A stretch of DNA of 56,783 nucleotides, taken from positions 1-56,783 of the forward strand of contig QHXI01000067.1 in the NCBI GenBank assembly GCA_003222895.1, in the 5' to 3' direction. Position numbers and translations under genes: made by a program. A model generated the notes under the pieces. It worked only from the letters and a program-made list of their open reading frames with translations. It was not told the origin of the DNA and did not search any database. The stretch comes from Acidobacteriota bacterium. GTDB taxonomy: Bacteria; Acidobacteriota; Blastocatellia; Pyrinomonadales; Pyrinomonadaceae. This document shows positions 1-56,783 of this stretch, piece after piece. How positions within the stretch are numbered: the first letter of the stretch is position 1; each line of letters opens with the position of its first letter.

Positions 1-1
1 T

Positions 2-427
2 GTTAGTGACGCCGTCCTTCAGGCCATGAAGAAATTGAAGAAAGCAAACAACAAAATGCCCACCCCGCCTACCGGGCTTCCCACATCATCTATGCCTGAC
101 GAGCAAGAGGTTGATCCCGTCCTGTTGAGCCTGAGCAAGCTTGCTGAATTGATCAGTCCCGTAAATGAACAACTAGCCTGGGATGTGTTGAACGAGGTCG
201 TGCAATCGGCGAATCGAAGTAAGTTAGATACGAGCCAAGGTCACATAGGATTCGAGCCTAATGTCTTCAGGAGACTTTCAGAGAGAGATGATGCGAGAAC
301 GTATCAAGTCGCAAACGAGCTCAAGGATCGATTAGAGCGGATTGTAGCTTTGGCGAATATTTATCAAGGGCTATCGGATAGGGAAAAGAAAGCGTCGTCG
401 TCTCAAAAGATCCGTGGTCAGTTATAA
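2..427 (+). CDS. C-terminal part of an unknown protein (runs off the left edge)
   Basis: The reading frame is open from the first bases of the window to a TAA at 425-427, so this is probably the end of a longer gene rather than a 133-residue protein starting at the ATG at 26. No Shine-Dalgarno is visible before that ATG. The visible part has a Pro/Thr-rich, low-complexity stretch (about the first 25 residues), then a mostly helical, charged tail with the phrase YQVANELKDRLERIV. I have the impression of similar tails on Acidobacteriota proteins of unknown function, but no domain can be named. It is followed by 66 bases and then the end of the convergent histidine kinase gene. Confidence 0.6.
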   Translation, partial: VSDAVLQAMKKLKKANNKMPTPPTGLPTSSMPDEQEVDPVLLSLSKLAELISPVNEQLAWDVLNEVVQSANRSKLDTSQGHIGFEPNVFRRLSERDDARTYQVANELKDRLERIVALANIYQGLSDREKKASSSQKIRGQL

Positions 428-493
428 ACGCACGTATCAGCAAGATATTCGCAAAACCTCGACAACAGTGCTGGCCCCCTTGATACGTTCTGG

Positions 494-2470
494 TTAGACC
501 AGAACTGTTTCACGAATGTCGGCAGCTTGTTTCGCGATGATGGCGTTCGCCCGCGTCAGCACATCAGCGACTGCATAGGGTTTGCTGATGACTTCGTCGA
601 TGCGTGCTTTCTGGTAATCTTCGTCCGCGATCATTTCCGCATAACCCGTCGCGATAATCACAGGTAATTCCGGACGATGATCCTTGACCCAACGCGCGAC
701 GTGGAGACCGCTCAACTCAGGCAGACCAAGATCGCAAATCATCAAATCGAACTCGCCGGCGTCAAGACGCTTGAGTGCCTCGGCGCCAGTGGCCGCTTCG
801 GTCACATCGTGGCCTTCGTTGCGAAACGCGTCGTTGAGCAGCACGCGGACGTTTTCTTCATCTTCGACCACTAACACGCGCGCGGACTTAGGTTCTGCGG
901 CGACCGTTGGGGCGACCGCGATCGCGATCGGCTTGGATTCGTGCAGCGGCAGGATCACGTCGAACCGAGTCCCCTTCTCGGGCGCGCTGATCACGTTGAT
1001 GTCGCCACCATGATTTTCGATGATGCCATGCGAAGCCGAAAGCCCGAGACCGGTGCCTCGTTCGCCTTTCGTTGAATAGAAGGGCTCGAAGATGCGCGCG
1101 ACGACGTCTTCAGCCATACCCGAGCCGCTGTCCGCGACCCAGAATCGCGCCGTCGATCCTTCGATTGAGGTTCCGATATCGATGAGGCCGCCTTGCGGCA
1201 TCGCGTCAACGGCGTTGAAGATCAGATTCAGAACGACTTCGCGCAGTTCGGATGAATCGCCCATTGCCATTACCGGCTGTGGCGCATTAACACGAACTTC
1301 AATCTTGCCGCTTCGGTTTGCGGATTCCGATTGCCACTTCGGCCGTGCAATCTCAACAATGGAAGTCACCAGTTCACTCAAGTCAACAGCGACGGCGTGC
1401 CGGCTCGAATTGCGGCGCGAGAAGTCGAGCAACCGGCGCAGCGTCTGCGAGCAATCACCAACGGCTTGAGTGATCACTTCCAAACTTTTCTTCGCGGCTT
1501 CGTTTTCAGCGCTGCGCATCAATAGAAGTTGCGCTCTTCCCTGAATCACAGTTAATGAATTGTTCAAGTTGTGTGCAACGCCGGCAGCGAGTTCGCCAAG
1601 CGCGCGCAACTTGTCTGAGCGAGCCGCTCGTTCCTGGGCCAGCTTCTTTTCGGTGATGTCGCTCATGAAGACCATGACGCCGGTGATGCTGCCGTCATGC
1701 CATAGCGGCGAGGTGTGGGCGTCCATGCAGCGCACTTTTCCGTCCGCACAAATCGTGCGCAGCTCAAACTGTTTCTGTTCACCGTGTAAAGTGCGGTTGA
1801 TCGCCGCGGTCGCTTCATCCTTTGATTCCGCAGCGACGATCATGTTGAACTCCTGGCCCAGCAAAACGGATCGCGTTAAGCCACTGTCTTCTTCCGCACG
1901 CTGATTCATCCACGTGAAACGACGATCGGTGTCCAGTGTGTAAATCTCGTCGGGTGCCAGGTCGGCGAGGCTGGCTAGAAATGCGCGGTTCTTGCTGCCT
2001 TCCTCTTCAGCGTGACGCAACTCGGAAATGTCGCGAGCGATGACGATGCAACCGGTGGCGCTCTCATTCTGCTGATCCTTCGTCTGCGGGATGACGCGAA
2101 CTTGCAAGTTGCGTTCGGCCTTATTGGTCGCATCGAGTTCGACCTCGACTTCGGCGTCGCTGGCCATAGCGCGATCTACCATGCACGACGTGCCTTCGAG
2201 CCTCCAGAGCATGTCGCAACACCGACGGCCGATGAGAAACGATCGGTGCGCGCGCTCGAGCGTCTCACCTGCGCGATTGATCTTTTTCAGCCGCTTGTCC
2301 GGACCAAAGATGTAGACGGCATCAGTGATCGTATCCACGGTCGCTTCCCACATTCGGTCAGCGGCCATCAACGTATGGCGAAGGTTAATGTGTGCCTGAT
2401 TAGAAGTCATGGTGCGAAACGAAGGACGGGCGGCGAATACACTCCCATCAATCCTTTTGGCAAGGCGCAT
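494..2470 (-). CDS. Hybrid PAS-domain sensor histidine kinase with C-terminal receiver
   Basis: Cytoplasmic two-component sensor of 658 residues. In order: two PAS-like sensor domains (about 38-155 and 160-280), a HisKA dimerisation/phosphoacceptor domain with the H-box GELAAGVAHNLNN (His300), an HATPase_c domain with N-box NLIFNAVDAM, G1 DSGSGM, F-box FEPFYSTK and G2 GTGLGLS, and a receiver with acidic pair EDEE, phosphoacceptor Asp580 (MICDLGLP) and the conserved Lys in SKPYAV. No transmembrane segment is seen, so it should sense an internal signal. PAS, kinase and receiver are known to act as an internal phosphorelay in this class. No output domain or separate response regulator gene lies nearby. 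The start is uncertain: the ATG at 2410 (residue 21) is an alternative, and neither has a clear ribosome site. The signal is unknown. Confidence 0.93.
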   Translation of the reverse strand: MRLAKRIDGSVFAARPSFRTMTSNQAHINLRHTLMAADRMWEATVDTITDAVYIFGPDKRLKKINRAGETLERAHRSFLIGRRCCDMLWRLEGTSCMVDRAMASDAEVEVELDATNKAERNLQVRVIPQTKDQQNESATGCIVIARDISELRHAEEEGSKNRAFLASLADLAPDEIYTLDTDRRFTWMNQRAEEDSGLTRSVLLGQEFNMIVAAESKDEATAAINRTLHGEQKQFELRTICADGKVRCMDAHTSPLWHDGSITGVMVFMSDITEKKLAQERAARSDKLRALGELAAGVAHNLNNSLTVIQGRAQLLLMRSAENEAAKKSLEVITQAVGDCSQTLRRLLDFSRRNSSRHAVAVDLSELVTSIVEIARPKWQSESANRSGKIEVRVNAPQPVMAMGDSSELREVVLNLIFNAVDAMPQGGLIDIGTSIEGSTARFWVADSGSGMAEDVVARIFEPFYSTKGERGTGLGLSASHGIIENHGGDINVISAPEKGTRFDVILPLHESKPIAIAVAPTVAAEPKSARVLVVEDEENVRVLLNDAFRNEGHDVTEAATGAEALKRLDAGEFDLMICDLGLPELSGLHVARWVKDHRPELPVIIATGYAEMIADEDYQKARIDEVISKPYAVADVLTRANAIIAKQAADIRETVLV

Positions 2471-2530
2471 GCCAGTCAGCAGGCATCCGGAAACGCGGCT
2501 TGGGTGAGAATTTGCTCGGGAAAACTAGCG

Positions 2531-2552
2531 GTCACCCGTTTGTGCGGGTGAC
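2531..2552 (-). terminator. Possible terminator after the PBP4-type gene
   Basis: Perfect 8-bp stem GTCACCCG / CGGGTGAC with a 6-base loop, about 95 bases beyond the stop of the peptidase gene at 2646. Read on the minus strand it is followed by a short T run (CTAGTTTTCC), so it is a weak intrinsic terminator at best. It lies between two minus-strand genes and would separate their transcripts. Confidence 0.4.
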
Positions 2553-2645
2553 AAATGACGGCAGGGCCGTTCATAGTGACAAGACGCTCTGCCAGGTTGT
2601 TCTATCAAACTGACGATTTGTCAGGATGTTTCGCGAGGCTGGCGA

Positions 2646-4010
2646 TTAGTTTTTTGGTTCGAATTCGCCGCGAACTTTCGCCGCCGCATATTCTGAATCG
2701 GCCAGGCGCATCGACAGCTTGACCGGTTGGTAATCGAAAGGCGCTGGTCCGCCGAGCGAATTCTGAATTGCGGCCACAATTCCATCCTGGTTCGCGCGAA
2801 AACGAACGACGTTGCCGCGCTGGTTCATAATCACGAACAGAACGATACGGCCGCTCTTCGTTTTCATTTGTCCAACCAGCGAACTTGCCCCGCCGTCAGT
2901 TCGAACCAGGGTTCCGGTTTTTGCGATGACGCTTCCGCGCTCAAGCGGATCGGTGTAACGATCTTCGAGCGTGCCCGGATCGATTCCCGCGACCGGCAAA
3001 ATATCTGAGAGCGAGAGTTGGTTGCGCGCAAGTTCCTCGCGCAGCGCGCGCAGAATTTTCATCATCGCGCGCGGCGTCACGCGATTCACGCCTAAGCCGC
3101 TGGTCGAGGATAGCACCACTTCATCAGGAAGCAGATTCAGTTTCTTTGTGATCGCCGAACTTACGCTTTGCGGACCACCGAGAGTTTCGCCGATTCGTTC
3201 CGCCATGAAGTTGTTCGAATAGCACAGCAGCGCCTTCAACACGTCCACCAACTTGCTTGATTTGTGAGTCAGCAAGGCAAGAGCGCCCGGCGGCGCAGAA
3301 TCCACTTGAATCTCTCCGTTGACGACGACGCTGGGCACACTGCTCAAACTAAAGTTGTCGCCGAGGATCGTTCGCTCATCAAGCCAGGCGCGCGTGGCGT
3401 TACCGGAACGACGCGCCGCATCCAACGTGTTTCTAAATTCTTCACCCGAACGATTGGCCGACCAATCGAAGTTCATCGTGAAGCCCGGCGCAACGATCAG
3501 ATTTCCCGTGACCGTACGAATACCGGCTGCGTTCAACTGACGCGCTAACATCACCGCGTGCTCGTAGTGGAATGACGGATCGCGACCCGTGACAATCAGG
3601 TCGCCATTCAAAGTCGAAGTTGTCCTATCAATCGTTCCGGTCGTCCAGACACCGGTTACGAAGCGATGATTCGGACCGAAGTTCTGCAAGGCAACGAGCG
3701 CCGTCGCAAGTTTCACTGACGAGGCAGGATTGAATCTTTCCTCAGCGGCTTGCGAAGCGATCGTGGTTCCGTCGAGAGTCTCAGCCAACACACCCTGAAA
3801 GCCGGCAATCGGAGTTAAGTATGCGGGTTGCGCAACCGCTTGACTGGCTGTCGATTTATTTGGCAGTTCCGCACTGGCTGATGTCGTTTGCGTCGGAGGA
3901 CGAATGGATTCGGTCTGTGATGCCGGCGCAGCCTGCTGTGCGAATGCGCCGCCAGATGCGAAAACCACCAGCAGTGACGCGAATGACAATTTGTTAACGA
4001 TGCGACCCAT
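2646..4010 (-). CDS. dacB: D-alanyl-D-alanine carboxypeptidase/endopeptidase, PBP4 (DacB) family, peptidase S13
   Basis: Periplasmic penicillin-binding protein that trims or cleaves peptidoglycan cross-links. I start it at the ATG at 4010, which gives a clean signal peptide (MGRIVNKLSF...GAFAQQ); the frame upstream is open but not signal-like. The three active-site motifs of the family are present in order: SSVK (nucleophile Ser97, Lys100), SNN (in CYSNNFMAE) and KTG (in AKTGTLV). The insert typical of PBP4 separates motifs 1 and 2. At 454 residues it is close to the usual length. A Thr/Gln/Ser-rich linker follows the signal peptide. It is divergent from the DNA glycosylase gene, with 185 bases between them for both promoters. 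Confidence 0.93.
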   Translation of the reverse strand: MGRIVNKLSFASLLVVFASGGAFAQQAAPASQTESIRPPTQTTSASAELPNKSTASQAVAQPAYLTPIAGFQGVLAETLDGTTIASQAAEERFNPASSVKLATALVALQNFGPNHRFVTGVWTTGTIDRTTSTLNGDLIVTGRDPSFHYEHAVMLARQLNAAGIRTVTGNLIVAPGFTMNFDWSANRSGEEFRNTLDAARRSGNATRAWLDERTILGDNFSLSSVPSVVVNGEIQVDSAPPGALALLTHKSSKLVDVLKALLCYSNNFMAERIGETLGGPQSVSSAITKKLNLLPDEVVLSSTSGLGVNRVTPRAMMKILRALREELARNQLSLSDILPVAGIDPGTLEDRYTDPLERGSVIAKTGTLVRTDGGASSLVGQMKTKSGRIVLFVIMNQRGNVVRFRANQDGIVAAIQNSLGGPAPFDYQPVKLSMRLADSEYAAAKVRGEFEPKN

Positions 4011-4195
4011 AATCAATGTCGTGCGCGCTCCGCAGCGCGGTTCGAAATGATAGCATGCTGCCGTGGGCAGCGAGCGTGAAATTTGATGCGCGCTGCTTGC
4101 GCCAGGATGTACATGCTTGACGACCATGCGCGCGGCGGCCAAACTTCGTTGACAGTCTCGCGAGCGTGAACCTAGAATTCTTTCGTTGAAAATCT

Positions 4196-4807
4196 GTGAG
4201 TGCGAATCGTGAACCCATAACGATCGATCATTTACGCGCGACCTACGCCGAGCGGCGCAAGGAAATTCGCGCGCGCCTGCGCGACTTCCATCGCGTCTGG
4301 CAGTCAGGGTCGGACACGCGCCTGTGGGAAGAGATGGTCTATTGCATTTTTACCGCAGGTGCTTCGGCGAAGATGGGATTGACAGCGGTCAATGCCGTGA
4401 GGCCTTTGTTGGGCGACGGTAATCGGGCGGCAATCACGAGGGCGTTAAAGAAGCCGCCGGCGTACAGGTTTCACAATGTGCGGGCCGCGCACCTGGTCAC
4501 CACGCGCGAGTATTTGCGAAAAAACTTCTCGATGCGCTTGCGAAAGCAATTAAGAAATTTTCAGGATCCAGTTGCACGCCGGGATTGGCTGGCTCGCACG
4601 CCGGGAATAAAGGGCCTGGGTTACAAAGAGGCGAGCCACTATTTGCGCAATATTGGCTTCAAAGGTTACGGCATTCTTGATAAGCACATCGTTCGCTGCC
4701 TTTGCGAACTCGGCGTGATTGATTCGCCGAAGCCACCAACCGCGCGCGGTCGCTATTTGGAAACAGAGAAACGCATGCGTCGAGATTCTGAAATAGCACG
4801 ATCATGA
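4196..4807 (+). CDS. ogg: N-glycosylase/DNA lyase, Ogg2-like (HhH-GPD), short C-terminus
   Basis: Base-excision repair enzyme that removes 8-oxoguanine. The signature is the helix-hairpin-helix segment GIKGLGYKEASHYL (catalytic Lys) followed by the catalytic Asp in GILDKHIV, an arrangement typical of archaeal/Thermotoga Ogg2. The best start is the GTG at 4196; the next Met is at residue 48, inside the domain. The protein is 203 residues but ends after the segment RYLETEKRM, where Ogg2 proteins normally continue with a helix finishing in a conserved DLYLWY-type tail that contacts the base pocket. Here that tail is missing. The TGA overlaps the start of the next gene (ATGA at 4804-4807), so translation is probably coupled. 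Confidence 0.82.
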   Translation: MSANREPITIDHLRATYAERRKEIRARLRDFHRVWQSGSDTRLWEEMVYCIFTAGASAKMGLTAVNAVRPLLGDGNRAAITRALKKPPAYRFHNVRAAHLVTTREYLRKNFSMRLRKQLRNFQDPVARRDWLARTPGIKGLGYKEASHYLRNIGFKGYGILDKHIVRCLCELGVIDSPKPPTARGRYLETEKRMRRDSEIARS

Positions 4808-6438
4808 AATACCAACGCGAACAAACGTGGCACCGGCCGATCCTGATCGTCGGCCTGGCAATCTTGTGTTTGGCGAGCGCACCTCGCATTGCTCTGGCAA
4901 TTCCCGACAACAACGACAAGACGCGTAGTCGCGCCGATAAGGCTTTGCGTGCCGGTGATTTTGAGCGCGCGGAACAAATCTATCGCGAGTTGCTCGCCAA
5001 GAACGATCACGACACGGATGCGCGACTCGGCCTCAGTCGTGTGTTGCTGAAGCAACGGCGGCTCCAGGATTCGTTCGATCACGCGGCTCGCGTTCTGGCG
5101 GTCAATCCTTTGTCTGCGCGCGCCCATGCCTTGCTCGGCGCCGCAATTCTCGCCGCAGGAGACTTTCGTCAATCCGTTGAAGAGTTTCGCACTGCGCTAA
5201 CGCTGAACGAGAACGAGGCCATCGCGATCGCCGGTCTGGCCATGGTCGACTATTACGAGAATCGGATGGCGCAATGTGTCAATGGTTTGCGGCGCGCGTC
5301 GTCGATCGATCCGGGCGAGCCGGACTATGTTTTCAATCTGGGCCAGGCGGCGGCGCGATCAGAGCGATACAAAGAAGCCGCAGATGCTTACGAACGCTTT
5401 CTGGTGATCGCGCCGCGCACCGACGAAGAACGCCGCGCGCGTATTCATGGCTTGATCGAATTCCTTCGCTACCTCGGGAGACAAGGGTCGCTGTACGGAC
5501 TGGGAGGCTCAGATCGCGCCGTGATCAGTTTCGAGAGTCCTGACGATCGGCCGCTGGTCAAAATCCGAGTCAATGGTTCGAAAGAATATCTTCGTTTCGT
5601 CCTCGACACGGGTTCGGGCATGTCGGTTTTGTCGGAAGAGACCGCGCGGAAGATTGGCGTGAAGGCGATCGCGCACGGCGGATTGGCGCGCGCTGTCGGC
5701 GGCGGCGGCCGATTCGAAATTGTGTACGGCTATCTTGACTCTCTCGAGGTCGGCGAGATTCGCGTCACCAACGTACCAGTCTACATCCGCCATTTTTTCG
5801 ATGAAACGAATCCGGTCGACGGCTATCTGGGAATTTCCGCGCTCAGCCGCATGATCATGTCAGTTGATTATGGAACACACAAACTGACATTGACGCGCAA
5901 GCGAAATAGCGAAGCGAACGTAGCCGCGAATGCAAGCTCGAAAACAGGCAAAGTCGATCCGGCTAGACCCGGAATTGATTTTCCAGTTCGCACCACGGCG
6001 AGCGGATTTCTCAGCGGCGAAGTAGTCATCGATGGCATCGGCAAGCCGCTGAATTTCATCATCGATACCGGGGCTACGATCAGCGTCCTGTCGCAAAGAG
6101 CTGCCGCGCTCGAAGAGGCGCGGCCATTCATTCAACCAGGCAACATGCGCGTGTTCGGGGCCGCCGGGGTCGCGGAAAACGTCAAGACGGCGGCGTTGCC
6201 GCGCGTGGCGGTGGGATCCTACAGCCGCGAGAAAGTAAATGCTGCCGTGCTCGATCTCGATCCTGTAAACGAGACCGCGGGATTTCTTCAAAGCGGAATT
6301 CTGGGCGGTAACTTCTTGCGGCACTATCGCGTGATCTTTGATTTCGAAAAAGGCATCGTGCGATTCGAACCACTCGATACCGAGACGATGCCAAAGAGCG
6401 GTTCCGTTCCTGACGCTACGATCTCTCGGAAGCAATGA
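4804..6438 (+). CDS. Secreted TPR protein with two retropepsin-like aspartyl protease domains
   Basis: 544 residues. An N-terminal signal peptide (about 1-32, ending ALAIP) is followed by four to five TPR helical repeats (about 40-225), then two domains with the DTG active-site motif of retropepsin-like proteases: LDTGSGMSVLS (Asp268) and IDTGATISVLS (Asp421). Each domain also carries the later Gly-rich motif (VDGYLGISAL and SGILGGNFL). Retropepsins act as dimers of single-DTG units, so one chain with two units could form a complete pseudo-symmetric pepsin-like active site in the periplasm. This is inference. The start overlaps the glycosylase stop and the stop overlaps the PIN gene start, giving a tightly coupled set. 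Confidence 0.88.
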   Translation: MKYQREQTWHRPILIVGLAILCLASAPRIALAIPDNNDKTRSRADKALRAGDFERAEQIYRELLAKNDHDTDARLGLSRVLLKQRRLQDSFDHAARVLAVNPLSARAHALLGAAILAAGDFRQSVEEFRTALTLNENEAIAIAGLAMVDYYENRMAQCVNGLRRASSIDPGEPDYVFNLGQAAARSERYKEAADAYERFLVIAPRTDEERRARIHGLIEFLRYLGRQGSLYGLGGSDRAVISFESPDDRPLVKIRVNGSKEYLRFVLDTGSGMSVLSEETARKIGVKAIAHGGLARAVGGGGRFEIVYGYLDSLEVGEIRVTNVPVYIRHFFDETNPVDGYLGISALSRMIMSVDYGTHKLTLTRKRNSEANVAANASSKTGKVDPARPGIDFPVRTTASGFLSGEVVIDGIGKPLNFIIDTGATISVLSQRAAALEEARPFIQPGNMRVFGAAGVAENVKTAALPRVAVGSYSREKVNAAVLDLDPVNETAGFLQSGILGGNFLRHYRVIFDFEKGIVRFEPLDTETMPKSGSVPDATISRKQ

Positions 6439-6929
6439 AGCCAAGCACTTATCTCGAGACGTCGGTCATTGGTGCTTATCTCGACAACGGCGAGCCGTTC
6501 CGTCGCGACTTGACGATTCGTTGGTGGGAGCATGAATTGTCAGAGTATCGCGCGGTAATCTCGCCTTTGGTCGTCCGCGAGTTGGAAAGACTGTCCGAAC
6601 CCCATCGCTCGGCGTATTTGAAATTGGTGACCGGCCTTGAGCAAGTTGAATTGACTGAAGAGGTCGCGATTCTCGCCGAAGGTTACGTGTCGCGCGGAAT
6701 TTTTCATCGCAAGTTCATCGCGGATGCATTGCACGTCGCGGTTGCGTCGTTTCACAAAATCGATTATCTAGTTACATGGAACTTCGGCCATCTCGCGAAC
6801 GTGCGCCGGCAAGCGCGCATTCGATTGTTCAATACCGCAGCCGGATTTTTTGTTCCCATGATCGTGACGCCCGAGTTCCTGGTTTCAGAAGGAACTGAAA
6901 CTGAAGCTCGGAACAGTTCTGAATTTTGA
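6435..6929 (+). CDS. PIN-domain protein (VapC-like predicted RNase)
   Basis: 164 residues with the PIN fold: N-terminal acidic site in YLETSVIGAYLD, a middle acidic residue in VVRELERL, and the third in IADALHVAVA, followed by the typical YLVTWNFGHLAN segment. PIN proteins are Mg-dependent ribonucleases and often toxins of VapBC pairs. The first acidic position is Glu rather than the more common Asp. The ATG overlaps the previous TGA (ATGA). The last 17 residues, rich in Glu, Thr and Ser, are encoded by the left half of a heptanucleotide array, so the C-terminus looks extended by the repeat. A small gene downstream may be its antitoxin. Confidence 0.82.
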   Translation: MKPSTYLETSVIGAYLDNGEPFRRDLTIRWWEHELSEYRAVISPLVVRELERLSEPHRSAYLKLVTGLEQVELTEEVAILAEGYVSRGIFHRKFIADALHVAVASFHKIDYLVTWNFGHLANVRRQARIRLFNTAAGFFVPMIVTPEFLVSEGTETEARNSSEF

Positions 6930-6979
6930 TTTCTGAGTTCTGAGTTTCTATTTGTTCTGGCATCTGATCTTTGATCTCC
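6881..6979. repeat. Heptanucleotide array A (unit about TTCTGAG), inverted halves
   Basis: From 6917 the sequence can be cut into nine consecutive 7-mers (TTCTGAA, TTTTGAT, TTCTGAG, TTCTGAG, TTTCTAT, TTGTTCT, GGCATCT, GATCTTT, GATCTCC). The preceding 6881-6915, inside the end of the PIN gene, has the complementary sense (CAGAAGG, AACTGAA, ACTGAAG), so the whole could fold back. Phase of 7 is kept although units vary. Confidence 0.7.
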
Positions 6980-6986
6980 GTTTCTT

Positions 6987-7214
6987 ATGTATCGTCGCCC
7001 AAAATTTCTAACCGTCTTGCACAAGATTCGCGAAGCCATGTCTCGCGAAGCCGACTACGACGTCGATCTTTTCGCTGAGATGGTTCGCGCCGGCGCGCGC
7101 CCGGCGCGCGGTCCGCGACGCAACATCCGCGGCTTCATCAAGCACGCGTCACGAAATGAAGAAACGGGAATTGGAGAAGCCGAAATAAGCGAACGAAGAC
7201 GAGCAAACTCTTAG
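6987..7214 (+). CDS. Small protein downstream of PIN gene, possible antitoxin
   Basis: 75 residues. The N-terminal 50 (KFLTVLHKIREAMSREADYD...FAEMVRAG) look like a compact amphipathic helix pair of the kind seen in small VapB-like or MazE-like partners, but no DNA-binding motif is clear. It follows the PIN gene by 57 bases. The C-terminal third (from about residue 57) is encoded by the start of repeat array B and is probably not conserved. Toxin-antitoxin pairing is inferred from position and size only; the order toxin-antitoxin would be the reverse of the usual vapBC order. Confidence 0.55.
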   Translation: MYRRPKFLTVLHKIREAMSREADYDVDLFAEMVRAGARPARGPRRNIRGFIKHASRNEETGIGEAEISERRRANS

Positions 7215-7287
7215 TTCTTGCTTTTGACTCTTAGCGCTTTGCTCTTTGCTCTTTGCGCTTAGCTCTTTGCGCTTAGCTCTTAGACTT
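7211..7287. repeat. Heptanucleotide array B (unit about TTGCTCT / TAGCTCT)
   Basis: Eleven consecutive 7-mers without gaps: TTAGTTC, TTGCTTT, TGACTCT, TAGCGCT, TTGCTCT, TTGCTCT, TTGCGCT, TAGCTCT, TTGCGCT, TAGCTCT, TAGACTT. The array begins at the stop of the small gene and ends 8 bases before the ATG at 7295. Upstream 7171-7210 has a partly complementary purine-rich version (GAAGCCG, AAATAAG, CGAACGA). Confidence 0.8.
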
Positions 7288-7294
7288 CGCCCAT

Positions 7295-8083
7295 ATGGAC
7301 GCAACTTTTGAAACGATTGGATTGGAAGTGCCCAGTGAGAAAGCCATCAACTTTCTCGCCGAACGCGCGGAAAATCAGGGCGAGCCGACGCAGATTCTGC
7401 GACGCGGCGCGGTGCTGCACGGACGTTGTTGGAAGCTGGGCGACGGCTTGGAAGTTTGGACCGTCCTTTACGAATCAGAAACCGGCGAGGTCTTTTACGC
7501 CAATTGCCGCCCAGGTTTTCGCGCGCGCTACACACAACGCATTGGCCCCTGGGCGCTGACGGAATACGACCAGGAAGGCGAAGCCGTAATCCATGGCTAT
7601 TGCGACGGCAGCGACACGGAAGTTCTTTTCGAATTGCAGAATCTGACCGAAGTCGGCCATTCAGGTTTTCGCGCTCCGGAGCTACACGTAAGCCTGTGCG
7701 GGCTCGCCTATCGTGCTCGAGTTTGCGCACGCGAATTGAACACGCGTTGGCTGCCGTTGGAAAAGGCGGTGCCATCGCGGGCTGCGCACGAAAACGATTG
7801 GGCGCTTCGCGGACATGTACTCGCGTTCAAGCCGTTGCGGAATCCGTTGTCGGGCAGTGAGTTGTGTTGGGTTTATCTCGATCTCGGCGGTCTGAAGTTG
7901 GAAGTGCTCGTCAATGCGCGCGCGCTCAGCGGTGGCCCGCTGGAGATCGGGGCTACACTTTCCGCTGAAGTCTGGTTGCAGGGCCACGTGCTCGACGAGC
8001 AGGCTTTGCAGTTGCGCTATGAAGGGGTCGATCGCGCAATTTCTTCAACCGACTTTTGGTCGCGTTTCTCGCGGGCTAATTGA
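7295..8083 (+). CDS. Conserved-looking hypothetical protein, function unknown
   Basis: 262 residues, soluble, no signal peptide or membrane segment. I do not recognise a family. The composition is that of a mixed alpha/beta enzyme or beta-rich domain: many aromatic and Gly-containing strands (WTVLYESETGEVFYANC, GPWALTEYDQEGEAVIHGY) and a C-terminal half with a repeating pattern of LxVLVNARAL and LSAEVWLQG that resembles an OB/beta-barrel. It starts 8 bases after array B and ends 65 bases before the lytic transglycosylase gene on the same strand, but nothing else ties them together. Confidence 0.7.
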   Translation: MDATFETIGLEVPSEKAINFLAERAENQGEPTQILRRGAVLHGRCWKLGDGLEVWTVLYESETGEVFYANCRPGFRARYTQRIGPWALTEYDQEGEAVIHGYCDGSDTEVLFELQNLTEVGHSGFRAPELHVSLCGLAYRARVCARELNTRWLPLEKAVPSRAAHENDWALRGHVLAFKPLRNPLSGSELCWVYLDLGGLKLEVLVNARALSGGPLEIGATLSAEVWLQGHVLDEQALQLRYEGVDRAISSTDFWSRFSRAN

Positions 8084-8148
8084 ACTTCAGCTCTTCGAAA
8101 ACTCTACGGTCGCTTGATTACCTTCGTGGTTGGTTGGATATTTAGTGA

Positions 8149-8757
8149 ATGAAGCGGCTCGCAGTCATCATCCTCATAGCTCTGATCGTAATTGGCTGCG
8201 GTCTGTACGCCCTCGATCAATACTGGATACATCGATACGACGCGGTGATCGCGCGCGAGTCAGCTCGCTATCACGTCGATCCGGATTTAGTGTGGAGCAT
8301 CGCTTATGAAGAAAGCTATTTTCGATCATGGAAGAACGGCCGCGATGGTGAGATTGGTATTATGCAAGTGACGCCCGACGTTGCGCGCGACTGGGCATCT
8401 GGAAACGCGAACGCGACGATGCAGCAGCGAACGGCAACCGAGGTGGACAGGGTGTTGCGCGATCCCGAAAGGAATATTCAAATCGCGTGCTGGTACTTGC
8501 AAAAGGCCAGCGAAGAATATCGTGATTTACCAGGACGCGAAGCACGCATGCTCGCGGCGTATAACGCCGGACCCCGCAGGGCTGCGGATTGGAATCGCGT
8601 CGAAACCGGTGGCCGGCCTTTCAACGAAGAGGAGTTCATTGCTCGCATCGATATTCCTTCGACGCGCGCGTATGTCACTTCGATTTTGAATCGTTATCGC
8701 CGAGTAAAATCCGCGAAGAACAGTTCGTTTATGGGCGCAGTTCTTCCCGTTCGTTAA
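8149..8757 (+). CDS. Membrane-anchored lytic transglycosylase (SLT domain)
   Basis: Cleaves the MurNAc-GlcNAc bond of peptidoglycan by forming 1,6-anhydro ends. The N-terminal hydrophobic segment (about 4-24) is an uncleaved anchor or signal. The SLT domain follows: catalytic Glu in IAYEESYF (Glu55), then GEIGIMQVTP and MLAAYNAGP, the three diagnostic motifs of family 1 transglycosylases. At 202 residues it is a minimal single-domain enzyme like MltE/EmtA rather than the large Slt70. No operon partner is obvious; the amidohydrolase starts 40 bases later. Confidence 0.92.
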   Translation: MKRLAVIILIALIVIGCGLYALDQYWIHRYDAVIARESARYHVDPDLVWSIAYEESYFRSWKNGRDGEIGIMQVTPDVARDWASGNANATMQQRTATEVDRVLRDPERNIQIACWYLQKASEEYRDLPGREARMLAAYNAGPRRAADWNRVETGGRPFNEEEFIARIDIPSTRAYVTSILNRYRRVKSAKNSSFMGAVLPVR

Positions 8758-8797
8758 GATTCGAACTCAGCAAACAGCGCTAATATCCCGGAACGCG

Positions 8798-10174
8798 ATG
8801 CCCGTCATTTACTCCGCCCGCTGGGTCTTGCCAATCATCGATGCGCCCATCGAAGACGGCGCAATCGCAATCGAAGATTCAATCATCGTGGGAGTTGGCA
8901 CGCGTGCTGAAGTCCTCAATCGGTTTCCAGACGCACTCGTAAATAACTTAGGCGAAGCCGCGATTGTTCCAGGTCTTATCAATGCTCATTCGCACCTGGA
9001 ACTCACGGTCATGCGCGGTTTTCTGGAAGCGGAAGAAAATGATTTCTTCGCCTGGCTGCGAAAGCTGACCATCGCGCGCATGGCGATGACGCCCGATGAT
9101 CTGTTTATATCGGCGGCTTGCGGCGCTATTGAAGCGGCGCGCGCGGGCATAACCTGCGTCGGCGATTCGAGTTCGGCGGCTATCGAGTCGATGAAAGCTC
9201 TTAAGCAAGCTGGGCTGCGCGGGATCGTCTATCAGGAATCGTTCGGACCCGATCCAAAGCTCGCTGAAGAAAACGTCGCGAAGCTTAGCACGCAACTTTC
9301 CGCGATGCGCGAAGTCGAAACCGATCTTGTTCGCGCCGGAGTCTCGCCGCACGCACCGTACACGGTAAGCGCCCGCCAACTCGAAATGATTTCGCGATTA
9401 GCGATCGACGAGAAATTTCCGCTGATGATCCATGCAGCCGAATCAGAGGCAGAAAGGTTACTGCTGTTCGACGGCAGCGGCACATTCGGCGATGGATTGA
9501 AACATCGAAACATTGAATGGAACGCTCCGGGAATTTCCACGATTCAATACTTGCAGCAGCATGGCGTGCTTGAAACCAAGCCTTTATTCGCGCATTGCAT
9601 CAACGTTAACGACGATGATCTCGATCTAATCAAGACCGCGAACGCGGGAATCGCGCATTGTCCGAAATCAAACGCGAAGCTGCGTCACGGTCGTGCGCCC
9701 TTTGCCACGTTCCTCGAGCACAGAATCAACGTAGGCTTCGGCAGCGACTCAGTCGCCACCAATAACACATGCGACATCCTGGAAGAAGCGCGATTCGCAA
9801 CGCTGCTGGCTCGCCTTCCATCCTCTGCCTCGTTTAGAAACGGGCTACCGCCCGCCATCACCTCTGTCACAGCTAGTGACGCGCTCTTCGCCGCTACGCT
9901 CGGCGGCGCGCGCGCACTGGGTCTCGACGATCAAATCGGCGCACTAAAAGCTGGCATGCAAGCAGACATGACGATCATTAATCTCAGCGGCGCGCATCAA
10001 GCTCCCGCTCGCAATCCCGCCGACACGCTGATTTTTTCATCATCGGGCCGCGACGTACTCGTGACGATCGTTGCGGGAAAAGAAATCTATCGAGATCAAC
10101 GCATCACGACCATCGATCAAGTCAAAACTCGCCGCCGCCTGGATACGGTCAGGACCAAAATCGACAGGGTCTAG
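8798..10174 (+). CDS. Amidohydrolase of the MtaD / chlorohydrolase / aminofutalosine deaminase group
   Basis: 458-residue metal-dependent deaminase/hydrolase. Visible metal-site motifs: NAHSHLEL (HxH), SPHAPYTV, MIHAAES, FAHCINV and the Asp in GFGSDSVATNN. This set is typical of zinc enzymes that deaminate adenine- or guanine-type substrates (MtaD/SAH deaminase, guanine deaminase, aminofutalosine deaminase). The motifs do not let me choose the substrate. A menaquinone role (aminofutalosine deaminase) is possible in this phylum but no other mqn gene is in the window. Single-gene unit, followed by a strong hairpin shared with the convergent gene. Confidence 0.85.
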   Translation: MPVIYSARWVLPIIDAPIEDGAIAIEDSIIVGVGTRAEVLNRFPDALVNNLGEAAIVPGLINAHSHLELTVMRGFLEAEENDFFAWLRKLTIARMAMTPDDLFISAACGAIEAARAGITCVGDSSSAAIESMKALKQAGLRGIVYQESFGPDPKLAEENVAKLSTQLSAMREVETDLVRAGVSPHAPYTVSARQLEMISRLAIDEKFPLMIHAAESEAERLLLFDGSGTFGDGLKHRNIEWNAPGISTIQYLQQHGVLETKPLFAHCINVNDDDLDLIKTANAGIAHCPKSNAKLRHGRAPFATFLEHRINVGFGSDSVATNNTCDILEEARFATLLARLPSSASFRNGLPPAITSVTASDALFAATLGGARALGLDDQIGALKAGMQADMTIINLSGAHQAPARNPADTLIFSSSGRDVLVTIVAGKEIYRDQRITTIDQVKTRRRLDTVRTKIDRV

Positions 10175-10201
10175 TTTAATTCTCAGGAATTCAACGCTAA
10201 C

Positions 10202-10225
10202 AAAAAAGCAGGACGCGCGTCCTGC
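10202..10225 (-). terminator. Intrinsic terminator for the YARHG gene (possibly bidirectional)
   Basis: Perfect stem GCAGGAC / GTCCTGC with loop GCGC at 10208-10225. On the minus strand it is followed directly by six T (10207-10202), a textbook terminator 65 bases beyond the YARHG stop. On the plus strand it is followed by CTTTCT, so it may also stop the amidohydrolase transcript. Confidence 0.82.
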
Positions 10226-10289
10226 CTTTCTGCTTACTGCCTACCCTTTTTTTCTCGGCCCCGTCACGCGGAACCCAAAGTGGGCCTTA

Positions 10290-11459
10290 TCAACCTTCTA
10301 TCGTGCTCATCGCAGTTACGGCTTTCTTTTCGTAGGCTGCGATGATCGCGAGATTTCCTTTCTCAATGGCGGTTAGCTGCGCGTCACTGTAGTTCTGGTT
10401 GATCTTGTACCAATCAAAACTGGCAAAGTATTTCTGCGTCCAAGGATCTTTGAAAACTTTTCCGTGGCGCGCGTAGATTTCGTCGCGCATCTTGCGCACG
10501 TCTTCGACGAACAGGCCGCTGAGCAGCGCTCGCGTGATCGGCTTGGTGCTGATCGAGTTGTGCAGCTTGTTTTCGTAAGCAACGATGGTTTCGATGTTCG
10601 TCTTGTCGCTTCCCGAAATCTCTTCGTCTTTGAAGTCTTCCTTCGCATCGTACCAGGGCTGAAAACCGAAGTACTGTTGAATCCACATCGTCTTGAAGAT
10701 CCGTCCGTGCCGCGCGTAGATTTCATTTCGCAGCAGACGGAGCTCGTGCAGACTCAATCCGCGCAGCATCGTTTCCGTGATCAACTTGTTCTCAAACAGC
10801 TCCATGTCGCCCGGCGCGATCGCGACGTGGCGCTGCTGCTTGCGAATCGTGTCAATCAAGACGAGGTTCTTGCGCTCAATATCGCTGAGGCTCTTGGGAC
10901 TGTAACTATTCTCGGCCTTGTACCAGTAACGTTCGTCGAAGTATTGCTGCAACCACGGAGTGTCATCGAATCGGCGGCCGTGAATGGCTTCGATCTCAGA
11001 CGCGAGCACGGTCCATTCGGCATTGGTATGCTCGCCAAGTTTCTTTCGCGTCAACGGCTTGTTCTCCCACAGACGCATGTCACCGGGCTGCACGGTGTCG
11101 TGCTTCCCGGCTTCCGCGATGCGAATCACGTCGAGGTTGTGACGCTCATTATCGTTGAGCGAAAAATTTTGAAAGTTCGAATCCGCTTTGAACCACGGCC
11201 GTGATTCCAGGTAACGACGAATGTCCGGGTCTTTGAAGACGCGGCCGTGTTTGCCGAAAACGATGCCGCGCAACAGTTTCAGATCGTCAGTTTCCAGCGA
11301 GCCGACCTCCGACGGCGCCATCTTCTTGCCGGCGAAGTCGTACGACTCCCAGGTCTTCATCGATGGGTAGTCATCCTGCGCGCGGGCGACGAACGAAGCG
11401 CAAAACAAAACGAGCAAGAGCGGAAGAGTTTGCCGAACAAGACTGAACGGGGATTTCAT
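10290..11459 (-). CDS. Secreted YARHG-repeat protein
   Basis: 389 residues with a signal peptide (MKSPFSLVRQTLPLLLVLF...ARAQ). Four copies of the YARHG domain, about 90 residues apart: variants GIVFGKHGRVF, EIEAIHGRRF, EIYARHGRIF and EIYARHGKVF, each followed by a Tyr/Trp-rich RPWFK, RYWYK, QPWYD or FDWYK motif. YARHG domains are found in extracellular proteins and are thought to bind cell-wall material; the exact ligand is not known. The first two repeats are the most divergent. A palindrome pair lies in the 65 bases between its start and the dnaJ stop, so it may have its own promoter or share the dnaJ transcript. Confidence 0.88.
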   Translation of the reverse strand: MKSPFSLVRQTLPLLLVLFCASFVARAQDDYPSMKTWESYDFAGKKMAPSEVGSLETDDLKLLRGIVFGKHGRVFKDPDIRRYLESRPWFKADSNFQNFSLNDNERHNLDVIRIAEAGKHDTVQPGDMRLWENKPLTRKKLGEHTNAEWTVLASEIEAIHGRRFDDTPWLQQYFDERYWYKAENSYSPKSLSDIERKNLVLIDTIRKQQRHVAIAPGDMELFENKLITETMLRGLSLHELRLLRNEIYARHGRIFKTMWIQQYFGFQPWYDAKEDFKDEEISGSDKTNIETIVAYENKLHNSISTKPITRALLSGLFVEDVRKMRDEIYARHGKVFKDPWTQKYFASFDWYKINQNYSDAQLTAIEKGNLAIIAAYEKKAVTAMSTIEG

Positions 11460-11478
11460 CGGATTGCCTTTCTGTGTA

Positions 11479-11516
11479 ACGCAAATTGCTAATTTGCGTG
11501 CAAGTTATCAACTTGC
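11479..11516. repeat. Two adjacent short palindromes of the CAAGTT/AACTTG type
   Basis: ACGCAAATTGCTAATTTGCGT (11479-11499, 9-bp arms) followed directly by GCAAGTTATCAACTTGC (11500-11516, 7-bp arms). They fill most of the gap between dnaJ and the YARHG start. Similar units occur at 24322, 45620 and 45685. Confidence 0.7.
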
Positions 11517-11524
11517 GTTAACCT

Positions 11525-12652
11525 TTATCCAAAAATGTCACGAACCCTGTCGACCAGCTTCTTGTCTTCGAGATCCTGTGTTTCGATCTTTGCCAATTGC
11601 TCAAGCAGCTTGCGCTGTTCGCGAGTCAACGTAGTCGGTGTAATCACTGAAACTGACACAAACAGATCGCCCTTGCCGCGCCCGCCGAGCACCGGCATGC
11701 CCTGGCCGCGGACGCGAAACACTGTGCCCGTTTGCGTGCCGGCCGGAATTTTGAGCGATTGATTTTCACTCAGCGTTTGGACGCTGATCTCCGCCCCGAG
11801 CGCTGCCTGAGCGAACGTAATCGGCACCGCCGCGTACAAATTGTTTCCCTGCCGCTCGAACTGCTCATGCTCGGCCACATGTATGACGACATAGAGATCT
11901 CCGGGTGGTCCACCGAGGGTGCCCGACTCGCCTTCGGCTTGCAGACGCAGACGCGATCCGGTCTCGACGCCGGCGGGAATCTTTACTTCAATCGATTTTT
12001 CGCGCTCGACGCGACCAGCGCCGCGACAGCTCTCGCACGGCGAGCTGATCACCTGGCCCGTGCCGCGACACGCGCTGCACGTCCGCGAGACTGAGAAGAA
12101 TCCCTGCTGAAAACGAACCTGGCCGGCGCCCTGACAGGTGCGGCACGTTTCTGGTTTGGTACCCGCCGCTGCGCCTGAGCCGCTGCATATCTCGCAAGTC
12201 TCCAGCTTCGGAATCCGCAACTGCGCAGTCATTCCGATGGCTGATTGTTCAAGAGTTATTTCCAGGTCGTAACGAAGGTCGGCGCCGCGTTGCGCGGCCG
12301 ATCGACGACCACCCGTGCGCCCCGGCGTTCCGAACACGTCGCCGAACCCAAACAGATCGCCCAGAATATCTTCGATGCCGCCGAATCCCGGCGCCCCCCA
12401 CGCGGCGTTTGCCGCGCTGCTGGAAACTCCTGCGTGGCCGAATCGATCGTAGCGCTGGCGCTGTTCGGAATTCGAAAGGACGGCGTAGGCTTCGGCTGCC
12501 TCTTTAAATTTTTCTTCAGCTTCGGGATCACTCTGGTTCTTGTCGGGATGAAATTGATGCGCCAGCCGGCGATACGCCGTCTTCAAATCCTGTTCGGTCG
12601 CCGAGCGAGTCACGCCCAACACTTCGTAATAATCTCTTTTATTGATTGCCAT
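11525..12652 (-). CDS. dnaJ: Chaperone DnaJ (Hsp40)
   Basis: 375-residue type I J-protein, co-chaperone that delivers unfolded substrates to DnaK and stimulates its ATPase. J-domain at 1-70 with HPD at 35-37, a Gly/Phe-rich linker (GFGGIEDILGDLFGFGD), four zinc repeats CxxCxGxG (CEICSGSG, CRTCQGAG, CSACRGTG, CESCRGAG) and two C-terminal substrate-binding domains. All key residues are intact. It is the last gene of hrcA-grpE-dnaK-dnaJ, 96 bases after dnaK. Confidence 0.97.
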   Translation of the reverse strand: MAINKRDYYEVLGVTRSATEQDLKTAYRRLAHQFHPDKNQSDPEAEEKFKEAAEAYAVLSNSEQRQRYDRFGHAGVSSSAANAAWGAPGFGGIEDILGDLFGFGDVFGTPGRTGGRRSAAQRGADLRYDLEITLEQSAIGMTAQLRIPKLETCEICSGSGAAAGTKPETCRTCQGAGQVRFQQGFFSVSRTCSACRGTGQVISSPCESCRGAGRVEREKSIEVKIPAGVETGSRLRLQAEGESGTLGGPPGDLYVVIHVAEHEQFERQGNNLYAAVPITFAQAALGAEISVQTLSENQSLKIPAGTQTGTVFRVRGQGMPVLGGRGKGDLFVSVSVITPTTLTREQRKLLEQLAKIETQDLEDKKLVDRVRDIFG

Positions 12653-12748
12653 GCTTTAGTATTAACGAGCGGCCAGCAGTTCCAACCGTTTCCGGCAAAG
12701 CCACTGACCGCGTTTGTATTCTAGCTGAACGAATAAGTTCGCTCAATT

Positions 12749-14484
12749 CTATTTGGTTTCAGCTTCAGTCGTCTGATTCATCATCGCATTTGTAAGTTGC
12801 CGCGCTAACCGCTCGACCCCGTCAAGCGCCATTCTGATTTCTCCGATTTGCGTTGCATCGATGGCCACCTCGCCGTCTTTCAATATTTGCTGCGCGCTCT
12901 CTTGAGCTTCCGCGGAAAGCAGGCCGCCAAATTCCAGGAACGCCCGCTGAGTATTCTTTACGAGGCTACTCAGTTTGTTGTTCAAGTCGAGGTGCTCGCG
13001 GAGGGCTCGATCGGCTTCGGCAGAAGTTTGGGCCTCGGCAATGATTCGTTCGATCTCGTCTGGCGACAAACCAGAAGTCGGGGTGATGCGCATTTGCTGC
13101 TCGCGCTTCGTCGCCTTGTCCATAGCCGAGACGGACACGATGCCGTTGGCGTCGACTTCAAACGAAACCTCGATCTGCGGGACGCCGCGCGGCGCCGGTG
13201 GAATGCCGACAAGTTCGAACTTGCCCAGACTGCGATTTCCCGATGCGATCTCGCGCTCACCTTGCAGGATGTGAATTTCGACGGAAGACTGGTTGTCGAC
13301 CACGGTCGTGAAGGTCAGACTGTTGCGCAAAGGAATCGTCGAATTGCGCTCGATAATTTTCGTGAACAGTCCGCCCCGAGTCTCCAGCCCAAGGCTGAGC
13401 GGTAGGACGTCAAGCAGCACGATGTCTTTGACGTCGCCGGTCAACACGCCGCCTTGAATCGCGGCGCCCATCGCCACGACTTCATCGGGATTGATCTCCG
13501 CGGAAGCCTTCTTGCCAAAAATCTCTGTGACGGTGCGCTCAACGATCGGCGAGCGCGTCTGGCCGCCGACCAGAATCACTTTGTCGATATTTGAAGCCTG
13601 CAACTTCGCATCGGCCAATGCCCGCTCACACGGTTCGATCGTCTGCCTCACAAGATCGCCGACCAGTTCTTCAAACTTATCGCGCGTCAGCGTTTTGTTC
13701 AGGTGTTTGGGACCCGACGCATCCGCCGCGATGAACGGCAGATTGAAAGTTGTTTCGGTAGCCGTGGATAGTTCGCATTTCGCGCGTTCGGCAGCCTCTT
13801 TTAAGCGCTGCAACGCGAGACGATCTTTACGCAGATCGATCCCAGTGTCTTCGAGAAACTGATCGGCCATCCAGTTCATAATCCGTTCGTCAAAGTCTTC
13901 GCCGCCCAGATAGGTGTTGCCGGAGGTTGAAAGAACTTCGAATACGCCGTTGTTCATTTCGAGTGTCGAAATATCGAACGTTCCGCCGCCGAGATCGTAG
14001 ACCGCGATCTTTTCCGCTTCTGATTTTCCGAGGCCGTACGCCAGCGCCGCGGCCGTTGGCTCGTTGATGATTCTGACGACATTCAAGCCGCGAGAAAATC
14101 CTCCGCGGCTGCCTTCAAGCGTTGCAGGACAATTCCTGAGAGTTCGGGCGGACTGTAGACGCGGCCTTGAACCCGCACGCGCGCGTCACCGTTCTGCGAA
14201 TCGACGATTTCGAACGGCGCCGTCTCGCGCATTCGTTGCCCCTCGGCGGAGTCAAACTTGCGGCCAATCAAACGCTTCACTGCGTAGACAGTGTTCGATG
14301 CGTTGGTCACCGCTTGACGCTTCGCAATCTGTCCCACCAGGCGTTCGCCCTTATCGGTAAATCCAACGACACTCGGCGTGGTTCGGCCGCCTTCCTTATT
14401 CGGCACGATCTGCACAGTGCCGCCTTCGAGCACTGCGACGCAGCAGTTCGTCGTTCCCAAATCAATGCCGATAATTTTTCCCAT
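12749..14484 (-). pseudogene. dnaK: dnaK (Hsp70) broken by an internal out-of-frame deletion
   Basis: Two pieces in different frames. The 5' piece (14484-14083, 133 residues) has the phosphate-1 loop [13 protein letters not shown] and ends at AAEDFLAA-stop. The 3' piece (14086-12749) opens with [16 protein letters not shown] and contains the second phosphate loop DLGGGTFDIS, the adenosine motif VGGQTRSP and the substrate-binding domain. Compared with E. coli DnaK, about 30 residues between AEDYL and GLxVxRIINEP are absent (roughly 88 nt, hence the frameshift). That segment carries the proline switch (E. coli Pro143) and Arg151. An overlapping TTGA could allow reinitiation, but no frameshift can restore the missing residues. 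Either a real lesion or an assembly error; the neighbours grpE and dnaJ are intact. Confidence 0.9.
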
Positions 14485-14503
14485 GTGTTACTTGCTTGAG
14501 GAA

Positions 14504-15217
14504 TTACTCTTGGGTTTTGTGCGCCGCCACTTTAACCATCGAAGGCCGCAGCAAACGATCGCCGATGCGATAGCCGCGCGCGATCTCTTCGATCACGGTG
14601 TCCGGTTCGTATTCGTCGGAAGGCTCGGTTACGACCGCTTCGTGCACGTGAGGATCAAACGGCTGGCCGATTGCGGCGATCGGCTGAATCCCCAACGACT
14701 CGAGCACCTCGTTCAGTTGTTTGGAAATGAGTTCAACCCCATGAAGAAAGTGGCGAAACTCTTTTGATTCTTCAGATTCAAGGGTGCGCTCCGCGTCCAG
14801 CGCCCGCGTCAAATTATCCATCACCGGCAGGAGCTTACGCGCCACGTCGGCAACAACTTGACGATGATTCTCTCCACGTTCGCGTTCGATTCGTTTGCGA
14901 TAATTTTCAAAGTCGGCTTGCCTCCGAGCCGCCGTTTCGCGCGCTTCAGCCAACGCGGCCTCTAACCGCTTCAGCTCTGCTCGACAAGCGACGAGCTCCG
15001 CAAAGTCAGGCCCGCCCATCGCGGGTTCGCCCGCCTGCAGCCCAGGATTTGGATCAAAATCGGGTGATGATTTACTCATCGCTCGATCGACTGCGCCTTC
15101 AAGCGGCGCATCGTTGTCGTCGGCCAACGGCGACTCATCGGACGCGCCGGCATCTTCATCGTCGACGAAGTGAATTGGAATTCGATTCGACGATTTTTCG
15201 GTTTTATCAGCTGCCAT
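14504..15217 (-). CDS. grpE: Nucleotide exchange factor GrpE
   Basis: 237 residues. An acidic, low-complexity N-terminal region (about 1-75) precedes the long dimerising coiled coil (about 75-130, containing FENYRKRIERER) and the four-helix/beta-wing domain (FLHGVELISKQL; FDPHVHEAV; GYRIGDRLLRPSMVKVA). It releases ADP from DnaK. It begins 38 bases after the hrcA stop and ends 19 bases before the dnaK start. The acidic head is longer than in E. coli GrpE. Confidence 0.96.
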   Translation of the reverse strand: MAADKTEKSSNRIPIHFVDDEDAGASDESPLADDNDAPLEGAVDRAMSKSSPDFDPNPGLQAGEPAMGGPDFAELVACRAELKRLEAALAEARETAARRQADFENYRKRIERERGENHRQVVADVARKLLPVMDNLTRALDAERTLESEESKEFRHFLHGVELISKQLNEVLESLGIQPIAAIGQPFDPHVHEAVVTEPSDEYEPDTVIEEIARGYRIGDRLLRPSMVKVAAHKTQE

Positions 15218-15255
15218 TATGCGATCGAATCGGGTCGGGGAGCGAACGGTTCGGG

Positions 15256-16362
15256 TTATTGAAGCGATGCTCCACTGGAAATCGCGCGCTCGATAAAGCG
15301 CGCGAGGTAGTTTACCACAGCCATCATGCGGCCATATTCAATTCTGGTTGGCCCGACGACACCAATCGTTCCAGAGACATCGCTGCCAAGATCGTACGAC
15401 GCGGTGATGACTGCGCAATTTTTTAATGCCGAGGTGACATTCTCTTGTCCAATAAGCACTCTCACCCGACTGTCTGCGAAATCGCCCGTAACACACTCGT
15501 TTAAGATTTTCACAAGGCGCGACTTTTCTTCGAAGGTGCGAAACAGGTCGCGCACCTTTTCAGCATTGGAAAATTCAGGCTTGCCGAAAATATTCGATGC
15601 GCCATCGACAAAGACTCCCGCCGTGGCGGAGTCTTCATCCTCGAAGCTCCGCTCGCACAGAAGAATCGCGTTACGTACGACTGAGTCGTAAAGCGCCTTG
15701 TCTTTTTTCATCAGCGCTAGAATTTCAGAACGAATCGCAAGCAGTGTCTTGCCCCCAAATTCTGAATTCAGATAACGCGCGGTTCGATTCAACTCGTCTT
15801 GCGTAAACTCCTCGTCCAACGAAATCACCTTGTCGTGCACAATGTTTGATGTTGATACCAGCACGACGAGGATCCGGCTGTCTGACAACTTCATAAATCG
15901 AATCTGCTTCAACCGGTTTTCAGCGAGTGAAGGCCAGACGACAATGCCGACGTTTTCTGAAATCTCCGAGAGTACGTGCGATGCGCGCTCCATCAGTCGA
16001 TCGGGACGCGCGGTAACCTCCTGACCCGTCCCGATGCTTTCAATCGCCGAGAGATCGTCCTCAGACAGCGTCGTCCAGTCGAGCATGTTGTCGACGTAAT
16101 ATCGATAACCCCGGTCAGTCGGAATTCTGCCTGCGGAGGTGTGCGGCTGTTCTAACAGACCTGCATCCTCAAGCTCCGACATCACATTTCGGATCGTCGC
16201 GGAACTCCATCCCGTAGCGCGCGCGAACCGTTCCGAAATCGCATGCGAGCCGACCGCCTCGCCGGTAATCAGGTGCTCTTCAATGATCGTAGATAGCACG
16301 GCTTGACGGCGCGAATCGGGCCGTGGCCGTCCTGACTTAGTTGTCACCTGAGTTCGAACCAT
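15256..16362 (-). CDS. hrcA: Heat-inducible transcription repressor HrcA
   Basis: 368 residues from the ATG at 16362 (the frame is open further upstream, but that part overlaps the promoter and has no conserved features). N-terminal winged helix (about 10-85) with TGEAVGSHAISERF and SSATIRNVMSELEDAGLL, followed by the GAF-like HrcA domain and the C-terminal YLARFIERAI dimer segment. HrcA normally binds CIRCE operators in front of the hrcA and groES operons and needs GroEL to fold. It heads the grpE-dnaK-dnaJ operon. I find no good CIRCE upstream. Confidence 0.95.
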   Translation of the reverse strand: MVRTQVTTKSGRPRPDSRRQAVLSTIIEEHLITGEAVGSHAISERFARATGWSSATIRNVMSELEDAGLLEQPHTSAGRIPTDRGYRYYVDNMLDWTTLSEDDLSAIESIGTGQEVTARPDRLMERASHVLSEISENVGIVVWPSLAENRLKQIRFMKLSDSRILVVLVSTSNIVHDKVISLDEEFTQDELNRTARYLNSEFGGKTLLAIRSEILALMKKDKALYDSVVRNAILLCERSFEDEDSATAGVFVDGASNIFGKPEFSNAEKVRDLFRTFEEKSRLVKILNECVTGDFADSRVRVLIGQENVTSALKNCAVITASYDLGSDVSGTIGVVGPTRIEYGRMMAVVNYLARFIERAISSGASLQ

Positions 16363-16395
16363 GAATAAACACCAGATCGTGAAGACTGCGTCGCA

Positions 16396-16425
16396 AGTAT
16401 ACAGAATTCTCCAAATTCCTCGCAA
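16396..16425 (-). promoter_or_regulatory. Sigma70-type promoter of the hrcA operon
   Basis: Minus strand: -35 TTGCGA (16425-16420), 18-base spacer, -10 TATACT (16401-16396). The predicted start is about 25 bases before the hrcA ATG. Four of six and five of six matches to the consensus. No sigma32-type boxes seen. Confidence 0.55.
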
Positions 16426-16636
16426 TATTGGCACTTGGCTATTAATCGCAAAGTACTGCGGAGAACGCTGTCCATCAGTCTGGCCGATGCAACTGATGCA
16501 ATAATATGACTTAGTCGCGAGACTTTGCCTTACTAATTCGCGCGCACTTTAATGCGATCAGAAAAATCCAGAAGATATAAGGGATTCCGGGCCCGAATGC
16601 GCGCGCGTTTGACTCGTCAAGTTTCGTGAACCTAAC

Positions 16637-17407
16637 ATGGCCTCGTCTCGGGTTCTCGCAATGTTGCATTCGGACCTCCATCTCAAGCGAGTTGTTCATG
16701 ATGCCTTCTGCCATTTCGGCGGAGGCCGAAAACGATTTCAGCCGGACGTCGGATCAATTGAAGTCAGATTCTATCCGTACGCGGGACTTCATCACACGAT
16801 TCGTATCCGCGCGGGACGCGTCTATGTTCGGATTTCCGATCTGCTTGAGTCAGCGCCGCCGGAAGTTATTCGCGCGCTGGCGTTCTTGCTCGTCGCGCGC
16901 CTGCTCTCGCGCAAAGCGCCAAGAAATCACGAGCGAGTCTATCGCTCGTATGCATTCAAGCCCGATTTGTTGCGGGCTTCAGATCTCGCTCGTCGGCAGC
17001 GTGGCCGCAAAATAGTCTCAACATCAACTGGTCGGGTTTACGATTTGGCAAGAATGTTTACGCGGCTCAATCGCCGACATTTCGATGGCGAGATGGAGGC
17101 GCCGGTCCTCACCTGGTCGCAGCGACGCGCTCGCAGCATCCTCGGCCATCACGACGCCGCGCACAACACGATCACAATCAGCAAGACGCTGGATTCACCT
17201 GACGTCCCCGAATGGTTCGTTGAGTACATCCTCTTTCACGAGATGCTGCACATCAAACATCGCGCTCGGATTATCAACGGACGTCGTTACTATCACACGC
17301 CGGCCTTTCGAGCTGACGAGCGCAACTATCCACGTTATGAGCAGGCCCAGGATTGGCTGGATCGCGTGATTCGCCAAAAACAGGAAATTCGCGCGCGCGC
17401 GGCTTAG
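16637..17407 (+). CDS. SprT-like zinc metalloprotease domain protein
   Basis: 256 residues, no signal peptide. The C-terminal half is SprT-like: the motif HEMLHIKH holds the zinc ligands and catalytic Glu (His201, Glu202, His205), preceded by the conserved strand NTITISKTL and followed by YYHTPAFRADERNYP, which supplies the third ligand. The N-terminal half (a VRFYPYAGLHHTIRI strand and an EVIRALAFLLVARLL helix) is unlike bacterial SprT and may be a regulatory domain. SprT relatives include Spartan, which cleaves DNA-protein crosslinks; substrate here is unknown. Divergent from hrcA. Confidence 0.82.
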   Translation: MASSRVLAMLHSDLHLKRVVHDAFCHFGGGRKRFQPDVGSIEVRFYPYAGLHHTIRIRAGRVYVRISDLLESAPPEVIRALAFLLVARLLSRKAPRNHERVYRSYAFKPDLLRASDLARRQRGRKIVSTSTGRVYDLARMFTRLNRRHFDGEMEAPVLTWSQRRARSILGHHDAAHNTITISKTLDSPDVPEWFVEYILFHEMLHIKHRARIINGRRYYHTPAFRADERNYPRYEQAQDWLDRVIRQKQEIRARAA

Positions 17408-17625
17408 TGGAGCGCTCAAACAAAAACGGAACCGTGCCGCGACTCGGACGTTTACTGAAATAGGTAGGTGGGCTCCTCCTGAGAGCGGGCAAGCGGCGCC
17501 GGTAATCGCAAGATTGCAAGCAAAGCTTGCTCGTTCTGTTTTGTCTCGCGCCGGTCTTTCGCTGGACAACGACGCAGCCCTGCCGCTAGACTACGTCGTT
17601 TGCAACACCAGCGCGGTTCCTTTCT

Positions 17626-17661
17626 GTGACCGCTCATCAAGAAGTGACCGCTCATCAAGAA
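17626..17661 (+). repeat. 18-bp perfect tandem duplication
   Basis: The unit GTGACCGCTCATCAAGAA occurs twice head to tail (17626-17643, 17644-17661), 22 bases upstream of the efp start. It could be part of the efp leader or promoter region or simply a recent slippage product. Confidence 0.85.
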
Positions 17662-17682
17662 ATAGAGAGATAGATAAGTTTA

Positions 17683-18246
17683 ATGGCAATTCCAGCGACC
17701 CAAATTAGAAAGGGCATGGTCATCGTTTTTGAAGGCGAGCCCTGCCGCGTAGTCGAATTTCGTCACCACACGCCGGGCAATCTGCGCGCGATGATTCAAA
17801 CAAAATTGCGCAGCCTCCGCACCGGATCGTCGTTCGAACATCGCTTTCGTTCCGTTGACACAATCGACCGCGCCGCGCTCGAACAGCACGAGATGGAATA
17901 CTTGTATTCGGACGGCTCGCATCATCATTTCATGAATACCGAGAATTTCGAGCAGGTTGCTTTGAGTGATGAAGAGCTGGGTGACTCAGCCCAATGGCTC
18001 GCGCCCGGGCTCAAGATTCAAGCTGAGTTTTATGAAGGATCGCCAATTGGCATCGACCTGCCGCCTTCGCTCGAACTGACAGTGAAGCAAACTGAACCGA
18101 CGATGAAGGGCGCAACGGTTTCGAACGTCAATAAGCCGGCCACGCTCGAGAATGGCGTGACGATTACAGTTCCACCATTCGTCAATGAAGGCGATCGCAT
18201 CCGCGTGGATCCCGCCGAAGGGCGCTACATCGAACGCGCAAAATAG
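17683..18246 (+). CDS. efp: Elongation factor P with Asn at the tip of domain I
   Basis: 187 residues, three-domain EF-P: it binds between the P and E sites and relieves stalling at proline runs. KOW-like domain I (1-65), OB domain II, and OB domain III with the family signature-like stretch [17 protein letters not shown] near the end. The loop that enters the peptidyl-transferase centre reads [10 protein letters not shown]; by alignment with PGKGQA, the residue modified in E. coli (Lys34) is Asn33 here. So neither the Lys type (EpmA) nor the Arg type (EarP) modification fits. It stands 23 bases before waaA on the same strand. Confidence 0.93.
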
Positions 18247-18269
18247 CATAGACTTCAGGCTGTGGAATC

Positions 18270-19631
18270 ATGTACCTGCTTTACAGCCTGCTCCTGACAA
18301 TTGGCTTCATCCTGCTGTTGCCGCGATTTGCTTTCGACGCGCTGCGCACGCGCAAGTACATCACGGGCCTCGGCCAACGCCTCGGCAATCTTCCGAACTT
18401 CAAATCATCCGATTCGCCGCTGATTTGGCTTCACTGTGTTTCAGTCGGTGAGACCGAGGCTGCGAGACCTTTCGTTCGCGCGCTTAAAGAAAAATTTCCG
18501 CATCATCGCCTCGTCGTGTCTACAACGACAGTGACGGGCCAGAGCGTCGCGCGACGAGCTTTTGCGAAAGACGCCGCCGCGGTTTTCTATTTTCCGATCG
18601 ATTGGAGCTGGGTGGTTCGTCGCGTGATGCGAAACCTTGAGCCTTCGGCCTTTTTGATAATGGAAACTGAGTTGTGGCCCAATCTCATGCGTGAATGTGG
18701 CCGGCGGTCGATTCCAGTCGCCATCGTTAACGGGCGCATCTCGCAAAGATCGTTCGGCCGATATAAGCTCATCCGCTCCTTCGTCCGCCGAATGCTGAAG
18801 GACGTTTCAATCGCAGTGATGCAATCGGATGAAGATGCGAGTCGGATTCGCGATCTGGGCCTGCCGGCTGAACGAGTAATCATGGCCGGTAATGTGAAGT
18901 TCGACAGCGCTAGCATTTCAAGCAATGACGCAAAGCTCGCCTCAGAGATTCGCGAGCGCTTTGCTTTCCACGCCGGCGATCATTTGATTGTGATGGCAAG
19001 CACCCACGGGCCGGAAGAAAGCATCGCGATCGAGGCTTTCAAACTGATTCGGTCGTCGTCGAATGAGCGTGTTCGGATGTTAATTGCCACGAGACATCCT
19101 GAACGCTTCAACGAGGTCGCGGGACTAATCGAATCATCAGGCTTTACATGGGCGCGTCGTTCTGCCGCGCCGGCTAAAACTGATCACAATTGTGACATCG
19201 TGTTGTTGGATTCGATCGGCGAACTGCGCGCAACATTCTCGTTGGCCGAAGTCGCTTTTGTCGGCGGCAGCATCGCGCCGCATGGAGGACATAACGCACT
19301 CGAACCCGCGGCCCAAGGCGTCTGCGTGGTAACCGGCGCGCATACCGAAAACTTCGCGGCTATCACAAAGGCGCTGTTGAGCGCGAACGCTATTGTGCAA
19401 CTGCCAAATGTTTCGGAACCAGAGGCGCCGGCCGTTTTGGCGTCGGCTATGACTGAGCTTCTGACGAATGATTCGCGCAGAAAAGAAATCGGCCAGCGAG
19501 CGAAAGCGGTTTGTAATCGAAACACAGGCGCAACCGAGCGCGTCGTCGACGCGATTGCTGAATTGCTTCATGCCCCCTCATCATCTGAATCAGTTTCCTT
19601 CTCCACGCTCCATGTGAGCGCAGCTAAATGA
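18270..19631 (+). CDS. waaA: 3-deoxy-D-manno-octulosonic acid (Kdo) transferase
   Basis: 453-residue inner-membrane glycosyltransferase (GT30) that adds Kdo to lipid IVA from CMP-Kdo. An N-terminal anchor (about 1-22) is followed by the first Rossmann domain with WLHCVSVGETEAARP (catalytic Glu), RLVVSTTTVTGQ and FLIMETELWPN, and the second with VMASTHGPEE, ATRHPERF and FVGGSIAPHGGHNALEPA, all diagnostic of WaaA/KdtA. It overlaps lpxK by four bases (ATGA at 19628-19631), so both lipid A genes are translated together. Its presence shows an LPS outer membrane. Confidence 0.96.
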   Translation: MYLLYSLLLTIGFILLLPRFAFDALRTRKYITGLGQRLGNLPNFKSSDSPLIWLHCVSVGETEAARPFVRALKEKFPHHRLVVSTTTVTGQSVARRAFAKDAAAVFYFPIDWSWVVRRVMRNLEPSAFLIMETELWPNLMRECGRRSIPVAIVNGRISQRSFGRYKLIRSFVRRMLKDVSIAVMQSDEDASRIRDLGLPAERVIMAGNVKFDSASISSNDAKLASEIRERFAFHAGDHLIVMASTHGPEESIAIEAFKLIRSSSNERVRMLIATRHPERFNEVAGLIESSGFTWARRSAAPAKTDHNCDIVLLDSIGELRATFSLAEVAFVGGSIAPHGGHNALEPAAQGVCVVTGAHTENFAAITKALLSANAIVQLPNVSEPEAPAVLASAMTELLTNDSRRKEIGQRAKAVCNRNTGATERVVDAIAELLHAPSSSESVSFSTLHVSAAK

Positions 19632-20653
19632 ATCGCGCGGCGACAATCGCACTGATGCCGTTGAGCGCGATTTATCGCGTCGCCACCAGTGCGCGCAATT
19701 CCTTTTATCGTCGCGGCGCTTTCCATTCATATCGAGTCGGCGTACCGGTGATTTCGGTCGGTAACATTACGACCGGCGGTACCGGTAAGACGCCTCTGGT
19801 CGAATGGATCGCGAAGCAGTTGGCGCAGACTGGCCGGCGAGTTTGCGTCCTCACGCGTGGCTACGGGAGAAAAACCGCCGGTCGAGTGATCGTTTCAGAC
19901 GGCCACGAGGTTCTTGCCGGCGTTGACGAAGCTGGCGACGAGGCATTCCTTCTTGCCGACAATTTACGCGGTCAAGCTGCTGTGATTTGTGATGCAAACC
20001 GCGTCGGCGCGGCACGGTGGGCAATTGAAACTTTCAAGATAAATGTCTTTGTTCTCGACGACGCTTTTCAACACCAACGCATCGCGCGGAATCTCAACAT
20101 TCTCACGATTGATGCGACGAATCCGTGGGGAAACGGTCGTCTGTTGCCGGCAGGAATCTTGCGCGAGCCGCGCGAGTCTCTGAAACGAGCTGACTGCGTT
20201 CTGATCACGCGATCAGATCAATCCAATCGAGTCGCGGAGATTCAATCGGAAATTGCGGCAATTCGCAGCGACATCCCGGTCTTTCGTTCGCACATGAAGT
20301 TAGCGAACCTGCGATCCCTCGACGAGACAAGCGCGAAACCACAATCGCCGGTTGCCGCGTTCTGCGGTCTAGCCAATCCCGCGCCCTTCTTCGCGATGCT
20401 TCGGAATGCTGCTTACGATCTCGTCCACGTCCGAACCTTTCGCGACCATCACAACTACACTCAAAACGCGATCGATCGCGTCACAGCGGCCGCGCGCGCG
20501 CATGGCGCACAAGCGATCGTCACAACCGCAAAAGACGCCGTCAAAGTTCGATCAATGAAGTTTGCTTTGCCGTGCTATGTCGCTGAGATTGAAATCGAAA
20601 TCAATCTCGAAGATCAATTCCGTCAGTTGATTCTAAATACAATTAAGGTTTAG
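19628..20653 (+). CDS. lpxK: Tetraacyldisaccharide 4'-kinase
   Basis: 341 residues. Phosphorylates the 4' position of the lipid A disaccharide at the inner membrane. An N-terminal hydrophobic helix (ALMPLSAIYRVATSA), then the modified P-loop NITTGGTGKTPLVEW, TRGYGRK, the catalytic VLDDAFQH segment and the nucleotide-domain tail FRDHHNYTQ and TTAKDAVKV. Full length for the family. Second gene of the waaA-lpxK pair; it converges on the Ser/Thr kinase gene with only 17 bases between stops. Confidence 0.96.
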   Translation: MNRAATIALMPLSAIYRVATSARNSFYRRGAFHSYRVGVPVISVGNITTGGTGKTPLVEWIAKQLAQTGRRVCVLTRGYGRKTAGRVIVSDGHEVLAGVDEAGDEAFLLADNLRGQAAVICDANRVGAARWAIETFKINVFVLDDAFQHQRIARNLNILTIDATNPWGNGRLLPAGILREPRESLKRADCVLITRSDQSNRVAEIQSEIAAIRSDIPVFRSHMKLANLRSLDETSAKPQSPVAAFCGLANPAPFFAMLRNAAYDLVHVRTFRDHHNYTQNAIDRVTAAARAHGAQAIVTTAKDAVKVRSMKFALPCYVAEIEIEINLEDQFRQLILNTIKV

Positions 20654-20670
20654 AGGCTGACTGCCTTCGT

Positions 20671-22248
20671 TCATTGCGTTGGTGATGCAGCAGGCTTGGT
20701 CAAGGTTCGCACTGTCGGCGACGGTTTGGGCGGAGCTGGCGCCTCATCAACTTTTCGTGGTGAGGATTTGGGGGTCGGCGATTCCCGCTGGCTCGTATTT
20801 TTATTGCGCGAAGAATTCGAGTTCTCGTTCGCCCCAAAATTCCCTGTCACAACTGGGGTCACCTCCTCGACTGGTCTTACGTTCGCATTGATATTTCGCG
20901 GAGTTGGCGTCGGGGTCATCAACGGCTTGGCTTGGACGTCGCGCTCGCCTTCACCGGTGGGCGTACCACTCGGCTGAACAGGTTGGCTGTTCGGATCCGC
21001 CAGCAATCCAGGTTGTGGTGCGACGTTCGCATTCGGTTGGGAGTTCTGTCCGGTTCCTCGCGTCAACATAAACACGACGCCAAACACTGCCACGAGCACG
21101 ACCGCCGCAGGGATCATCACGCGCCATGGGTTCACGTTGGTCAGCGTCGACTGTTCGGTAACGGCCTGTTCGTACAGCAAGGGTTCACGATTGGGCTGGA
21201 CAACGGTCACCTCGTCGTCAGTCCTCGGCCGAACGAGTGTCTCTTCATCATCGTCGATCGCGACCGGCTCGTTTGCTACGGTCACCGGGGCGGCGACTTC
21301 TGCCGGCGCTCCCGCCGCGGCAGCAGTTAACGCTTCAGAAAACGCGCCCGCAGTTTGAAAACGATCGCCCGGTTGCTTCGCGAGCGATTTCTCAATCACT
21401 TTGCCGATAGCCGCAGGCAAACCCGGTCGCGCTTCAACAACAGACGGCGGCGCGTCCTGCACCTGTTTCATCATGATCACCGTCGGCGATTCGCCGCTGA
21501 ACGGTACCCGCCCGGCGAGCATTTCGTAAGCGATCACTCCCAGCGAATAGACATCCGATCGCGCATCGATCGGGCTTGACTGCGAACATTGCTCGGGCGA
21601 CATGTATTGCGGCGTACCAATCACCAAATTCGCTGCTGTGATGTCGATATCACGCGCACCTTCGGGTTGTTGAATTTTGGCAATCCCGAAATCCAAAACT
21701 TTGGCCCACTCACCGCCCTTCGTTTGCGAGAGCATGATGTTGTCGCTCTTAAGATCGCGATGAACGACGCCTTGTTCGTGGGCAGCGTCCAAGGCGCCGG
21801 CAACCTGGCGGATAATCTCGACCGCGCGATGCACGGCCATGGCGCCGTCGCTCTTGATGATCTCCTTCAGCGTGCGGCCGTCGAGATATTCCATCACCAG
21901 GAACACCACGCCTTTTTCATCTTCACCAAAGTCTGTAACGGTCACCGCATGTGGATGAGAAATGCGCGATGCGGCTTTCGCTTCGCGCGAGAACCGTGCG
22001 ACGACGTTATTATCGAGCGCGAGTGACGGTCGCAGAACTTTGATCGCCACTCGTTTGTCCATCAGCACGTGCTTGCCCTGATAGACTGAGCCCATGCCGC
22101 CGCGCTTGATCAACTTTTCGACCAGATATTTTCCGGCGAGCGTCTGACCGAGCAACGGGTCGTCAATTTGCTCGAGCACTGCGGCATCAATAGGACACAA
22201 AGTGCTGGTGTCAGAATATTCCTTGCCGCATACAGGACAACTTTTCAT
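20671..22248 (-). CDS. Membrane Ser/Thr protein kinase with N-terminal zinc ribbon
   Basis: 525 residues from the ATG at 22248, which places a zinc-ribbon-like CPVCGKEYSD...LCPID at the very N-terminus. PknB-type kinase domain about 30-300: GGMGSVYQG (Gly-rich loop), VAIKVL (Lys), VVHRDLKSDNIM (catalytic loop), LDFGIAK (DFG) and SPEQCSQ. A transmembrane helix (about 395-415) leads to a Pro/Thr/Asn-rich extracytoplasmic tail of about 110 residues with no recognisable domain, unlike PASTA kinases. It likely senses an envelope signal through the tail. The longer open frame upstream has no ribosome site. Confidence 0.92.
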   Translation of the reverse strand: MKSCPVCGKEYSDTSTLCPIDAAVLEQIDDPLLGQTLAGKYLVEKLIKRGGMGSVYQGKHVLMDKRVAIKVLRPSLALDNNVVARFSREAKAASRISHPHAVTVTDFGEDEKGVVFLVMEYLDGRTLKEIIKSDGAMAVHRAVEIIRQVAGALDAAHEQGVVHRDLKSDNIMLSQTKGGEWAKVLDFGIAKIQQPEGARDIDITAANLVIGTPQYMSPEQCSQSSPIDARSDVYSLGVIAYEMLAGRVPFSGESPTVIMMKQVQDAPPSVVEARPGLPAAIGKVIEKSLAKQPGDRFQTAGAFSEALTAAAAGAPAEVAAPVTVANEPVAIDDDEETLVRPRTDDEVTVVQPNREPLLYEQAVTEQSTLTNVNPWRVMIPAAVVLVAVFGVVFMLTRGTGQNSQPNANVAPQPGLLADPNSQPVQPSGTPTGEGERDVQAKPLMTPTPTPRNINANVRPVEEVTPVVTGNFGANENSNSSRNKNTSQRESPTPKSSPRKVDEAPAPPKPSPTVRTLTKPAASPTQ

Positions 22249-22317
22249 GTGATTGATTTTCGTGCGCTGTGTGGAGAGCGTAGCACAGCAAATTTGAGGC
22301 AAGCAAAGTAGATGCCA

Positions 22318-22352
22318 ACAAAAAACGAGCGCGACCAGGAAGCCGCGCTCGT
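22318..22352 (-). terminator. Intrinsic terminator of the atpI-atpB-atpE transcript
   Basis: Stem ACGAGCGCG / CGCGCTCGT (22325-22352), 10-base loop. On the minus strand the stem is followed by TTTTTTG, 31 bases beyond the atpE stop. It separates the ATP synthase genes from the kinase gene. Confidence 0.85.
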
Positions 22353-22382
22353 CTTCTGTGTTGCGATTTCAATCGATCGAGC

Positions 22383-22712
22383 TCAGACTCTCGCGACGAC
22401 GGCGAAAACCACAAGCAAGGCAAAAAGCACGAGCGATTCGATCAACGCCAGACCGAGAATCATCATCGTCTGGATCCGACCCGCAGCTCCAGGATTACGC
22501 GCCGCGCCTTCGCACGCCGCAGCGCCGATTCGTGACTGACCGATTGCGCCACCAAACACCGCGATGGCAAAACCGATTCCCGCAGCGATCGCGACGTAAC
22601 CTTTGTAGCTCATTCCGGCTTCAGCCGCGGTATTCGCGGGCTGAGCGGCAACCGTGATCGCGCTCGCCAACAATGCCAGCGCGCTCAGGCCAACGATTCT
22701 TATCTTCTTCAT
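22383..22712 (-). CDS. atpE: ATP synthase F0 subunit c, with N-terminal signal-like extension
   Basis: 109 residues from the ATG at 22712, chosen for the strong AAGGAG seven bases upstream. The rotor hairpin is residues about 36-109: helix 1 VAIAAGIGFAIAVFGGAIGQ, polar loop ARNPG and helix 2 with the ion-carrying Glu92 in LALIESLVLFALL. An additional hydrophobic stretch of about 22 residues ending AAQ precedes it and looks like a cleavable signal peptide, which E. coli-type subunit c lacks. Gln59 and Ser93 match part of the sodium-binding motif, but Leu and Phe replace the usual Thr and Tyr, so the coupling ion cannot be called. Confidence 0.95.
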   Translation of the reverse strand: MKKIRIVGLSALALLASAITVAAQPANTAAEAGMSYKGYVAIAAGIGFAIAVFGGAIGQSRIGAAACEGAARNPGAAGRIQTMMILGLALIESLVLFALLVVFAVVARV

Positions 22713-22948
22713 TAATATTTCTCCTTGTCGGATCTTCCGACCTTCAATTTCGAAGCGAACCACAAACAGTCATCAGCCGGTATGATTTCGCCTGAATCCG
22801 GTATCCACCGCCCCTCTTACAACGGCGCTCCAGCGAAGCAGACTATGAACGATCTTTATGTAGCTGAATGCGTTAGTGTTCACGACCCGTGCGCTTCAAC
22901 GTGTGCGGCGCGACGCCACATCGCTCGAACGCGCGTTCATAAAGCCGA

Positions 22949-23854
22949 TTAGGTTAAAACTGGCGCCACGATTTCCATCCCGTCGTCTTCGGCGTGCGCA
23001 TGCTCGTCGTGTGGCGGATGCGAAACCTCGCTGATATATAACTGCGATAACAAAACAAAAACGAAGGTTTGAATGAAAGCTACGAACAAACTCAGCGGCA
23101 TCAGAAATACCGGCACGACCCAATACGTGTAGCCCGGCGCGAGATGCGCGATCGAATCCATCACTTTTTCATCGGCAAACATGTTCGCGAAAAGACGAAC
23201 GCCCAATGTGAACGGCCGGATCAAGTTACTGATGAGTTCGATTAAAAAAATCAGCGGCGCAATCCACCAGATGGGACCAGCAAAGTGCTTCAAGTGTCCG
23301 AAGATTCCGTTCTCCTTAATGCCGATGTAGTTATAGTAAAGAAAGGAAGCCAGACCGAGCGCGAAAGTCACGCTGGTTGCCGAAGTCGGACTGACGAACA
23401 AAGGAAAGAATCCCATCAGATTCGAGACCAGAATCAACACCGCGAACGTCATCACGACCGGAAAGTACTGCAAACCGTGTGGGCCAACGATGTCTTCCAA
23501 CATGCTGCGGACTGCCAACACGCCAACTTCCAGAGTCTGTTGACCGTGGCCCGGTTCGTCTTCGGAAAGTTTGCCTCTCATGATCCAAATCAAAATCAGG
23601 CTGAGAATGCACGCCAGGATGAACATGATCGTGTACCAGGGGATTGCGTTTTCAGGCGTGTACGCGCCAAACGCGGCCTCAGGCGTGGAGCCAAACTTTG
23701 CGAGTAACCATTTCCACTTGGGGTACGTGTACTTCATTTCGAAGTTGTACGCGTACTCGCCGAAATATTGGTTCACGAGCCGGCCGATAATCGGCGCCTG
23801 CTCGACAGCCTCTTGGGCTTTCTCTGCTTGCTCCGCAAGAAAAGCGAACATCAA
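22949..23854 (-). CDS. atpB: ATP synthase F0 subunit a
   Basis: 301 residues, integral membrane stator subunit that lines the ion half-channels. Five to six membrane helices; the diagnostic helix LIRPFTLGVRLFANMFADE carries the essential Arg (in GVRLFAN). A 60-residue N-terminal extension before the first membrane helix is longer than in E. coli. The His/Asp/Glu-rich C-terminus (HPPHDEHAHAEDDG) could bind metal. It overlaps atpI by four bases, and 236 bases separate it from atpE. No F1 genes are in the window, so the ATP synthase genes are split between loci. Confidence 0.96.
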   Translation of the reverse strand: MMFAFLAEQAEKAQEAVEQAPIIGRLVNQYFGEYAYNFEMKYTYPKWKWLLAKFGSTPEAAFGAYTPENAIPWYTIMFILACILSLILIWIMRGKLSEDEPGHGQQTLEVGVLAVRSMLEDIVGPHGLQYFPVVMTFAVLILVSNLMGFFPLFVSPTSATSVTFALGLASFLYYNYIGIKENGIFGHLKHFAGPIWWIAPLIFLIELISNLIRPFTLGVRLFANMFADEKVMDSIAHLAPGYTYWVVPVFLMPLSLFVAFIQTFVFVLLSQLYISEVSHPPHDEHAHAEDDGMEIVAPVLT

Positions 23855-24288
23855 TACGATTCCTCTCGATGAATGATTACGAAATAGAATTGTCGGAAAG
23901 CTTCAATCAGCAGCGCGGGCACAAATGAACATAACCCAACGAGGGTCGCGGGCAGCGAAATCAATCGCAGCTTGTACGCACCGAACACAATGACTCCGAC
24001 CACGAAATAACGAAACAGATACCGCCAACTCTGCGCCATCGGCTTTTGAGCCGAGGCATTGATGTTGAAGATCGCCGCGACCGAAGTTTTCAGCCAGTGA
24101 TGATTTAGCAGCGAAAGCCCGCCGCCCAGCATTAGTCCCGTTGTGAATCGCCAGGGCGCAAGCGCCGCGCTGCCGATTAGCGCCGCAATCGTGACGACAA
24201 TCATCGTGCGAAAAATGCGCGATTCCAGTGCGCTATCCGTGTCGCGCACGAGTCCCTGGGGTTCCATACTGTCAGCAATCTGATTCAT
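23851..24288 (-). CDS. atpI: AtpI-like small membrane protein (ATP synthase subunit I family)
   Basis: 145 residues with four predicted membrane helices (TMIVVTIAALIGSAALA; TTGLMLGGGLSLLNHHWL; YLFRYFVVGVIVFGAYKL; ATLVGLCSFVPALLIEA). Composition, size and position directly before atpB (ATGA overlap) fit the ATP-synt_I family, which helps assemble the c-ring. The identification rests mostly on context. First gene of atpI-atpB-atpE. Confidence 0.78.
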   Translation of the reverse strand: MNQIADSMEPQGLVRDTDSALESRIFRTMIVVTIAALIGSAALAPWRFTTGLMLGGGLSLLNHHWLKTSVAAIFNINASAQKPMAQSWRYLFRYFVVGVIVFGAYKLRLISLPATLVGLCSFVPALLIEAFRQFYFVIIHREESY

Positions 24289-24321
24289 AAATTAAGCGGA
24301 GGATTTTACATGGGAGTAGCA

Positions 24322-24336
24322 CAAGTTGCCAACTTG
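24322..24336. repeat. Short palindrome CAAGTTGCCAACTTG
   Basis: 6-bp arms around GCC, 34 bases upstream of atpI on its 5' side. Same type as the units at 11500 and 45685. Confidence 0.6.
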
Positions 24337-24383
24337 CGGCACAACTTCTTCGCGACGGACCCATTGCGGCTTCGCCGCCCCGC

Positions 24384-24507
24384 AGTGCGGAAAGGCTCTG
24401 CCTTTTCCGGCAAGTTCGCTCGTAACTTATTATCACATCCTGAGGCTCAGCTCAGGATGAGAAAGAAAATATTCAGCCGGATCCGTAAGCTACAGGCTTA
24501 CCGCACT
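24384..24507. repeat. REPIN-like element, family B, copy 1
   Basis: Left unit: AGTGCGG followed by a hairpin (GGAAAGGC / GCCTTTTCC). Right unit is the inverse: a hairpin (GTAAGC / GCTTAC) followed by CCGCACT (24501-24507). Between them sits a perfect central palindrome, CATCCTGAG / CTCAGGATG (24436-24459). The element occupies the middle of the 396-base gap between atpI and the STAND gene; a further small hairpin (GCGGC-TTC-GCCGC) lies at 24366-24378. No gene is seen in this gap. Confidence 0.6.
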
Positions 24508-24684
24508 GAAAGCATGCTCCGCATATATAGACTGTCTGCCCAAGCTCCTCCAAAATTCTTGTATTTGAAGCGGGCCAATGCCAGAATCTCCACCGCTCTT
24601 ACTTCCCGTCTCGATCTTGAGCGTGAACGGTTCCGCATCTCCTTCCTTCGGTTTTGAAATGCGCGCCTCTAGCTCAGTTTGATC

Positions 24685-27177
24685 ATGCAGCCTATGCCGA
24701 CGCCCCAGCACAAACCAGGCCAGATCACCGCGATGATCAGCAGCACCGCGTTTGATCTTCCTGAGCACCGCGCAGCGGTCAAAGAAGCTTGTATCGCCGC
24801 CGGTGTCTTTCCCATTGGCATGGAGCAACTCCCGGCCCGTGACGCGAGTGGCATCAAGGTTTCCCTCGAGATGGTTGACCAGGCCGATATCTACCTTGGC
24901 ATCTACGCGTGGCGTTATGGCTGGGTGCCTGACTTTGACAATCCCGAAAAAGTGTCCATCACAGAAATGGAATTCGACCGTGCGATCCAGCGCAAAGCCG
25001 TGGAAGACCTTCGCGAGATTTTTATCTTCACCGCGCACGACAATCACCCGTTTATCAAGAACGACATCGAGACCGGCGACGAACCTCAGCGAAAGCTCGC
25101 GGCGTTCAAGACCAAGGCTTGCGACGGTCGCGTGCGCCGAGAATTTCGATCTGCGGAGGAATTGCAACGACACGTCGGAGACGCGCTGCGCGACTACCTC
25201 CGCCGCGAGCGAGAGAAGGAGGACAGCCCACAGACCACCTCCACGCCAAAGACCTCCATCCCGCACAATCTGCCTTCCCTTCAGCCTTTCTTCGGGCGCG
25301 AGGAGGAACTGCGGAAGATTGCCGATGCGCTCGATCCTGAGTCGCGCACGTGGGGCGCGCTGATCGATGGCCCAGGTGGGATGGGAAAGACGTCGCTCGC
25401 CGTGCGGGCGGCCTACGATGCATCTGCTGATGCCTTCGAGAAAATCACCTTCGTCTCGCTCAAGTCCCGCGAACTCGACGACGATGGCGTGCGCGACCTC
25501 TCCGGCTTTCTCATCAGCGGCCTCGCTGAACTGCTCAACGAACTCGCTCGCGAACTCGGCCGCGATGACATTGCCAAGGCCGTCGAAAGCGAACGCCCGC
25601 GTATGCTGCTTGATGCGCTTCGTGGCACGAAGACGCTGCTGATCCTCGACAACCTGGAATCGCTGCTCAAGCCCGAGCGCGACACGGTCTTCACCTTCGT
25701 CAAGAAGCTGCCGCATGGTTGCAAGGCGATTCTTACGTCGCGCGGGCGTATCGGCTCAGCGGCAGAGGAATTGATTCTCGAAAAACTTAGCGAAGATGCC
25801 GCTCTCGCGACCCTCGCCAAGCTCGCCGAAACCAATCCGGCTCTTGCGCACACCAGCGAAGCCGAGCGCGTCACGCTCTACCGCGAGACTGGCGGAAAGC
25901 CGCTGCTGCTCCGATGGACGGCGGGACAGATCGGCCGCGGCAGTTGCGTAACCTTCACCGACGCGATTCATTACTTGCGCTCCTGTCCAGAGGAAAATGA
26001 CCCGCTCGAGTTCATCTTCGGCGACCTGGTTGAGGACTTCAGCGAAGCCGAGACACGCACGCTCTGCGCGCTCACTTACTTCACGCTGCCGGCGAAGATC
26101 GAGCACATCACAACGATTGCTGAGCGCGATGAAACGGAAACCGAGCGTGCGCTCAAGTCGCTCATCAATCGCTCACTGGTTGTTCCGAGCGAGGAGTTGA
26201 AGACGTTTACACTGGTGCCGCTGGTCGCGGATTTCTTACGCGTCAAAAAGCCCGAAGTGCTGCGCGAGACAGGCGACCGCTTGAAAAAGCACGTCTACGC
26301 GCTGGTCGTGGAGAACGGCTACCAAAAGCACGATCGTTTCCCGGTGCTTGACGCCGCCTGGCCCACAGTTGCCGCCGCTCTGCCGTGTTTCCTCGCCGGG
26401 GAGAACAGGCGGCTCCAAACTGTGTGCGATGCGCTTGATGACTTTCTTAATTTCAGTGGGCGCTGGGATGAACAGCTTGCGCTTTCACTCGACGCCGAGA
26501 AGCGTGCACTGGCTGCTGGAAATTACGAAAAAGCCGGCAGGCGAGCCTACGATTCCGGCTGGATCCACGGTTTGCGCGGGCAAGCTGCCGAAGTGCTCGC
26601 CTGCGCCGACCGCGCCGAGGCCCACTGGCGTGAGGCAAAGACCGGTGCCCGCGAGCGGGCCACTGCCATCCAGTTACGCGGACATGGCTATAAATCGGCG
26701 AAGGACTACCCATCTGCAATCGCCGCCTGTCGGGAAGCCGTGGACCTTTGGCGCAGCTTGGGCCGCGAGACAAAGGATGTGGCAACCGGCCTGAACGCTC
26801 TCGCCGAGGCCGAGCGGATGTCCGACGACCTCGATTCCGCCGAGCGCGACTACCGCGAGGCTCTGCGGATCGCCCGAGCCGTAGATTACCCTGAAGGAGT
26901 CGCCGCCTACACCGGCAATCTGGCGGGACTGGCGCTGGACCGAGAGGATTGGCCCGCAGCGGAAGCCCTCGCCCGCGACACCCTCCGCTTGGCAGAAACG
27001 GTCGGCAAACAGGAATCGCTCGCGTTGAACTCGGCCCGCCTCGGCCAAGCCCTCCTGCGGCAGGGGAAAAGGGAGGAAGCTCTCCCGCACGCCAAGCGCG
27101 CAGTGGAGATTTACCAAATGCTTGGATCACCGTACCGCCGCGAAGCCCAGCAAATCCTCGCCGAATGCGAGAGCTAG
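24685..27177 (+). CDS. DUF4062 - STAND NTPase (NB-ARC/NACHT-like) - TPR protein
   Basis: 830 residues from the ATG at 24685; a TTG two codons earlier is possible. N-terminal DUF4062 domain (about 12-170): MISSTAFDLPEHR, PIGMEQLPARD, DIYLGIYAWRYGW and SITEMEFDRA. A linker leads to the STAND ATPase (about 195-480): FFGREEELRKI, Walker A DGPGGMGKTSL (about 226-236), Walker B LLILDNLESLL, sensor ILTSRGR and GGKPLLL. Then a winged-helix-like region and TPR repeats to the C-terminus. STAND proteins are signal-triggered oligomerising switches, and DUF4062 often sits where TIR or other effectors do. It stands alone, flanked by repeat elements, and appears more GC-rich than its neighbours, which suggests a transferred gene. 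Defence role is inference. Confidence 0.88.
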   Translation: MQPMPTPQHKPGQITAMISSTAFDLPEHRAAVKEACIAAGVFPIGMEQLPARDASGIKVSLEMVDQADIYLGIYAWRYGWVPDFDNPEKVSITEMEFDRAIQRKAVEDLREIFIFTAHDNHPFIKNDIETGDEPQRKLAAFKTKACDGRVRREFRSAEELQRHVGDALRDYLRREREKEDSPQTTSTPKTSIPHNLPSLQPFFGREEELRKIADALDPESRTWGALIDGPGGMGKTSLAVRAAYDASADAFEKITFVSLKSRELDDDGVRDLSGFLISGLAELLNELARELGRDDIAKAVESERPRMLLDALRGTKTLLILDNLESLLKPERDTVFTFVKKLPHGCKAILTSRGRIGSAAEELILEKLSEDAALATLAKLAETNPALAHTSEAERVTLYRETGGKPLLLRWTAGQIGRGSCVTFTDAIHYLRSCPEENDPLEFIFGDLVEDFSEAETRTLCALTYFTLPAKIEHITTIAERDETETERALKSLINRSLVVPSEELKTFTLVPLVADFLRVKKPEVLRETGDRLKKHVYALVVENGYQKHDRFPVLDAAWPTVAAALPCFLAGENRRLQTVCDALDDFLNFSGRWDEQLALSLDAEKRALAAGNYEKAGRRAYDSGWIHGLRGQAAEVLACADRAEAHWREAKTGARERATAIQLRGHGYKSAKDYPSAIAACREAVDLWRSLGRETKDVATGLNALAEAERMSDDLDSAERDYREALRIARAVDYPEGVAAYTGNLAGLALDREDWPAAEALARDTLRLAETVGKQESLALNSARLGQALLRQGKREEALPHAKRAVEIYQMLGSPYRREAQQILAECES

Positions 27178-27272
27178 CTCGCGCGACTAGAATTGATCCT
27201 GATGCGCGTGGCTGGGGCGCAGCCTCAAAAGGTCGTTCTTCAAGCTGACTGTGGAGTGATCTCTGAAAGCGA

Positions 27273-27414
27273 AGTGCCGTAGGCGCTCAATCTTTATAGA
27301 AACGAAGGCCAATCTATATTCGTCCGCAGCGAGCGAAAATGCCGAACATTTCGCTCGATGCGGTAAGCTTTCGAGGTACTAAGCTAGCTATAAACATTCT
27401 GCCGCTCTGCGGCG
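27273..27414. repeat. REPIN-like element, family A, copy 1
   Basis: Left unit 27273-27299 (AGTGCCGTAGGC... ending TTTATAG), right unit 27388-27414 in inverse orientation (CTATAAACATTCT then GCCGC-TCT-GCGGC). Central palindrome 27324-27363: CCGCA, then CGAGCGAAAATG / CATTTCGCTCG, then TGCGG. It fills the gap between the STAND gene and the 3' end of the SPFH gene. Confidence 0.78.
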
Positions 27415-27419
27415 CACGT

Positions 27420-28463
27420 CTACCGCAACTGTCTCGGCGGAGGCTGTGAATCGTCTGTGCGCTTCGTGCCCGTCTCTGAAAACATTTCCTTGATCGTGCC
27501 GACTGCCGAGAGCATGGTTGAAGTCTCGACCGGCATGAAAATCACTTTCGCGTTATTGCCTTTTGTCATGTCGCGCAGGCTCTCGATATAGCGGGTTGTG
27601 ATTAGATATTCCGCCGGGTTGCCATGCTCGTGCATCGCTTCCGCGACCAATGCGATTGCCTGAGCTTCGCCCTGGGCGTTTCGTTGTCGCGCTTGAGCAG
27701 CGCCCTCGGCTGCAAGTATCGCTGACTGCTTTTCGCCTTCCGCTCGCGTGACAGCGGCCTGCTTCTCGCCTTCTGCGCGCGTAATCGCCGCCTGCCGATC
27801 ACCTTCGGCCTGCAATACCAACGCGCGGCGATTGCGTTCCGCAGTCATCTGCTTCTCCATCGTGATGCGGACGTCTTCAGGAGGGTTGATATTCTTTACG
27901 TCGACGCGGGTCACTTTCACCCCCCACTTATCGGTCGCCTCGTCCAGAATGATCCTCAGCTTGGCATTGATTTGATCGCGTTGCGAAAGCGTGTGATCAA
28001 GATCCATGTCGCCCATCACAGCGCGCATGCCGGTGATCGTCAATTGCACGATGCCGCCGACAAGGTCGTTCATTTCGTACACTGCTTTGACCGGATCGGT
28101 AATTTGCCAATACACGACTGAGTCCACATGAATCGTCACGTTATCCCTCGTGATCACCGGTTGCGGCGGCAGGTCGATGTATTGTTCGCGCAGGTCAATC
28201 GAGGTTATGCCCCCGCGCGTGTTGGTCCAGTAGACGGCGCGCGGCCTGTCAAGGAATGGAATCAGAATATTCAGGCCGCTGGCGGCTACGCGGCTGAAAC
28301 GCCCCAGCCGCTCAACTAACATCACTGTGGCCTGCGGAACGATCTTGATCGTCTTCGCGGCGATGATCAGGAGAACAATGCCGATAAAGAAAAGAAAAAA
28401 GATCAGAACGAACGCCGGCAACACGCCTTCGTTTTGTAGCAGGAACAAGTTTGCGAACATCAT
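27420..28463 (-). CDS. SPFH/Band 7 (stomatin-like) membrane protein
   Basis: 347 residues from ATG at 28463, preceded by a CGAGGTG ribosome site; a longer open frame exists without one. One N-terminal membrane helix (FVLIFFLFFIGIVLLIIAA), the Band 7 domain (about 38-200; VERLGRFSRVA, PQPVITRDNVTIHVDSVVYW, GEMDLDHTLSQRD-like GDMDLDHTL), then a long coiled coil rich in A, E and Q with repeated RAEGEKQAA units (about 225-290). This is the QmcA/stomatin-paraslipin layout, scaffolds of ordered membrane regions that often control FtsH or another protease. No NfeD partner adjoins it; the amidase is upstream on the same strand. Confidence 0.93.
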   Translation of the reverse strand: MMFANLFLLQNEGVLPAFVLIFFLFFIGIVLLIIAAKTIKIVPQATVMLVERLGRFSRVAASGLNILIPFLDRPRAVYWTNTRGGITSIDLREQYIDLPPQPVITRDNVTIHVDSVVYWQITDPVKAVYEMNDLVGGIVQLTITGMRAVMGDMDLDHTLSQRDQINAKLRIILDEATDKWGVKVTRVDVKNINPPEDVRITMEKQMTAERNRRALVLQAEGDRQAAITRAEGEKQAAVTRAEGEKQSAILAAEGAAQARQRNAQGEAQAIALVAEAMHEHGNPAEYLITTRYIESLRDMTKGNNAKVIFMPVETSTMLSAVGTIKEMFSETGTKRTDDSQPPPRQLR

Positions 28464-28541
28464 TTCGCACCTCGATGAATTTGGCTTTCGGAAAACTGCG
28501 CGGTCGGCGTGAACTATATCGAAAGCGGCCACGTTCGACAA

Positions 28542-29921
28542 TCAAGATTCGCATGCGCGTTCGAGTATTTCCGCTGCGGCTAAGAGCAGATGTTCAGAAT
28601 TGGGCTGACCAACAAGCTGAACACCGATCGGCAGCCCTTGTTTTGTGCGAGCGATTGGGACAGCGACCGCCGGCAATCCAAAGACGTTGAAGGTTTGGGA
28701 ATAACTGAATGCACGGAAGACGCTGATCGATTTGCCATTGATGTCGACGCGTTTCGCTCCGTGTTCGAAAGCGGCGATCGCACCTACGGGTGCAAGAATC
28801 AAAGCCGTCTGCTTCATCCAGCGCAACAATTCCTCTCGCAAACGTTCGCGCTCGATGACAGCTCTCGCGCGGCGTTCGGCTGTATTTACTTTCCCTTCAA
28901 AATTCGCGCTTCCGTTTTCCTCCTGTAGCATTGGCAAAACTATTGGCCCGGCCTCGTCTTCCCTTCCTCGATAGAATTCGCGAAGCTGCTGTTGAGCAGC
29001 TTCCGCAAACAATTCGATCCATAAGCGCGAGCCTTCAGAGATTCCCGGCGGTTGCTCCTCGCGAACCTCGAATCCTGAATCGCGCAAGACGTCGGCTGCC
29101 CAATGCACCGCCTGCGCCGTCTCGCTAGTCACCGGCGCAACGCCGTCGTCGACGTAAAAAGCAACGCGCAACGATCGCAATTGATCCGGGTCACCCGGCT
29201 CAGCACGGGATCGAGCAATCACCTCGAACAACAATTCGAGATCCGCGATGCGGCGCCCCATTGGTCCAATGCACGCGCCCAGTGAAAGGGCGCCCACGGC
29301 TTCCGGCATATGGCCATCCATCGGCACTCGACCCGTGGTTGGTTTCAATCCGGCGATACCGCAGAGGTGCGCCGGCACGCGAATCGATCCCGAAAGGTCG
29401 CTTCCGATTCCCGCGGGTGAAAGATGCGCGGCAATGGCGACGGCTTCACCACCGCCCGATCCCCCGGAGGTGCGATTCAAATCATAGGGATTATTCGTAC
29501 GGCCGAAGACCGGATTATCGGTCTCGTAAGGAATCGCCATCTCTGGCGTGTTGGTCTTTCCCAGAATGATCGCGCCCGCGGCTTTCAATCTCGCGACCAC
29601 AGTCGCATCGCGATCCGGCAAGTGCTCAGCTCGCAAACGCGAGCCGTAAGTCGTTCTCAATCCTTTTGTGTCGATACTATCTTTGATAGTGATCGGCAAG
29701 CCATGCAACGCACCTACACCCTGCGACTTCATTAGGGCGTCTTCAGCTTCCCGCGCCCGATCAATTGCATTATCGGCGATCGTTACGATCGCATTTAGAG
29801 ATGGATTTGCTTCGTCGATTCGTCGAAGATGCGCTTCAACCACTTCAACCGGCGAAGCTTTGTGCGTTCGCATCAACGCGACCAGTTCGGTAGCGGATTT
29901 TTTTGTTAGATCGTGAGACAA
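28542..29921 (-). CDS. Amidase, amidase-signature (AS) family
   Basis: 459 residues. Contains the Ser-cisSer-Lys triad of the AS family: Lys in PITIKDSIDTKG, cis-Ser in TSGGSGGGEAVAIA and the nucleophile Ser in GSDLSGSIRVPA. The family includes fatty-acid amide hydrolase, indoleacetamide hydrolase and GatA. GatA is less likely because the GatB/GatC partners are absent and the C-terminal half (LPMLQEENG..., RPSGVQL-like LPIGVQLVGQP) fits a general amidase. Substrate unknown; cytoplasmic, no signal peptide. Possibly co-transcribed with the SPFH gene 78 bases downstream. Confidence 0.93.
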   Translation of the reverse strand: MSHDLTKKSATELVALMRTHKASPVEVVEAHLRRIDEANPSLNAIVTIADNAIDRAREAEDALMKSQGVGALHGLPITIKDSIDTKGLRTTYGSRLRAEHLPDRDATVVARLKAAGAIILGKTNTPEMAIPYETDNPVFGRTNNPYDLNRTSGGSGGGEAVAIAAHLSPAGIGSDLSGSIRVPAHLCGIAGLKPTTGRVPMDGHMPEAVGALSLGACIGPMGRRIADLELLFEVIARSRAEPGDPDQLRSLRVAFYVDDGVAPVTSETAQAVHWAADVLRDSGFEVREEQPPGISEGSRLWIELFAEAAQQQLREFYRGREDEAGPIVLPMLQEENGSANFEGKVNTAERRARAVIERERLREELLRWMKQTALILAPVGAIAAFEHGAKRVDINGKSISVFRAFSYSQTFNVFGLPAVAVPIARTKQGLPIGVQLVGQPNSEHLLLAAAEILERACES

Positions 29922-29954
29922 AGAGGCGGCCCCTTCCCAACGCGATTCAAAGGA

Positions 29955-30100
29955 AGCTCCGGAGGAGCGGAATATTTATAGCAGTCAGAGCTCATTTTGT
30001 AACTATGTGTCGAATCGAGGGAATCGCGCGATTCCGCTCGGTTCGGCACTTTGAAATTATGGAAAGATTGAACTATAAACATTTCGCGCCTAACGGCGCT
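29955..30100. repeat. REPIN-like element, family A, copy 2
   Basis: Left unit 29955-29981: AG, hairpin GCTCC-GGA-GGAGC, then a GGAATATTTATAG tail. Right unit 30073-30100 inverse: CTATAAACATTTC then GCGCC-TAAC-GGCGC. Central palindrome 30011-30045 (CGAATCGAGGGAATCG / CGATTCCGCTCGGTTCG). It lies between the divergent amidase and mdh genes. Confidence 0.78.
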
Positions 30101-30122
30101 TCATCCAAGGCCATCTGAATAA

Positions 30123-31088
<966 letters not shown>

Positions 31089-31126
31089 ACTGAAAGACAG
31101 TTAGGCTGCGTCGCAAGTTAGGAAGT

Positions 31127-31648
31127 TTACTTTTTCGCTGTTAGTGGTTTGCTCCGATAGGTCTTAACCCCGACCGTCGCCGACTGTTTCTCTTGCGCCT
31201 TCATCTTAGGAAAGTTGTAGGCTACGACCTTCTTCGCCTCCCGCAAGGCAATCCTAAGTACGTCCTTGCCTACCGCCTCAATTCCCGCGGCTTTCAAGAA
31301 GGTTTCCGCGGCCAGGAAACTATTGATTCCCCGGAAGCGCCGTTCGACTATCGGCCGGGCAAGGGCGAGCTTAACGTCATTAGAGGGATACGCTTCAAGG
31401 ATGTGGAGACCGATCGCTAAAAAATTTTCATTTTCTTGAGTCTGTCGCTGTCGCGGCAGCAAGGCAAGTAAGGTCTGGGCCACCTCGGACCCCTGCCTCC
31501 TTAATCGTCGAACACCCGGAAGTGAACGAATGATATCTTTCGCGACAGTGACCGTGCTAGCAAAGTAAATCTGGGAATTTACTTCTGGGTCGGCCAGGCG
31601 AATTAAGGCTTTCTGAATAGCGGCGGCTGACATAGTCTTGCTCATCAT
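31127..31648 (-). CDS. Helical protein of unknown function, end of the radical SAM cassette
   Basis: 173 residues, predicted almost all helical, no signal peptide. I recognise no domain. The pattern of paired amphipathic helices (IQKALIRLADPEVNSQIYFA; ENFLAIGLHILEAYPS; KVLRIALREAKKVVAY-like) recalls HEAT/ARM-type repeats. The C-terminus is basic (KTYRSKPLTAKK). GGAG lies seven bases before the start at 31648. It begins 22 bases after the papain-like gene, so it belongs to the same transcript as the radical SAM gene. Confidence 0.65.
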   Translation of the reverse strand: MMSKTMSAAAIQKALIRLADPEVNSQIYFASTVTVAKDIIRSLPGVRRLRRQGSEVAQTLLALLPRQRQTQENENFLAIGLHILEAYPSNDVKLALARPIVERRFRGINSFLAAETFLKAAGIEAVGKDVLRIALREAKKVVAYNFPKMKAQEKQSATVGVKTYRSKPLTAKK

Positions 31649-31670
31649 TGCACTCCGAATGATCGAAGGA

Positions 31671-32162
31671 TCATTTCATGGTGGCAGCGGCATGGCGGCG
31701 GTTTCGACGCAGTAGTCGTGCGGGGTGACCATAGGCCCGGTGTACTTCGCGTGGTTTGTGAATAACCGCAGCAAGTTCCCCCCATTTGCTCCGCAGCTTC
31801 TTAATCTTGCCATCAGTGGCTTCCTTAACTATTGCCGCGTGGGCCATCTCGCCACTCTTTTCGTAGACCAACACGTCGCCCCGCCGCGCTTCGTCCATGG
31901 GAACTTCTGTGAAGTCATCCTCGATGAAAAAATCCGGTTCTTCAAACCAGCCATGAGCCCGCGCGTAAGCAAATCCGAAACAGTTGTACTTTCGACTCGG
32001 CGGGCGAAACTCGACCGAGTGCGGAAAAAATCTGGCCATGTATTTGCGCCAATGCTTCTTTTGTGCCTGACTCCAGTCAGTGTCGTGGCAGGGATCAACG
32101 GGCCGCGGGCGCACATGACAGTGTGAGACAGATCGTCCCTCGCTGGTTCGAAAAATAGCCAT
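31671..32162 (-). CDS. Small papain-like (DUF7689/CHAP-like) protein
   Basis: 163 residues. The core shows a Cys at the start of a helix (KYNCFGFAYARAHGW, Cys61), a strand-turn with His (GDVLVYEKSGEMAHAAIV, His108) and a later strand RSKWGELAAVIHK, the order seen in papain-fold amidases of the CHAP/NlpC or DUF7689 type. The N-terminal 40 residues are Cys/His/Pro-rich and not conserved-looking. No signal peptide, so it should act in the cytoplasm. AGGAGA eight bases before the start. In a peptide-modifying cassette it could be a leader peptidase; this is inference from position. Confidence 0.68.
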   Translation of the reverse strand: MAIFRTSEGRSVSHCHVRPRPVDPCHDTDWSQAQKKHWRKYMARFFPHSVEFRPPSRKYNCFGFAYARAHGWFEEPDFFIEDDFTEVPMDEARRGDVLVYEKSGEMAHAAIVKEATDGKIKKLRSKWGELAAVIHKPREVHRAYGHPARLLRRNRRHAAATMK

Positions 32163-32218
32163 CGGGCAATCTCCTAATTGCGTGCTAGCTGCGACTACTT
32201 AACGATTCTGACATTGGC

Positions 32219-34267
32219 TTAGTTATTCGATGGTGCAATATTGATCAACCCCTGACGAGCAAGCGAAGCCAGACCATAAACGCTCGCTTTCAACGGCGAG
32301 ACTCCCAGCTTTTTGGCCGCCGGGAATTCATCAGCGATTTGCTTAATCGTCCGCGAACCGTCGCATAGTTTCATGAGTTCGTAACTAGTCTGGGTTAGTT
32401 GCAGCACTTTGATCTCAGCCTGCTCCCTGATCAGTCCAAGGGGCACCTGTTCAATGGGAATCGAATCAAACCGCTCTCTTCGTTTCAGTGAACGCATGAG
32501 TCGCGTGTAATCCGCACTCACCATTAGAAAACGCGCGTCGTCTGCTATAACCGGCTTGGAGTCTAGATCTTCCAAAGATATCCGTCGAGCCCTCGACGCA
32601 GCTGTTTTGCCGTCAAAGTCATAGAGTGCGTTTTCCAAGTCGACCACGGTCTGCATAACATGCGGATGTTTCGCACTCTCCAAATAAGTGGACTCGACAA
32701 ATAGCGTCAGGTCCCGCGGAAAACGATCACCCGAATAGTAGCGACGGCTGGTATCGACGACACCGTCAAGCTCTCTTTCGCGCGCCGACCATGCAACCCA
32801 TTCATCAAAAACGGATAACAGGTCCCCGCTTTCTCGATGAAGTAGGACCATCATCCAACGGGCTTTCGCAATGCCGTGCAAGATGAACTCTCTTACCTGG
32901 CGAAGGTACTGCCGCTCCAGCCATCGCGTGGGGACGGCGTAAAAGTTCGGAAACAACTTGGGATGTTTCATAATCATCGCCCGCTCTTCCGGATCCTGCT
33001 CCCAGCCATGGAACGAAATATCTGAAAAAATGTCGTCGAAAACCAACTCATTTTCATACTGAGTCGTGATTGGAGTCTCGGCGAGGGGAGCCAGCAAATG
33101 AAGCTGGATTTGCGCATTTTGGTGACGCAATGACTCGCCAATAAATCTTATGCTGGAGCGCAGATCCTCTTTAGTTTCCTCCGGGAATCCGGTGATCAGC
33201 GAGACAGTGTGCTTGATCTCGCGCCGGTTCGCGCGCTTAATTCTCAAGGCGGCTTCGGCCAGATTCAATCGCTTCTGCATAAGTGTCTGCATCCGATCAG
33301 AACCACTATCGATTCCGAAAAAAATTCCGGTGCATCCGTTGGCCGCCATCAGATCGATCAACTCATCATCGATGCAGTCTGTCCGCGCGCTGCAACCCCA
33401 GTAAAGATCCTCTCCAGACTCCTCGATGGCCTCACAAAATCCAACGACTTTCTTCCGATCGACGGTAAACATGTCATGGATCAAATCGAACGAAGCAATA
33501 TCGTAGATGCGCTTGATGGTTTTCATCTGTTCGACCAGGACATCGGCCGACTTTAAACGAAACCGTCGCCGGAAAAAGTCATTGGTAGAACAAAAGTTGC
33601 AGGCGAAAGGACATCCACGGCCAGCCTCGATCGGAATGAAGCTACAGTTGTTGGTGTGGGAATAGAGATGAAAGGCCGGCAGCGGCAAACGATCCAGATC
33701 CTCGATCACTGGCGCATTAGGGTTCCGCAAGACCGTCTGGCCACGACGGTAGGTAACGCCAGCGAGGTTAGTAAAATCCGGCTGACGATCTGATAAGCCA
33801 TCAAGAACGCGCGGCAAAGTCTCTTCGGCTTCTCCGCGAACGATCAAATCTACAAACGAAAAGGTCTCGAGTGTCGCTACGTCCACGACGGAAGCCTGCG
33901 GCCCACCCAGAAGGATCGCAGCCTCGGGGTGAACCTCTCGGACGCCTCGGGCCAGCCGCAACGTGAGCGGATATGAACTACAGATGGTGCTGAATCCGAA
34001 AACGTCGGCCCTGATTCCGCTTAGTTCGCCGATGGCGTACGACGAGAAATCAACCCCCTGGTTTCTCAGGTCGCCAGCGATGTATGTAAAGAACAGGCGG
34101 TTGAGGTCGAGAATCTCGCTTTCGATTCCCTCTTGTTCCAGCACGGCGGCGAGACTCAGAATCCCCATCGGGGCGTGTTCAAAGATCAACCGCGCAGCCT
34201 CGAATTCGGCTACCGCGCGCTCATTGAACTCGGTTACGGTTGGCGGACTTATGAGACAAACCTTCAT
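32219..34267 (-). CDS. B12-binding radical SAM enzyme with C-terminal PqqD-like domain
   Basis: 682 residues. Cobalamin-binding Rossmann domain (about 1-150; LISPPTVTE, FGFSTICSSYPLTL, ILLGGPQASVV), then the radical SAM barrel (about 205-420) with the cluster motif GRGCPFACNFC (Cys219, Cys223, Cys226) and FFGIDSGSDR. A long middle region (about 420-600) is unassigned. The last 80 residues (LQLTQTSYELMKLCDG, TIKQIADEF, YGLASLARQGLINI) match the PqqD/RiPP-recognition-element winged helix. B12 radical SAM enzymes usually methylate unactivated carbon; fused PqqD-like domains bind peptide leaders. A small peptide gene lies 94 bases upstream on the same strand. Confidence 0.88.
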   Translation of the reverse strand: MKVCLISPPTVTEFNERAVAEFEAARLIFEHAPMGILSLAAVLEQEGIESEILDLNRLFFTYIAGDLRNQGVDFSSYAIGELSGIRADVFGFSTICSSYPLTLRLARGVREVHPEAAILLGGPQASVVDVATLETFSFVDLIVRGEAEETLPRVLDGLSDRQPDFTNLAGVTYRRGQTVLRNPNAPVIEDLDRLPLPAFHLYSHTNNCSFIPIEAGRGCPFACNFCSTNDFFRRRFRLKSADVLVEQMKTIKRIYDIASFDLIHDMFTVDRKKVVGFCEAIEESGEDLYWGCSARTDCIDDELIDLMAANGCTGIFFGIDSGSDRMQTLMQKRLNLAEAALRIKRANRREIKHTVSLITGFPEETKEDLRSSIRFIGESLRHQNAQIQLHLLAPLAETPITTQYENELVFDDIFSDISFHGWEQDPEERAMIMKHPKLFPNFYAVPTRWLERQYLRQVREFILHGIAKARWMMVLLHRESGDLLSVFDEWVAWSARERELDGVVDTSRRYYSGDRFPRDLTLFVESTYLESAKHPHVMQTVVDLENALYDFDGKTAASRARRISLEDLDSKPVIADDARFLMVSADYTRLMRSLKRRERFDSIPIEQVPLGLIREQAEIKVLQLTQTSYELMKLCDGSRTIKQIADEFPAAKKLGVSPLKASVYGLASLARQGLINIAPSNN

Positions 34268-34361
34268 AGCACACGAAGTGAAGATGGAAATAGAATGCAG
34301 CGTCGGCCATCACCGTCCGACGGGTCTTTTGTAATTGCAAATGGCAGTTTTCGCGCGGAGG

Positions 34362-34589
34362 CTACTTCTTCATGCCTGCCTTGCGCTTCGATTTACGCTT
34401 ACTAGCTGCGGCATCGACTACGATAACCTCGGTCACGACTCGACCGACGTTCGTTACCGTGTTCTCTTCGTCACTATGAGGCTTAACGACGCTCTTAATT
34501 TTGGTCTTAAAGGCGCTCTTGAGTCGTGCTCGCTCGCTGGCAGTAGTTTGCAGGGACTTGGGAATGCTAACCACGACTTTGGGGGGCAT
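34362..34589 (-). CDS. Small basic Val/Thr/Lys-rich peptide, candidate substrate of the radical SAM enzyme
   Basis: 75 residues with a near-perfect ribosome site (AAGGAGA six bases before the ATG at 34589), which makes it a real gene. No Cys, no signal peptide. Residues 1-40 are basic (VVVSIPKSLQTTASERARLK), followed by TVTNVGRVVTEVIVVDAAA and a Lys/Arg-rich tail. It resembles no family I know. Position ahead of a PqqD-fused B12 radical SAM enzyme makes it a candidate RiPP-like precursor; Val, Thr, Pro and Ala are known methylation targets of such enzymes. A small nucleic-acid-binding protein is the main alternative. Confidence 0.65.
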   Translation of the reverse strand: MPPKVVVSIPKSLQTTASERARLKSAFKTKIKSVVKPHSDEENTVTNVGRVVTEVIVVDAAASKRKSKRKAGMKK

Positions 34590-34659
34590 GGTTTTCTCCT
34601 TTTTGGAAGAACGTGGGTGTTACCTCTTAGAAAAGCTTGGGTTTGAGGCAACCTGGGAA

Positions 34660-34679
34660 GTGGCGATTGTTTTCGCCAC
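34660..34679 (-). terminator. Hairpin between kinase gene and radical SAM cassette
   Basis: Perfect stem GTGGCGA / TCGCCAC with a 6-base loop, 36 bases after the stop of the Ser/Thr kinase gene (34716). No clear T run follows on the minus strand, so termination is uncertain. Confidence 0.35.
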
Positions 34680-34715
34680 CAGCTTCATTGAGTCGGGCAG
34701 CTAATATCACACTAG

Positions 34716-37337
34716 CTACGCCGATGCAAGACCAATACGCTGGATGAAGTCTTGAAATTTGGGATCATTTCTCAGTGAATCAAAGAACGGACTGATCCTA
34801 ATATAGACCAGAAAGAGATCAAATTCTGTCCGCGCGCGACTAAGCCATAGAAAACCCTGATCTTTTTCCCCTAAAGCGATGTTGACGACCGCGAACCTCA
34901 ATGGCGGAATGTGCTGACGCGTCGAGCGCGACTCGAGGTCCTTAAGAATTTTTCGGGCTTCGTCTTTCTTGCCGGACGCTGCGTAGGTATAAGCCATCGT
35001 CGCGTTCACCATGGTGTTGCTGCCCTGCGACAACGTGTTGGCCTTTTGATATTCCGCTATCGCTTCGCGATACATTTTCTTTTGCGTATATGCCCACGCC
35101 AGATGTTCCCGCGCCGGGAAAAAGTCGGGGAACCGCTCCGCGATTTGTTTCAAGTACGCGATGCTGCGATCGTAGTCGCGCTGATAAAAATAAACGAGCC
35201 CAAAATCGACATTGATTATCGGCGAGAGCGGATCCAACTCGCGCGCTTTCTCAAGTTCCTGGAGTGCTTTATCAAAGTTGCCGCGCGCCATCAGCATGTC
35301 GGCATAGAAATGATGCGCCGTCGCGTAGTTTGGATTTAGCTCGATCGCTTTCTTGAACTCGGCTTCGGCTGCCGTCCAGTCCGTCTCATAATGCGTCTTG
35401 ATGAATCCCAGCGTGGCGTGCGCTTCACCCAGTGAGCTGTCGAGCGCCAGAGCCGTTTCGGCCGCCTGTTTCGCCTTTAGTGACGATTCTCGCAGCGGGA
35501 AGGTGCCATCAACTACGTACATATCAGCCAGGCCCGCGTACGCCAGAGCATAATTTGGATCGAGCTTGATCGCCTGTTCGTACGAGTTGATCGCCTGGTC
35601 TCTGCCTTCCTTCGTGAACTTGTTCCAATACCAGCGCCCTTTCAAGTACAACTGGTACGCGTCTACATTCTGAGTCGGAAGTTTCGCGAAGCGCTGCTCC
35701 TCGGCGCCCGTCATCTTCAGGCGTAACTTCTCAGTGATCTTGTGCGAGAGTTCATCCTGAATCACCAGCAGATCTGAGATTTTTCGATTGTACTGATCAC
35801 CCCAGATGTGATGATTGTCTCGCGCGTCCTCTAAGTCGACAGTGATCGAAAGGTTCCCGTCGTGTTCGACTATTCTGCCAGTTACGATTGCCTGCACGCC
35901 GAGTTCCTTGCCGGCCTGCTGGGTATCCGGCTTGATCCCTTTGTAATGAAACGCTGAGCTGCGACCGGTGACTTTCAGATTGGGCAACTGCGACAGACTG
36001 TTGATCAACGCTTCAGTCATACCGTCTGAGAGATACTCAATGTCAGAATTTTTACTGGGGTTATCAAACGGAAGCACCGCCACTGAATTGATGCTTGCGG
36101 GAACTATTTCTGGTTCATGATGACGAGTCAGCAGATAAATTACACCAAGTGAAATGACTAGCAGCAGCGCGGCGCCCACGGCCAGCGCTAAACGTGAATC
36201 GGTTTTCGGCCGCGGCGGCTTGGCTGTTTCAAACGATCCGGTCGAAAGCTCCTGTCTAAGAGCTTCCAGGTCTGAAGCCACATCGGCTACGTTTCGGTAA
36301 CGTTCCTTTCGATCCTTTTTCAAGGCCTTGCAGACGATTTTCTCCAAGGTTGCCGGGACGCCATGAAGACTCTTCGTCAGCGATTCTGGTTCGGTTTCGA
36401 GGATCGCCACGATTGCATGACTCGGAGTTTCTCCTGAAAACGGCATTTTCCCAATCAGCATTTCGTAAATGACAACGCCCAGGCTCCAGATGTCCGTGCG
36501 TTCATCTACTGGTTGGCGTTTGGCCTGTTCGGGTGAGAGATAATAGACGGTGCCAATTAGATGTTCCGACTGAGTGTCGAAGACCGGGAACGTTGCTGCC
36601 TCACTGTCGCTGGGGAGTTCGTATTTCTCAGTCAGCTTAGCCAATCCGAAATCGAGCACCTTCACGTAGCCGTCTGGGCGCAACATAATATTTTCCGGCT
36701 TGATGTCCCGATGGACAACGCCCGCCTTATGTGCGGCGACGAGCGCGGCCGCAACTTGCTGCGCAATTCCCACCGCGTCACTAAGCGGAATTGGCCCCTG
36801 CCGCAATCGCTGACGCAGAGTCATCCCTTCGATGTGCTCCATCGCGATGAAGCGGCGACCTTCTTCCGCTTCGCCGATCTCATAAATCACGCACACGTTT
36901 GGATGATTCAACGCTGATGCTGATCGCGCCTCTCGCGCAAACCGTTTCAAGCGATCCTCATCGGCATGAAGCGACTTAGGTAACAACTTCAGCGCCACGT
37001 TGCGGCCCAATTTCGTATCGTGCGCCAGATAAACTTCTCCCATGCCGCCACGACCGAGGAGGGACAAAATCTTGTAATGCGAGATCGATTGGCCGATCAG
37101 AGTCGCCGGTTTTTGACCCAGAATCTCGGTCGCGACTTCGGAAGGCGCGGACTGAGAATGAGCCGTTTTTATTTCATGCGCCGACAAGAGAGATTCGACC
37201 TCCTGGCGCAACGAAGAATTCGCACCGCAGGCCTCATCGAGAAACGACGGACGCCTGGTAGGATCAATTTTCAGCGCCAGGTGATAAACCGCCTCGATTT
37301 GCGCTCGCACTTCGGGGGTCAAGGGCATGGCTTGCAT
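34716..37337 (-). CDS. Membrane Ser/Thr protein kinase with TolB/FlgO-like and TPR domains
   Basis: 873 residues. An N-terminal helical region (about 1-70) typical of Acidobacteriota/Planctomycetes kinases, kinase domain about 85-355 (GRGGMGEVYLA, VALKLL, VVHRDIKPENIM, LDFGLAKL, SPEQAKR), a membrane helix (about 393-413), then an extracytoplasmic part: a TolB-N/FlgO-like domain (SVAVLPFDNPSKNSD, LKVTGRSSAF, ELGVQAIVTGRI, HHIWGDQYNR) and about eight TPR repeats to the end. This architecture is common in the phylum and probably couples an envelope ligand to cytoplasmic phosphorylation. The ATG three codons in (37328) is an alternative start. Confidence 0.93.
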   Translation of the reverse strand: MQAMPLTPEVRAQIEAVYHLALKIDPTRRPSFLDEACGANSSLRQEVESLLSAHEIKTAHSQSAPSEVATEILGQKPATLIGQSISHYKILSLLGRGGMGEVYLAHDTKLGRNVALKLLPKSLHADEDRLKRFAREARSASALNHPNVCVIYEIGEAEEGRRFIAMEHIEGMTLRQRLRQGPIPLSDAVGIAQQVAAALVAAHKAGVVHRDIKPENIMLRPDGYVKVLDFGLAKLTEKYELPSDSEAATFPVFDTQSEHLIGTVYYLSPEQAKRQPVDERTDIWSLGVVIYEMLIGKMPFSGETPSHAIVAILETEPESLTKSLHGVPATLEKIVCKALKKDRKERYRNVADVASDLEALRQELSTGSFETAKPPRPKTDSRLALAVGAALLLVISLGVIYLLTRHHEPEIVPASINSVAVLPFDNPSKNSDIEYLSDGMTEALINSLSQLPNLKVTGRSSAFHYKGIKPDTQQAGKELGVQAIVTGRIVEHDGNLSITVDLEDARDNHHIWGDQYNRKISDLLVIQDELSHKITEKLRLKMTGAEEQRFAKLPTQNVDAYQLYLKGRWYWNKFTKEGRDQAINSYEQAIKLDPNYALAYAGLADMYVVDGTFPLRESSLKAKQAAETALALDSSLGEAHATLGFIKTHYETDWTAAEAEFKKAIELNPNYATAHHFYADMLMARGNFDKALQELEKARELDPLSPIINVDFGLVYFYQRDYDRSIAYLKQIAERFPDFFPAREHLAWAYTQKKMYREAIAEYQKANTLSQGSNTMVNATMAYTYAASGKKDEARKILKDLESRSTRQHIPPLRFAVVNIALGEKDQGFLWLSRARTEFDLFLVYIRISPFFDSLRNDPKFQDFIQRIGLASA

Positions 37338-37436
37338 AGTTGGGTCGGTGGAAGCCGCCTCCCTTCGATTTCAATTGGGCGCAGCTTAACATCACAGAAG
37401 CCAAATTTCCAGGTTTTTTGGGAGAAATAGCCGAGC

Positions 37437-38177
37437 TTACTTCTTCAGCCATCCTAGCAGCCCATAGAGAACCGTTTCACGATTCTCTTCATAGATGGCT
37501 TTGGTGAGTGGGATGTTCATCGGGCAAACCTTCACACAATTCTGCGCGTTGCCACAATTCGTAATGCCATCGTCACCCATGATGCCTTGTAAGCGTTCCT
37601 CGCGATCCATCGCACCGCTGGGATGCATGTTGAAAAGACGCACCTGCGCGATTGCCTGTGGGCCAATGTAGTGATCTTCGTCGTACTGCGGACAAGCTTC
37701 GAGACAGCAACCGCAGGTCATGCAACGCGAGTAAGCGTACCGCTCCATCACGTCTTCCTGGTCCATCCGTGGTCCTGGTCCAAGATCGTGCGTGCCGTCG
37801 AGTTCGATCCAGGCGTGAACTCGCTTCAAGTGATCGAACATCTGCGAACGATCGACTATCAGATCGCGAATGTTCGGAAACTTTGTCATCGGTTCGAGTT
37901 TGATCGGCTTGTCGAGATTGTCGACCAAAGCCGAGCACGACTGCCGCACGCGTCCGTTGATGACCATCGTGCAAATGCCGCAAACCTGTTCGAGACAATT
38001 CATGTCCCATGACGGAGGCGTCGTTTGCTGGCCTGACTTCGTCACCGGGTTTTTGCGAATTTCCATGAGACAGGAAATCACGTTGAGGTTCGGACGATAG
38101 GGAATCTCGAACACTTCCCAGTGTTGCGGCGCGTCTGGCGATGGCCGCCGTTTGATATGTATCTCTACTGTGTTCAT
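37437..38177 (-). CDS. sdhB: Succinate dehydrogenase / fumarate reductase iron-sulfur subunit
   Basis: 246 residues from the ATG at 38177, preceded by AAAGGAAC. Carries electrons from FAD to quinone through three clusters: [2Fe-2S] ligands in MNCLEQVCGICTMVI and RQSC, then CMTCGCCLEACPQ and CVKVCPMNIP for the [4Fe-4S] and [3Fe-4S] clusters. The sequence is of the Bacillus/Bdellovibrio-like (type B) group rather than E. coli. Last gene of sdhC-sdhA-sdhB; 123 bases separate it from sdhA and are filled by a REPIN-like element that reaches its ribosome site. Confidence 0.96.
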   Translation of the reverse strand: MNTVEIHIKRRPSPDAPQHWEVFEIPYRPNLNVISCLMEIRKNPVTKSGQQTTPPSWDMNCLEQVCGICTMVINGRVRQSCSALVDNLDKPIKLEPMTKFPNIRDLIVDRSQMFDHLKRVHAWIELDGTHDLGPGPRMDQEDVMERYAYSRCMTCGCCLEACPQYDEDHYIGPQAIAQVRLFNMHPSGAMDREERLQGIMGDDGITNCGNAQNCVKVCPMNIPLTKAIYEENRETVLYGLLGWLKK

Positions 38178-38185
38178 CGGTTCCT

Positions 38186-38298
38186 TTTGGAGTGCGCCGG
38201 CAAAGCGAAGCGGCGACGGCGCTTTTCTTGCTTGATTGATTTGTCCTCGAGCTAGAATCCAAAGCGGCGTCGCGCAAGGCTTGCCGCCGCACTCCAAA
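38186..38298. repeat. REPIN-like element, family B, copy 2 (between sdhA and sdhB)
   Basis: Left unit (38186-38227) begins TTTGGAGTGCGCCGGC and contains hairpin GCGCCG / CGGCGC. The right unit (38255-38298), read in reverse, begins TTTGGAGTGCGGCGGC and contains GCGGCG / CGCCGC. The two units align over about 42 bases. No strong central palindrome. The element ends three bases before the sdhA stop and starts at the sdhB Shine-Dalgarno. Confidence 0.72.
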
Positions 38299-38300
38299 TC

Positions 38301-40097
38301 TTATGCCTTCGCCGTTTCCTTCTTCTCGTGCGAGTAATCGCGTTTGCGTGGTGGAAGCAGAGAGATGTCGACCGGGTCATACGAAAACACCGGACCTTCG
38401 CCGGAGTATTCAGCAACCGTCGTCTTCAGCCAATTCGGATCGTCGCGATCGGGAAAGTCAGGCTTGTAATGCGCGCCGCGCGATTCGTTTCGATTGAGCG
38501 CGCCGAGTGTAATCACGCGCGCCAGGTCGAGCATGTTGCGCAATTGTCTCGCGTGCGGCAAGGCCATCGTCGCCCAAAGATTCGAATCGTTGATCGAGAT
38601 TCGATCGTAGCGATCGGTCAACTCTCGCAGCTTGTCGTCAGTCTGCTTCAGACGATCGTTGTAACGAATGACCGTGACATTGTCGGTCATGATCTTGCCC
38701 ATCTCGTCATGCAGCTTATACTGATTTTCTTTGCCGCTTTGCTTGATCAACCTGTCATTGATTTCCTGCTGATGTTTCGTTTCCTGATCGTATACTCGCG
38801 AACCATTCGAGCCGTTGCGCTCCACATTCTGGGCCCATTCGATTGCCGCCGGCGCAGCGATAAATCCGCCGTACACGCAACTGACCAGCGAATTCGCGCC
38901 CAAACGGTTCGCGCCGTGAATCGAGTAATCGCATTCGCCCGCTGCCAGCAATCCGGAAACGTTGGTGCGTTGATCGAAATCTACCCACAACCCGCCCATC
39001 GAATAATGCACGCCGGGGAAAATTCGCATCGGCACATGACGCGGATCGTCGCCCACAAACATCTCGTAAATTTCCAGGATGGCCCCGAGCTTCTTATCGA
39101 GCGTCTCTGCCGGGATATGCGTCAGATCCAGATAAACCTGATTCTCTCCGTTTACCCCCATGCCCGCCAGACACACTTGGAAAATTTCTCGTGTAGCGAT
39201 ATCGCGAGGGACGAGATTTCCATAAGCGGGATATTTCTCTTCAAGAAAATACAGTCGCTCGTTTTCGGGAATCGATGAGGGCGATCTCTTGTCACCTTTA
39301 TTCTTCGGCACCCAGACGCGGCCACCTTCGCCGCGTGCGGACTCGCTCATCAAACGCAGCTTGTCTTCGCCGGGAATCGACGTTGGGTGGACTTGAATGA
39401 ACTCGCCGTTCGCGTACTTCGCGCCTTGCTGATAACAAGCCGCGACCGCGCTGCCCGTGCACACCATCGAATTCGTGGACTTACCGAAGATCAATCCGGG
39501 ACCACCACTCGCGATGATTACGGCGTCAGCCGGAAAAGCTTTCAACTCGAGCGAACGAAGATTCATCGCCACCAGTCCGCGACAGACTTGATGGTCGTCG
39601 AGCACCAGCGACATCATCTCCCAGCCTTCGTACTTCTTAACTTTCCCCGCGACTTCATGACGCCGCACCTGTTCATCCAGCGCATACAAAAGCTGTTGAC
39701 CGGTCGATGCTCCCGCGAAAGCAGTTCGATGATGCTTGGTGCCGCCGAAGCGACGAAAGTCGAGCAGTCCTTCATTGGTTCTCGAAAACGGCACACCCAT
39801 GCGATCGAAAAGATAGATGATCGCCGGCGCCATCTCGCACATCGCTTTCGCGGGCGGCTGGTTTGCCAGAAAGTCGCCGCCATAAACCGTGTCATCGAAG
39901 TGCTCCCAGATCGAATCGCCTTCGCCCTTCGTGTTTACGGCCCCGTTGATTCCACCTTGCGCGCACACAGAGTGCGAACGCTTCACCGGCACGACCGAAA
40001 ACAGATCGACCGAGTGACCGGCCTCGGCAATTTTCATCGCCGCTGCCAGGCCCGCCAGTCCGCCGCCAACGATGGCGATTTTGATATCAGTAGCCAT
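38301..40097 (-). CDS. sdhA: Succinate dehydrogenase / fumarate reductase flavoprotein subunit
   Basis: 598 residues. Oxidises succinate to fumarate. FAD-binding motif VGGGLAGLAAAMKIAEAG (10-27), the FAD-linking His in KRSHSVCAQGG (His42), the substrate-site motifs HRTAFAGASTGQQLL and ARGEGGRVW, and NRLGANSLVSC near the second FAD segment. The length and the sequence around the capping domain match the type B (Bacillus-like) enzymes. Ten bases separate it from sdhC. Confidence 0.97.
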   Translation of the reverse strand: MATDIKIAIVGGGLAGLAAAMKIAEAGHSVDLFSVVPVKRSHSVCAQGGINGAVNTKGEGDSIWEHFDDTVYGGDFLANQPPAKAMCEMAPAIIYLFDRMGVPFSRTNEGLLDFRRFGGTKHHRTAFAGASTGQQLLYALDEQVRRHEVAGKVKKYEGWEMMSLVLDDHQVCRGLVAMNLRSLELKAFPADAVIIASGGPGLIFGKSTNSMVCTGSAVAACYQQGAKYANGEFIQVHPTSIPGEDKLRLMSESARGEGGRVWVPKNKGDKRSPSSIPENERLYFLEEKYPAYGNLVPRDIATREIFQVCLAGMGVNGENQVYLDLTHIPAETLDKKLGAILEIYEMFVGDDPRHVPMRIFPGVHYSMGGLWVDFDQRTNVSGLLAAGECDYSIHGANRLGANSLVSCVYGGFIAAPAAIEWAQNVERNGSNGSRVYDQETKHQQEINDRLIKQSGKENQYKLHDEMGKIMTDNVTVIRYNDRLKQTDDKLRELTDRYDRISINDSNLWATMALPHARQLRNMLDLARVITLGALNRNESRGAHYKPDFPDRDDPNWLKTTVAEYSGEGPVFSYDPVDISLLPPRKRDYSHEKKETAKA

Positions 40098-40106
40098 GCT
40101 CTTCTC

Positions 40107-40778
40107 TCACATGAACTTTCCCAGCAATCCGCCGGGATGAATAAAAGCAATCGCGGCGTTGATGCCGACAGCGAGCAAAAACAGACCGAACGCGATGCAC
40201 GCGTAACCGGTCAGGCGTTGTGCGCGCTCGCCAATCGTAATGCCCCAATCGACCAGGAAAAGCCAAATACCATTTGCCAGATGCCAGACGGTTGCCGTGA
40301 TGCCAATAACGTAGACTATGAAAATCGGAACCATCTTGAATTCGCGCGCCACGATGTCAAAGCTCTGGTCAACATGATGCGCAACCGACATCGTGTTCAG
40401 TCCCGGGATCAAGCCAAAGCGAAAATTTAAGACATGAAAAGTGATGAAGAAGAAAAGAATGATGCCCGTAACTCGCTGAATCGTGTAAAACCAGTTGCGC
40501 GCGTACGGATAGTACAGATTGTTCGGCCGCGCCTCGACGGTAATCACCAGGCCGTAAACCGCGTGATAGATTAGCGGAATGAAGATGCCGCCGATTTCCA
40601 CAAACAGGATGTACGGGATCGACTGAAGATCTCGCACCGCGTTGTTGAAATCCGCCGGGCCGGTCAGCGCTTTCGAGTTAGTATAAAAATGTTCGAGAAG
40701 AAAAATGCCAAGCGGCATGATGCCTGTTAGCTGATGCAGCTTGCGCAGAATGAACGTTCTGCTCAGACGAATCGCCAA
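40107..40778 (-). CDS. sdhC: Succinate dehydrogenase cytochrome b subunit
   Basis: 223-residue membrane anchor of the di-heme cytochrome b558 type (one subunit, five membrane helices), which binds two hemes and menaquinone. Conserved His candidates are in LRKLHQLTG, LLEHFYTN, IYHAVYGL, ITFHVLNF and VWHLANGI. First gene of sdhCAB. The type B layout with a single membrane subunit is usual where menaquinone is the quinone. Divergent from the Smr gene with a 163-base gap. Confidence 0.93.
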   Translation of the reverse strand: MAIRLSRTFILRKLHQLTGIMPLGIFLLEHFYTNSKALTGPADFNNAVRDLQSIPYILFVEIGGIFIPLIYHAVYGLVITVEARPNNLYYPYARNWFYTIQRVTGIILFFFITFHVLNFRFGLIPGLNTMSVAHHVDQSFDIVAREFKMVPIFIVYVIGITATVWHLANGIWLFLVDWGITIGERAQRLTGYACIAFGLFLLAVGINAAIAFIHPGGLLGKFM

Positions 40779-40941
40779 GGCGCTTCTCCTTTGCGGGTTG
40801 AACTCAGCAAGGCTTGCGAAGTTTGCGGGAACGAATTATTCGATTGCGATAGCAAAGAAAATTATAGAGCGACGCCGCGAAAATGCAAACCAGTCGCACA
40901 AGTTGTTACTTTGAGAAGGTCGCTCGTACTCAACGAGATCG

Positions 40942-41250
40942 ATGTCAGACGATAACACTCCTTTTCCCGAACCGGTTGTGATCGAAATCACAGACGTGTT
41001 CGATCTGCACACAATCCCGCCGCGCCAAGTCAAAGCCGTGGTCGAAGAATATCTGCGCGAGGCATACGCAAAAGGCTATCCCGTGGTGCGAATCATCCAT
41101 GGCAAAGGCATCGGCGTGCAGCGCGAGATGGTGCGCACGATTCTGGCGCGAACTCCGTTTGTCGTTGATTGGACCGACGCGCCGCCGGAGGCAGGAGGAT
41201 TGGGCGCAACGATTGTGCGGCTAGCACAATCCGCAGATTCCGCAGATTAA
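40942..41250 (+). CDS. Stand-alone Smr domain protein
   Basis: 102 residues, a minimal Smr (small MutS-related) domain: FDLHTIPPRQVKAVVEEYL with the DLHG-like motif (Asp21-His23) and IIHGKGIGVQREMV with the second HGKG motif. Smr domains are nicking or RNA-cleaving nucleases; stand-alone forms such as SmrB act on mRNA at collided ribosomes, others on DNA. A Pro-rich C-terminal segment (DAPPEAGGLGATIVRL) completes the fold. It is divergent from sdhC. Confidence 0.88.
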   Translation: MSDDNTPFPEPVVIEITDVFDLHTIPPRQVKAVVEEYLREAYAKGYPVVRIIHGKGIGVQREMVRTILARTPFVVDWTDAPPEAGGLGATIVRLAQSADSAD

Positions 41251-41355
41251 GAATAACGGCGAATCCGGAAACCATTTAATAGACTAAACAGCGCCGGCGA
41301 AACACTAAGACATACTTCTGAATCTGTGTAATCCGGGTAATCTGCGGAAAAATTT

Positions 41356-41432
41356 TGGTGCCCCCGGCGCGATTCCAACGCGCGACCTCTCGCTTAGGAG
41401 GCGAGCGCTCTATGCAACTGAGCTACGGGAGC
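41356..41432 (-). tRNA. tRNA-Arg (anticodon CCT)
   Basis: 77 nt cloverleaf on the minus strand. Acceptor GCTCCCG pairs with CGGGGGC (one G-T), discriminator A, and CCA is encoded (41358-41356). D arm GCTC...GAGC, anticodon stem CTCGC / GCGAG with loop CTCCTAA (anticodon CCT), T stem GCGCG / CGCGC with loop TTGGAAT. Two invariant positions differ: C56 is G (TTGG for TTCG) and, in the D loop (AGTTGCAT), G19 is C, so the G19-C56 tertiary pair appears swapped to C19-G56. Confidence 0.95.
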
Positions 41433-41444
41433 ACATAACTGCTG

Positions 41445-41526
41445 AGGCTAGAGTTTAGAGGCTAGAGACTGGTCAAGCAACATCAATTAGCTAGCCTCTA
41501 GTCTCTGACCTCTAACCTCTAGCTTT
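41445..41526. repeat. Heptanucleotide array D (unit about TAGCCTC), inverted halves
   Basis: Left half: AGGCTAG, AGTTTAG, AGGCTAG, AGACTGG (41445-41472). Right half, complementary: TAGCCTC, TAGTCTC, TGACCTC, TAACCTC, TAGCTTT (41492-41526). The right half includes the stop codon and last codons of apt. It could form a long imperfect hairpin between the tRNA and apt and might end apt transcription. Confidence 0.8.
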
Positions 41527-42040
41527 GGTACTTAATCAACGACCTCACATCATAGCCTTCCAACTTCTTTCGGCCCGGCAGAAATTCCAATTCAACGACG
41601 AAAACCAAGCCTTCAATTTTTCCGCCGAGACCTTCGACCAGATCGCAGACAGCCTTTGCGGTGCCGCCGGTCGCCAGCAAATCATCAGCGATGATCACGC
41701 GATGGCCGTCGCCGATTGCGTCGCGGTGAATTTGCAAAGTGTCCTGGCCATACTCGAGGTCATAAGAAATAGACGCAGTCTCCGCCGGCAACTTGTTCGG
41801 TTTGCGCACTGGCACAAAGCCTGCGCCGAGGTGATATGCAAGCGCCGGCGCGAAAATAAATCCGCGCGCTTCGACACCCACGATGGTATCGATTTTCATC
41901 CCTTCGTATTCCGCAGCGAGCGCATCGACCGTCTGGCGCAAGCCGGCGGGATGTTTCAAAAGCGTCGTAATGTCGTAAAAATTAATGCCTGGCTTGGGAA
42001 AGTCAGGCACTTCGCGAATTAGATTTTTCAGTTCGTCCAT
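41519..42040 (-). CDS. apt: Adenine phosphoribosyltransferase
   Basis: 173 residues. Salvages adenine to AMP using PRPP. The N-terminal [18 protein letters not shown] is diagnostic for Apt; [15 protein letters not shown] is the adenine/flexible loop region, and [17 protein letters not shown] is the PRPP-binding motif. Length is typical. The final codons and stop lie within heptad array D, suggesting the repeat has replaced the original 3' end without loss of function. Confidence 0.97.
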
Positions 42041-42207
42041 GGTTGTCGATTCGATGTTAATGGAAATAATTTCTTAGAGCTTTTCTTTTGCGGACATGAG
42101 TTTTGATCGCGTCGCTACCGCTCCGGGTACTGACATCTTCAAGAACGGCTCATGATATCATCTCCCGCGTCTCTCCGTTCCTCCTTCGCGTCAGGCCGGA
42201 GCACTCA

Positions 42208-42460
42208 TTGCGGTTCAGTTTCTTACCATCGCGGATTATTCTTCTCTGCGCTGCCTCGTTAGTTTGCGCCTGGTATTGTCCTGCTCAGGATTCTAAAAAA
42301 CCAAACCAAAGCGAAGATGTTATTCACGTTGAATCAGCGCTGGTCCAGACGGATGTAAATGGTGTTCGATAAGTCTGGTGGCTTTGTGAACGGCTTGCGG
42401 CGCGGTCAGTTTGCTTTGAAGATCGACGGCAAGGCGTCATCGATCGCATCACGAAATTGA
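42208..42460 (+). pseudogene. Remnant of a VWFA-related acidobacterial-domain protein (5' end only)
   Basis: The frame from about 42208 encodes a signal peptide (SFLPSRIILLCAASLVCAW, ending PAQ) and the family's N-terminal strand IHVESALVQTDV. It then hits a stop, but shifting one base at about 42358-42361 continues the family sequence: VFDKSGGFVNGLRRGQFALKIDG, to a TGA at 42458. The rest of the protein (VWA domain and beyond, usually more than 200 residues) is gone. So one frameshift plus a large 3' truncation. The remainder of the 42041-42560 gap holds nothing else recognisable. Confidence 0.72.
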
Positions 42461-42560
42461 GTGCCTCACAAAAGGTAAGTTTTCAGGTGGAGTGATGGAG
42501 CGCAGGCGTCCTTACCGGCAATACTTGAAGATTATGGGTTGCAAGCAACCTTGTTCGCAC

Positions 42561-44192
42561 TTAGTCGTTCGTCTGGATCACGATCTGTTTCTTTTCACGA
42601 GCCCGGACGATCGAGAGCATATGCCTCTTTTCGCTAGCGAACTGTTGACCGAACGTCCAAACATCGGGAGTTAATGTCTTTCCATCAATCGCTTCGATAA
42701 CGTCGCCTTCACGAAGTCCGCCGCGCGCCGCGGCGCTATCGGCTTGAACCGCGAGAACGATAAATCCGTTTTGAGCGCCCATCCGCCCTGTAGCGCGAGG
42801 CGTCCACGCCATCGTCTGAATTCCAATCTGCTGCAATCCAAAGAACGGTGCCGGCATCCTCGGGAATTCAACGCGGCGCTCGAAAATTGGGGCGAATGAA
42901 CCACCCAGCGTAACGGAAACTAGTAGCGGCTCAGGCGCGTTGGGTCGCCGGACGGTAAACTGAATTTGCCGGCCGCTACCAGCGTCACCCAACAGCTTGG
43001 AAAACTCCTCGGCGCTCTTCACATCAGTTTGATTGACGCGAAGAATCACGTCGCCCGGCTGTAGCTTAGCGAGCGCCGCCGGTGTCTTTGGCGCAACTGA
43101 AGTAAGCAGAATGCCGACCTGGTCTTTAATTAGATCGCCAGCCTGATCGTCCTGCCAACCATTTGCGAGAAAAGCCGCGCGTGCCGAGGCATCGACGGGC
43201 TCGCCGCGCACACCAAGCAATGGCCGCGGCACACTCGCCTGATGTTCGAGCACGCGACGTGTCGCCGCGCGGACTTTGTCAGCGCCCACGATGCTGGCGC
43301 GGTCTCCATCGATCGATTCGATGATGCCGATCGTGTTTCCTGGTTGGTCGCAAACGATTCCGCCAATCACGTTCGGCGATAATTTGCCGCCGCGCACAAT
43401 CAATTTATCGAAGCTCCCCGATTCATTCGTCGCAAAGCTCGCAATCGTAGCGTCGATCTTACCGACCTTGACATAAGTGTTGCGCGTCGTCGTTTCGCCC
43501 TCGGCCGCTGCCGGCTCGGGCGCAAAGATTTCGAGCGCTTGCCCCTGCCTTAACTTCGTATCCGCAAGCTTTGCCGGCGGTAGTCGCGGCAGACCCGCGA
43601 CCTGCAGAATTGATAACCCAGTTTCGGCGTCCAAACCGATCAGACGAGCCCGCAACTTCCTTCCATCAGTCGTGATCACCGTCAGGTCAGGTTCGACGCG
43701 CGGCCGCATCAAAGCAAACGGTTGGGTGGTAGCTGCGCGCGCTTTCATCTCAGGCAGCCCTCGTTCGAATTCCGCAACTTCGATTTCCGCGGCAGCCTGC
43801 GGCAAGCGCGCTGCGATCGTCTTGCCGTCGTCCATGGCCCAGCCGGCGATGATGCTGGCGTGGGCATCGTTCGTCAGTGTTTCCGGATCGATCTTTTCAA
43901 CGATGCCACTCTCGCCGTTCTGCCGCAGCAGCAAACGCAGAATCTTTACGCCGCTCAAACGATGAACGATCGTGACGACTTGGGGCGCAACATTGGCTCC
44001 GCTCGGGATGACGGTTACTCGCGCTGGAGGCGTGGGCACTCGTCTGATTTGTTTCCGCGGCGGAGTCGACGGTTGCGGTGCACTTTGCGAAGCCGTTTCG
44101 GTCACAGCCGTTTGCGCTGAGACTTTGCCAGTCATCAACGCCGTCGCGAAAAGCGCGAAACCAATTACCACGAATGAAAGCTTCTTGGTCAT
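42561..44192 (-). CDS. HtrA-like periplasmic protein with two PDZ domains and a degenerate protease site
   Basis: 543 residues from the ATG at 44192; signal peptide (LSFVVIGFALFATALMTG...SAQ), a Pro-rich linker, a chymotrypsin-like domain (about 75-320) and two PDZ domains (about 335-430 and 455-540; PGDVILRVNQTDV, EGDVIEAIDGKTL). The Asp-containing strand is recognisable (GLDAETGLSILQV, compare HtrA DPKTDLAVLKV), but the His position is lost (GWAMDDGKTIAARLP) and the Ser loop GNSGGPL is replaced by NVIGGIV. It should therefore bind, not cut. Third gene of an ECF sigma / anti-sigma / HtrA-like operon; it could tune the anti-sigma factor. Confidence 0.85.
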   Translation of the reverse strand: MTKKLSFVVIGFALFATALMTGKVSAQTAVTETASQSAPQPSTPPRKQIRRVPTPPARVTVIPSGANVAPQVVTIVHRLSGVKILRLLLRQNGESGIVEKIDPETLTNDAHASIIAGWAMDDGKTIAARLPQAAAEIEVAEFERGLPEMKARAATTQPFALMRPRVEPDLTVITTDGRKLRARLIGLDAETGLSILQVAGLPRLPPAKLADTKLRQGQALEIFAPEPAAAEGETTTRNTYVKVGKIDATIASFATNESGSFDKLIVRGGKLSPNVIGGIVCDQPGNTIGIIESIDGDRASIVGADKVRAATRRVLEHQASVPRPLLGVRGEPVDASARAAFLANGWQDDQAGDLIKDQVGILLTSVAPKTPAALAKLQPGDVILRVNQTDVKSAEEFSKLLGDAGSGRQIQFTVRRPNAPEPLLVSVTLGGSFAPIFERRVEFPRMPAPFFGLQQIGIQTMAWTPRATGRMGAQNGFIVLAVQADSAAARGGLREGDVIEAIDGKTLTPDVWTFGQQFASEKRHMLSIVRAREKKQIVIQTND

Positions 44193-44194
44193 CG

Positions 44195-44941
44195 TTACCA
44201 ATCTCTGCTGTTCGTCATACTCACCGGCACTCGATTGTCAATCAGGCGTTGCGAGCCGAAACTAACCGGAGGCAAGAAAATCTTGTGACTTCCTCCGCGC
44301 TCGTCGCGCACCGTCACGACCATCGGATTGACGGGCGCGCTCAACGAAACTTCGCCAGCTCGATCCTGAGACAGCCGAACAGATTCAGCCGCCGAAGAAT
44401 TGAAATCGGAACTTCGCGGAGCGTTGTTGTCTGTCGTTCTTGGGTATTGGCGACCGCCATTTGGCCGCTTCTCTATCGGAGCTGCAGCACGCAAATCAGT
44501 TTGCTTGTCCGTCTGATTAATGGGACCAACGGCCGGCGTAACGGGAGTCACTTGGGTTTCTTTGACCGGATTCGTAGTTGCTGTATTCGATGTCTGAACC
44601 GGCGTTCGCTGACTAAACCAGACGAGTCCCACCACCATCATCACGGCCAACGCGGCGACGGCAATTCCCGGCGTGCTCATAATGAAACGAAAAATCGACG
44701 GCCGATGCGAGCGTGCCGCATTGTCGCGGGCGATTCGCGCGCGCAAGCGAATGTCGAAGTCAGCAGGCGCCGTAACCGGCGCCAGGCCGCCGACCAATTC
44801 GCGCAGACGCGACCGTTGAGATCGAAACTCAGCGCATGCAGCGCAGGATCCGACATGCGATTGAACCTGCGCGCTCAGGCGCTGGCCTAATTCCGACTCG
44901 TCAATTTCTCGCCGCACTGCGCGGCAATCTGTTCCATTCAT
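44195..44941 (-). CDS. Membrane anti-sigma factor (zinc-finger type)
   Basis: 248 residues from the ATG at 44941, preceded by AGGTGG; a GTG four codons earlier is possible. The N-terminal ASD-type zinc module has H-x3-C-x2-C (HVGSCAAC), then a membrane helix (GIAVAALAVMMVVGLVWF) and a Thr/Pro/Asn-rich periplasmic tail. Anti-sigma factors of this type hold the partner ECF sigma until a membrane signal triggers proteolysis. It directly follows the sigma gene and precedes the HtrA-like gene. Confidence 0.87.
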   Translation of the reverse strand: MNGTDCRAVRREIDESELGQRLSAQVQSHVGSCAACAEFRSQRSRLRELVGGLAPVTAPADFDIRLRARIARDNAARSHRPSIFRFIMSTPGIAVAALAVMMVVGLVWFSQRTPVQTSNTATTNPVKETQVTPVTPAVGPINQTDKQTDLRAAAPIEKRPNGGRQYPRTTDNNAPRSSDFNSSAAESVRLSQDRAGEVSLSAPVNPMVVTVRDERGGSHKIFLPPVSFGSQRLIDNRVPVSMTNSRDW

Positions 44942-44953
44942 AACTGTTACCAC

Positions 44954-45595
44954 CTAAACGTAATTGCGCATCTTGTCGCGCAAGAAATTTCGCGCGCGAT
45001 TAATGCGCGACTTAACTGTTCCTTCGCTCGTCTGCAAAATCTGAGCAATCTCTTCGTAGCTTTTCCCTTCCACATCGCGCAGCACGAGCGGCGCGCGATA
45101 CTTGTCCGGCAGAGTGCTAATGGCCTTTTTTACGACGCGTCGCTGCTCCATGTCGACCAGGTTCGCATCTTGCAGAGGCTTTTCATCCGGCGCATCAAAG
45201 TCCCTTGCTTCCTCGCCCTCTCCACCCGTTAGCAAACCAGTCAGCGAAACCAGCCGGCGGCGTTTTCGCTTCCGCAACTCGCTGATCGCCAGGTTCGTTG
45301 CAATCCGATAAATGTAAGTCGAGAACGCATGCGTCGTTTGATAGCGCTCGGCCGCGCGATAGACGCGCATGAAAGTTTCCTGGGCCAAATCAACCGCGCC
45401 GTCATAATCGTTCGTCATCCGGTAGATATAACTCGTGATCTGATTTCGATAGCGGCGGACGAGTTCGGCGAAGGCGTCTTCGTCGCCCGCTAGCGTACCT
45501 TCGAGCAAGGCGTGATCGGTTGCCTTCGGCACAACCACAGGTGCGCGTCTAGCCGCCGCGAAATTCAAATCTTCGATCGAACTAAGCGTTCTCAT
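44954..45595 (-). CDS. ECF RNA polymerase sigma factor, copy 1
   Basis: 213 residues from the ATG at 45595; the frame extends upstream through palindromic repeats and is not coding-like there. Region 2 (DAFAELVRRYRNQITSYIYRM, DLAQETFMRVYRAAERY, FSTYIYRIATNLAISELRKR) and region 4 (LPDKYRAPLVLRDVEGKSYEEIAQ, TVKSRINRARNFLRDKM) are complete, joined by a linker of about 50 residues. It resembles RpoE/SigW-type stress factors. Adjacent anti-sigma gene 12 bases downstream. Confidence 0.95.
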   Translation of the reverse strand: MRTLSSIEDLNFAAARRAPVVVPKATDHALLEGTLAGDEDAFAELVRRYRNQITSYIYRMTNDYDGAVDLAQETFMRVYRAAERYQTTHAFSTYIYRIATNLAISELRKRKRRRLVSLTGLLTGGEGEEARDFDAPDEKPLQDANLVDMEQRRVVKKAISTLPDKYRAPLVLRDVEGKSYEEIAQILQTSEGTVKSRINRARNFLRDKMRNYV

Positions 45596-45619
45596 CGGGC
45601 AGGAAGGGCTCTCGTTGTG

Positions 45620-45711
45620 GCGCAAATTGTTAATTTGCGCAGGTACCGCAAGCTCGTAGCTAGCGTCGTGTCTTGACTGCATTCGCAAGTTGGCAACTCG
45701 TAACAACTTGC
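45620..45711. repeat. Palindromes upstream of ECF sigma gene 1
   Basis: GCGCAAATTGTTAATTTGCGC (9-10 bp arms, 45620-45640) and a larger one beginning GCAAGTTGGCAACTC and ending GTAACAACTTGC (45685-45711). They lie between the predicted promoters and the start codon, so they would be in the leader RNA. Same type as at 11479-11516. Confidence 0.65.
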
Positions 45712-45729
45712 ACTCCGGATTCGCGGGAA

Positions 45730-45789
45730 ATTATACATCGACCCGCGAAGACTTCAGTAATTTGCACGCAGTTTGTCGGGAGAAGTTCC
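45730..45789 (-). promoter_or_regulatory. Two candidate promoters for ECF sigma gene 1
   Basis: Minus strand: GGAACTT (45789-45783), identical to the E. coli sigmaE -35, with a loose -10 (GTGCAA) about 15-16 bases on; and a perfect TATAAT (45735-45730) with no strong -35. This would fit autoregulation plus a basal promoter. The -10 of the first is weak. Confidence 0.4.
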
Positions 45790-45861
45790 GGAAAGTTGTG
45801 TCAGAAGCCGGACCGTAAGGGAGGTCAGTTTGGAAAAGCCTCGCTGCGGATGACGAAATCT

Positions 45862-45988
45862 ATTTGACATCGATCATTTGTCATCTTCCATTTGTCATTC
45901 CGGCCGATCCCGTCGTGAAATCCAAGCCTTAAACTGTGACACCTGCGGATGCCCAAATGACAAATCTCAAATGACCAATGACAAATAA
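45862..45988. repeat. Heptanucleotide array E (unit about ATTTGTC / CAAATGA), inverted halves
   Basis: Left: ATTTGAC, ATCGATC, ATTTGTC, ATCTTCC, ATTTGTC, ATTCCGG (45862-45903). Right, complementary: CAAATGA, CAAATCT, CAAATGA, CCAATGA, CAAATAA (45954-45988). The array ends at the base before the stop codon of the LolA-like gene. No gene is present in the 45596-45988 gap. Confidence 0.8.
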
Positions 45989-46909
45989 TTACGGGTTACT
46001 CGATGCTGCAGCCTCAGGATTCTGAAACAGCGCGTCTTCCATCTTCACGCCATAGGTGATGGTCATGATGCGCCGTTCGACTAACAGCTTGCCATCTTCC
46101 AACAGCACCGTGCGATAAGGGACTTGGGTCCCCTGCGCCACGCGATAATCATAGAAACGTTTGGTGTATTTCACCGGCGTCGACGATCCCGGCGATGTTT
46201 CTTCATATTCAAGCGAGAGGATGCGGAAGGTTTTGGCACTGATGAAGTAACGCGTTTTGCGATTCGCCTTGTCGACCAAATCGATTACATAAAGACCGAC
46301 ACCCGAGTGTTTGTCTTTGCCGGCAGAGTTGAGTTTCGATTCGTTCTCTTTGTAGCGCAGCAGCGCGTCGATGCTGTGCGCCTGTTCGGAAATGAAATCG
46401 GCAGCGGTGTCCGCACGCGGTGTGAAGGTCGTGCCGTTTACGATTCCGAACAATCGGCCATTGCCCCAGACGAGCGAAAATTCCTGCTGCGGCGTCTTGC
46501 TGTCGAGGCGCACCTTATCCTGTTCAGGCTTGTCGCCATGAACGAAACGAAGTTCGTATCTTGTCTCCTGCGCGCGACCGTCGGGCGAGGTTCGCGTTTC
46601 TTTACCGATTTCGAGACCGTTCCGGCGAATCTGCCCCAGCACTGCGCGTCCAAAACCGTTGCCGGCAATCGCGATCGCGCTCTCAACGATCTGCTCGGCC
46701 GTATATTCTTTCGCCTGCCCTGCGATGACCCTACGAGTAGAGTAAGAAGCGACGGTAACCGCGAAGACAGTTAACAGGCTGAACGCGGCGACGCGAATGT
46801 ACAGGGGCCAACTCCTGACTCCTGACTTCTGACTTCTGACTCCTGTTTTTGCAATACTCACAACTAAAAACTCAAAACTGTTGCCCAAGGGGGTGCTCCT
46901 AAAATTCAT
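45989..46909 (-). CDS. Membrane-anchored or secreted LolA-like protein, uncertain start
   Basis: About 306 residues from the ATG at 46909, or about 272 from a CTG at 46804. A hydrophobic segment (LYIRVAAFSLLTVFAVTVASY) is the signal or anchor. The rest is beta-rich: EYTAEQIVESAIA, FSLVWGNGRLFGIVNG, RKTRYFISAKTFRILSLEYEE, DYRVAQGTQVPYRTVLLEDG, an order that recalls the LolA/LolB or outer-membrane lipoprotein-sorting fold. I cannot name a ligand. The stretch before the hydrophobic segment is encoded by heptad array C and is unlikely to be conserved; the array supplies AGGAG seven to eight bases before the CTG, so a start there is quite possible. Confidence 0.68.
   Translation of the reverse strand: MNFRSTPLGNSFEFLVVSIAKTGVRSQKSGVRSWPLYIRVAAFSLLTVFAVTVASYSTRRVIAGQAKEYTAEQIVESAIAIAGNGFGRAVLGQIRRNGLEIGKETRTSPDGRAQETRYELRFVHGDKPEQDKVRLDSKTPQQEFSLVWGNGRLFGIVNGTTFTPRADTAADFISEQAHSIDALLRYKENESKLNSAGKDKHSGVGLYVIDLVDKANRKTRYFISAKTFRILSLEYEETSPGSSTPVKYTKRFYDYRVAQGTQVPYRTVLLEDGKLLVERRIMTITYGVKMEDALFQNPEAAASSNP
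46811..46880. repeat. Heptanucleotide array C (unit about ACTCCTG), inside or at a gene start
   Basis: Ten consecutive units: ACTCCTG, ACTCCTG, ACTTCTG, ACTTCTG, ACTCCTG, TTTTTGC, AATACTC, ACAACTA, AAAACTC, AAAACTG. Unlike D, E and F it has no clear inverted half. On the minus strand it reads CAGGAGT repeatedly, which resembles a ribosome site. Confidence 0.78.
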
Positions 46910-47227
46910 AACGCGTGATCTAGCTGACCTCTCGTCTGATCCTGACCTGTACTTTTCGCGGGGATTGTAACACAAGCCATTCGCGAAACTACTCCGGCGA
47001 ATGAGTGATGCGACAAGGCTGGGATTAGATGCTCAGCAGAGACGGAGGTAACTGACCTGCTAAGGTTTACCTGGGTGACGCGCAAGGCGGTGGCGGGCCA
47101 GATTACAAAGGGATGTGAGCTTCGGCAGGATGAGGTGATGTCTGTGTTTCAGCCTAATAGATCCAATCGACGGCGCGCTTGTTATATCTCTTAGTTTGCA
47201 CAAACTCACGAGGCTACTCATCGCACA
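46910..47227. other. Gap without recognisable gene
   Basis: 318 bases between the LolA-like gene and the frameshifted VWFA gene. No open frame with coding character, no strong hairpin and no repeat of the families described here. It should contain the promoter of the LolA-like gene (minus strand); I cannot point to boxes. Confidence 0.5.
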
Positions 47228-48396
47228 TCACTGAAGAGAATATGCCTTTCGTCCGGTAACAGTGAATTCGGGATGATTGCGCACTTGGACTGTTAACTGT
47301 CGGAGTTTTCCGTCGCGGTTTCGATTGGTTGGTGAGTATCCCATGACGTACCGATTCTTGATCACCGTGAAAATGTCTGAATACACATTTTCGGCATCCT
47401 CCGGTTTTTCAATGAAACTGGTAAAGCCGCCCGACAATTCGGCAACCTTGAACATCGCCGTTTGTCCAGCGGTGTTTCTTTCGGCTTCCACATATTGATA
47501 GTATCCAACAATCGCTGGCATGTTGCCTTCTTTGACCCCCTTGAAGAATTTATGCCATTAATGACTGAGTAGATCGTGGCTCGCGAACTTTCGATCGCCT
47601 CTTTGACTTCGCTGAATCCGAATTTCGGGAGTGAACTCTCTCTCGTATATTTTAATCCACTCCTTTGCAAGGTTGAGTAAGATACCGGGTACGGAGCGTC
47701 TTTGTCCGGCTTGAGCCAAATTATTTCAGTTCCGTCTCCCTGAAAGATAATTATTCGTTGCCGCCGTTCGTCATTAAACGTTTCATTCAAAACCGCCAGC
47801 AACGTATTAAATTCAATGTTCCAGTTCCACCCTGCATTTAGAGAATCCAATGTTTTCTTAAGCAGAGACTTGTCTTGAGTAAAATCGAGCCGAAGTTTTA
47901 AGTCATTGGTAACAATTGCCATCTTGTCTTGTGGCGCGAGTTTGTCGACAAGAATTTTTGCTGCTTCGATGCTCGTCTTCATGTAAGGAACCTGGGGTAT
48001 TCCACAATCAATTATTAAAACAACCGAGCGCGGAACAGTGGCGCTTTCGCCCGGAGCAAATATTTGGACTGTTTGCGGTGCACCATCTTCCGTAACAATA
48101 AAATCTTCTTTTTGCAGCCCGAGGATTACATTCCCTTTTTGATTCGTCACCAAGACATCATTGACGACCAGATCCGCCGAAACGCGAACAACGTCGTCAT
48201 CTCGCTCATTGTTCGTGGTCTGTGGCTTCTTCGGCTCCTTTTTTTTTTCATATCGTTTTAGGCTTGAGCCAAAGTTTCTGATTCTGGGTTGTTCCGGTGG
48301 GGCCGATTGCATGGGAATCGGCGAGGCAGACGGCGTCTGTCCAAAGGAAAACGGAACGAGAGCAAGAAACAATAACAGTATGAAAAAACGCTTCAT
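47228..48396 (-). pseudogene. VWFA-related acidobacterial-domain protein with one frameshift
   Basis: The 5' part (start ATG 48396; signal peptide MKRFFILLLFLALVPFSFGQ) contains the family's N-terminal strand VVRVSADLVVNDVLVTNQ and a VWA-like domain with VVLIIDCGIPQ in place of the usual DxSxS metal site. At about 47546 the frame changes: before it reads YSVINGI, after it, in the -1 frame, KFFKGVKEGNMPAIVGYYQ to VMGYSPTNRNRDG and the end ARKAYSLQ-like TGRKAYSLQ at 47228. One missing base in an A run (ATAAATTC) explains it. The complete protein would be about 388 residues, normal for the family. Sequencing error or a recent mutation cannot be separated here. Confidence 0.8.
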
Positions 48397-48439
48397 AATT
48401 ACCTTCGCATGCATTATCGACTTCGGATCGGGAAAATGA

Positions 48440-48477
48440 AAGGCGCTTGCGTCTGCAAAACCGATAGCAAGCGCCTT
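48440..48477 (-). terminator. Intrinsic terminator after the Cys-rich protein gene
   Basis: Perfect 11-bp stem AAGGCGCTTGC / GCAAGCGCCTT (48440-48450, 48467-48477), followed on the minus strand by TTTCATTTTCC. It lies 16 bases after the stop at 48493 and separates it from the VWFA gene. Confidence 0.75.
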
Positions 48478-48492
48478 CTTCGAGACGCCATG

Positions 48493-48978
48493 TCACTGGC
48501 AACTATCAACCTTACTCGCCAGCCGGCAGGCTGCATATTGATCGTAGACAGCAAGGCGTTCGTCAAGATCCGAATAATCCGGATAGGGATATTGGACGAT
48601 ACATGCATCAGCCATCGCGTGCGCCTGGGCGCACTCGTCCACTGTAACGGGCGTGCAAGTCTCAAGCGATTTAGCAAACAAATTGACCGAGGCTGCAGCC
48701 AGCGCGGTCTGTCTATTCGTCCGGCAATCATCGACGCATTGCTGGAAATTTAGATTGGAGCGACAGTCGTCGGCACAGCTGGTAGGGCTATCATAAAACC
48801 AAAGGACGCGGGCGGTGTCATAAGCATTGTCTGCCATGTAGTACTGGTAGAATGCCTCCATACACGTCGTGGCGCTGACCGAAACGGTCCGGGTTGAACC
48901 GACAAGTATCAGTCCCGTGATGAAAAGACCCAAGACCAGGACCTTTGCCGGGATTTTCGTAAGCCATCGTTTTTTCAT
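48493..48978 (-). CDS. Secreted cysteine-rich protein of unknown function
   Basis: 161 residues from the ATG at 48978 (AAGGAG seven bases upstream). Signal peptide about 1-36 (VLVLGLFITGLILVG...VSVSA). The mature part has ten Cys, partly in CADDCRSN and CVDDCRTN, a near duplication of about 16 residues, which suggests several disulfides and a helical hairpin-like fold. I do not recognise the family. Own terminator downstream; probably monocistronic. Confidence 0.75.
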   Translation of the reverse strand: MKKRWLTKIPAKVLVLGLFITGLILVGSTRTVSVSATTCMEAFYQYYMADNAYDTARVLWFYDSPTSCADDCRSNLNFQQCVDDCRTNRQTALAAASVNLFAKSLETCTPVTVDECAQAHAMADACIVQYPYPDYSDLDERLAVYDQYAACRLASKVDSCQ

Positions 48979-49371
48979 TTCTTCTCCTTGGGGGTTATGC
49001 GCAACTTGCCGCGGGCAATTGCTTCTCCCAATGATGGTTTGATCTACGAAACATAACATCGGATTTTCGCGCCGACTGGCAAAAGGAAATGCCAGTACCT
49101 GGTCAGCCTTTAGAAAGGGCTGAACGCTGTCGAGCTACACGCCTGCGGGGGCTGGGCTGAAAAATGTGCAGTTGCTTAACTCCAACCATTCACTCAAGGA
49201 CGGCGCGAGCGTTCGTCAGACTCATCAACCGCGCGGTTTGACAACCCGCCAATCGCCGCGTTAACTAAGAGTCACCCAAAACAAGCTGTCGTTGCGGTCA
49301 GATCGTAATTAAGTTAGCCGTGGAACTGTGTGACAAAATCTATTTCTAAACCATAAAAGGGAAACTATTTC
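48979..49371. other. Intergenic region between divergent genes
   Basis: 393 bases with no gene. It contains an imperfect palindrome GCAACTTGCC-GCG-GGCAATTGC (49001-49022), a hairpin of TCAGCC / GGGCTGA type around 49109-49129, and a possible promoter for the ATP-grasp gene at 49238-49266. Confidence 0.5.
49238..49266 (+). promoter_or_regulatory. Possible promoter of the ATP-grasp gene
   Basis: -35 TTGACA (perfect), 17-base spacer, -10 TTAACT (three of six). 106 bases upstream of the ATG at 49372. AAAGGGAAA before the ATG is the ribosome site. Confidence 0.3.
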
Positions 49372-50412
49372 ATGAAGAAAGTTGGCATTCTGGTTGGCCG
49401 GGAAAAGACTTTTCCCGACGCTTTGATTCAAAACATTAACGAGCGCGGCAAAGGCAAGGTCTCAGCCGAATACATCAAGCTCGGTGGCGTTCGTCATGAT
49501 GCGCCGCCGCCATACGATCTGGTGATCGATCGTATCTCGCACGAAGTGCCGTTCTATCGCGCGACGTTGAAGCGCATGGCCCTCGAAGGCGCAATCATCA
49601 TCAACAACCCGTTCTGGTGGTCGGCTGACGACAAGTTTTTCAACTACTCGCTGGCGCGCAAGCTCGGCGTCGCCGTTCCGAAAACGGTGCTGTTGCCGCA
49701 GAAAGATTATATTCCCGGGATTACCAGCGAGAGTCTCCGCAACCTGGAGTTTCCACTCGACTGGCAAGCGATTGTCGAGTATGTCGGCTTCCCCGCCTTC
49801 ATGAAGCCGTTCGACGGCGGCGGTTGGAAAAACGTTTCGAAGATCAATTCGCTCGAAGAATTGATCAAGGAATACGATCAGACGGGAACGCTCTGCATGA
49901 CACTTCAGGAAGGAATTGAATTCGATCAGTTTGTGCGTTGCTATTGCATCGGCCAGGAAGACGTGATGATCATGCCTTACGATCCGCGCAAGCCCTACCT
50001 GTCGGGCGAGCAATACGTCAACGATCCGAATTACCTGTCGCCTGAGCTGACGGTCCGCGTCGTTCATGACGTGCGGACGCTTTGTTCGGCGCTGGGCTAT
50101 GACATCAACACCGTCGAGTTCGCGATCAAGGACGGCGTGCCTTATGCGATCGATTTCATGAATCCTGCGCCTGACGCTGAGCTGCAGTCGGTCGGCGCTT
50201 TCTATCATGGCTGGGTGACTGAAGCGGTCACGAATCTCGTGTTCAAGCGTTTGAGCGAAGGAGCGCGACCGCCACAATATCGTTGGGACGCGCTTTTGAA
50301 TCCCGTCCCAATGAGGACGGATGTGGTTGCGTCCGTCGCTGAACAGTCGACGCGAACGGTCAAGCCGAGGAAGACGGCGACAAAATCACGGGCGGCGTCA
50401 AAGAAGGATTGA
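49372..50412 (+). CDS. ATP-grasp family protein (RimK-like), substrate unknown
   Basis: 346 residues, cytoplasmic. Pre-ATP-grasp domain (about 1-95), then ATP-grasp: KLGVAVPKTVLLP, the Lys of FPAFMKPFDGGGWKNV (ATP beta-phosphate loop), LQEGIEFDQFVRCYCIG, and the metal-binding VEFAIKDGVPYAIDFMNPAPD. These enzymes join a carboxylate to an amine, thiol or other nucleophile via an acyl phosphate. The closest general resemblance is to RimK/glutathione-synthetase-like proteins of uncertain function. The C-terminal 40 residues are a Lys/Arg/Ser/Ala tail. No neighbouring gene suggests the substrate. Confidence 0.8.
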   Translation: MKKVGILVGREKTFPDALIQNINERGKGKVSAEYIKLGGVRHDAPPPYDLVIDRISHEVPFYRATLKRMALEGAIIINNPFWWSADDKFFNYSLARKLGVAVPKTVLLPQKDYIPGITSESLRNLEFPLDWQAIVEYVGFPAFMKPFDGGGWKNVSKINSLEELIKEYDQTGTLCMTLQEGIEFDQFVRCYCIGQEDVMIMPYDPRKPYLSGEQYVNDPNYLSPELTVRVVHDVRTLCSALGYDINTVEFAIKDGVPYAIDFMNPAPDAELQSVGAFYHGWVTEAVTNLVFKRLSEGARPPQYRWDALLNPVPMRTDVVASVAEQSTRTVKPRKTATKSRAASKKD

Positions 50413-50436
50413 GCGAAGGAAGCGGCAACGTGATTT

Positions 50437-50577
50437 AGTGCCGTAGGCACGAGATGTTTATAGCTCACACTGTTTGTTTTGAGGGTTCGTGAAATGAGCA
50501 AATGCAACAGCATTTTGCTCATTTCGCTATTATGAATGTGGACATGCTTTCAATAAATATTTCGCCGCTACACGGCT
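50437..50577. repeat. REPIN-like element, family A, copy 3
   Basis: Left unit 50437-50463: AGTGCC-GTA-GGCAC hairpin then GAGATGTTTATAG. Right unit 50551-50577 inverse: CAATAAATATTTC then GCCG-CTACA-CGGC. Central palindrome 50488-50527 (GAAATGAGCAAATGC / GCATTTTGCTCATTTC). Lies between convergent genes. Confidence 0.78.
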
Positions 50578-50586
50578 GTGCCAGGA

Positions 50587-52005
50587 TCAAGCATCGCTCG
50601 GCTCGACGCGGTTTCTGGTGGCAAGAAATCTTCTGATAATGAGGGATCCCGACCATCCGATAATCGAAGAAGAAGCCAGGGCCCAACCCAATCCCGCGAC
50701 CATCTGATCGAATGATGAGCCTAGCAGCGCAATCAGCAGCGCCGCAAAGCTAACTCGCGCGGTCAGCCGCTGAACTAGCCCGGCGCCTTCCAGCCAATTC
50801 ATGCGCCGCACCTCTGCTGCCAGGTAATCTTCATCGTTGTTGAGCCGCGCGTAGTAGTCAGCTTCGCGACGCGCCAACCGCGCCGCAGCTTTGTCTGGGG
50901 CGACCCGCACGGCCTCGTTGTAATGATGAATGACGTGCGCCAGTTTCCCGTCGCTCAGCGCAACTTCCGCCAGTCCCAGTTGCGCGCGATACGAATCCTC
51001 GTCCACATCCAACGCGCGGCGAAAAACCCTCGCGGCTCGCGGTGGATCGCAGTATTCGAGAAAACTCTCGCCGATTCGCTCCAGCAAGCGCGCATCTTGT
51101 GGACCGCGGCGCGCGGCCAGCCTTAGAGCAGCACAAGCTCGGCCCAACAAGCGCGCATCGCCAAAAGCACTCGCCTGAGATTTCAAAAGCCGGGCATACT
51201 CGTAAATCATCCGAGCGTTGTGCGGTTCAATTAGCAGCGCGCGCCGAAAACCTTCCGCTGATTGTTGCAAGCGACCAACCATCCGCAAATCGTTGGCAGC
51301 GTGGCGCAGCGACGCTGCGCGATCGAGATCTTCCCCCAACGCTTCGGTGCGCCCCTCGCGTCGATGCTTCTCAATTCTCTTCTCCGCGGCTTCACGCGCA
51401 TTTTCCAGCACGACCGCCGGCGCGATACCTAGACGCTCCGCGTCAGCCCGTACGTCTTTCAGGTTGGCAAGATGATCCCGTAACTCGCACGCCCGCACAT
51501 CGAGCTTGTGCTCGGGTATGCTCGGCAGCAGAGCTTTAATCATTTTCAGAAACTGTCTGCCGGAAGCAAATGAGAGGACTGAATCGCGCGAAACTATCTC
51601 GACCCGATAGCGGTAACGCACGTTCCCGCCGCGGCGCAAAGTGCGCAAGCTGGTGACTTCGAGGCGCTCTATATCTGCGACTGCGATGGACGGGGGGCTG
51701 CGTCTGAAAACTCGCTGCGCGAGTGCGCCCAATCCACTGCGCGAGAGGAACGTCCCGTCAAAACTAAGGCGATCGGTCAGGACCAGGATCGAAATGGCAG
51801 TCCAGCTCGCCGCGATAATAATCAGCGCCAGCAGATCGCGATGGGTTCTGAGACAGATTAGAGCAACGAACGTGAAGATAGCCGCGACCGCAAAATAGCC
51901 GCCCGGCGACATCCGTACAGATGCCAGCTTTCGCCCGCGCGCCGCGTTTTGATACGCGCGGGTTTTAAGATTTTCTCGTAAAGTTTTATCGATCGATTTT
52001 TGCAA
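50587..52005 (-). CDS. TPR protein with terminal membrane helices
   Basis: 472 residues. Two membrane helices near the N-terminus (GGYFAVAAIFTFVALIC; LLALIIIAASWTAISILVL), a short PH-like beta region (SFDGTFLSRSGLG, YRVEIVSRDSVLSF, similar to bacterial PH/DUF304 domains), a coiled stretch and about four TPR repeats (ASLRHAANDLRMVGR to DKAAARLARREADYY), then one or two C-terminal membrane helices (VSFAALLIALLGSSF; ASSSIIGWSGSLII). I do not recognise the family. Ten bases after the YdjM-family gene on the same strand. Confidence 0.75.
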   Translation of the reverse strand: MQKSIDKTLRENLKTRAYQNAARGRKLASVRMSPGGYFAVAAIFTFVALICLRTHRDLLALIIIAASWTAISILVLTDRLSFDGTFLSRSGLGALAQRVFRRSPPSIAVADIERLEVTSLRTLRRGGNVRYRYRVEIVSRDSVLSFASGRQFLKMIKALLPSIPEHKLDVRACELRDHLANLKDVRADAERLGIAPAVVLENAREAAEKRIEKHRREGRTEALGEDLDRAASLRHAANDLRMVGRLQQSAEGFRRALLIEPHNARMIYEYARLLKSQASAFGDARLLGRACAALRLAARRGPQDARLLERIGESFLEYCDPPRAARVFRRALDVDEDSYRAQLGLAEVALSDGKLAHVIHHYNEAVRVAPDKAAARLARREADYYARLNNDEDYLAAEVRRMNWLEGAGLVQRLTARVSFAALLIALLGSSFDQMVAGLGWALASSSIIGWSGSLIIRRFLATRNRVEPSDA

Positions 52006-52014
52006 TCCTTTGAA

Positions 52015-53142
52015 TTATCTAGACGGACAATCAACCGGAATATTCACTGAAAAATTTCCGCGTGACGATCCCGGTTCAGTGTAACGCAAGTCAGCGAATT
52101 GAACGAGCGTCTGCCCGACACAACTGTCCGAAGTGACGCGTTCAATTGGAAATCTCGCGAACCCGAGCAAAATCTGAGCACGTCGATCGCGTTCGGCCAG
52201 TGAAACCAACTGCGCCCCTTGCCCGGCTGGCTTTTCATAACGATTGGGTGGCGATGGATCGTCGCCTGTGCTAACCACAAAGCGATACATTGCGCGATCG
52301 GTTTCGGCGACGCACTGCCACGTAAACGGAGTTGCGAGTGTGGGCATTGCGGCCGCCTTGATCAATCTTTCGCCGCGCGACGCCGCGAGTTGATTTGCTA
52401 TCGCAACCGTTTCCGTGTAGGCCGTGTGATGTATCCATGCCAGCACTCCCCAGTAACCCGCTCCGAAAAGCAAAGCAGCGACGGCCAACGCGCGGCCGAA
52501 TTTTCTCGGCCAATTCATTGCGCGCAAACTCGCGAAGATCGCTATTCCGGCAATCCAAACGATGAAAGCAGTCTTCACCGCGGCGCCGGCATCCCGGTTG
52601 CGAGACGCCAGAAACATCAGTGCAGTAACCACAGTCGCGACCGCAGCCCATGCGACCGCCCTGGGTTTGCTGCTACTCGTCAGTAGAAACATCGCGCCGC
52701 CGAGTACGAGCCACACATACGGATCTACAATAAAAATCAGATCGCCATAAAACCATCGACCGCTCCACGGCAGCAGTGGCCGCACGCCGTAGTTGTTGGT
52801 CCAATCCATAACCGGGTGAGTCGCGGCGGCAATCAGTGAAGCGATCAGAAGTCCGCGCAACCTAATTCGAGTTTTGTAGTTCGTGAGCAAGGCAGCAATT
52901 CGTTCGATCGCGAACGCGAGCATCGGAATGAACAATCCGATCGCGATCGTGCCAACGATTGAATGCGTAATACCGCGATGGTGCTGAAGCAACGTCCAGC
53001 GATCACCAAAGAAAAGAGACACGAAATCTGCATCCGCTGCATTGGCCGATGCCAGGCATACAACCGTCGCGTATGGCGACAATCGGTCGAGGCCCGCTTT
53101 CGCTGTCGTCAGACCTACAAGCGAATGCGTGAGATTGTCCAT
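52015..53142 (-). CDS. YdjM-family inner-membrane metal-dependent hydrolase
   Basis: 375 residues with five to six membrane helices. The family motif lies at the N-terminus: MDNLTHSLVG, ASANAADADFV and LQHHRGITHSIVG, whose His and Asp residues form the predicted metal site (PF04307, formerly DUF457). THPVMDWTNNYG supplies a further His/Asp pair. YdjM relatives are LexA-controlled in E. coli, but their substrate is unknown. The C-terminal 150 residues are soluble and beta-rich. Middle gene of a three-gene run (TPR protein, this, TPR membrane protein). Confidence 0.85.
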   Translation of the reverse strand: MDNLTHSLVGLTTAKAGLDRLSPYATVVCLASANAADADFVSLFFGDRWTLLQHHRGITHSIVGTIAIGLFIPMLAFAIERIAALLTNYKTRIRLRGLLIASLIAAATHPVMDWTNNYGVRPLLPWSGRWFYGDLIFIVDPYVWLVLGGAMFLLTSSSKPRAVAWAAVATVVTALMFLASRNRDAGAAVKTAFIVWIAGIAIFASLRAMNWPRKFGRALAVAALLFGAGYWGVLAWIHHTAYTETVAIANQLAASRGERLIKAAAMPTLATPFTWQCVAETDRAMYRFVVSTGDDPSPPNRYEKPAGQGAQLVSLAERDRRAQILLGFARFPIERVTSDSCVGQTLVQFADLRYTEPGSSRGNFSVNIPVDCPSR

Positions 53143-53193
53143 GTCGATGACTCTGAGTTCAGCCTTAGCAGCTGAAGCGGCGGATGGAAACGA

Positions 53194-54003
53194 TCATGGT
53201 CCAAAAGCGAGCGGGGATGGAGGAGGCGGCAGCTGCGCATGGCGCGTGGGATCGACTTTCAGAAGTTCCTGGGCGGCCTCGCGCGACGCGCCCGATTCAG
53301 CGATGGGTTTGCCGTCTTTGTCCCGGGCGTTTCGCGCTGACGAGACAATGTTGAATAGGATATCAGCCGCTTGTTTTTTCTTGCCCTGTTTTTCGTAGAC
53401 TTCTGCGAGGCGCAGGTTCGCCGTATCCGGCGTCACGACCGCCGAATTAACTTTCGCAAGCTCGCTATAGATGCGTGCGGCTTCATCAAGCTGTCCGTCA
53501 GATTCCTTCGCTTGAGCGAGCGCGTATTTCGCCAGCACGGCCACATCGCCGCTGCCCTGACTCAGGTTCCGGAGATCGGTTTCAGCCTTAAGTCGATCGG
53601 TAACTAGTTCATTCGTGGCAATAAAGTACTGAGCCTGCGTGTGGTAAGGCTCGCCGTACTTGGCGGCGATCTTTTGAAACTCCTGAATGGCGCGTTCGGA
53701 ACGTTCCTGTTGGCTGGTGAAAACTGGATCTTTCGACCCGGGCGGAGGCGCGGGCGCGATGTCTGCGGCGTTGATCGCGATCGCGCGGCCCATCGCCGCT
53801 TCGGCTTCTTCGGTGTGTTTGTGCCGCCAACGAACGAAAGCATAGATACCAATCGCAATGACCACGACGGCAATCAGACCGTAAAGAATCTGAGTCCGTC
53901 GGCCCGCAACCCGGTCGGCCAGGCGGTCTGCGAGCAGCATTGTCGTGTCGCGAAACCGATCGTGTTTCAGCTCGCGCGCGCGTTTCTTCTTGTATTTAGC
54001 CAA
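53194..54003 (-). CDS. Membrane-anchored TPR protein (YfgM/BamD-like)
   Basis: 269 residues from a TTG start at 54003 with AAGAGGAAA upstream; the frame continues upstream but the basic N-terminus LAKYKKKRARELKHDRFRD is where the conserved part seems to begin. One membrane helix (ILYGLIAVVVIAIGIYAFV) followed by extracytoplasmic TPRs (SERAIQEFQKIAAKYGEPYHTQAQYF; DGQLDEAARIYSELAKV; LRLAEVYEKQGKKKQAADIL). This single-anchor layout is shared with YfgM, a periplasmic chaperone partner at the Sec translocon. Function here is inferred only. Confidence 0.8.
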   Translation of the reverse strand: MAKYKKKRARELKHDRFRDTTMLLADRLADRVAGRRTQILYGLIAVVVIAIGIYAFVRWRHKHTEEAEAAMGRAIAINAADIAPAPPPGSKDPVFTSQQERSERAIQEFQKIAAKYGEPYHTQAQYFIATNELVTDRLKAETDLRNLSQGSGDVAVLAKYALAQAKESDGQLDEAARIYSELAKVNSAVVTPDTANLRLAEVYEKQGKKKQAADILFNIVSSARNARDKDGKPIAESGASREAAQELLKVDPTRHAQLPPPPSPLAFGP

Positions 54004-54255
54004 CCAGTTTCCTCTTGCAAGATTGCCCAGTGAAGTGCGTTCAAATTGGTGTATGATCGCGGAAACAGCGAATTTAGCGACCGCCCCTAACGTTGTCAAG
54101 CGAGGCTGAGACCCAATTTGGCAGACGGCGCGCAAAACTTAATTCGGTTTGTCACGCGTTGAAAATTGAGACGTGCCCTGTTTCAAACCGCAACGCGAAG
54201 CAGGTCAGTGTCATCAAACAATACGAATGCGATTCTTTACACACAGCATCGAACG

Positions 54256-54284
54256 GGAACAAACCAGCGCGGGCCGCTGTCTAA
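54256..54284 (+). promoter_or_regulatory. SigmaE-type promoter in front of ECF sigma gene 2
   Basis: GGAACAA (54256-54262), 16-base spacer, GTCTAA (54279-54284). Both boxes match the sigmaE/RpoE consensus closely. Predicted transcription start about 60 bases before the GTG at 54352. This suggests the factor drives its own gene. The rest of the 54004-54351 gap shows nothing else clear. Confidence 0.62.
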
Positions 54285-54351
54285 CTCAACGTCTGTACGG
54301 GACGCGAATTCGGACGATGCTTTGCGAGCTTCCCGACCAAGGGGGTGCCGA

Positions 54352-55011
54352 GTGAGCTACGGAGAGCAAATAGCCCTCCGCGCACATGCGGACCTTGATG
54401 CCGTTGCTTCGGCAGCGCCATTGGATGTCCGCCCGGCGTCCGAGAATCAGTTCCTTGAAAGATTGCGACGCGGCGAAGCGGCTGCGTACGAGCAATTGGT
54501 TGCGGAACATTCGAACGATGTTTACGCGCTGCTGTTTCGATTGACGAGTGACCCTGAAGAGGCTCGCGACCTGACGCAGGAAACTTTTCTGCGCGCCTAT
54601 CAGAACATCGATAGATTTCGCGGCGATGCGAGTTTAAAGACCTGGATTTACCGCATCGCGATCAATCAGGCGCGTAATCGTTGGCGCTGGTGGAAACGGC
54701 GTAAGCGCGATGTCACGGTTTCGCTCGATGCAACTGACGAACAAAGAGAGCAGCCGCTCGCCGCTACTTTGCCGAACAACGATGATCTGAACCCCGAGCA
54801 GGAAGCGTTAGCTCGGGAACGCGAGGATCAACTACGAGACGCGCTGCTGGGATTGCGACGTTCGTATCGCGAGGCAGTGATTCTTCGCGACGTTGAAGGG
54901 TTTAGCTATGAAGAGATAGCCGCAACTCTTCAGATAAGTATCGGCACAGTGAAGTCGAGAATCTCGCGTGGACGAATGGAGTTGCGACACGCGCTCGAAG
55001 GATCTTTGTAA
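54352..55011 (+). CDS. ECF RNA polymerase sigma factor, copy 2
   Basis: 219 residues from the GTG at 54352, preceded by AAGGGGG; a longer open frame upstream crosses the promoter and is rejected. Region 2 (EAAAYEQLVAEHSNDVYALLF, DLTQETFLRAYQNIDRFRG, LKTWIYRIAINQARNRWRWW) and region 4 (LRRSYREAVILRDVEGFSYEEIA, TVKSRISRGRMELRHAL). About 45 residues of acidic linker. RpoE-like. Its anti-sigma gene follows after 277 bases that hold only heptad array F. Confidence 0.95.
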   Translation: MSYGEQIALRAHADLDAVASAAPLDVRPASENQFLERLRRGEAAAYEQLVAEHSNDVYALLFRLTSDPEEARDLTQETFLRAYQNIDRFRGDASLKTWIYRIAINQARNRWRWWKRRKRDVTVSLDATDEQREQPLAATLPNNDDLNPEQEALAREREDQLRDALLGLRRSYREAVILRDVEGFSYEEIAATLQISIGTVKSRISRGRMELRHALEGSL

Positions 55012-55203
55012 ATCGAATGGTTCGCCTGCCCCGGTGTCACGGAAAACTCGGTGCCAAGTTGGGTCGAAGTGACTGCTTTGCGAAAGGGCCGGGCAATCAG
55101 CCTCAGGGGAGCGATTTGAAACGGGCCAGCAACAAGCGCGTCGCTTTCGCTCCCGGGCTGAGTTTCGGTTTCGTGAAGGGGCTGACGAGCCATTCGAAAG
55201 TAT

Positions 55204-55288
55204 TTTCGATTTCCAATTGCTGATTGCCAATTGATATTGATCGATTGGGCGAAAAGCTAAATTGGAAATCGACAATCGGAAATCAGAA
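55204..55288. repeat. Heptanucleotide array F, inverted halves, ends at the anti-sigma ATG
   Basis: Left: TTTCGAT, TTCCAAT, TGCTGAT, TGCCAAT, TGATATT, GATCGAT (55204-55245). Right, complementary: ATTGGAA, ATCGACA, ATCGGAA, ATCAGAA (55261-55288). The ATG of the anti-sigma gene is the next codon, so no ordinary ribosome site is present; the folded array may affect its translation. Confidence 0.75.
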
Positions 55289-56116
55289 ATGAATTGTGAC
55301 GAAATCCAACAATTGATTTCGCTTTATGTTGAGGACGGGTTGACGCTGGACGAGCGACAGGCCTGCTATCAACATCTCGAAGTTTGTCCGGTTTGTCGCG
55401 CGCGCATGGCTGAACTGCGAACCTTGCGCAGCAGTCTCGCAAATCTTTCAAGACCAGCTCCGCCAGCCGATCTCGTTCCGAAAATCAACGTCGCTCTCGC
55501 GGCCAAAGCCGCGGAAATGCGAGCGCGGCGCAACGCGACAACCTTTGATGCAATCAACGACTGGGCCGTGAAGTGGCTACAGCCTCGGCCGATGCGTTAT
55601 GCGTTCAGTTCGCTAGCCTCAATCATCATTTTTACCGCCGTGTTCGCAGCGCTGCGTCCGCACATGATTGCCTTGCATGAAGCAACGCTGGCGTTCGAGC
55701 AGGTGCAGGTTTCGACCACGCCGGATGAATATTTCCTGCTGGTCACAGAACCATATGACATTACCAAACCGATCTCGCCGGAGAGTTATGCAGCACTGCG
55801 CACGCCTTACAACGCTGAATCGCCGAGTTTGAATCCGAACGGCGCGCTGGCCACGCTGGGTTGGCAAGTGGATCGTTACCGCAATAATCGAGATGGTGAT
55901 AACAACATGGTGATTGTCGCGGACGTTTTCACAAACGGCTCAGCTTCGCTGGCCAACGTGATGCAGGCGCCCCGCGATCGCCGCGTGTTGGAAGATTTCG
56001 AAAGGGCTCTGCGAAAGGACGCGGCCTTTGTTCCGGCTGCACTCGATCGCCGGCCGGAGACGATGCGAGTGGTATTTTCAGTGCAGAGAGTTGATGTCCA
56101 CGAACAAAGCTACTAA
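55289..56116 (+). CDS. Membrane anti-sigma factor (zf-HC2 type), copy 2
   Basis: 275 residues from the ATG at 55289. Zinc-finger module MNCDEIQQLISLYVEDGL...CYQHLEVCPVC with H-x3-C-x2-C, one membrane helix (YAFSSLASIIIFTAVFAAL) and a periplasmic part of about 150 residues that is unlike copy 1. Starting nine codons earlier would use array F as coding sequence and is unlikely. It should sequester the sigma factor encoded just upstream. Confidence 0.88.
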   Translation: MNCDEIQQLISLYVEDGLTLDERQACYQHLEVCPVCRARMAELRTLRSSLANLSRPAPPADLVPKINVALAAKAAEMRARRNATTFDAINDWAVKWLQPRPMRYAFSSLASIIIFTAVFAALRPHMIALHEATLAFEQVQVSTTPDEYFLLVTEPYDITKPISPESYAALRTPYNAESPSLNPNGALATLGWQVDRYRNNRDGDNNMVIVADVFTNGSASLANVMQAPRDRRVLEDFERALRKDAAFVPAALDRRPETMRVVFSVQRVDVHEQSY

Positions 56117-56145
56117 GTGTCGATACGGTGAGACAAGAGTTCGGA

Positions 56146-56736
56146 CTAGCGACGATTTGGTTTCTTACGAGCCCTCCCTGACGGTCGGGCTTCTGACACA
56201 AACCGAGCTTCAATCACGCCTTTTCGGTCCTTACCAAATCTAGCAGTCAAAGTCGGATAAGTTTCGATCACCGCCGGGAGCGAATCTGCTTCCAACAACT
56301 TTTCGACTCGCTTGATTTTCTTTGCTGGCGCCTCGATCTCCATGAATAGTCCAAACGGAAGCTCGTCGATGACAACTTTGGCGTTATCGACTTTCCAACG
56401 CGTCCGCCGTTTTTCGTAAACCAGGGCCGGCTGAAATCCAAGCGAATCCAAAATCGCGGCCATCGCATCGGGATTGCCGACGTTGACTTCCTCTTCCTGC
56501 TGATATTTGATCGCGGACTTGCTCGGCAGGCGTCGTTTGAATGTGAGAATCGCTAGGCCGTTGACTCGTCGCAAGCGCAGCGCGCAACCACCCAGGTTCA
56601 ATCTTCCGCCACGATAGATCGTGTTCTCTTCGTGCTCCAGCTCGCTCGGACTCAGCGACCTGTCCCGCATGCGTCGCTCGATTGCTTGCCGCTGTTTTTG
56701 GTTCAGGCGATATTTCTTTTCAACTTCGATCGGCAT
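56146..56736 (-). CDS. CYTH-domain protein (triphosphate tunnel metalloenzyme)
   Basis: 196 residues. N-terminal ExEKK signature (IEVEKKYRL, Glu4 and Glu6) and the tunnel strands with paired basic and acidic residues: CALRLRRVNG, LTFKRRL, VYEKRRTRWKV, KVVIDELPFGLFMEIE. The family includes adenylate cyclase class IV, thiamine triphosphatase and inorganic triphosphatase; the strands do not tell which. Converges on the anti-sigma gene with 29 bases between the stops. Confidence 0.9.
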   Translation of the reverse strand: MPIEVEKKYRLNQKQRQAIERRMRDRSLSPSELEHEENTIYRGGRLNLGGCALRLRRVNGLAILTFKRRLPSKSAIKYQQEEEVNVGNPDAMAAILDSLGFQPALVYEKRRTRWKVDNAKVVIDELPFGLFMEIEAPAKKIKRVEKLLEADSLPAVIETYPTLTARFGKDRKGVIEARFVSEARPSGRARKKPNRR

Positions 56737-56783
56737 GATTTGATTTTTCGATTGAGCTAAGAAAATGACCGGAACGTTGGCGA

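What the first reader, a model, noticed from the sequence alone, without database searches (positions are those of the whole stretch)
27273..27414. Three-copy REPIN-like family (A) with compensatory hairpins and variable central palindromes
Elements at 27273-27414, 29955-30100 and 50437-50577 share one architecture: a 27-nt unit (hairpin, then a tail ending TTTATAG), a central perfect or near-perfect palindrome whose sequence differs in each copy, and the same unit inverted. Within the units the stems differ but still pair (GTGCC/GGCAC versus GCTCC/GGAGC), so structure is being kept. REPINs of gamma-proteobacteria are known to be moved by RAYT (Y1-type) transposases; no RAYT lies in this window, so the elements would be non-autonomous.
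Basis: partly seen in the sequence, partly recalled or inferred. Interest (0 to 1): 0.75.

Follow-up and report, generated by a model that had tools for sequence, protein, structure and literature searches.

The report
Hairpin-ended mobile repeats with transposase partner
Three short hairpin-ended repeats in a bacterium's DNA belong to a genome-wide family that matches the ends of a small transposase gene, which points to a substrate for a transposase class that was reported to have no such repeats.

Summary
Confirmed and extended. The three elements share one plan: outer hairpin, 6 nt, TTTATAG, ~24-nt arm, central palindrome, arm, CTATAAA, 6 nt, outer hairpin. The strict pair occurs 46 times in the genome against 1 for the reversed pattern; a unit model gives at least 87 loci.

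The family is REPIN-like but not of the GTAG/RAYT kind. One of 8 Y1-transposase hits in the genome is flanked by the same units. It passes the IS200 model, not the RAYT model, and has the Y---Q--HH signature of TnpAY1 subclass 1.2, for which Quentin et al. 2018 list no REP. The unit flanks 11 of 13 relatives of >=58% identity and 0 of 16 below, and many Bacteroidota homologues.

Outer stems covary. Left and right stems of one element avoid identity: 16 of 148 against 31.7 expected. Central palindromes vary freely yet pair. At ten orthologous pairs hairpin units keep 85% identity, arms and flanks 60%.

Best reading: non-autonomous elements moved, now or formerly, by this transposase through single-stranded DNA. 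Movement itself is not shown. Host: probably Acidobacteriota.

The parts
27273..27299 (+). element 1, left outer unit: 5-bp hairpin (GTGCC/GGCGC, one G-T pair), 6 nt, TTTATAG
27300..27387 (.). element 1 interior: arm 27300-27323, central hairpin 27324-27363 (15-bp stem, 1 mismatch, 10-nt loop), arm 27364-27387
27388..27414 (-). element 1, right outer unit: CTATAAA, 6 nt, hairpin (GCCGC stem, unlike the left stem)
29955..29981 (+). element 2, left outer unit (GCTCC/GGAGC); conserved at the orthologous site in G002, G005 and G006
29982..30072 (.). element 2 interior with central hairpin 30007-30049 (one bulge); the palindrome differs in the orthologues of G006 and G002
30073..30099 (-). element 2, right outer unit (CTATAAA + GCGCC/GGCGC hairpin); hairpin part 20/20 identical in G002
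50437..50463 (+). element 3, left outer unit (GTGCC/GGCAC); a solo copy of this unit sits at the orthologous site in G003
50464..50550 (.). element 3 interior with central hairpin 50489-50527
50551..50577 (-). element 3, right outer unit with decayed heptamer (CAATAAA) and hairpin

Best explanation
The elements are miniature, non-autonomous derivatives of a small insertion sequence whose only gene is a Y1 (HUH-tyrosine) transposase of the IS200-like subclass 1.2. SHOWN: gene-bearing loci have the same ends as the short elements (outer hairpin, 6 nt, TTTATAG, ~26-nt arm, inner hairpin), with tnpA standing where the short elements have only a loop; the family is dispersed, mostly intergenic, paired and covarying, and goes with this transposase and its close relatives. 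INFERRED: the transposase binds the outer hairpins on single-stranded DNA, the TTTATAG/CTATAAA heptamers are the cleavage or end-pairing sequences, and the central hairpin holds the two ends together. Left and right outer stems are kept different so that each folds by itself (a clover form) instead of pairing with the other into one long dead-end hairpin. The central palindrome is free in sequence because only pairing matters, and it may be re-perfected by template switching or inversion. Many copies sit at sites shared by related species and in genomes without the close transposase, so part of the population is old and resident.
For: 46 strict copies vs 1 for the reversed pattern; at least 87 loci at E<=0.1 with a unit model, a lower bound because only 150 of 1300 candidates were scored. 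In the own genome, tnpA has a left half-element upstream and two full elements downstream; gene-bearing elements with a left and a right half in L159/L066 and L067. Unit within about 400 nt of tnpA: own L016 yes, 0 of 5 other own Y1 genes that could be aligned; 11 of 13 relatives at >=58% identity, 0 of 16 below; 5 of 7 and 53 of 73 genome-contig loci; 196 units at 107 Y---Q--HH loci against 3.8 for permuted heptamers. Among 97 genomes, 10 of 14 with this close TnpA and 10 of 83 without it carry >=5 strict copies at over twice the control (p=9e-6). Covariation in the outer stem: 71 double-changed cells vs 26 shuffled. Non-identical ends: 16 of 148 identical vs 31.7 expected, 0 of 5000 permutations as low. 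Long central stems: 21 copies, 368 bp, 16 mismatches, 28.5% pairwise identity. An inverted loop and a paired stem change between orthologues. Solo left unit ending at TTTATAG in G003.
Against: No transposition event and no clean empty site with exact boundaries was found: three G003 insertions absent from the orthologous G000 stretch (L251, L250, L281) have ragged flanks. The G003 solo unit can also be a deletion at the 3-base microhomology TCA. Four of seven genomes of the genus carry 5-26 strict copies without the close transposase. Of 17 other tnpA-bearing genomes searched, 13 have no excess of strict pairs over control, most of the Bacteroidota among them. Unit-bearing and unit-free transposases are not two clean clades (14 changes on the tree, 26.9 when shuffled). 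Hairpin units stay conserved at orthologous sites, which a dead insert would not need.
Confidence: 0.75

Rival explanations
1. Resident structured sequences with a host function (mRNA 3' end protection, bidirectional termination, topological marks), once spread by a transposase but now kept by selection on the host.
For: Hairpin units 85.4% identical at ten orthologous pairs vs 59.5% arms and 60.2% near flanks, while random unit pairs are 65.8% alike; copies in genomes without the close transposase; 40 of 48 copies between genes by a home-made gene call.
Against: No marked orientation preference: tandem 27, convergent 7, divergent 6 of 40, against 63/12/25% for random intergenic placement. Presence varies between species: no element 1 seen in 6 of 6 relatives. 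No T-run after the hairpins (sequence). Orthologues were recognised through intact heptamers, which favours well-kept copies.
Confidence: 0.17
2. True REPINs of a RAYT transposase with GTAG REPs.
For: Same overall plan: inverted hairpin doublets, spacer hairpin with compensatory changes, Y1 transposase nearby (PMC3116915, passages; PMC3733652, section 16).
Against: NCBIfam RAYT cut-off not met; Y motif YIQNQERHH, not the Y---NP type listed for the class 2 (TnpAREP) subclasses; no GT[AG]G foot, the fixed tag is CTATAAA at 6 nt.
Confidence: 0.03
3. The copies were spread as passengers of a classical MITE with terminal inverted repeats.
For: Three G000 and three G003 copies align far beyond the outer hairpins, inside one element of about 250-276 bp with inverted ends; a strict scan for those ends found L056 and a second carrier in L036.
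Against: The other strict G000 copies show no shared sequence beyond the outer hairpins in the listing (by eye).
Confidence: 0.03
4. Outward promoters or site-specific recombination sites: CTATAAA resembles a -10 box, and the fold resembles an attC site (both resemblances recalled).
For: TATAAA points outward at both ends (sequence).
Against: Arms that would hold a -35 box are not conserved; the 46 copies are dispersed over many contigs. Promoter scans and integrase association were not tested.
Confidence: 0.02

Closest known systems
REPINs (REP doublets forming hairpins) of Pseudomonas, PMC3116915 (passages read)
   Same: Inverted hairpin doublets, mostly extragenic, many copies, spacer that keeps length and pairing with compensatory changes, Y1 transposase linked to the repeats.
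   Different: No GTAG tag, fixed TTTATAG heptamer 6 nt from the hairpin, stems of the two ends mostly different, highly variable 5-bp stems, partner below the RAYT cut-off.
TnpAY1 subclass 1.2, Quentin et al. 2018, PMC6006769 (abstract, sections 12, 17, 18, 38 and passages read)
   Same: 153 aa vs median 148; DHIH; WQ; Y---Q--HH; Bacteroidota among the carriers.
   Different: [quoted passage not shown] Here 69 of 107 Y---Q--HH loci examined have the structured unit nearby, also in Acidobacteriota. Their REP search required a GTAG/GTGG foot.
IS200/IS605 insertion sequences (IS608, ISDra2)
   Same: HUH-tyrosine transposase passing the IS200 model; hits to the solved ISHp608 transposase and relatives; hairpins near both ends.
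   Different: Two hairpins per end, near-palindromic overall layout, one unit-flanked tnpA but dozens of gene-less copies in the own genome.
TIRYT/TIRtrons, including Acidobacteria, Di Nocera et al. 2013, PMC3733652 (section 16 and passages read)
   Same: Tyrosine transposase flanked by inverted repeats, some self-complementary, some with genomic families.
   Different: Described in other acidobacterial genera, part of them with a GGGGWSAS motif; whether the proteins or repeats belong to the same group was not tested.
PATEs of Haloquadratum (search listing only, PMC3119063; description recalled)
   Same: Small palindrome-bearing elements linked to IS200/605 transposases.
   Different: Archaeal; not compared by sequence here.

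Membership tests
REPIN | two hairpin repeats in inverted orientation at fixed spacing, dispersed in the genome | tested here: met
   46 strict pairs, control 1; outer stems 93.5% paired
REPIN | spacer conserved in length and pairing, with compensatory changes | tested here: met
   central stem score above the null maximum of 8 in 34 of 46 copies; the other 12 (element 2 of the window among them, because of a bulge) score 5-8; compensatory changes between orthologues
REPIN | GT[AG]G (or CGTC) tag at the hairpin foot | tested here: not met
   foot is mostly YATTTC with CTATAAA beyond; on the other side only an A at -1 is enriched
REPIN | associated with a RAYT | tested here: not met
   associated Y1 gene scores 38.7 against the RAYT cut-off of 80
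IS200/IS605 family transposase | HUH plus tyrosine Y1 domain over curated cut-off | tested here: met
   NF033573 69.4 vs 55, PF01797 94.4 vs 23
IS200/IS605 element | insertion 3' of a fixed target without target duplication, single-strand circle | tested here: inconclusive
   one solo unit ending at TTTATAG in G003, also explained by microhomology deletion; three other sites ragged
TnpAY1 subclass 1.2 | DH[IV]H, WQ, Y---Q--HH, short protein | tested here: met
   153 aa with DHIH, WQ, YIQNQERHH against the table and text of PMC6006769; the paper's own sequences were not compared
TnpAY1 subclass 1.2 | no REP-like repeats (as reported) | tested here: not met
   units at 69 of 107 Y---Q--HH loci examined, 196 units vs 3.8 control; the 80 genome-contig loci are the best of 526
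TIRYT/TIRtron | TIRs with GGGGWSAS motif and TIRYT protein signature | not tested
   no sequences of that paper were compared
classical TIR MITE | long terminal inverted repeats shared by copies | tested here: not met
   seen only for a 3-copy subset in G000

The most novel reading that the evidence does not exclude
A third superfamily of REP-like repeats, tagged CTATAAA at 6 nt from the hairpin, is the substrate of the 'REP-less' TnpAY1 subclass 1.2 in Acidobacteriota and Bacteroidota. Its two ends are kept non-identical as a single-strand fold lock: each end must fold alone, and copies whose ends could pair with each other are lost or immobile.
Probability: 0.6. Interest if true: 0.75.

Novelty: new variant of a known kind. 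Interest (0 to 1): 0.6.

Why it matters
The 2018 classification of Y1 transposases left subclass 1.2 without REP-like repeats. If these units are its substrate, an orphan group becomes testable, REP-like systems gain a new tag and new phyla, and the non-identical ends give a sequence-level test of the idea that REPIN-like elements must fold as a clover rather than a long hairpin to move.

Tried and rejected
Rfam on the window at gathering thresholds: only a tRNA. Exact insertion boundaries from orthologous sites: flanks too diverged. Near-identical copies L032/L056/L061 looked ideal for boundaries but are passengers of a larger element with inverted ends; they were left out of the test but are in the earlier version of it (5 of 89 identical vs 12.4). 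Pairing of alignment A2 in one register (76%) under-counts because four-base loops are misregistered; one search allows both loop lengths. A2 holds 90 of the 96 units (six left out by hand). A first unit census lost loci to strand errors and had a weak control; replaced, which could not align 2 of the 8 own Y1 hits (L022, L023), though a pattern scan saw no unit near them either. The tree used 81 of 115 proteins: 48 of 80 genome-contig loci picked by hand, short rows dropped. The threshold in the 97-genome table was chosen after seeing the counts; G010 and G032, whose listed copies look real, fail it. In one search the G003/5/6 set has 54 of 55 strict places (one G003 match that looked like plain coding sequence was not fetched) and may still hold a complex orthologue of L036 (L241/L243); the G008 set is 20 fetched stretches out of 41 strict places. 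Promoter scan, structure prediction and phage, plasmid and metagenome searches were not run. Literature searches: no listed title or passage seen describes a TTTATAG/CTATAAA-tagged repeat; the library holds only open-licence papers.

Full report
OBSERVATION. Each has an outer unit of 27 nt (hairpin with 5-bp stem and 3-4-nt loop, six bases close to GAAATR, then TTTATAG), an arm, a central palindrome, an arm, and an inverted unit. Element 3 has CAATAAA in its right unit. The strict pair TTTATAG-N75..105-CTATAAA is found at 46 places in the 4.77-Mb genome and the reversed pattern at 1. A covariance model of 90 outer units gave 145 hits at E<=1 in the genome (only 150 of 1300 first-look candidates were scored, so this is a floor); merged with the strict pairs this makes 87 loci at E<=0.1 and 94 at E<=1. 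In the 757 kb held (39 stretches centred on elements plus the window), 92 of 117 TTTATAG belong to strict pairs; 11 of the other 25 have a partner heptamer with at most one mismatch. So this is mostly one paired element, not scattered single repeats.

STRUCTURE. Allowing loops of 3 or 4, 93.5% of outer-stem cells pair in G000 (96 units) and 93.6% in G003/G005/G006 (106 units), against 73% when the two strands are taken from different copies, 0 of 500 shuffles as high. In one fixed register, 71 cells carry double changes against 26 shuffled. Central palindromes: the best ungapped stem beats the null maximum in 34 of 46 copies; 12 score 5-8. By a simple cut, 21 of 46 have one long stem of 15 or more bp and a loop up to 5 nt (368 stem bp, 16 mismatches, 12 perfect, apex-aligned pairwise identity 28.5%, near random); the other 25 mostly show, by eye, two small hairpins, often different ones. 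As single-stranded DNA, five of five folded copies form both outer hairpins and the central hairpin; in three of five the heptamers pair with each other in the minimum-energy structure.

NON-IDENTICAL ENDS. Within one element the left and right stems are identical less often than chance in every set: G000 3 of 41 (6.2 expected), G003/5/6 2 of 36 (4.3), G008 5 of 22 (10.3), G072 6 of 27 (8.0), G051 0 of 22 (2.9); pooled 16 of 148 against 31.7, 0 of 5000 permutations as low (passengers of the larger element and the eight orthologues of G000 copies removed, elements without two recognisable hairpins dropped: 45, 42, 22, 29 and 26 before that cut). Only G008 and G051 are below 0.05 alone. Copies are related by descent, so the permutation is not a clean probability; after collapsing to distinct stem pairs per set, 5 of 62 are homotypic. 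My reading: ends that could pair with each other would lock the strand into one long hairpin. Bertels and Rainey proposed such a less active hairpin versus a clover for REPINs (PMC3116915, passages).

PARTNER. The genome has 8 PF01797 hits, one of them under the cut-off, none on the window's contig. Only L016 carries the unit: a TTTATAG unit about 50 nt before a 153-aa ORF, and two full elements after it, one with TTTATGG. In relatives, L159 (same protein as L066) and L067 show the simple form: left half, tnpA, right half. The protein passes the NCBIfam IS200/IS605 model and not the RAYT model, matches solved IS200/IS605-type transposases, and has DHIH, WQ and YIQNQERHH, the signature given for TnpAY1 subclass 1.2 (PMC6006769, sections 17 and 18). 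That paper reports this subclass as generally without terminal IS200 structures and lists REP 'no'; its REP search demanded a GTAG or GTGG tetranucleotide (section 38). Here, exact TTTATAG with a hairpin at 6 nt lies within about 400 nt of the gene in 11 of 13 relatives at 58% identity or more (37 units, control 0.33; two of the 13 lie close to a contig end) and in 0 of 16 below; in 5 of 7 genome-contig loci that are acidobacterial or of unnamed phylum (20 vs 0.1) and 53 of 73 others, mostly Bacteroidota (138 vs 3.2); in 0 of 5 other own Y1 genes that could be aligned. Several unit-free proteins also have Y---Q--HH, three own ones among them, so the unit goes with a part of the subclass. On a tree of 81 proteins the unit label is clustered (14 changes, 26.9 shuffled, 0 of 500 as low) but is not one clade. 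Dispersed copies with matching hairpins also occur in the Cytophagales genome of L165 (20 vs control 9) and in that of L164 (22 vs 8, phylum unnamed). Of the other 15 genomes reached through tnpA loci, two acidobacterial ones exceed control (22 vs 0, 5 vs 1) and 13 do not (an 18th was not held).

CO-OCCURRENCE. Of 97 genomes (own included), 14 have a TnpA of this close group (61% identity or more); 10 of these have five or more strict copies at over twice the control, against 10 of 83 without it. The exceptions matter: G002 (10 contigs, 96% complete) and G005 (30 contigs, 100%) hold 16 and 26 copies without the close gene, and G067 and G090 have the gene and no strict copy. Populations outlast the transposase, or another Y1 protein serves them.

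EVOLUTION AT FIXED SITES. No element is seen in the stretch beside the right-hand gene of element 1 in 6 of 6 genus relatives (only G005 aligns on both sides). Element 2 is present in G006, G002 and (interrupted by extra sequence) G005, not seen in G001 and G004, site not covered in G003. At the site of element 3, G003 has a solo left unit ending at TTTATAG, G005 a different element, G006, G002 and G004 none seen, and G001 reads N. Comparison anchored on masked flanks found eight further G000 copies with an orthologue, four in G003 and four in G005 (54 loci queried). Over ten orthologous pairs (element 2 of the window used twice) the 20-nt hairpin part is 85.4% identical, arms 59.5%, centre 70.7%, flanks at 30-90 nt 60.2%; hairpins exceed arms in 9 of 10 pairs, bootstrap range of the difference 0.17 to 0.34; random unit pairs are 65.8% and random arms 46.0% alike. 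Between L028 and its G003 orthologue the central loop ATGGTT reads AACCAT, its exact reverse complement, and a stem position changed on both sides: the palindrome can invert in place, which fits template switching at a hairpin. Caveat: orthologues were recognised through intact heptamers, so well-kept copies are favoured.

CONTEXT. With a simple codon-scored ORF call, 40 of 48 copies lie between genes (tandem 27, convergent 7, divergent 6) and 8 overlap predicted ORFs; random 140-bp stretches fall between genes about one time in ten. Random intergenic placement gives about 63% tandem, 12% convergent, 25% divergent, so there is no strong tie to gene ends.

TAXON. G001 and G004, of its genus, carry TnpA sequences identical to those of records titled Blastocatellia bacterium UBA11740 and Acidobacteria bacterium gp4 AA26. 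Acidobacteriota, Blastocatellia, is therefore likely (inference).

VERDICT. A REPIN-like, non-autonomous family of an IS200-type subclass-1.2 transposase. What appears new is the tag, the partner, the phyla and the avoidance of identical ends. Mobility and cutting remain to be shown.

Noticed in passing
L032:2091, L056:9923, L061:9917 (G000); L272, L274, L275 (G003): One TTTATAG element rides inside a larger element of about 250-276 bp with inverted ends; a strict scan for the ends finds L056 and a second such element with a decayed copy at L036:10747-11042.
   Followed up: partly
L028:9986-10085 vs L279: Central loop is inverted in place between orthologous copies, with a paired stem change: a trace of palindrome inversion.
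   Followed up: partly
L095, L108, L112 (G008); L161, L164: Outer hairpin units form tandem arrays outside the element (period about 25 bp in L108, about 51-52 bp in L161 and L164, by eye).
   Followed up: no
G005 orthologue of element 2 (L135, about 1850-2320): The element interior is split by extra sequence that itself seems to hold inverted repeats.
   Followed up: no
G000 loci L024-L062 and window: Other abundant repeats: 16-mers CGGTCGGGCTTCTGAC, GGGAGCGGTAGCGACC and ACTTGAAACCTGAAAC.
   Followed up: no
window 41359-41432 (-): tRNA gene, the only Rfam match in the window at gathering threshold.
   Followed up: no
G010 and G032: A sister type of element (GAGTTCC/GGAAC inner hairpins, AT-rich arms) with near-identical copies, below the threshold used in the co-occurrence table.
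   Followed up: no
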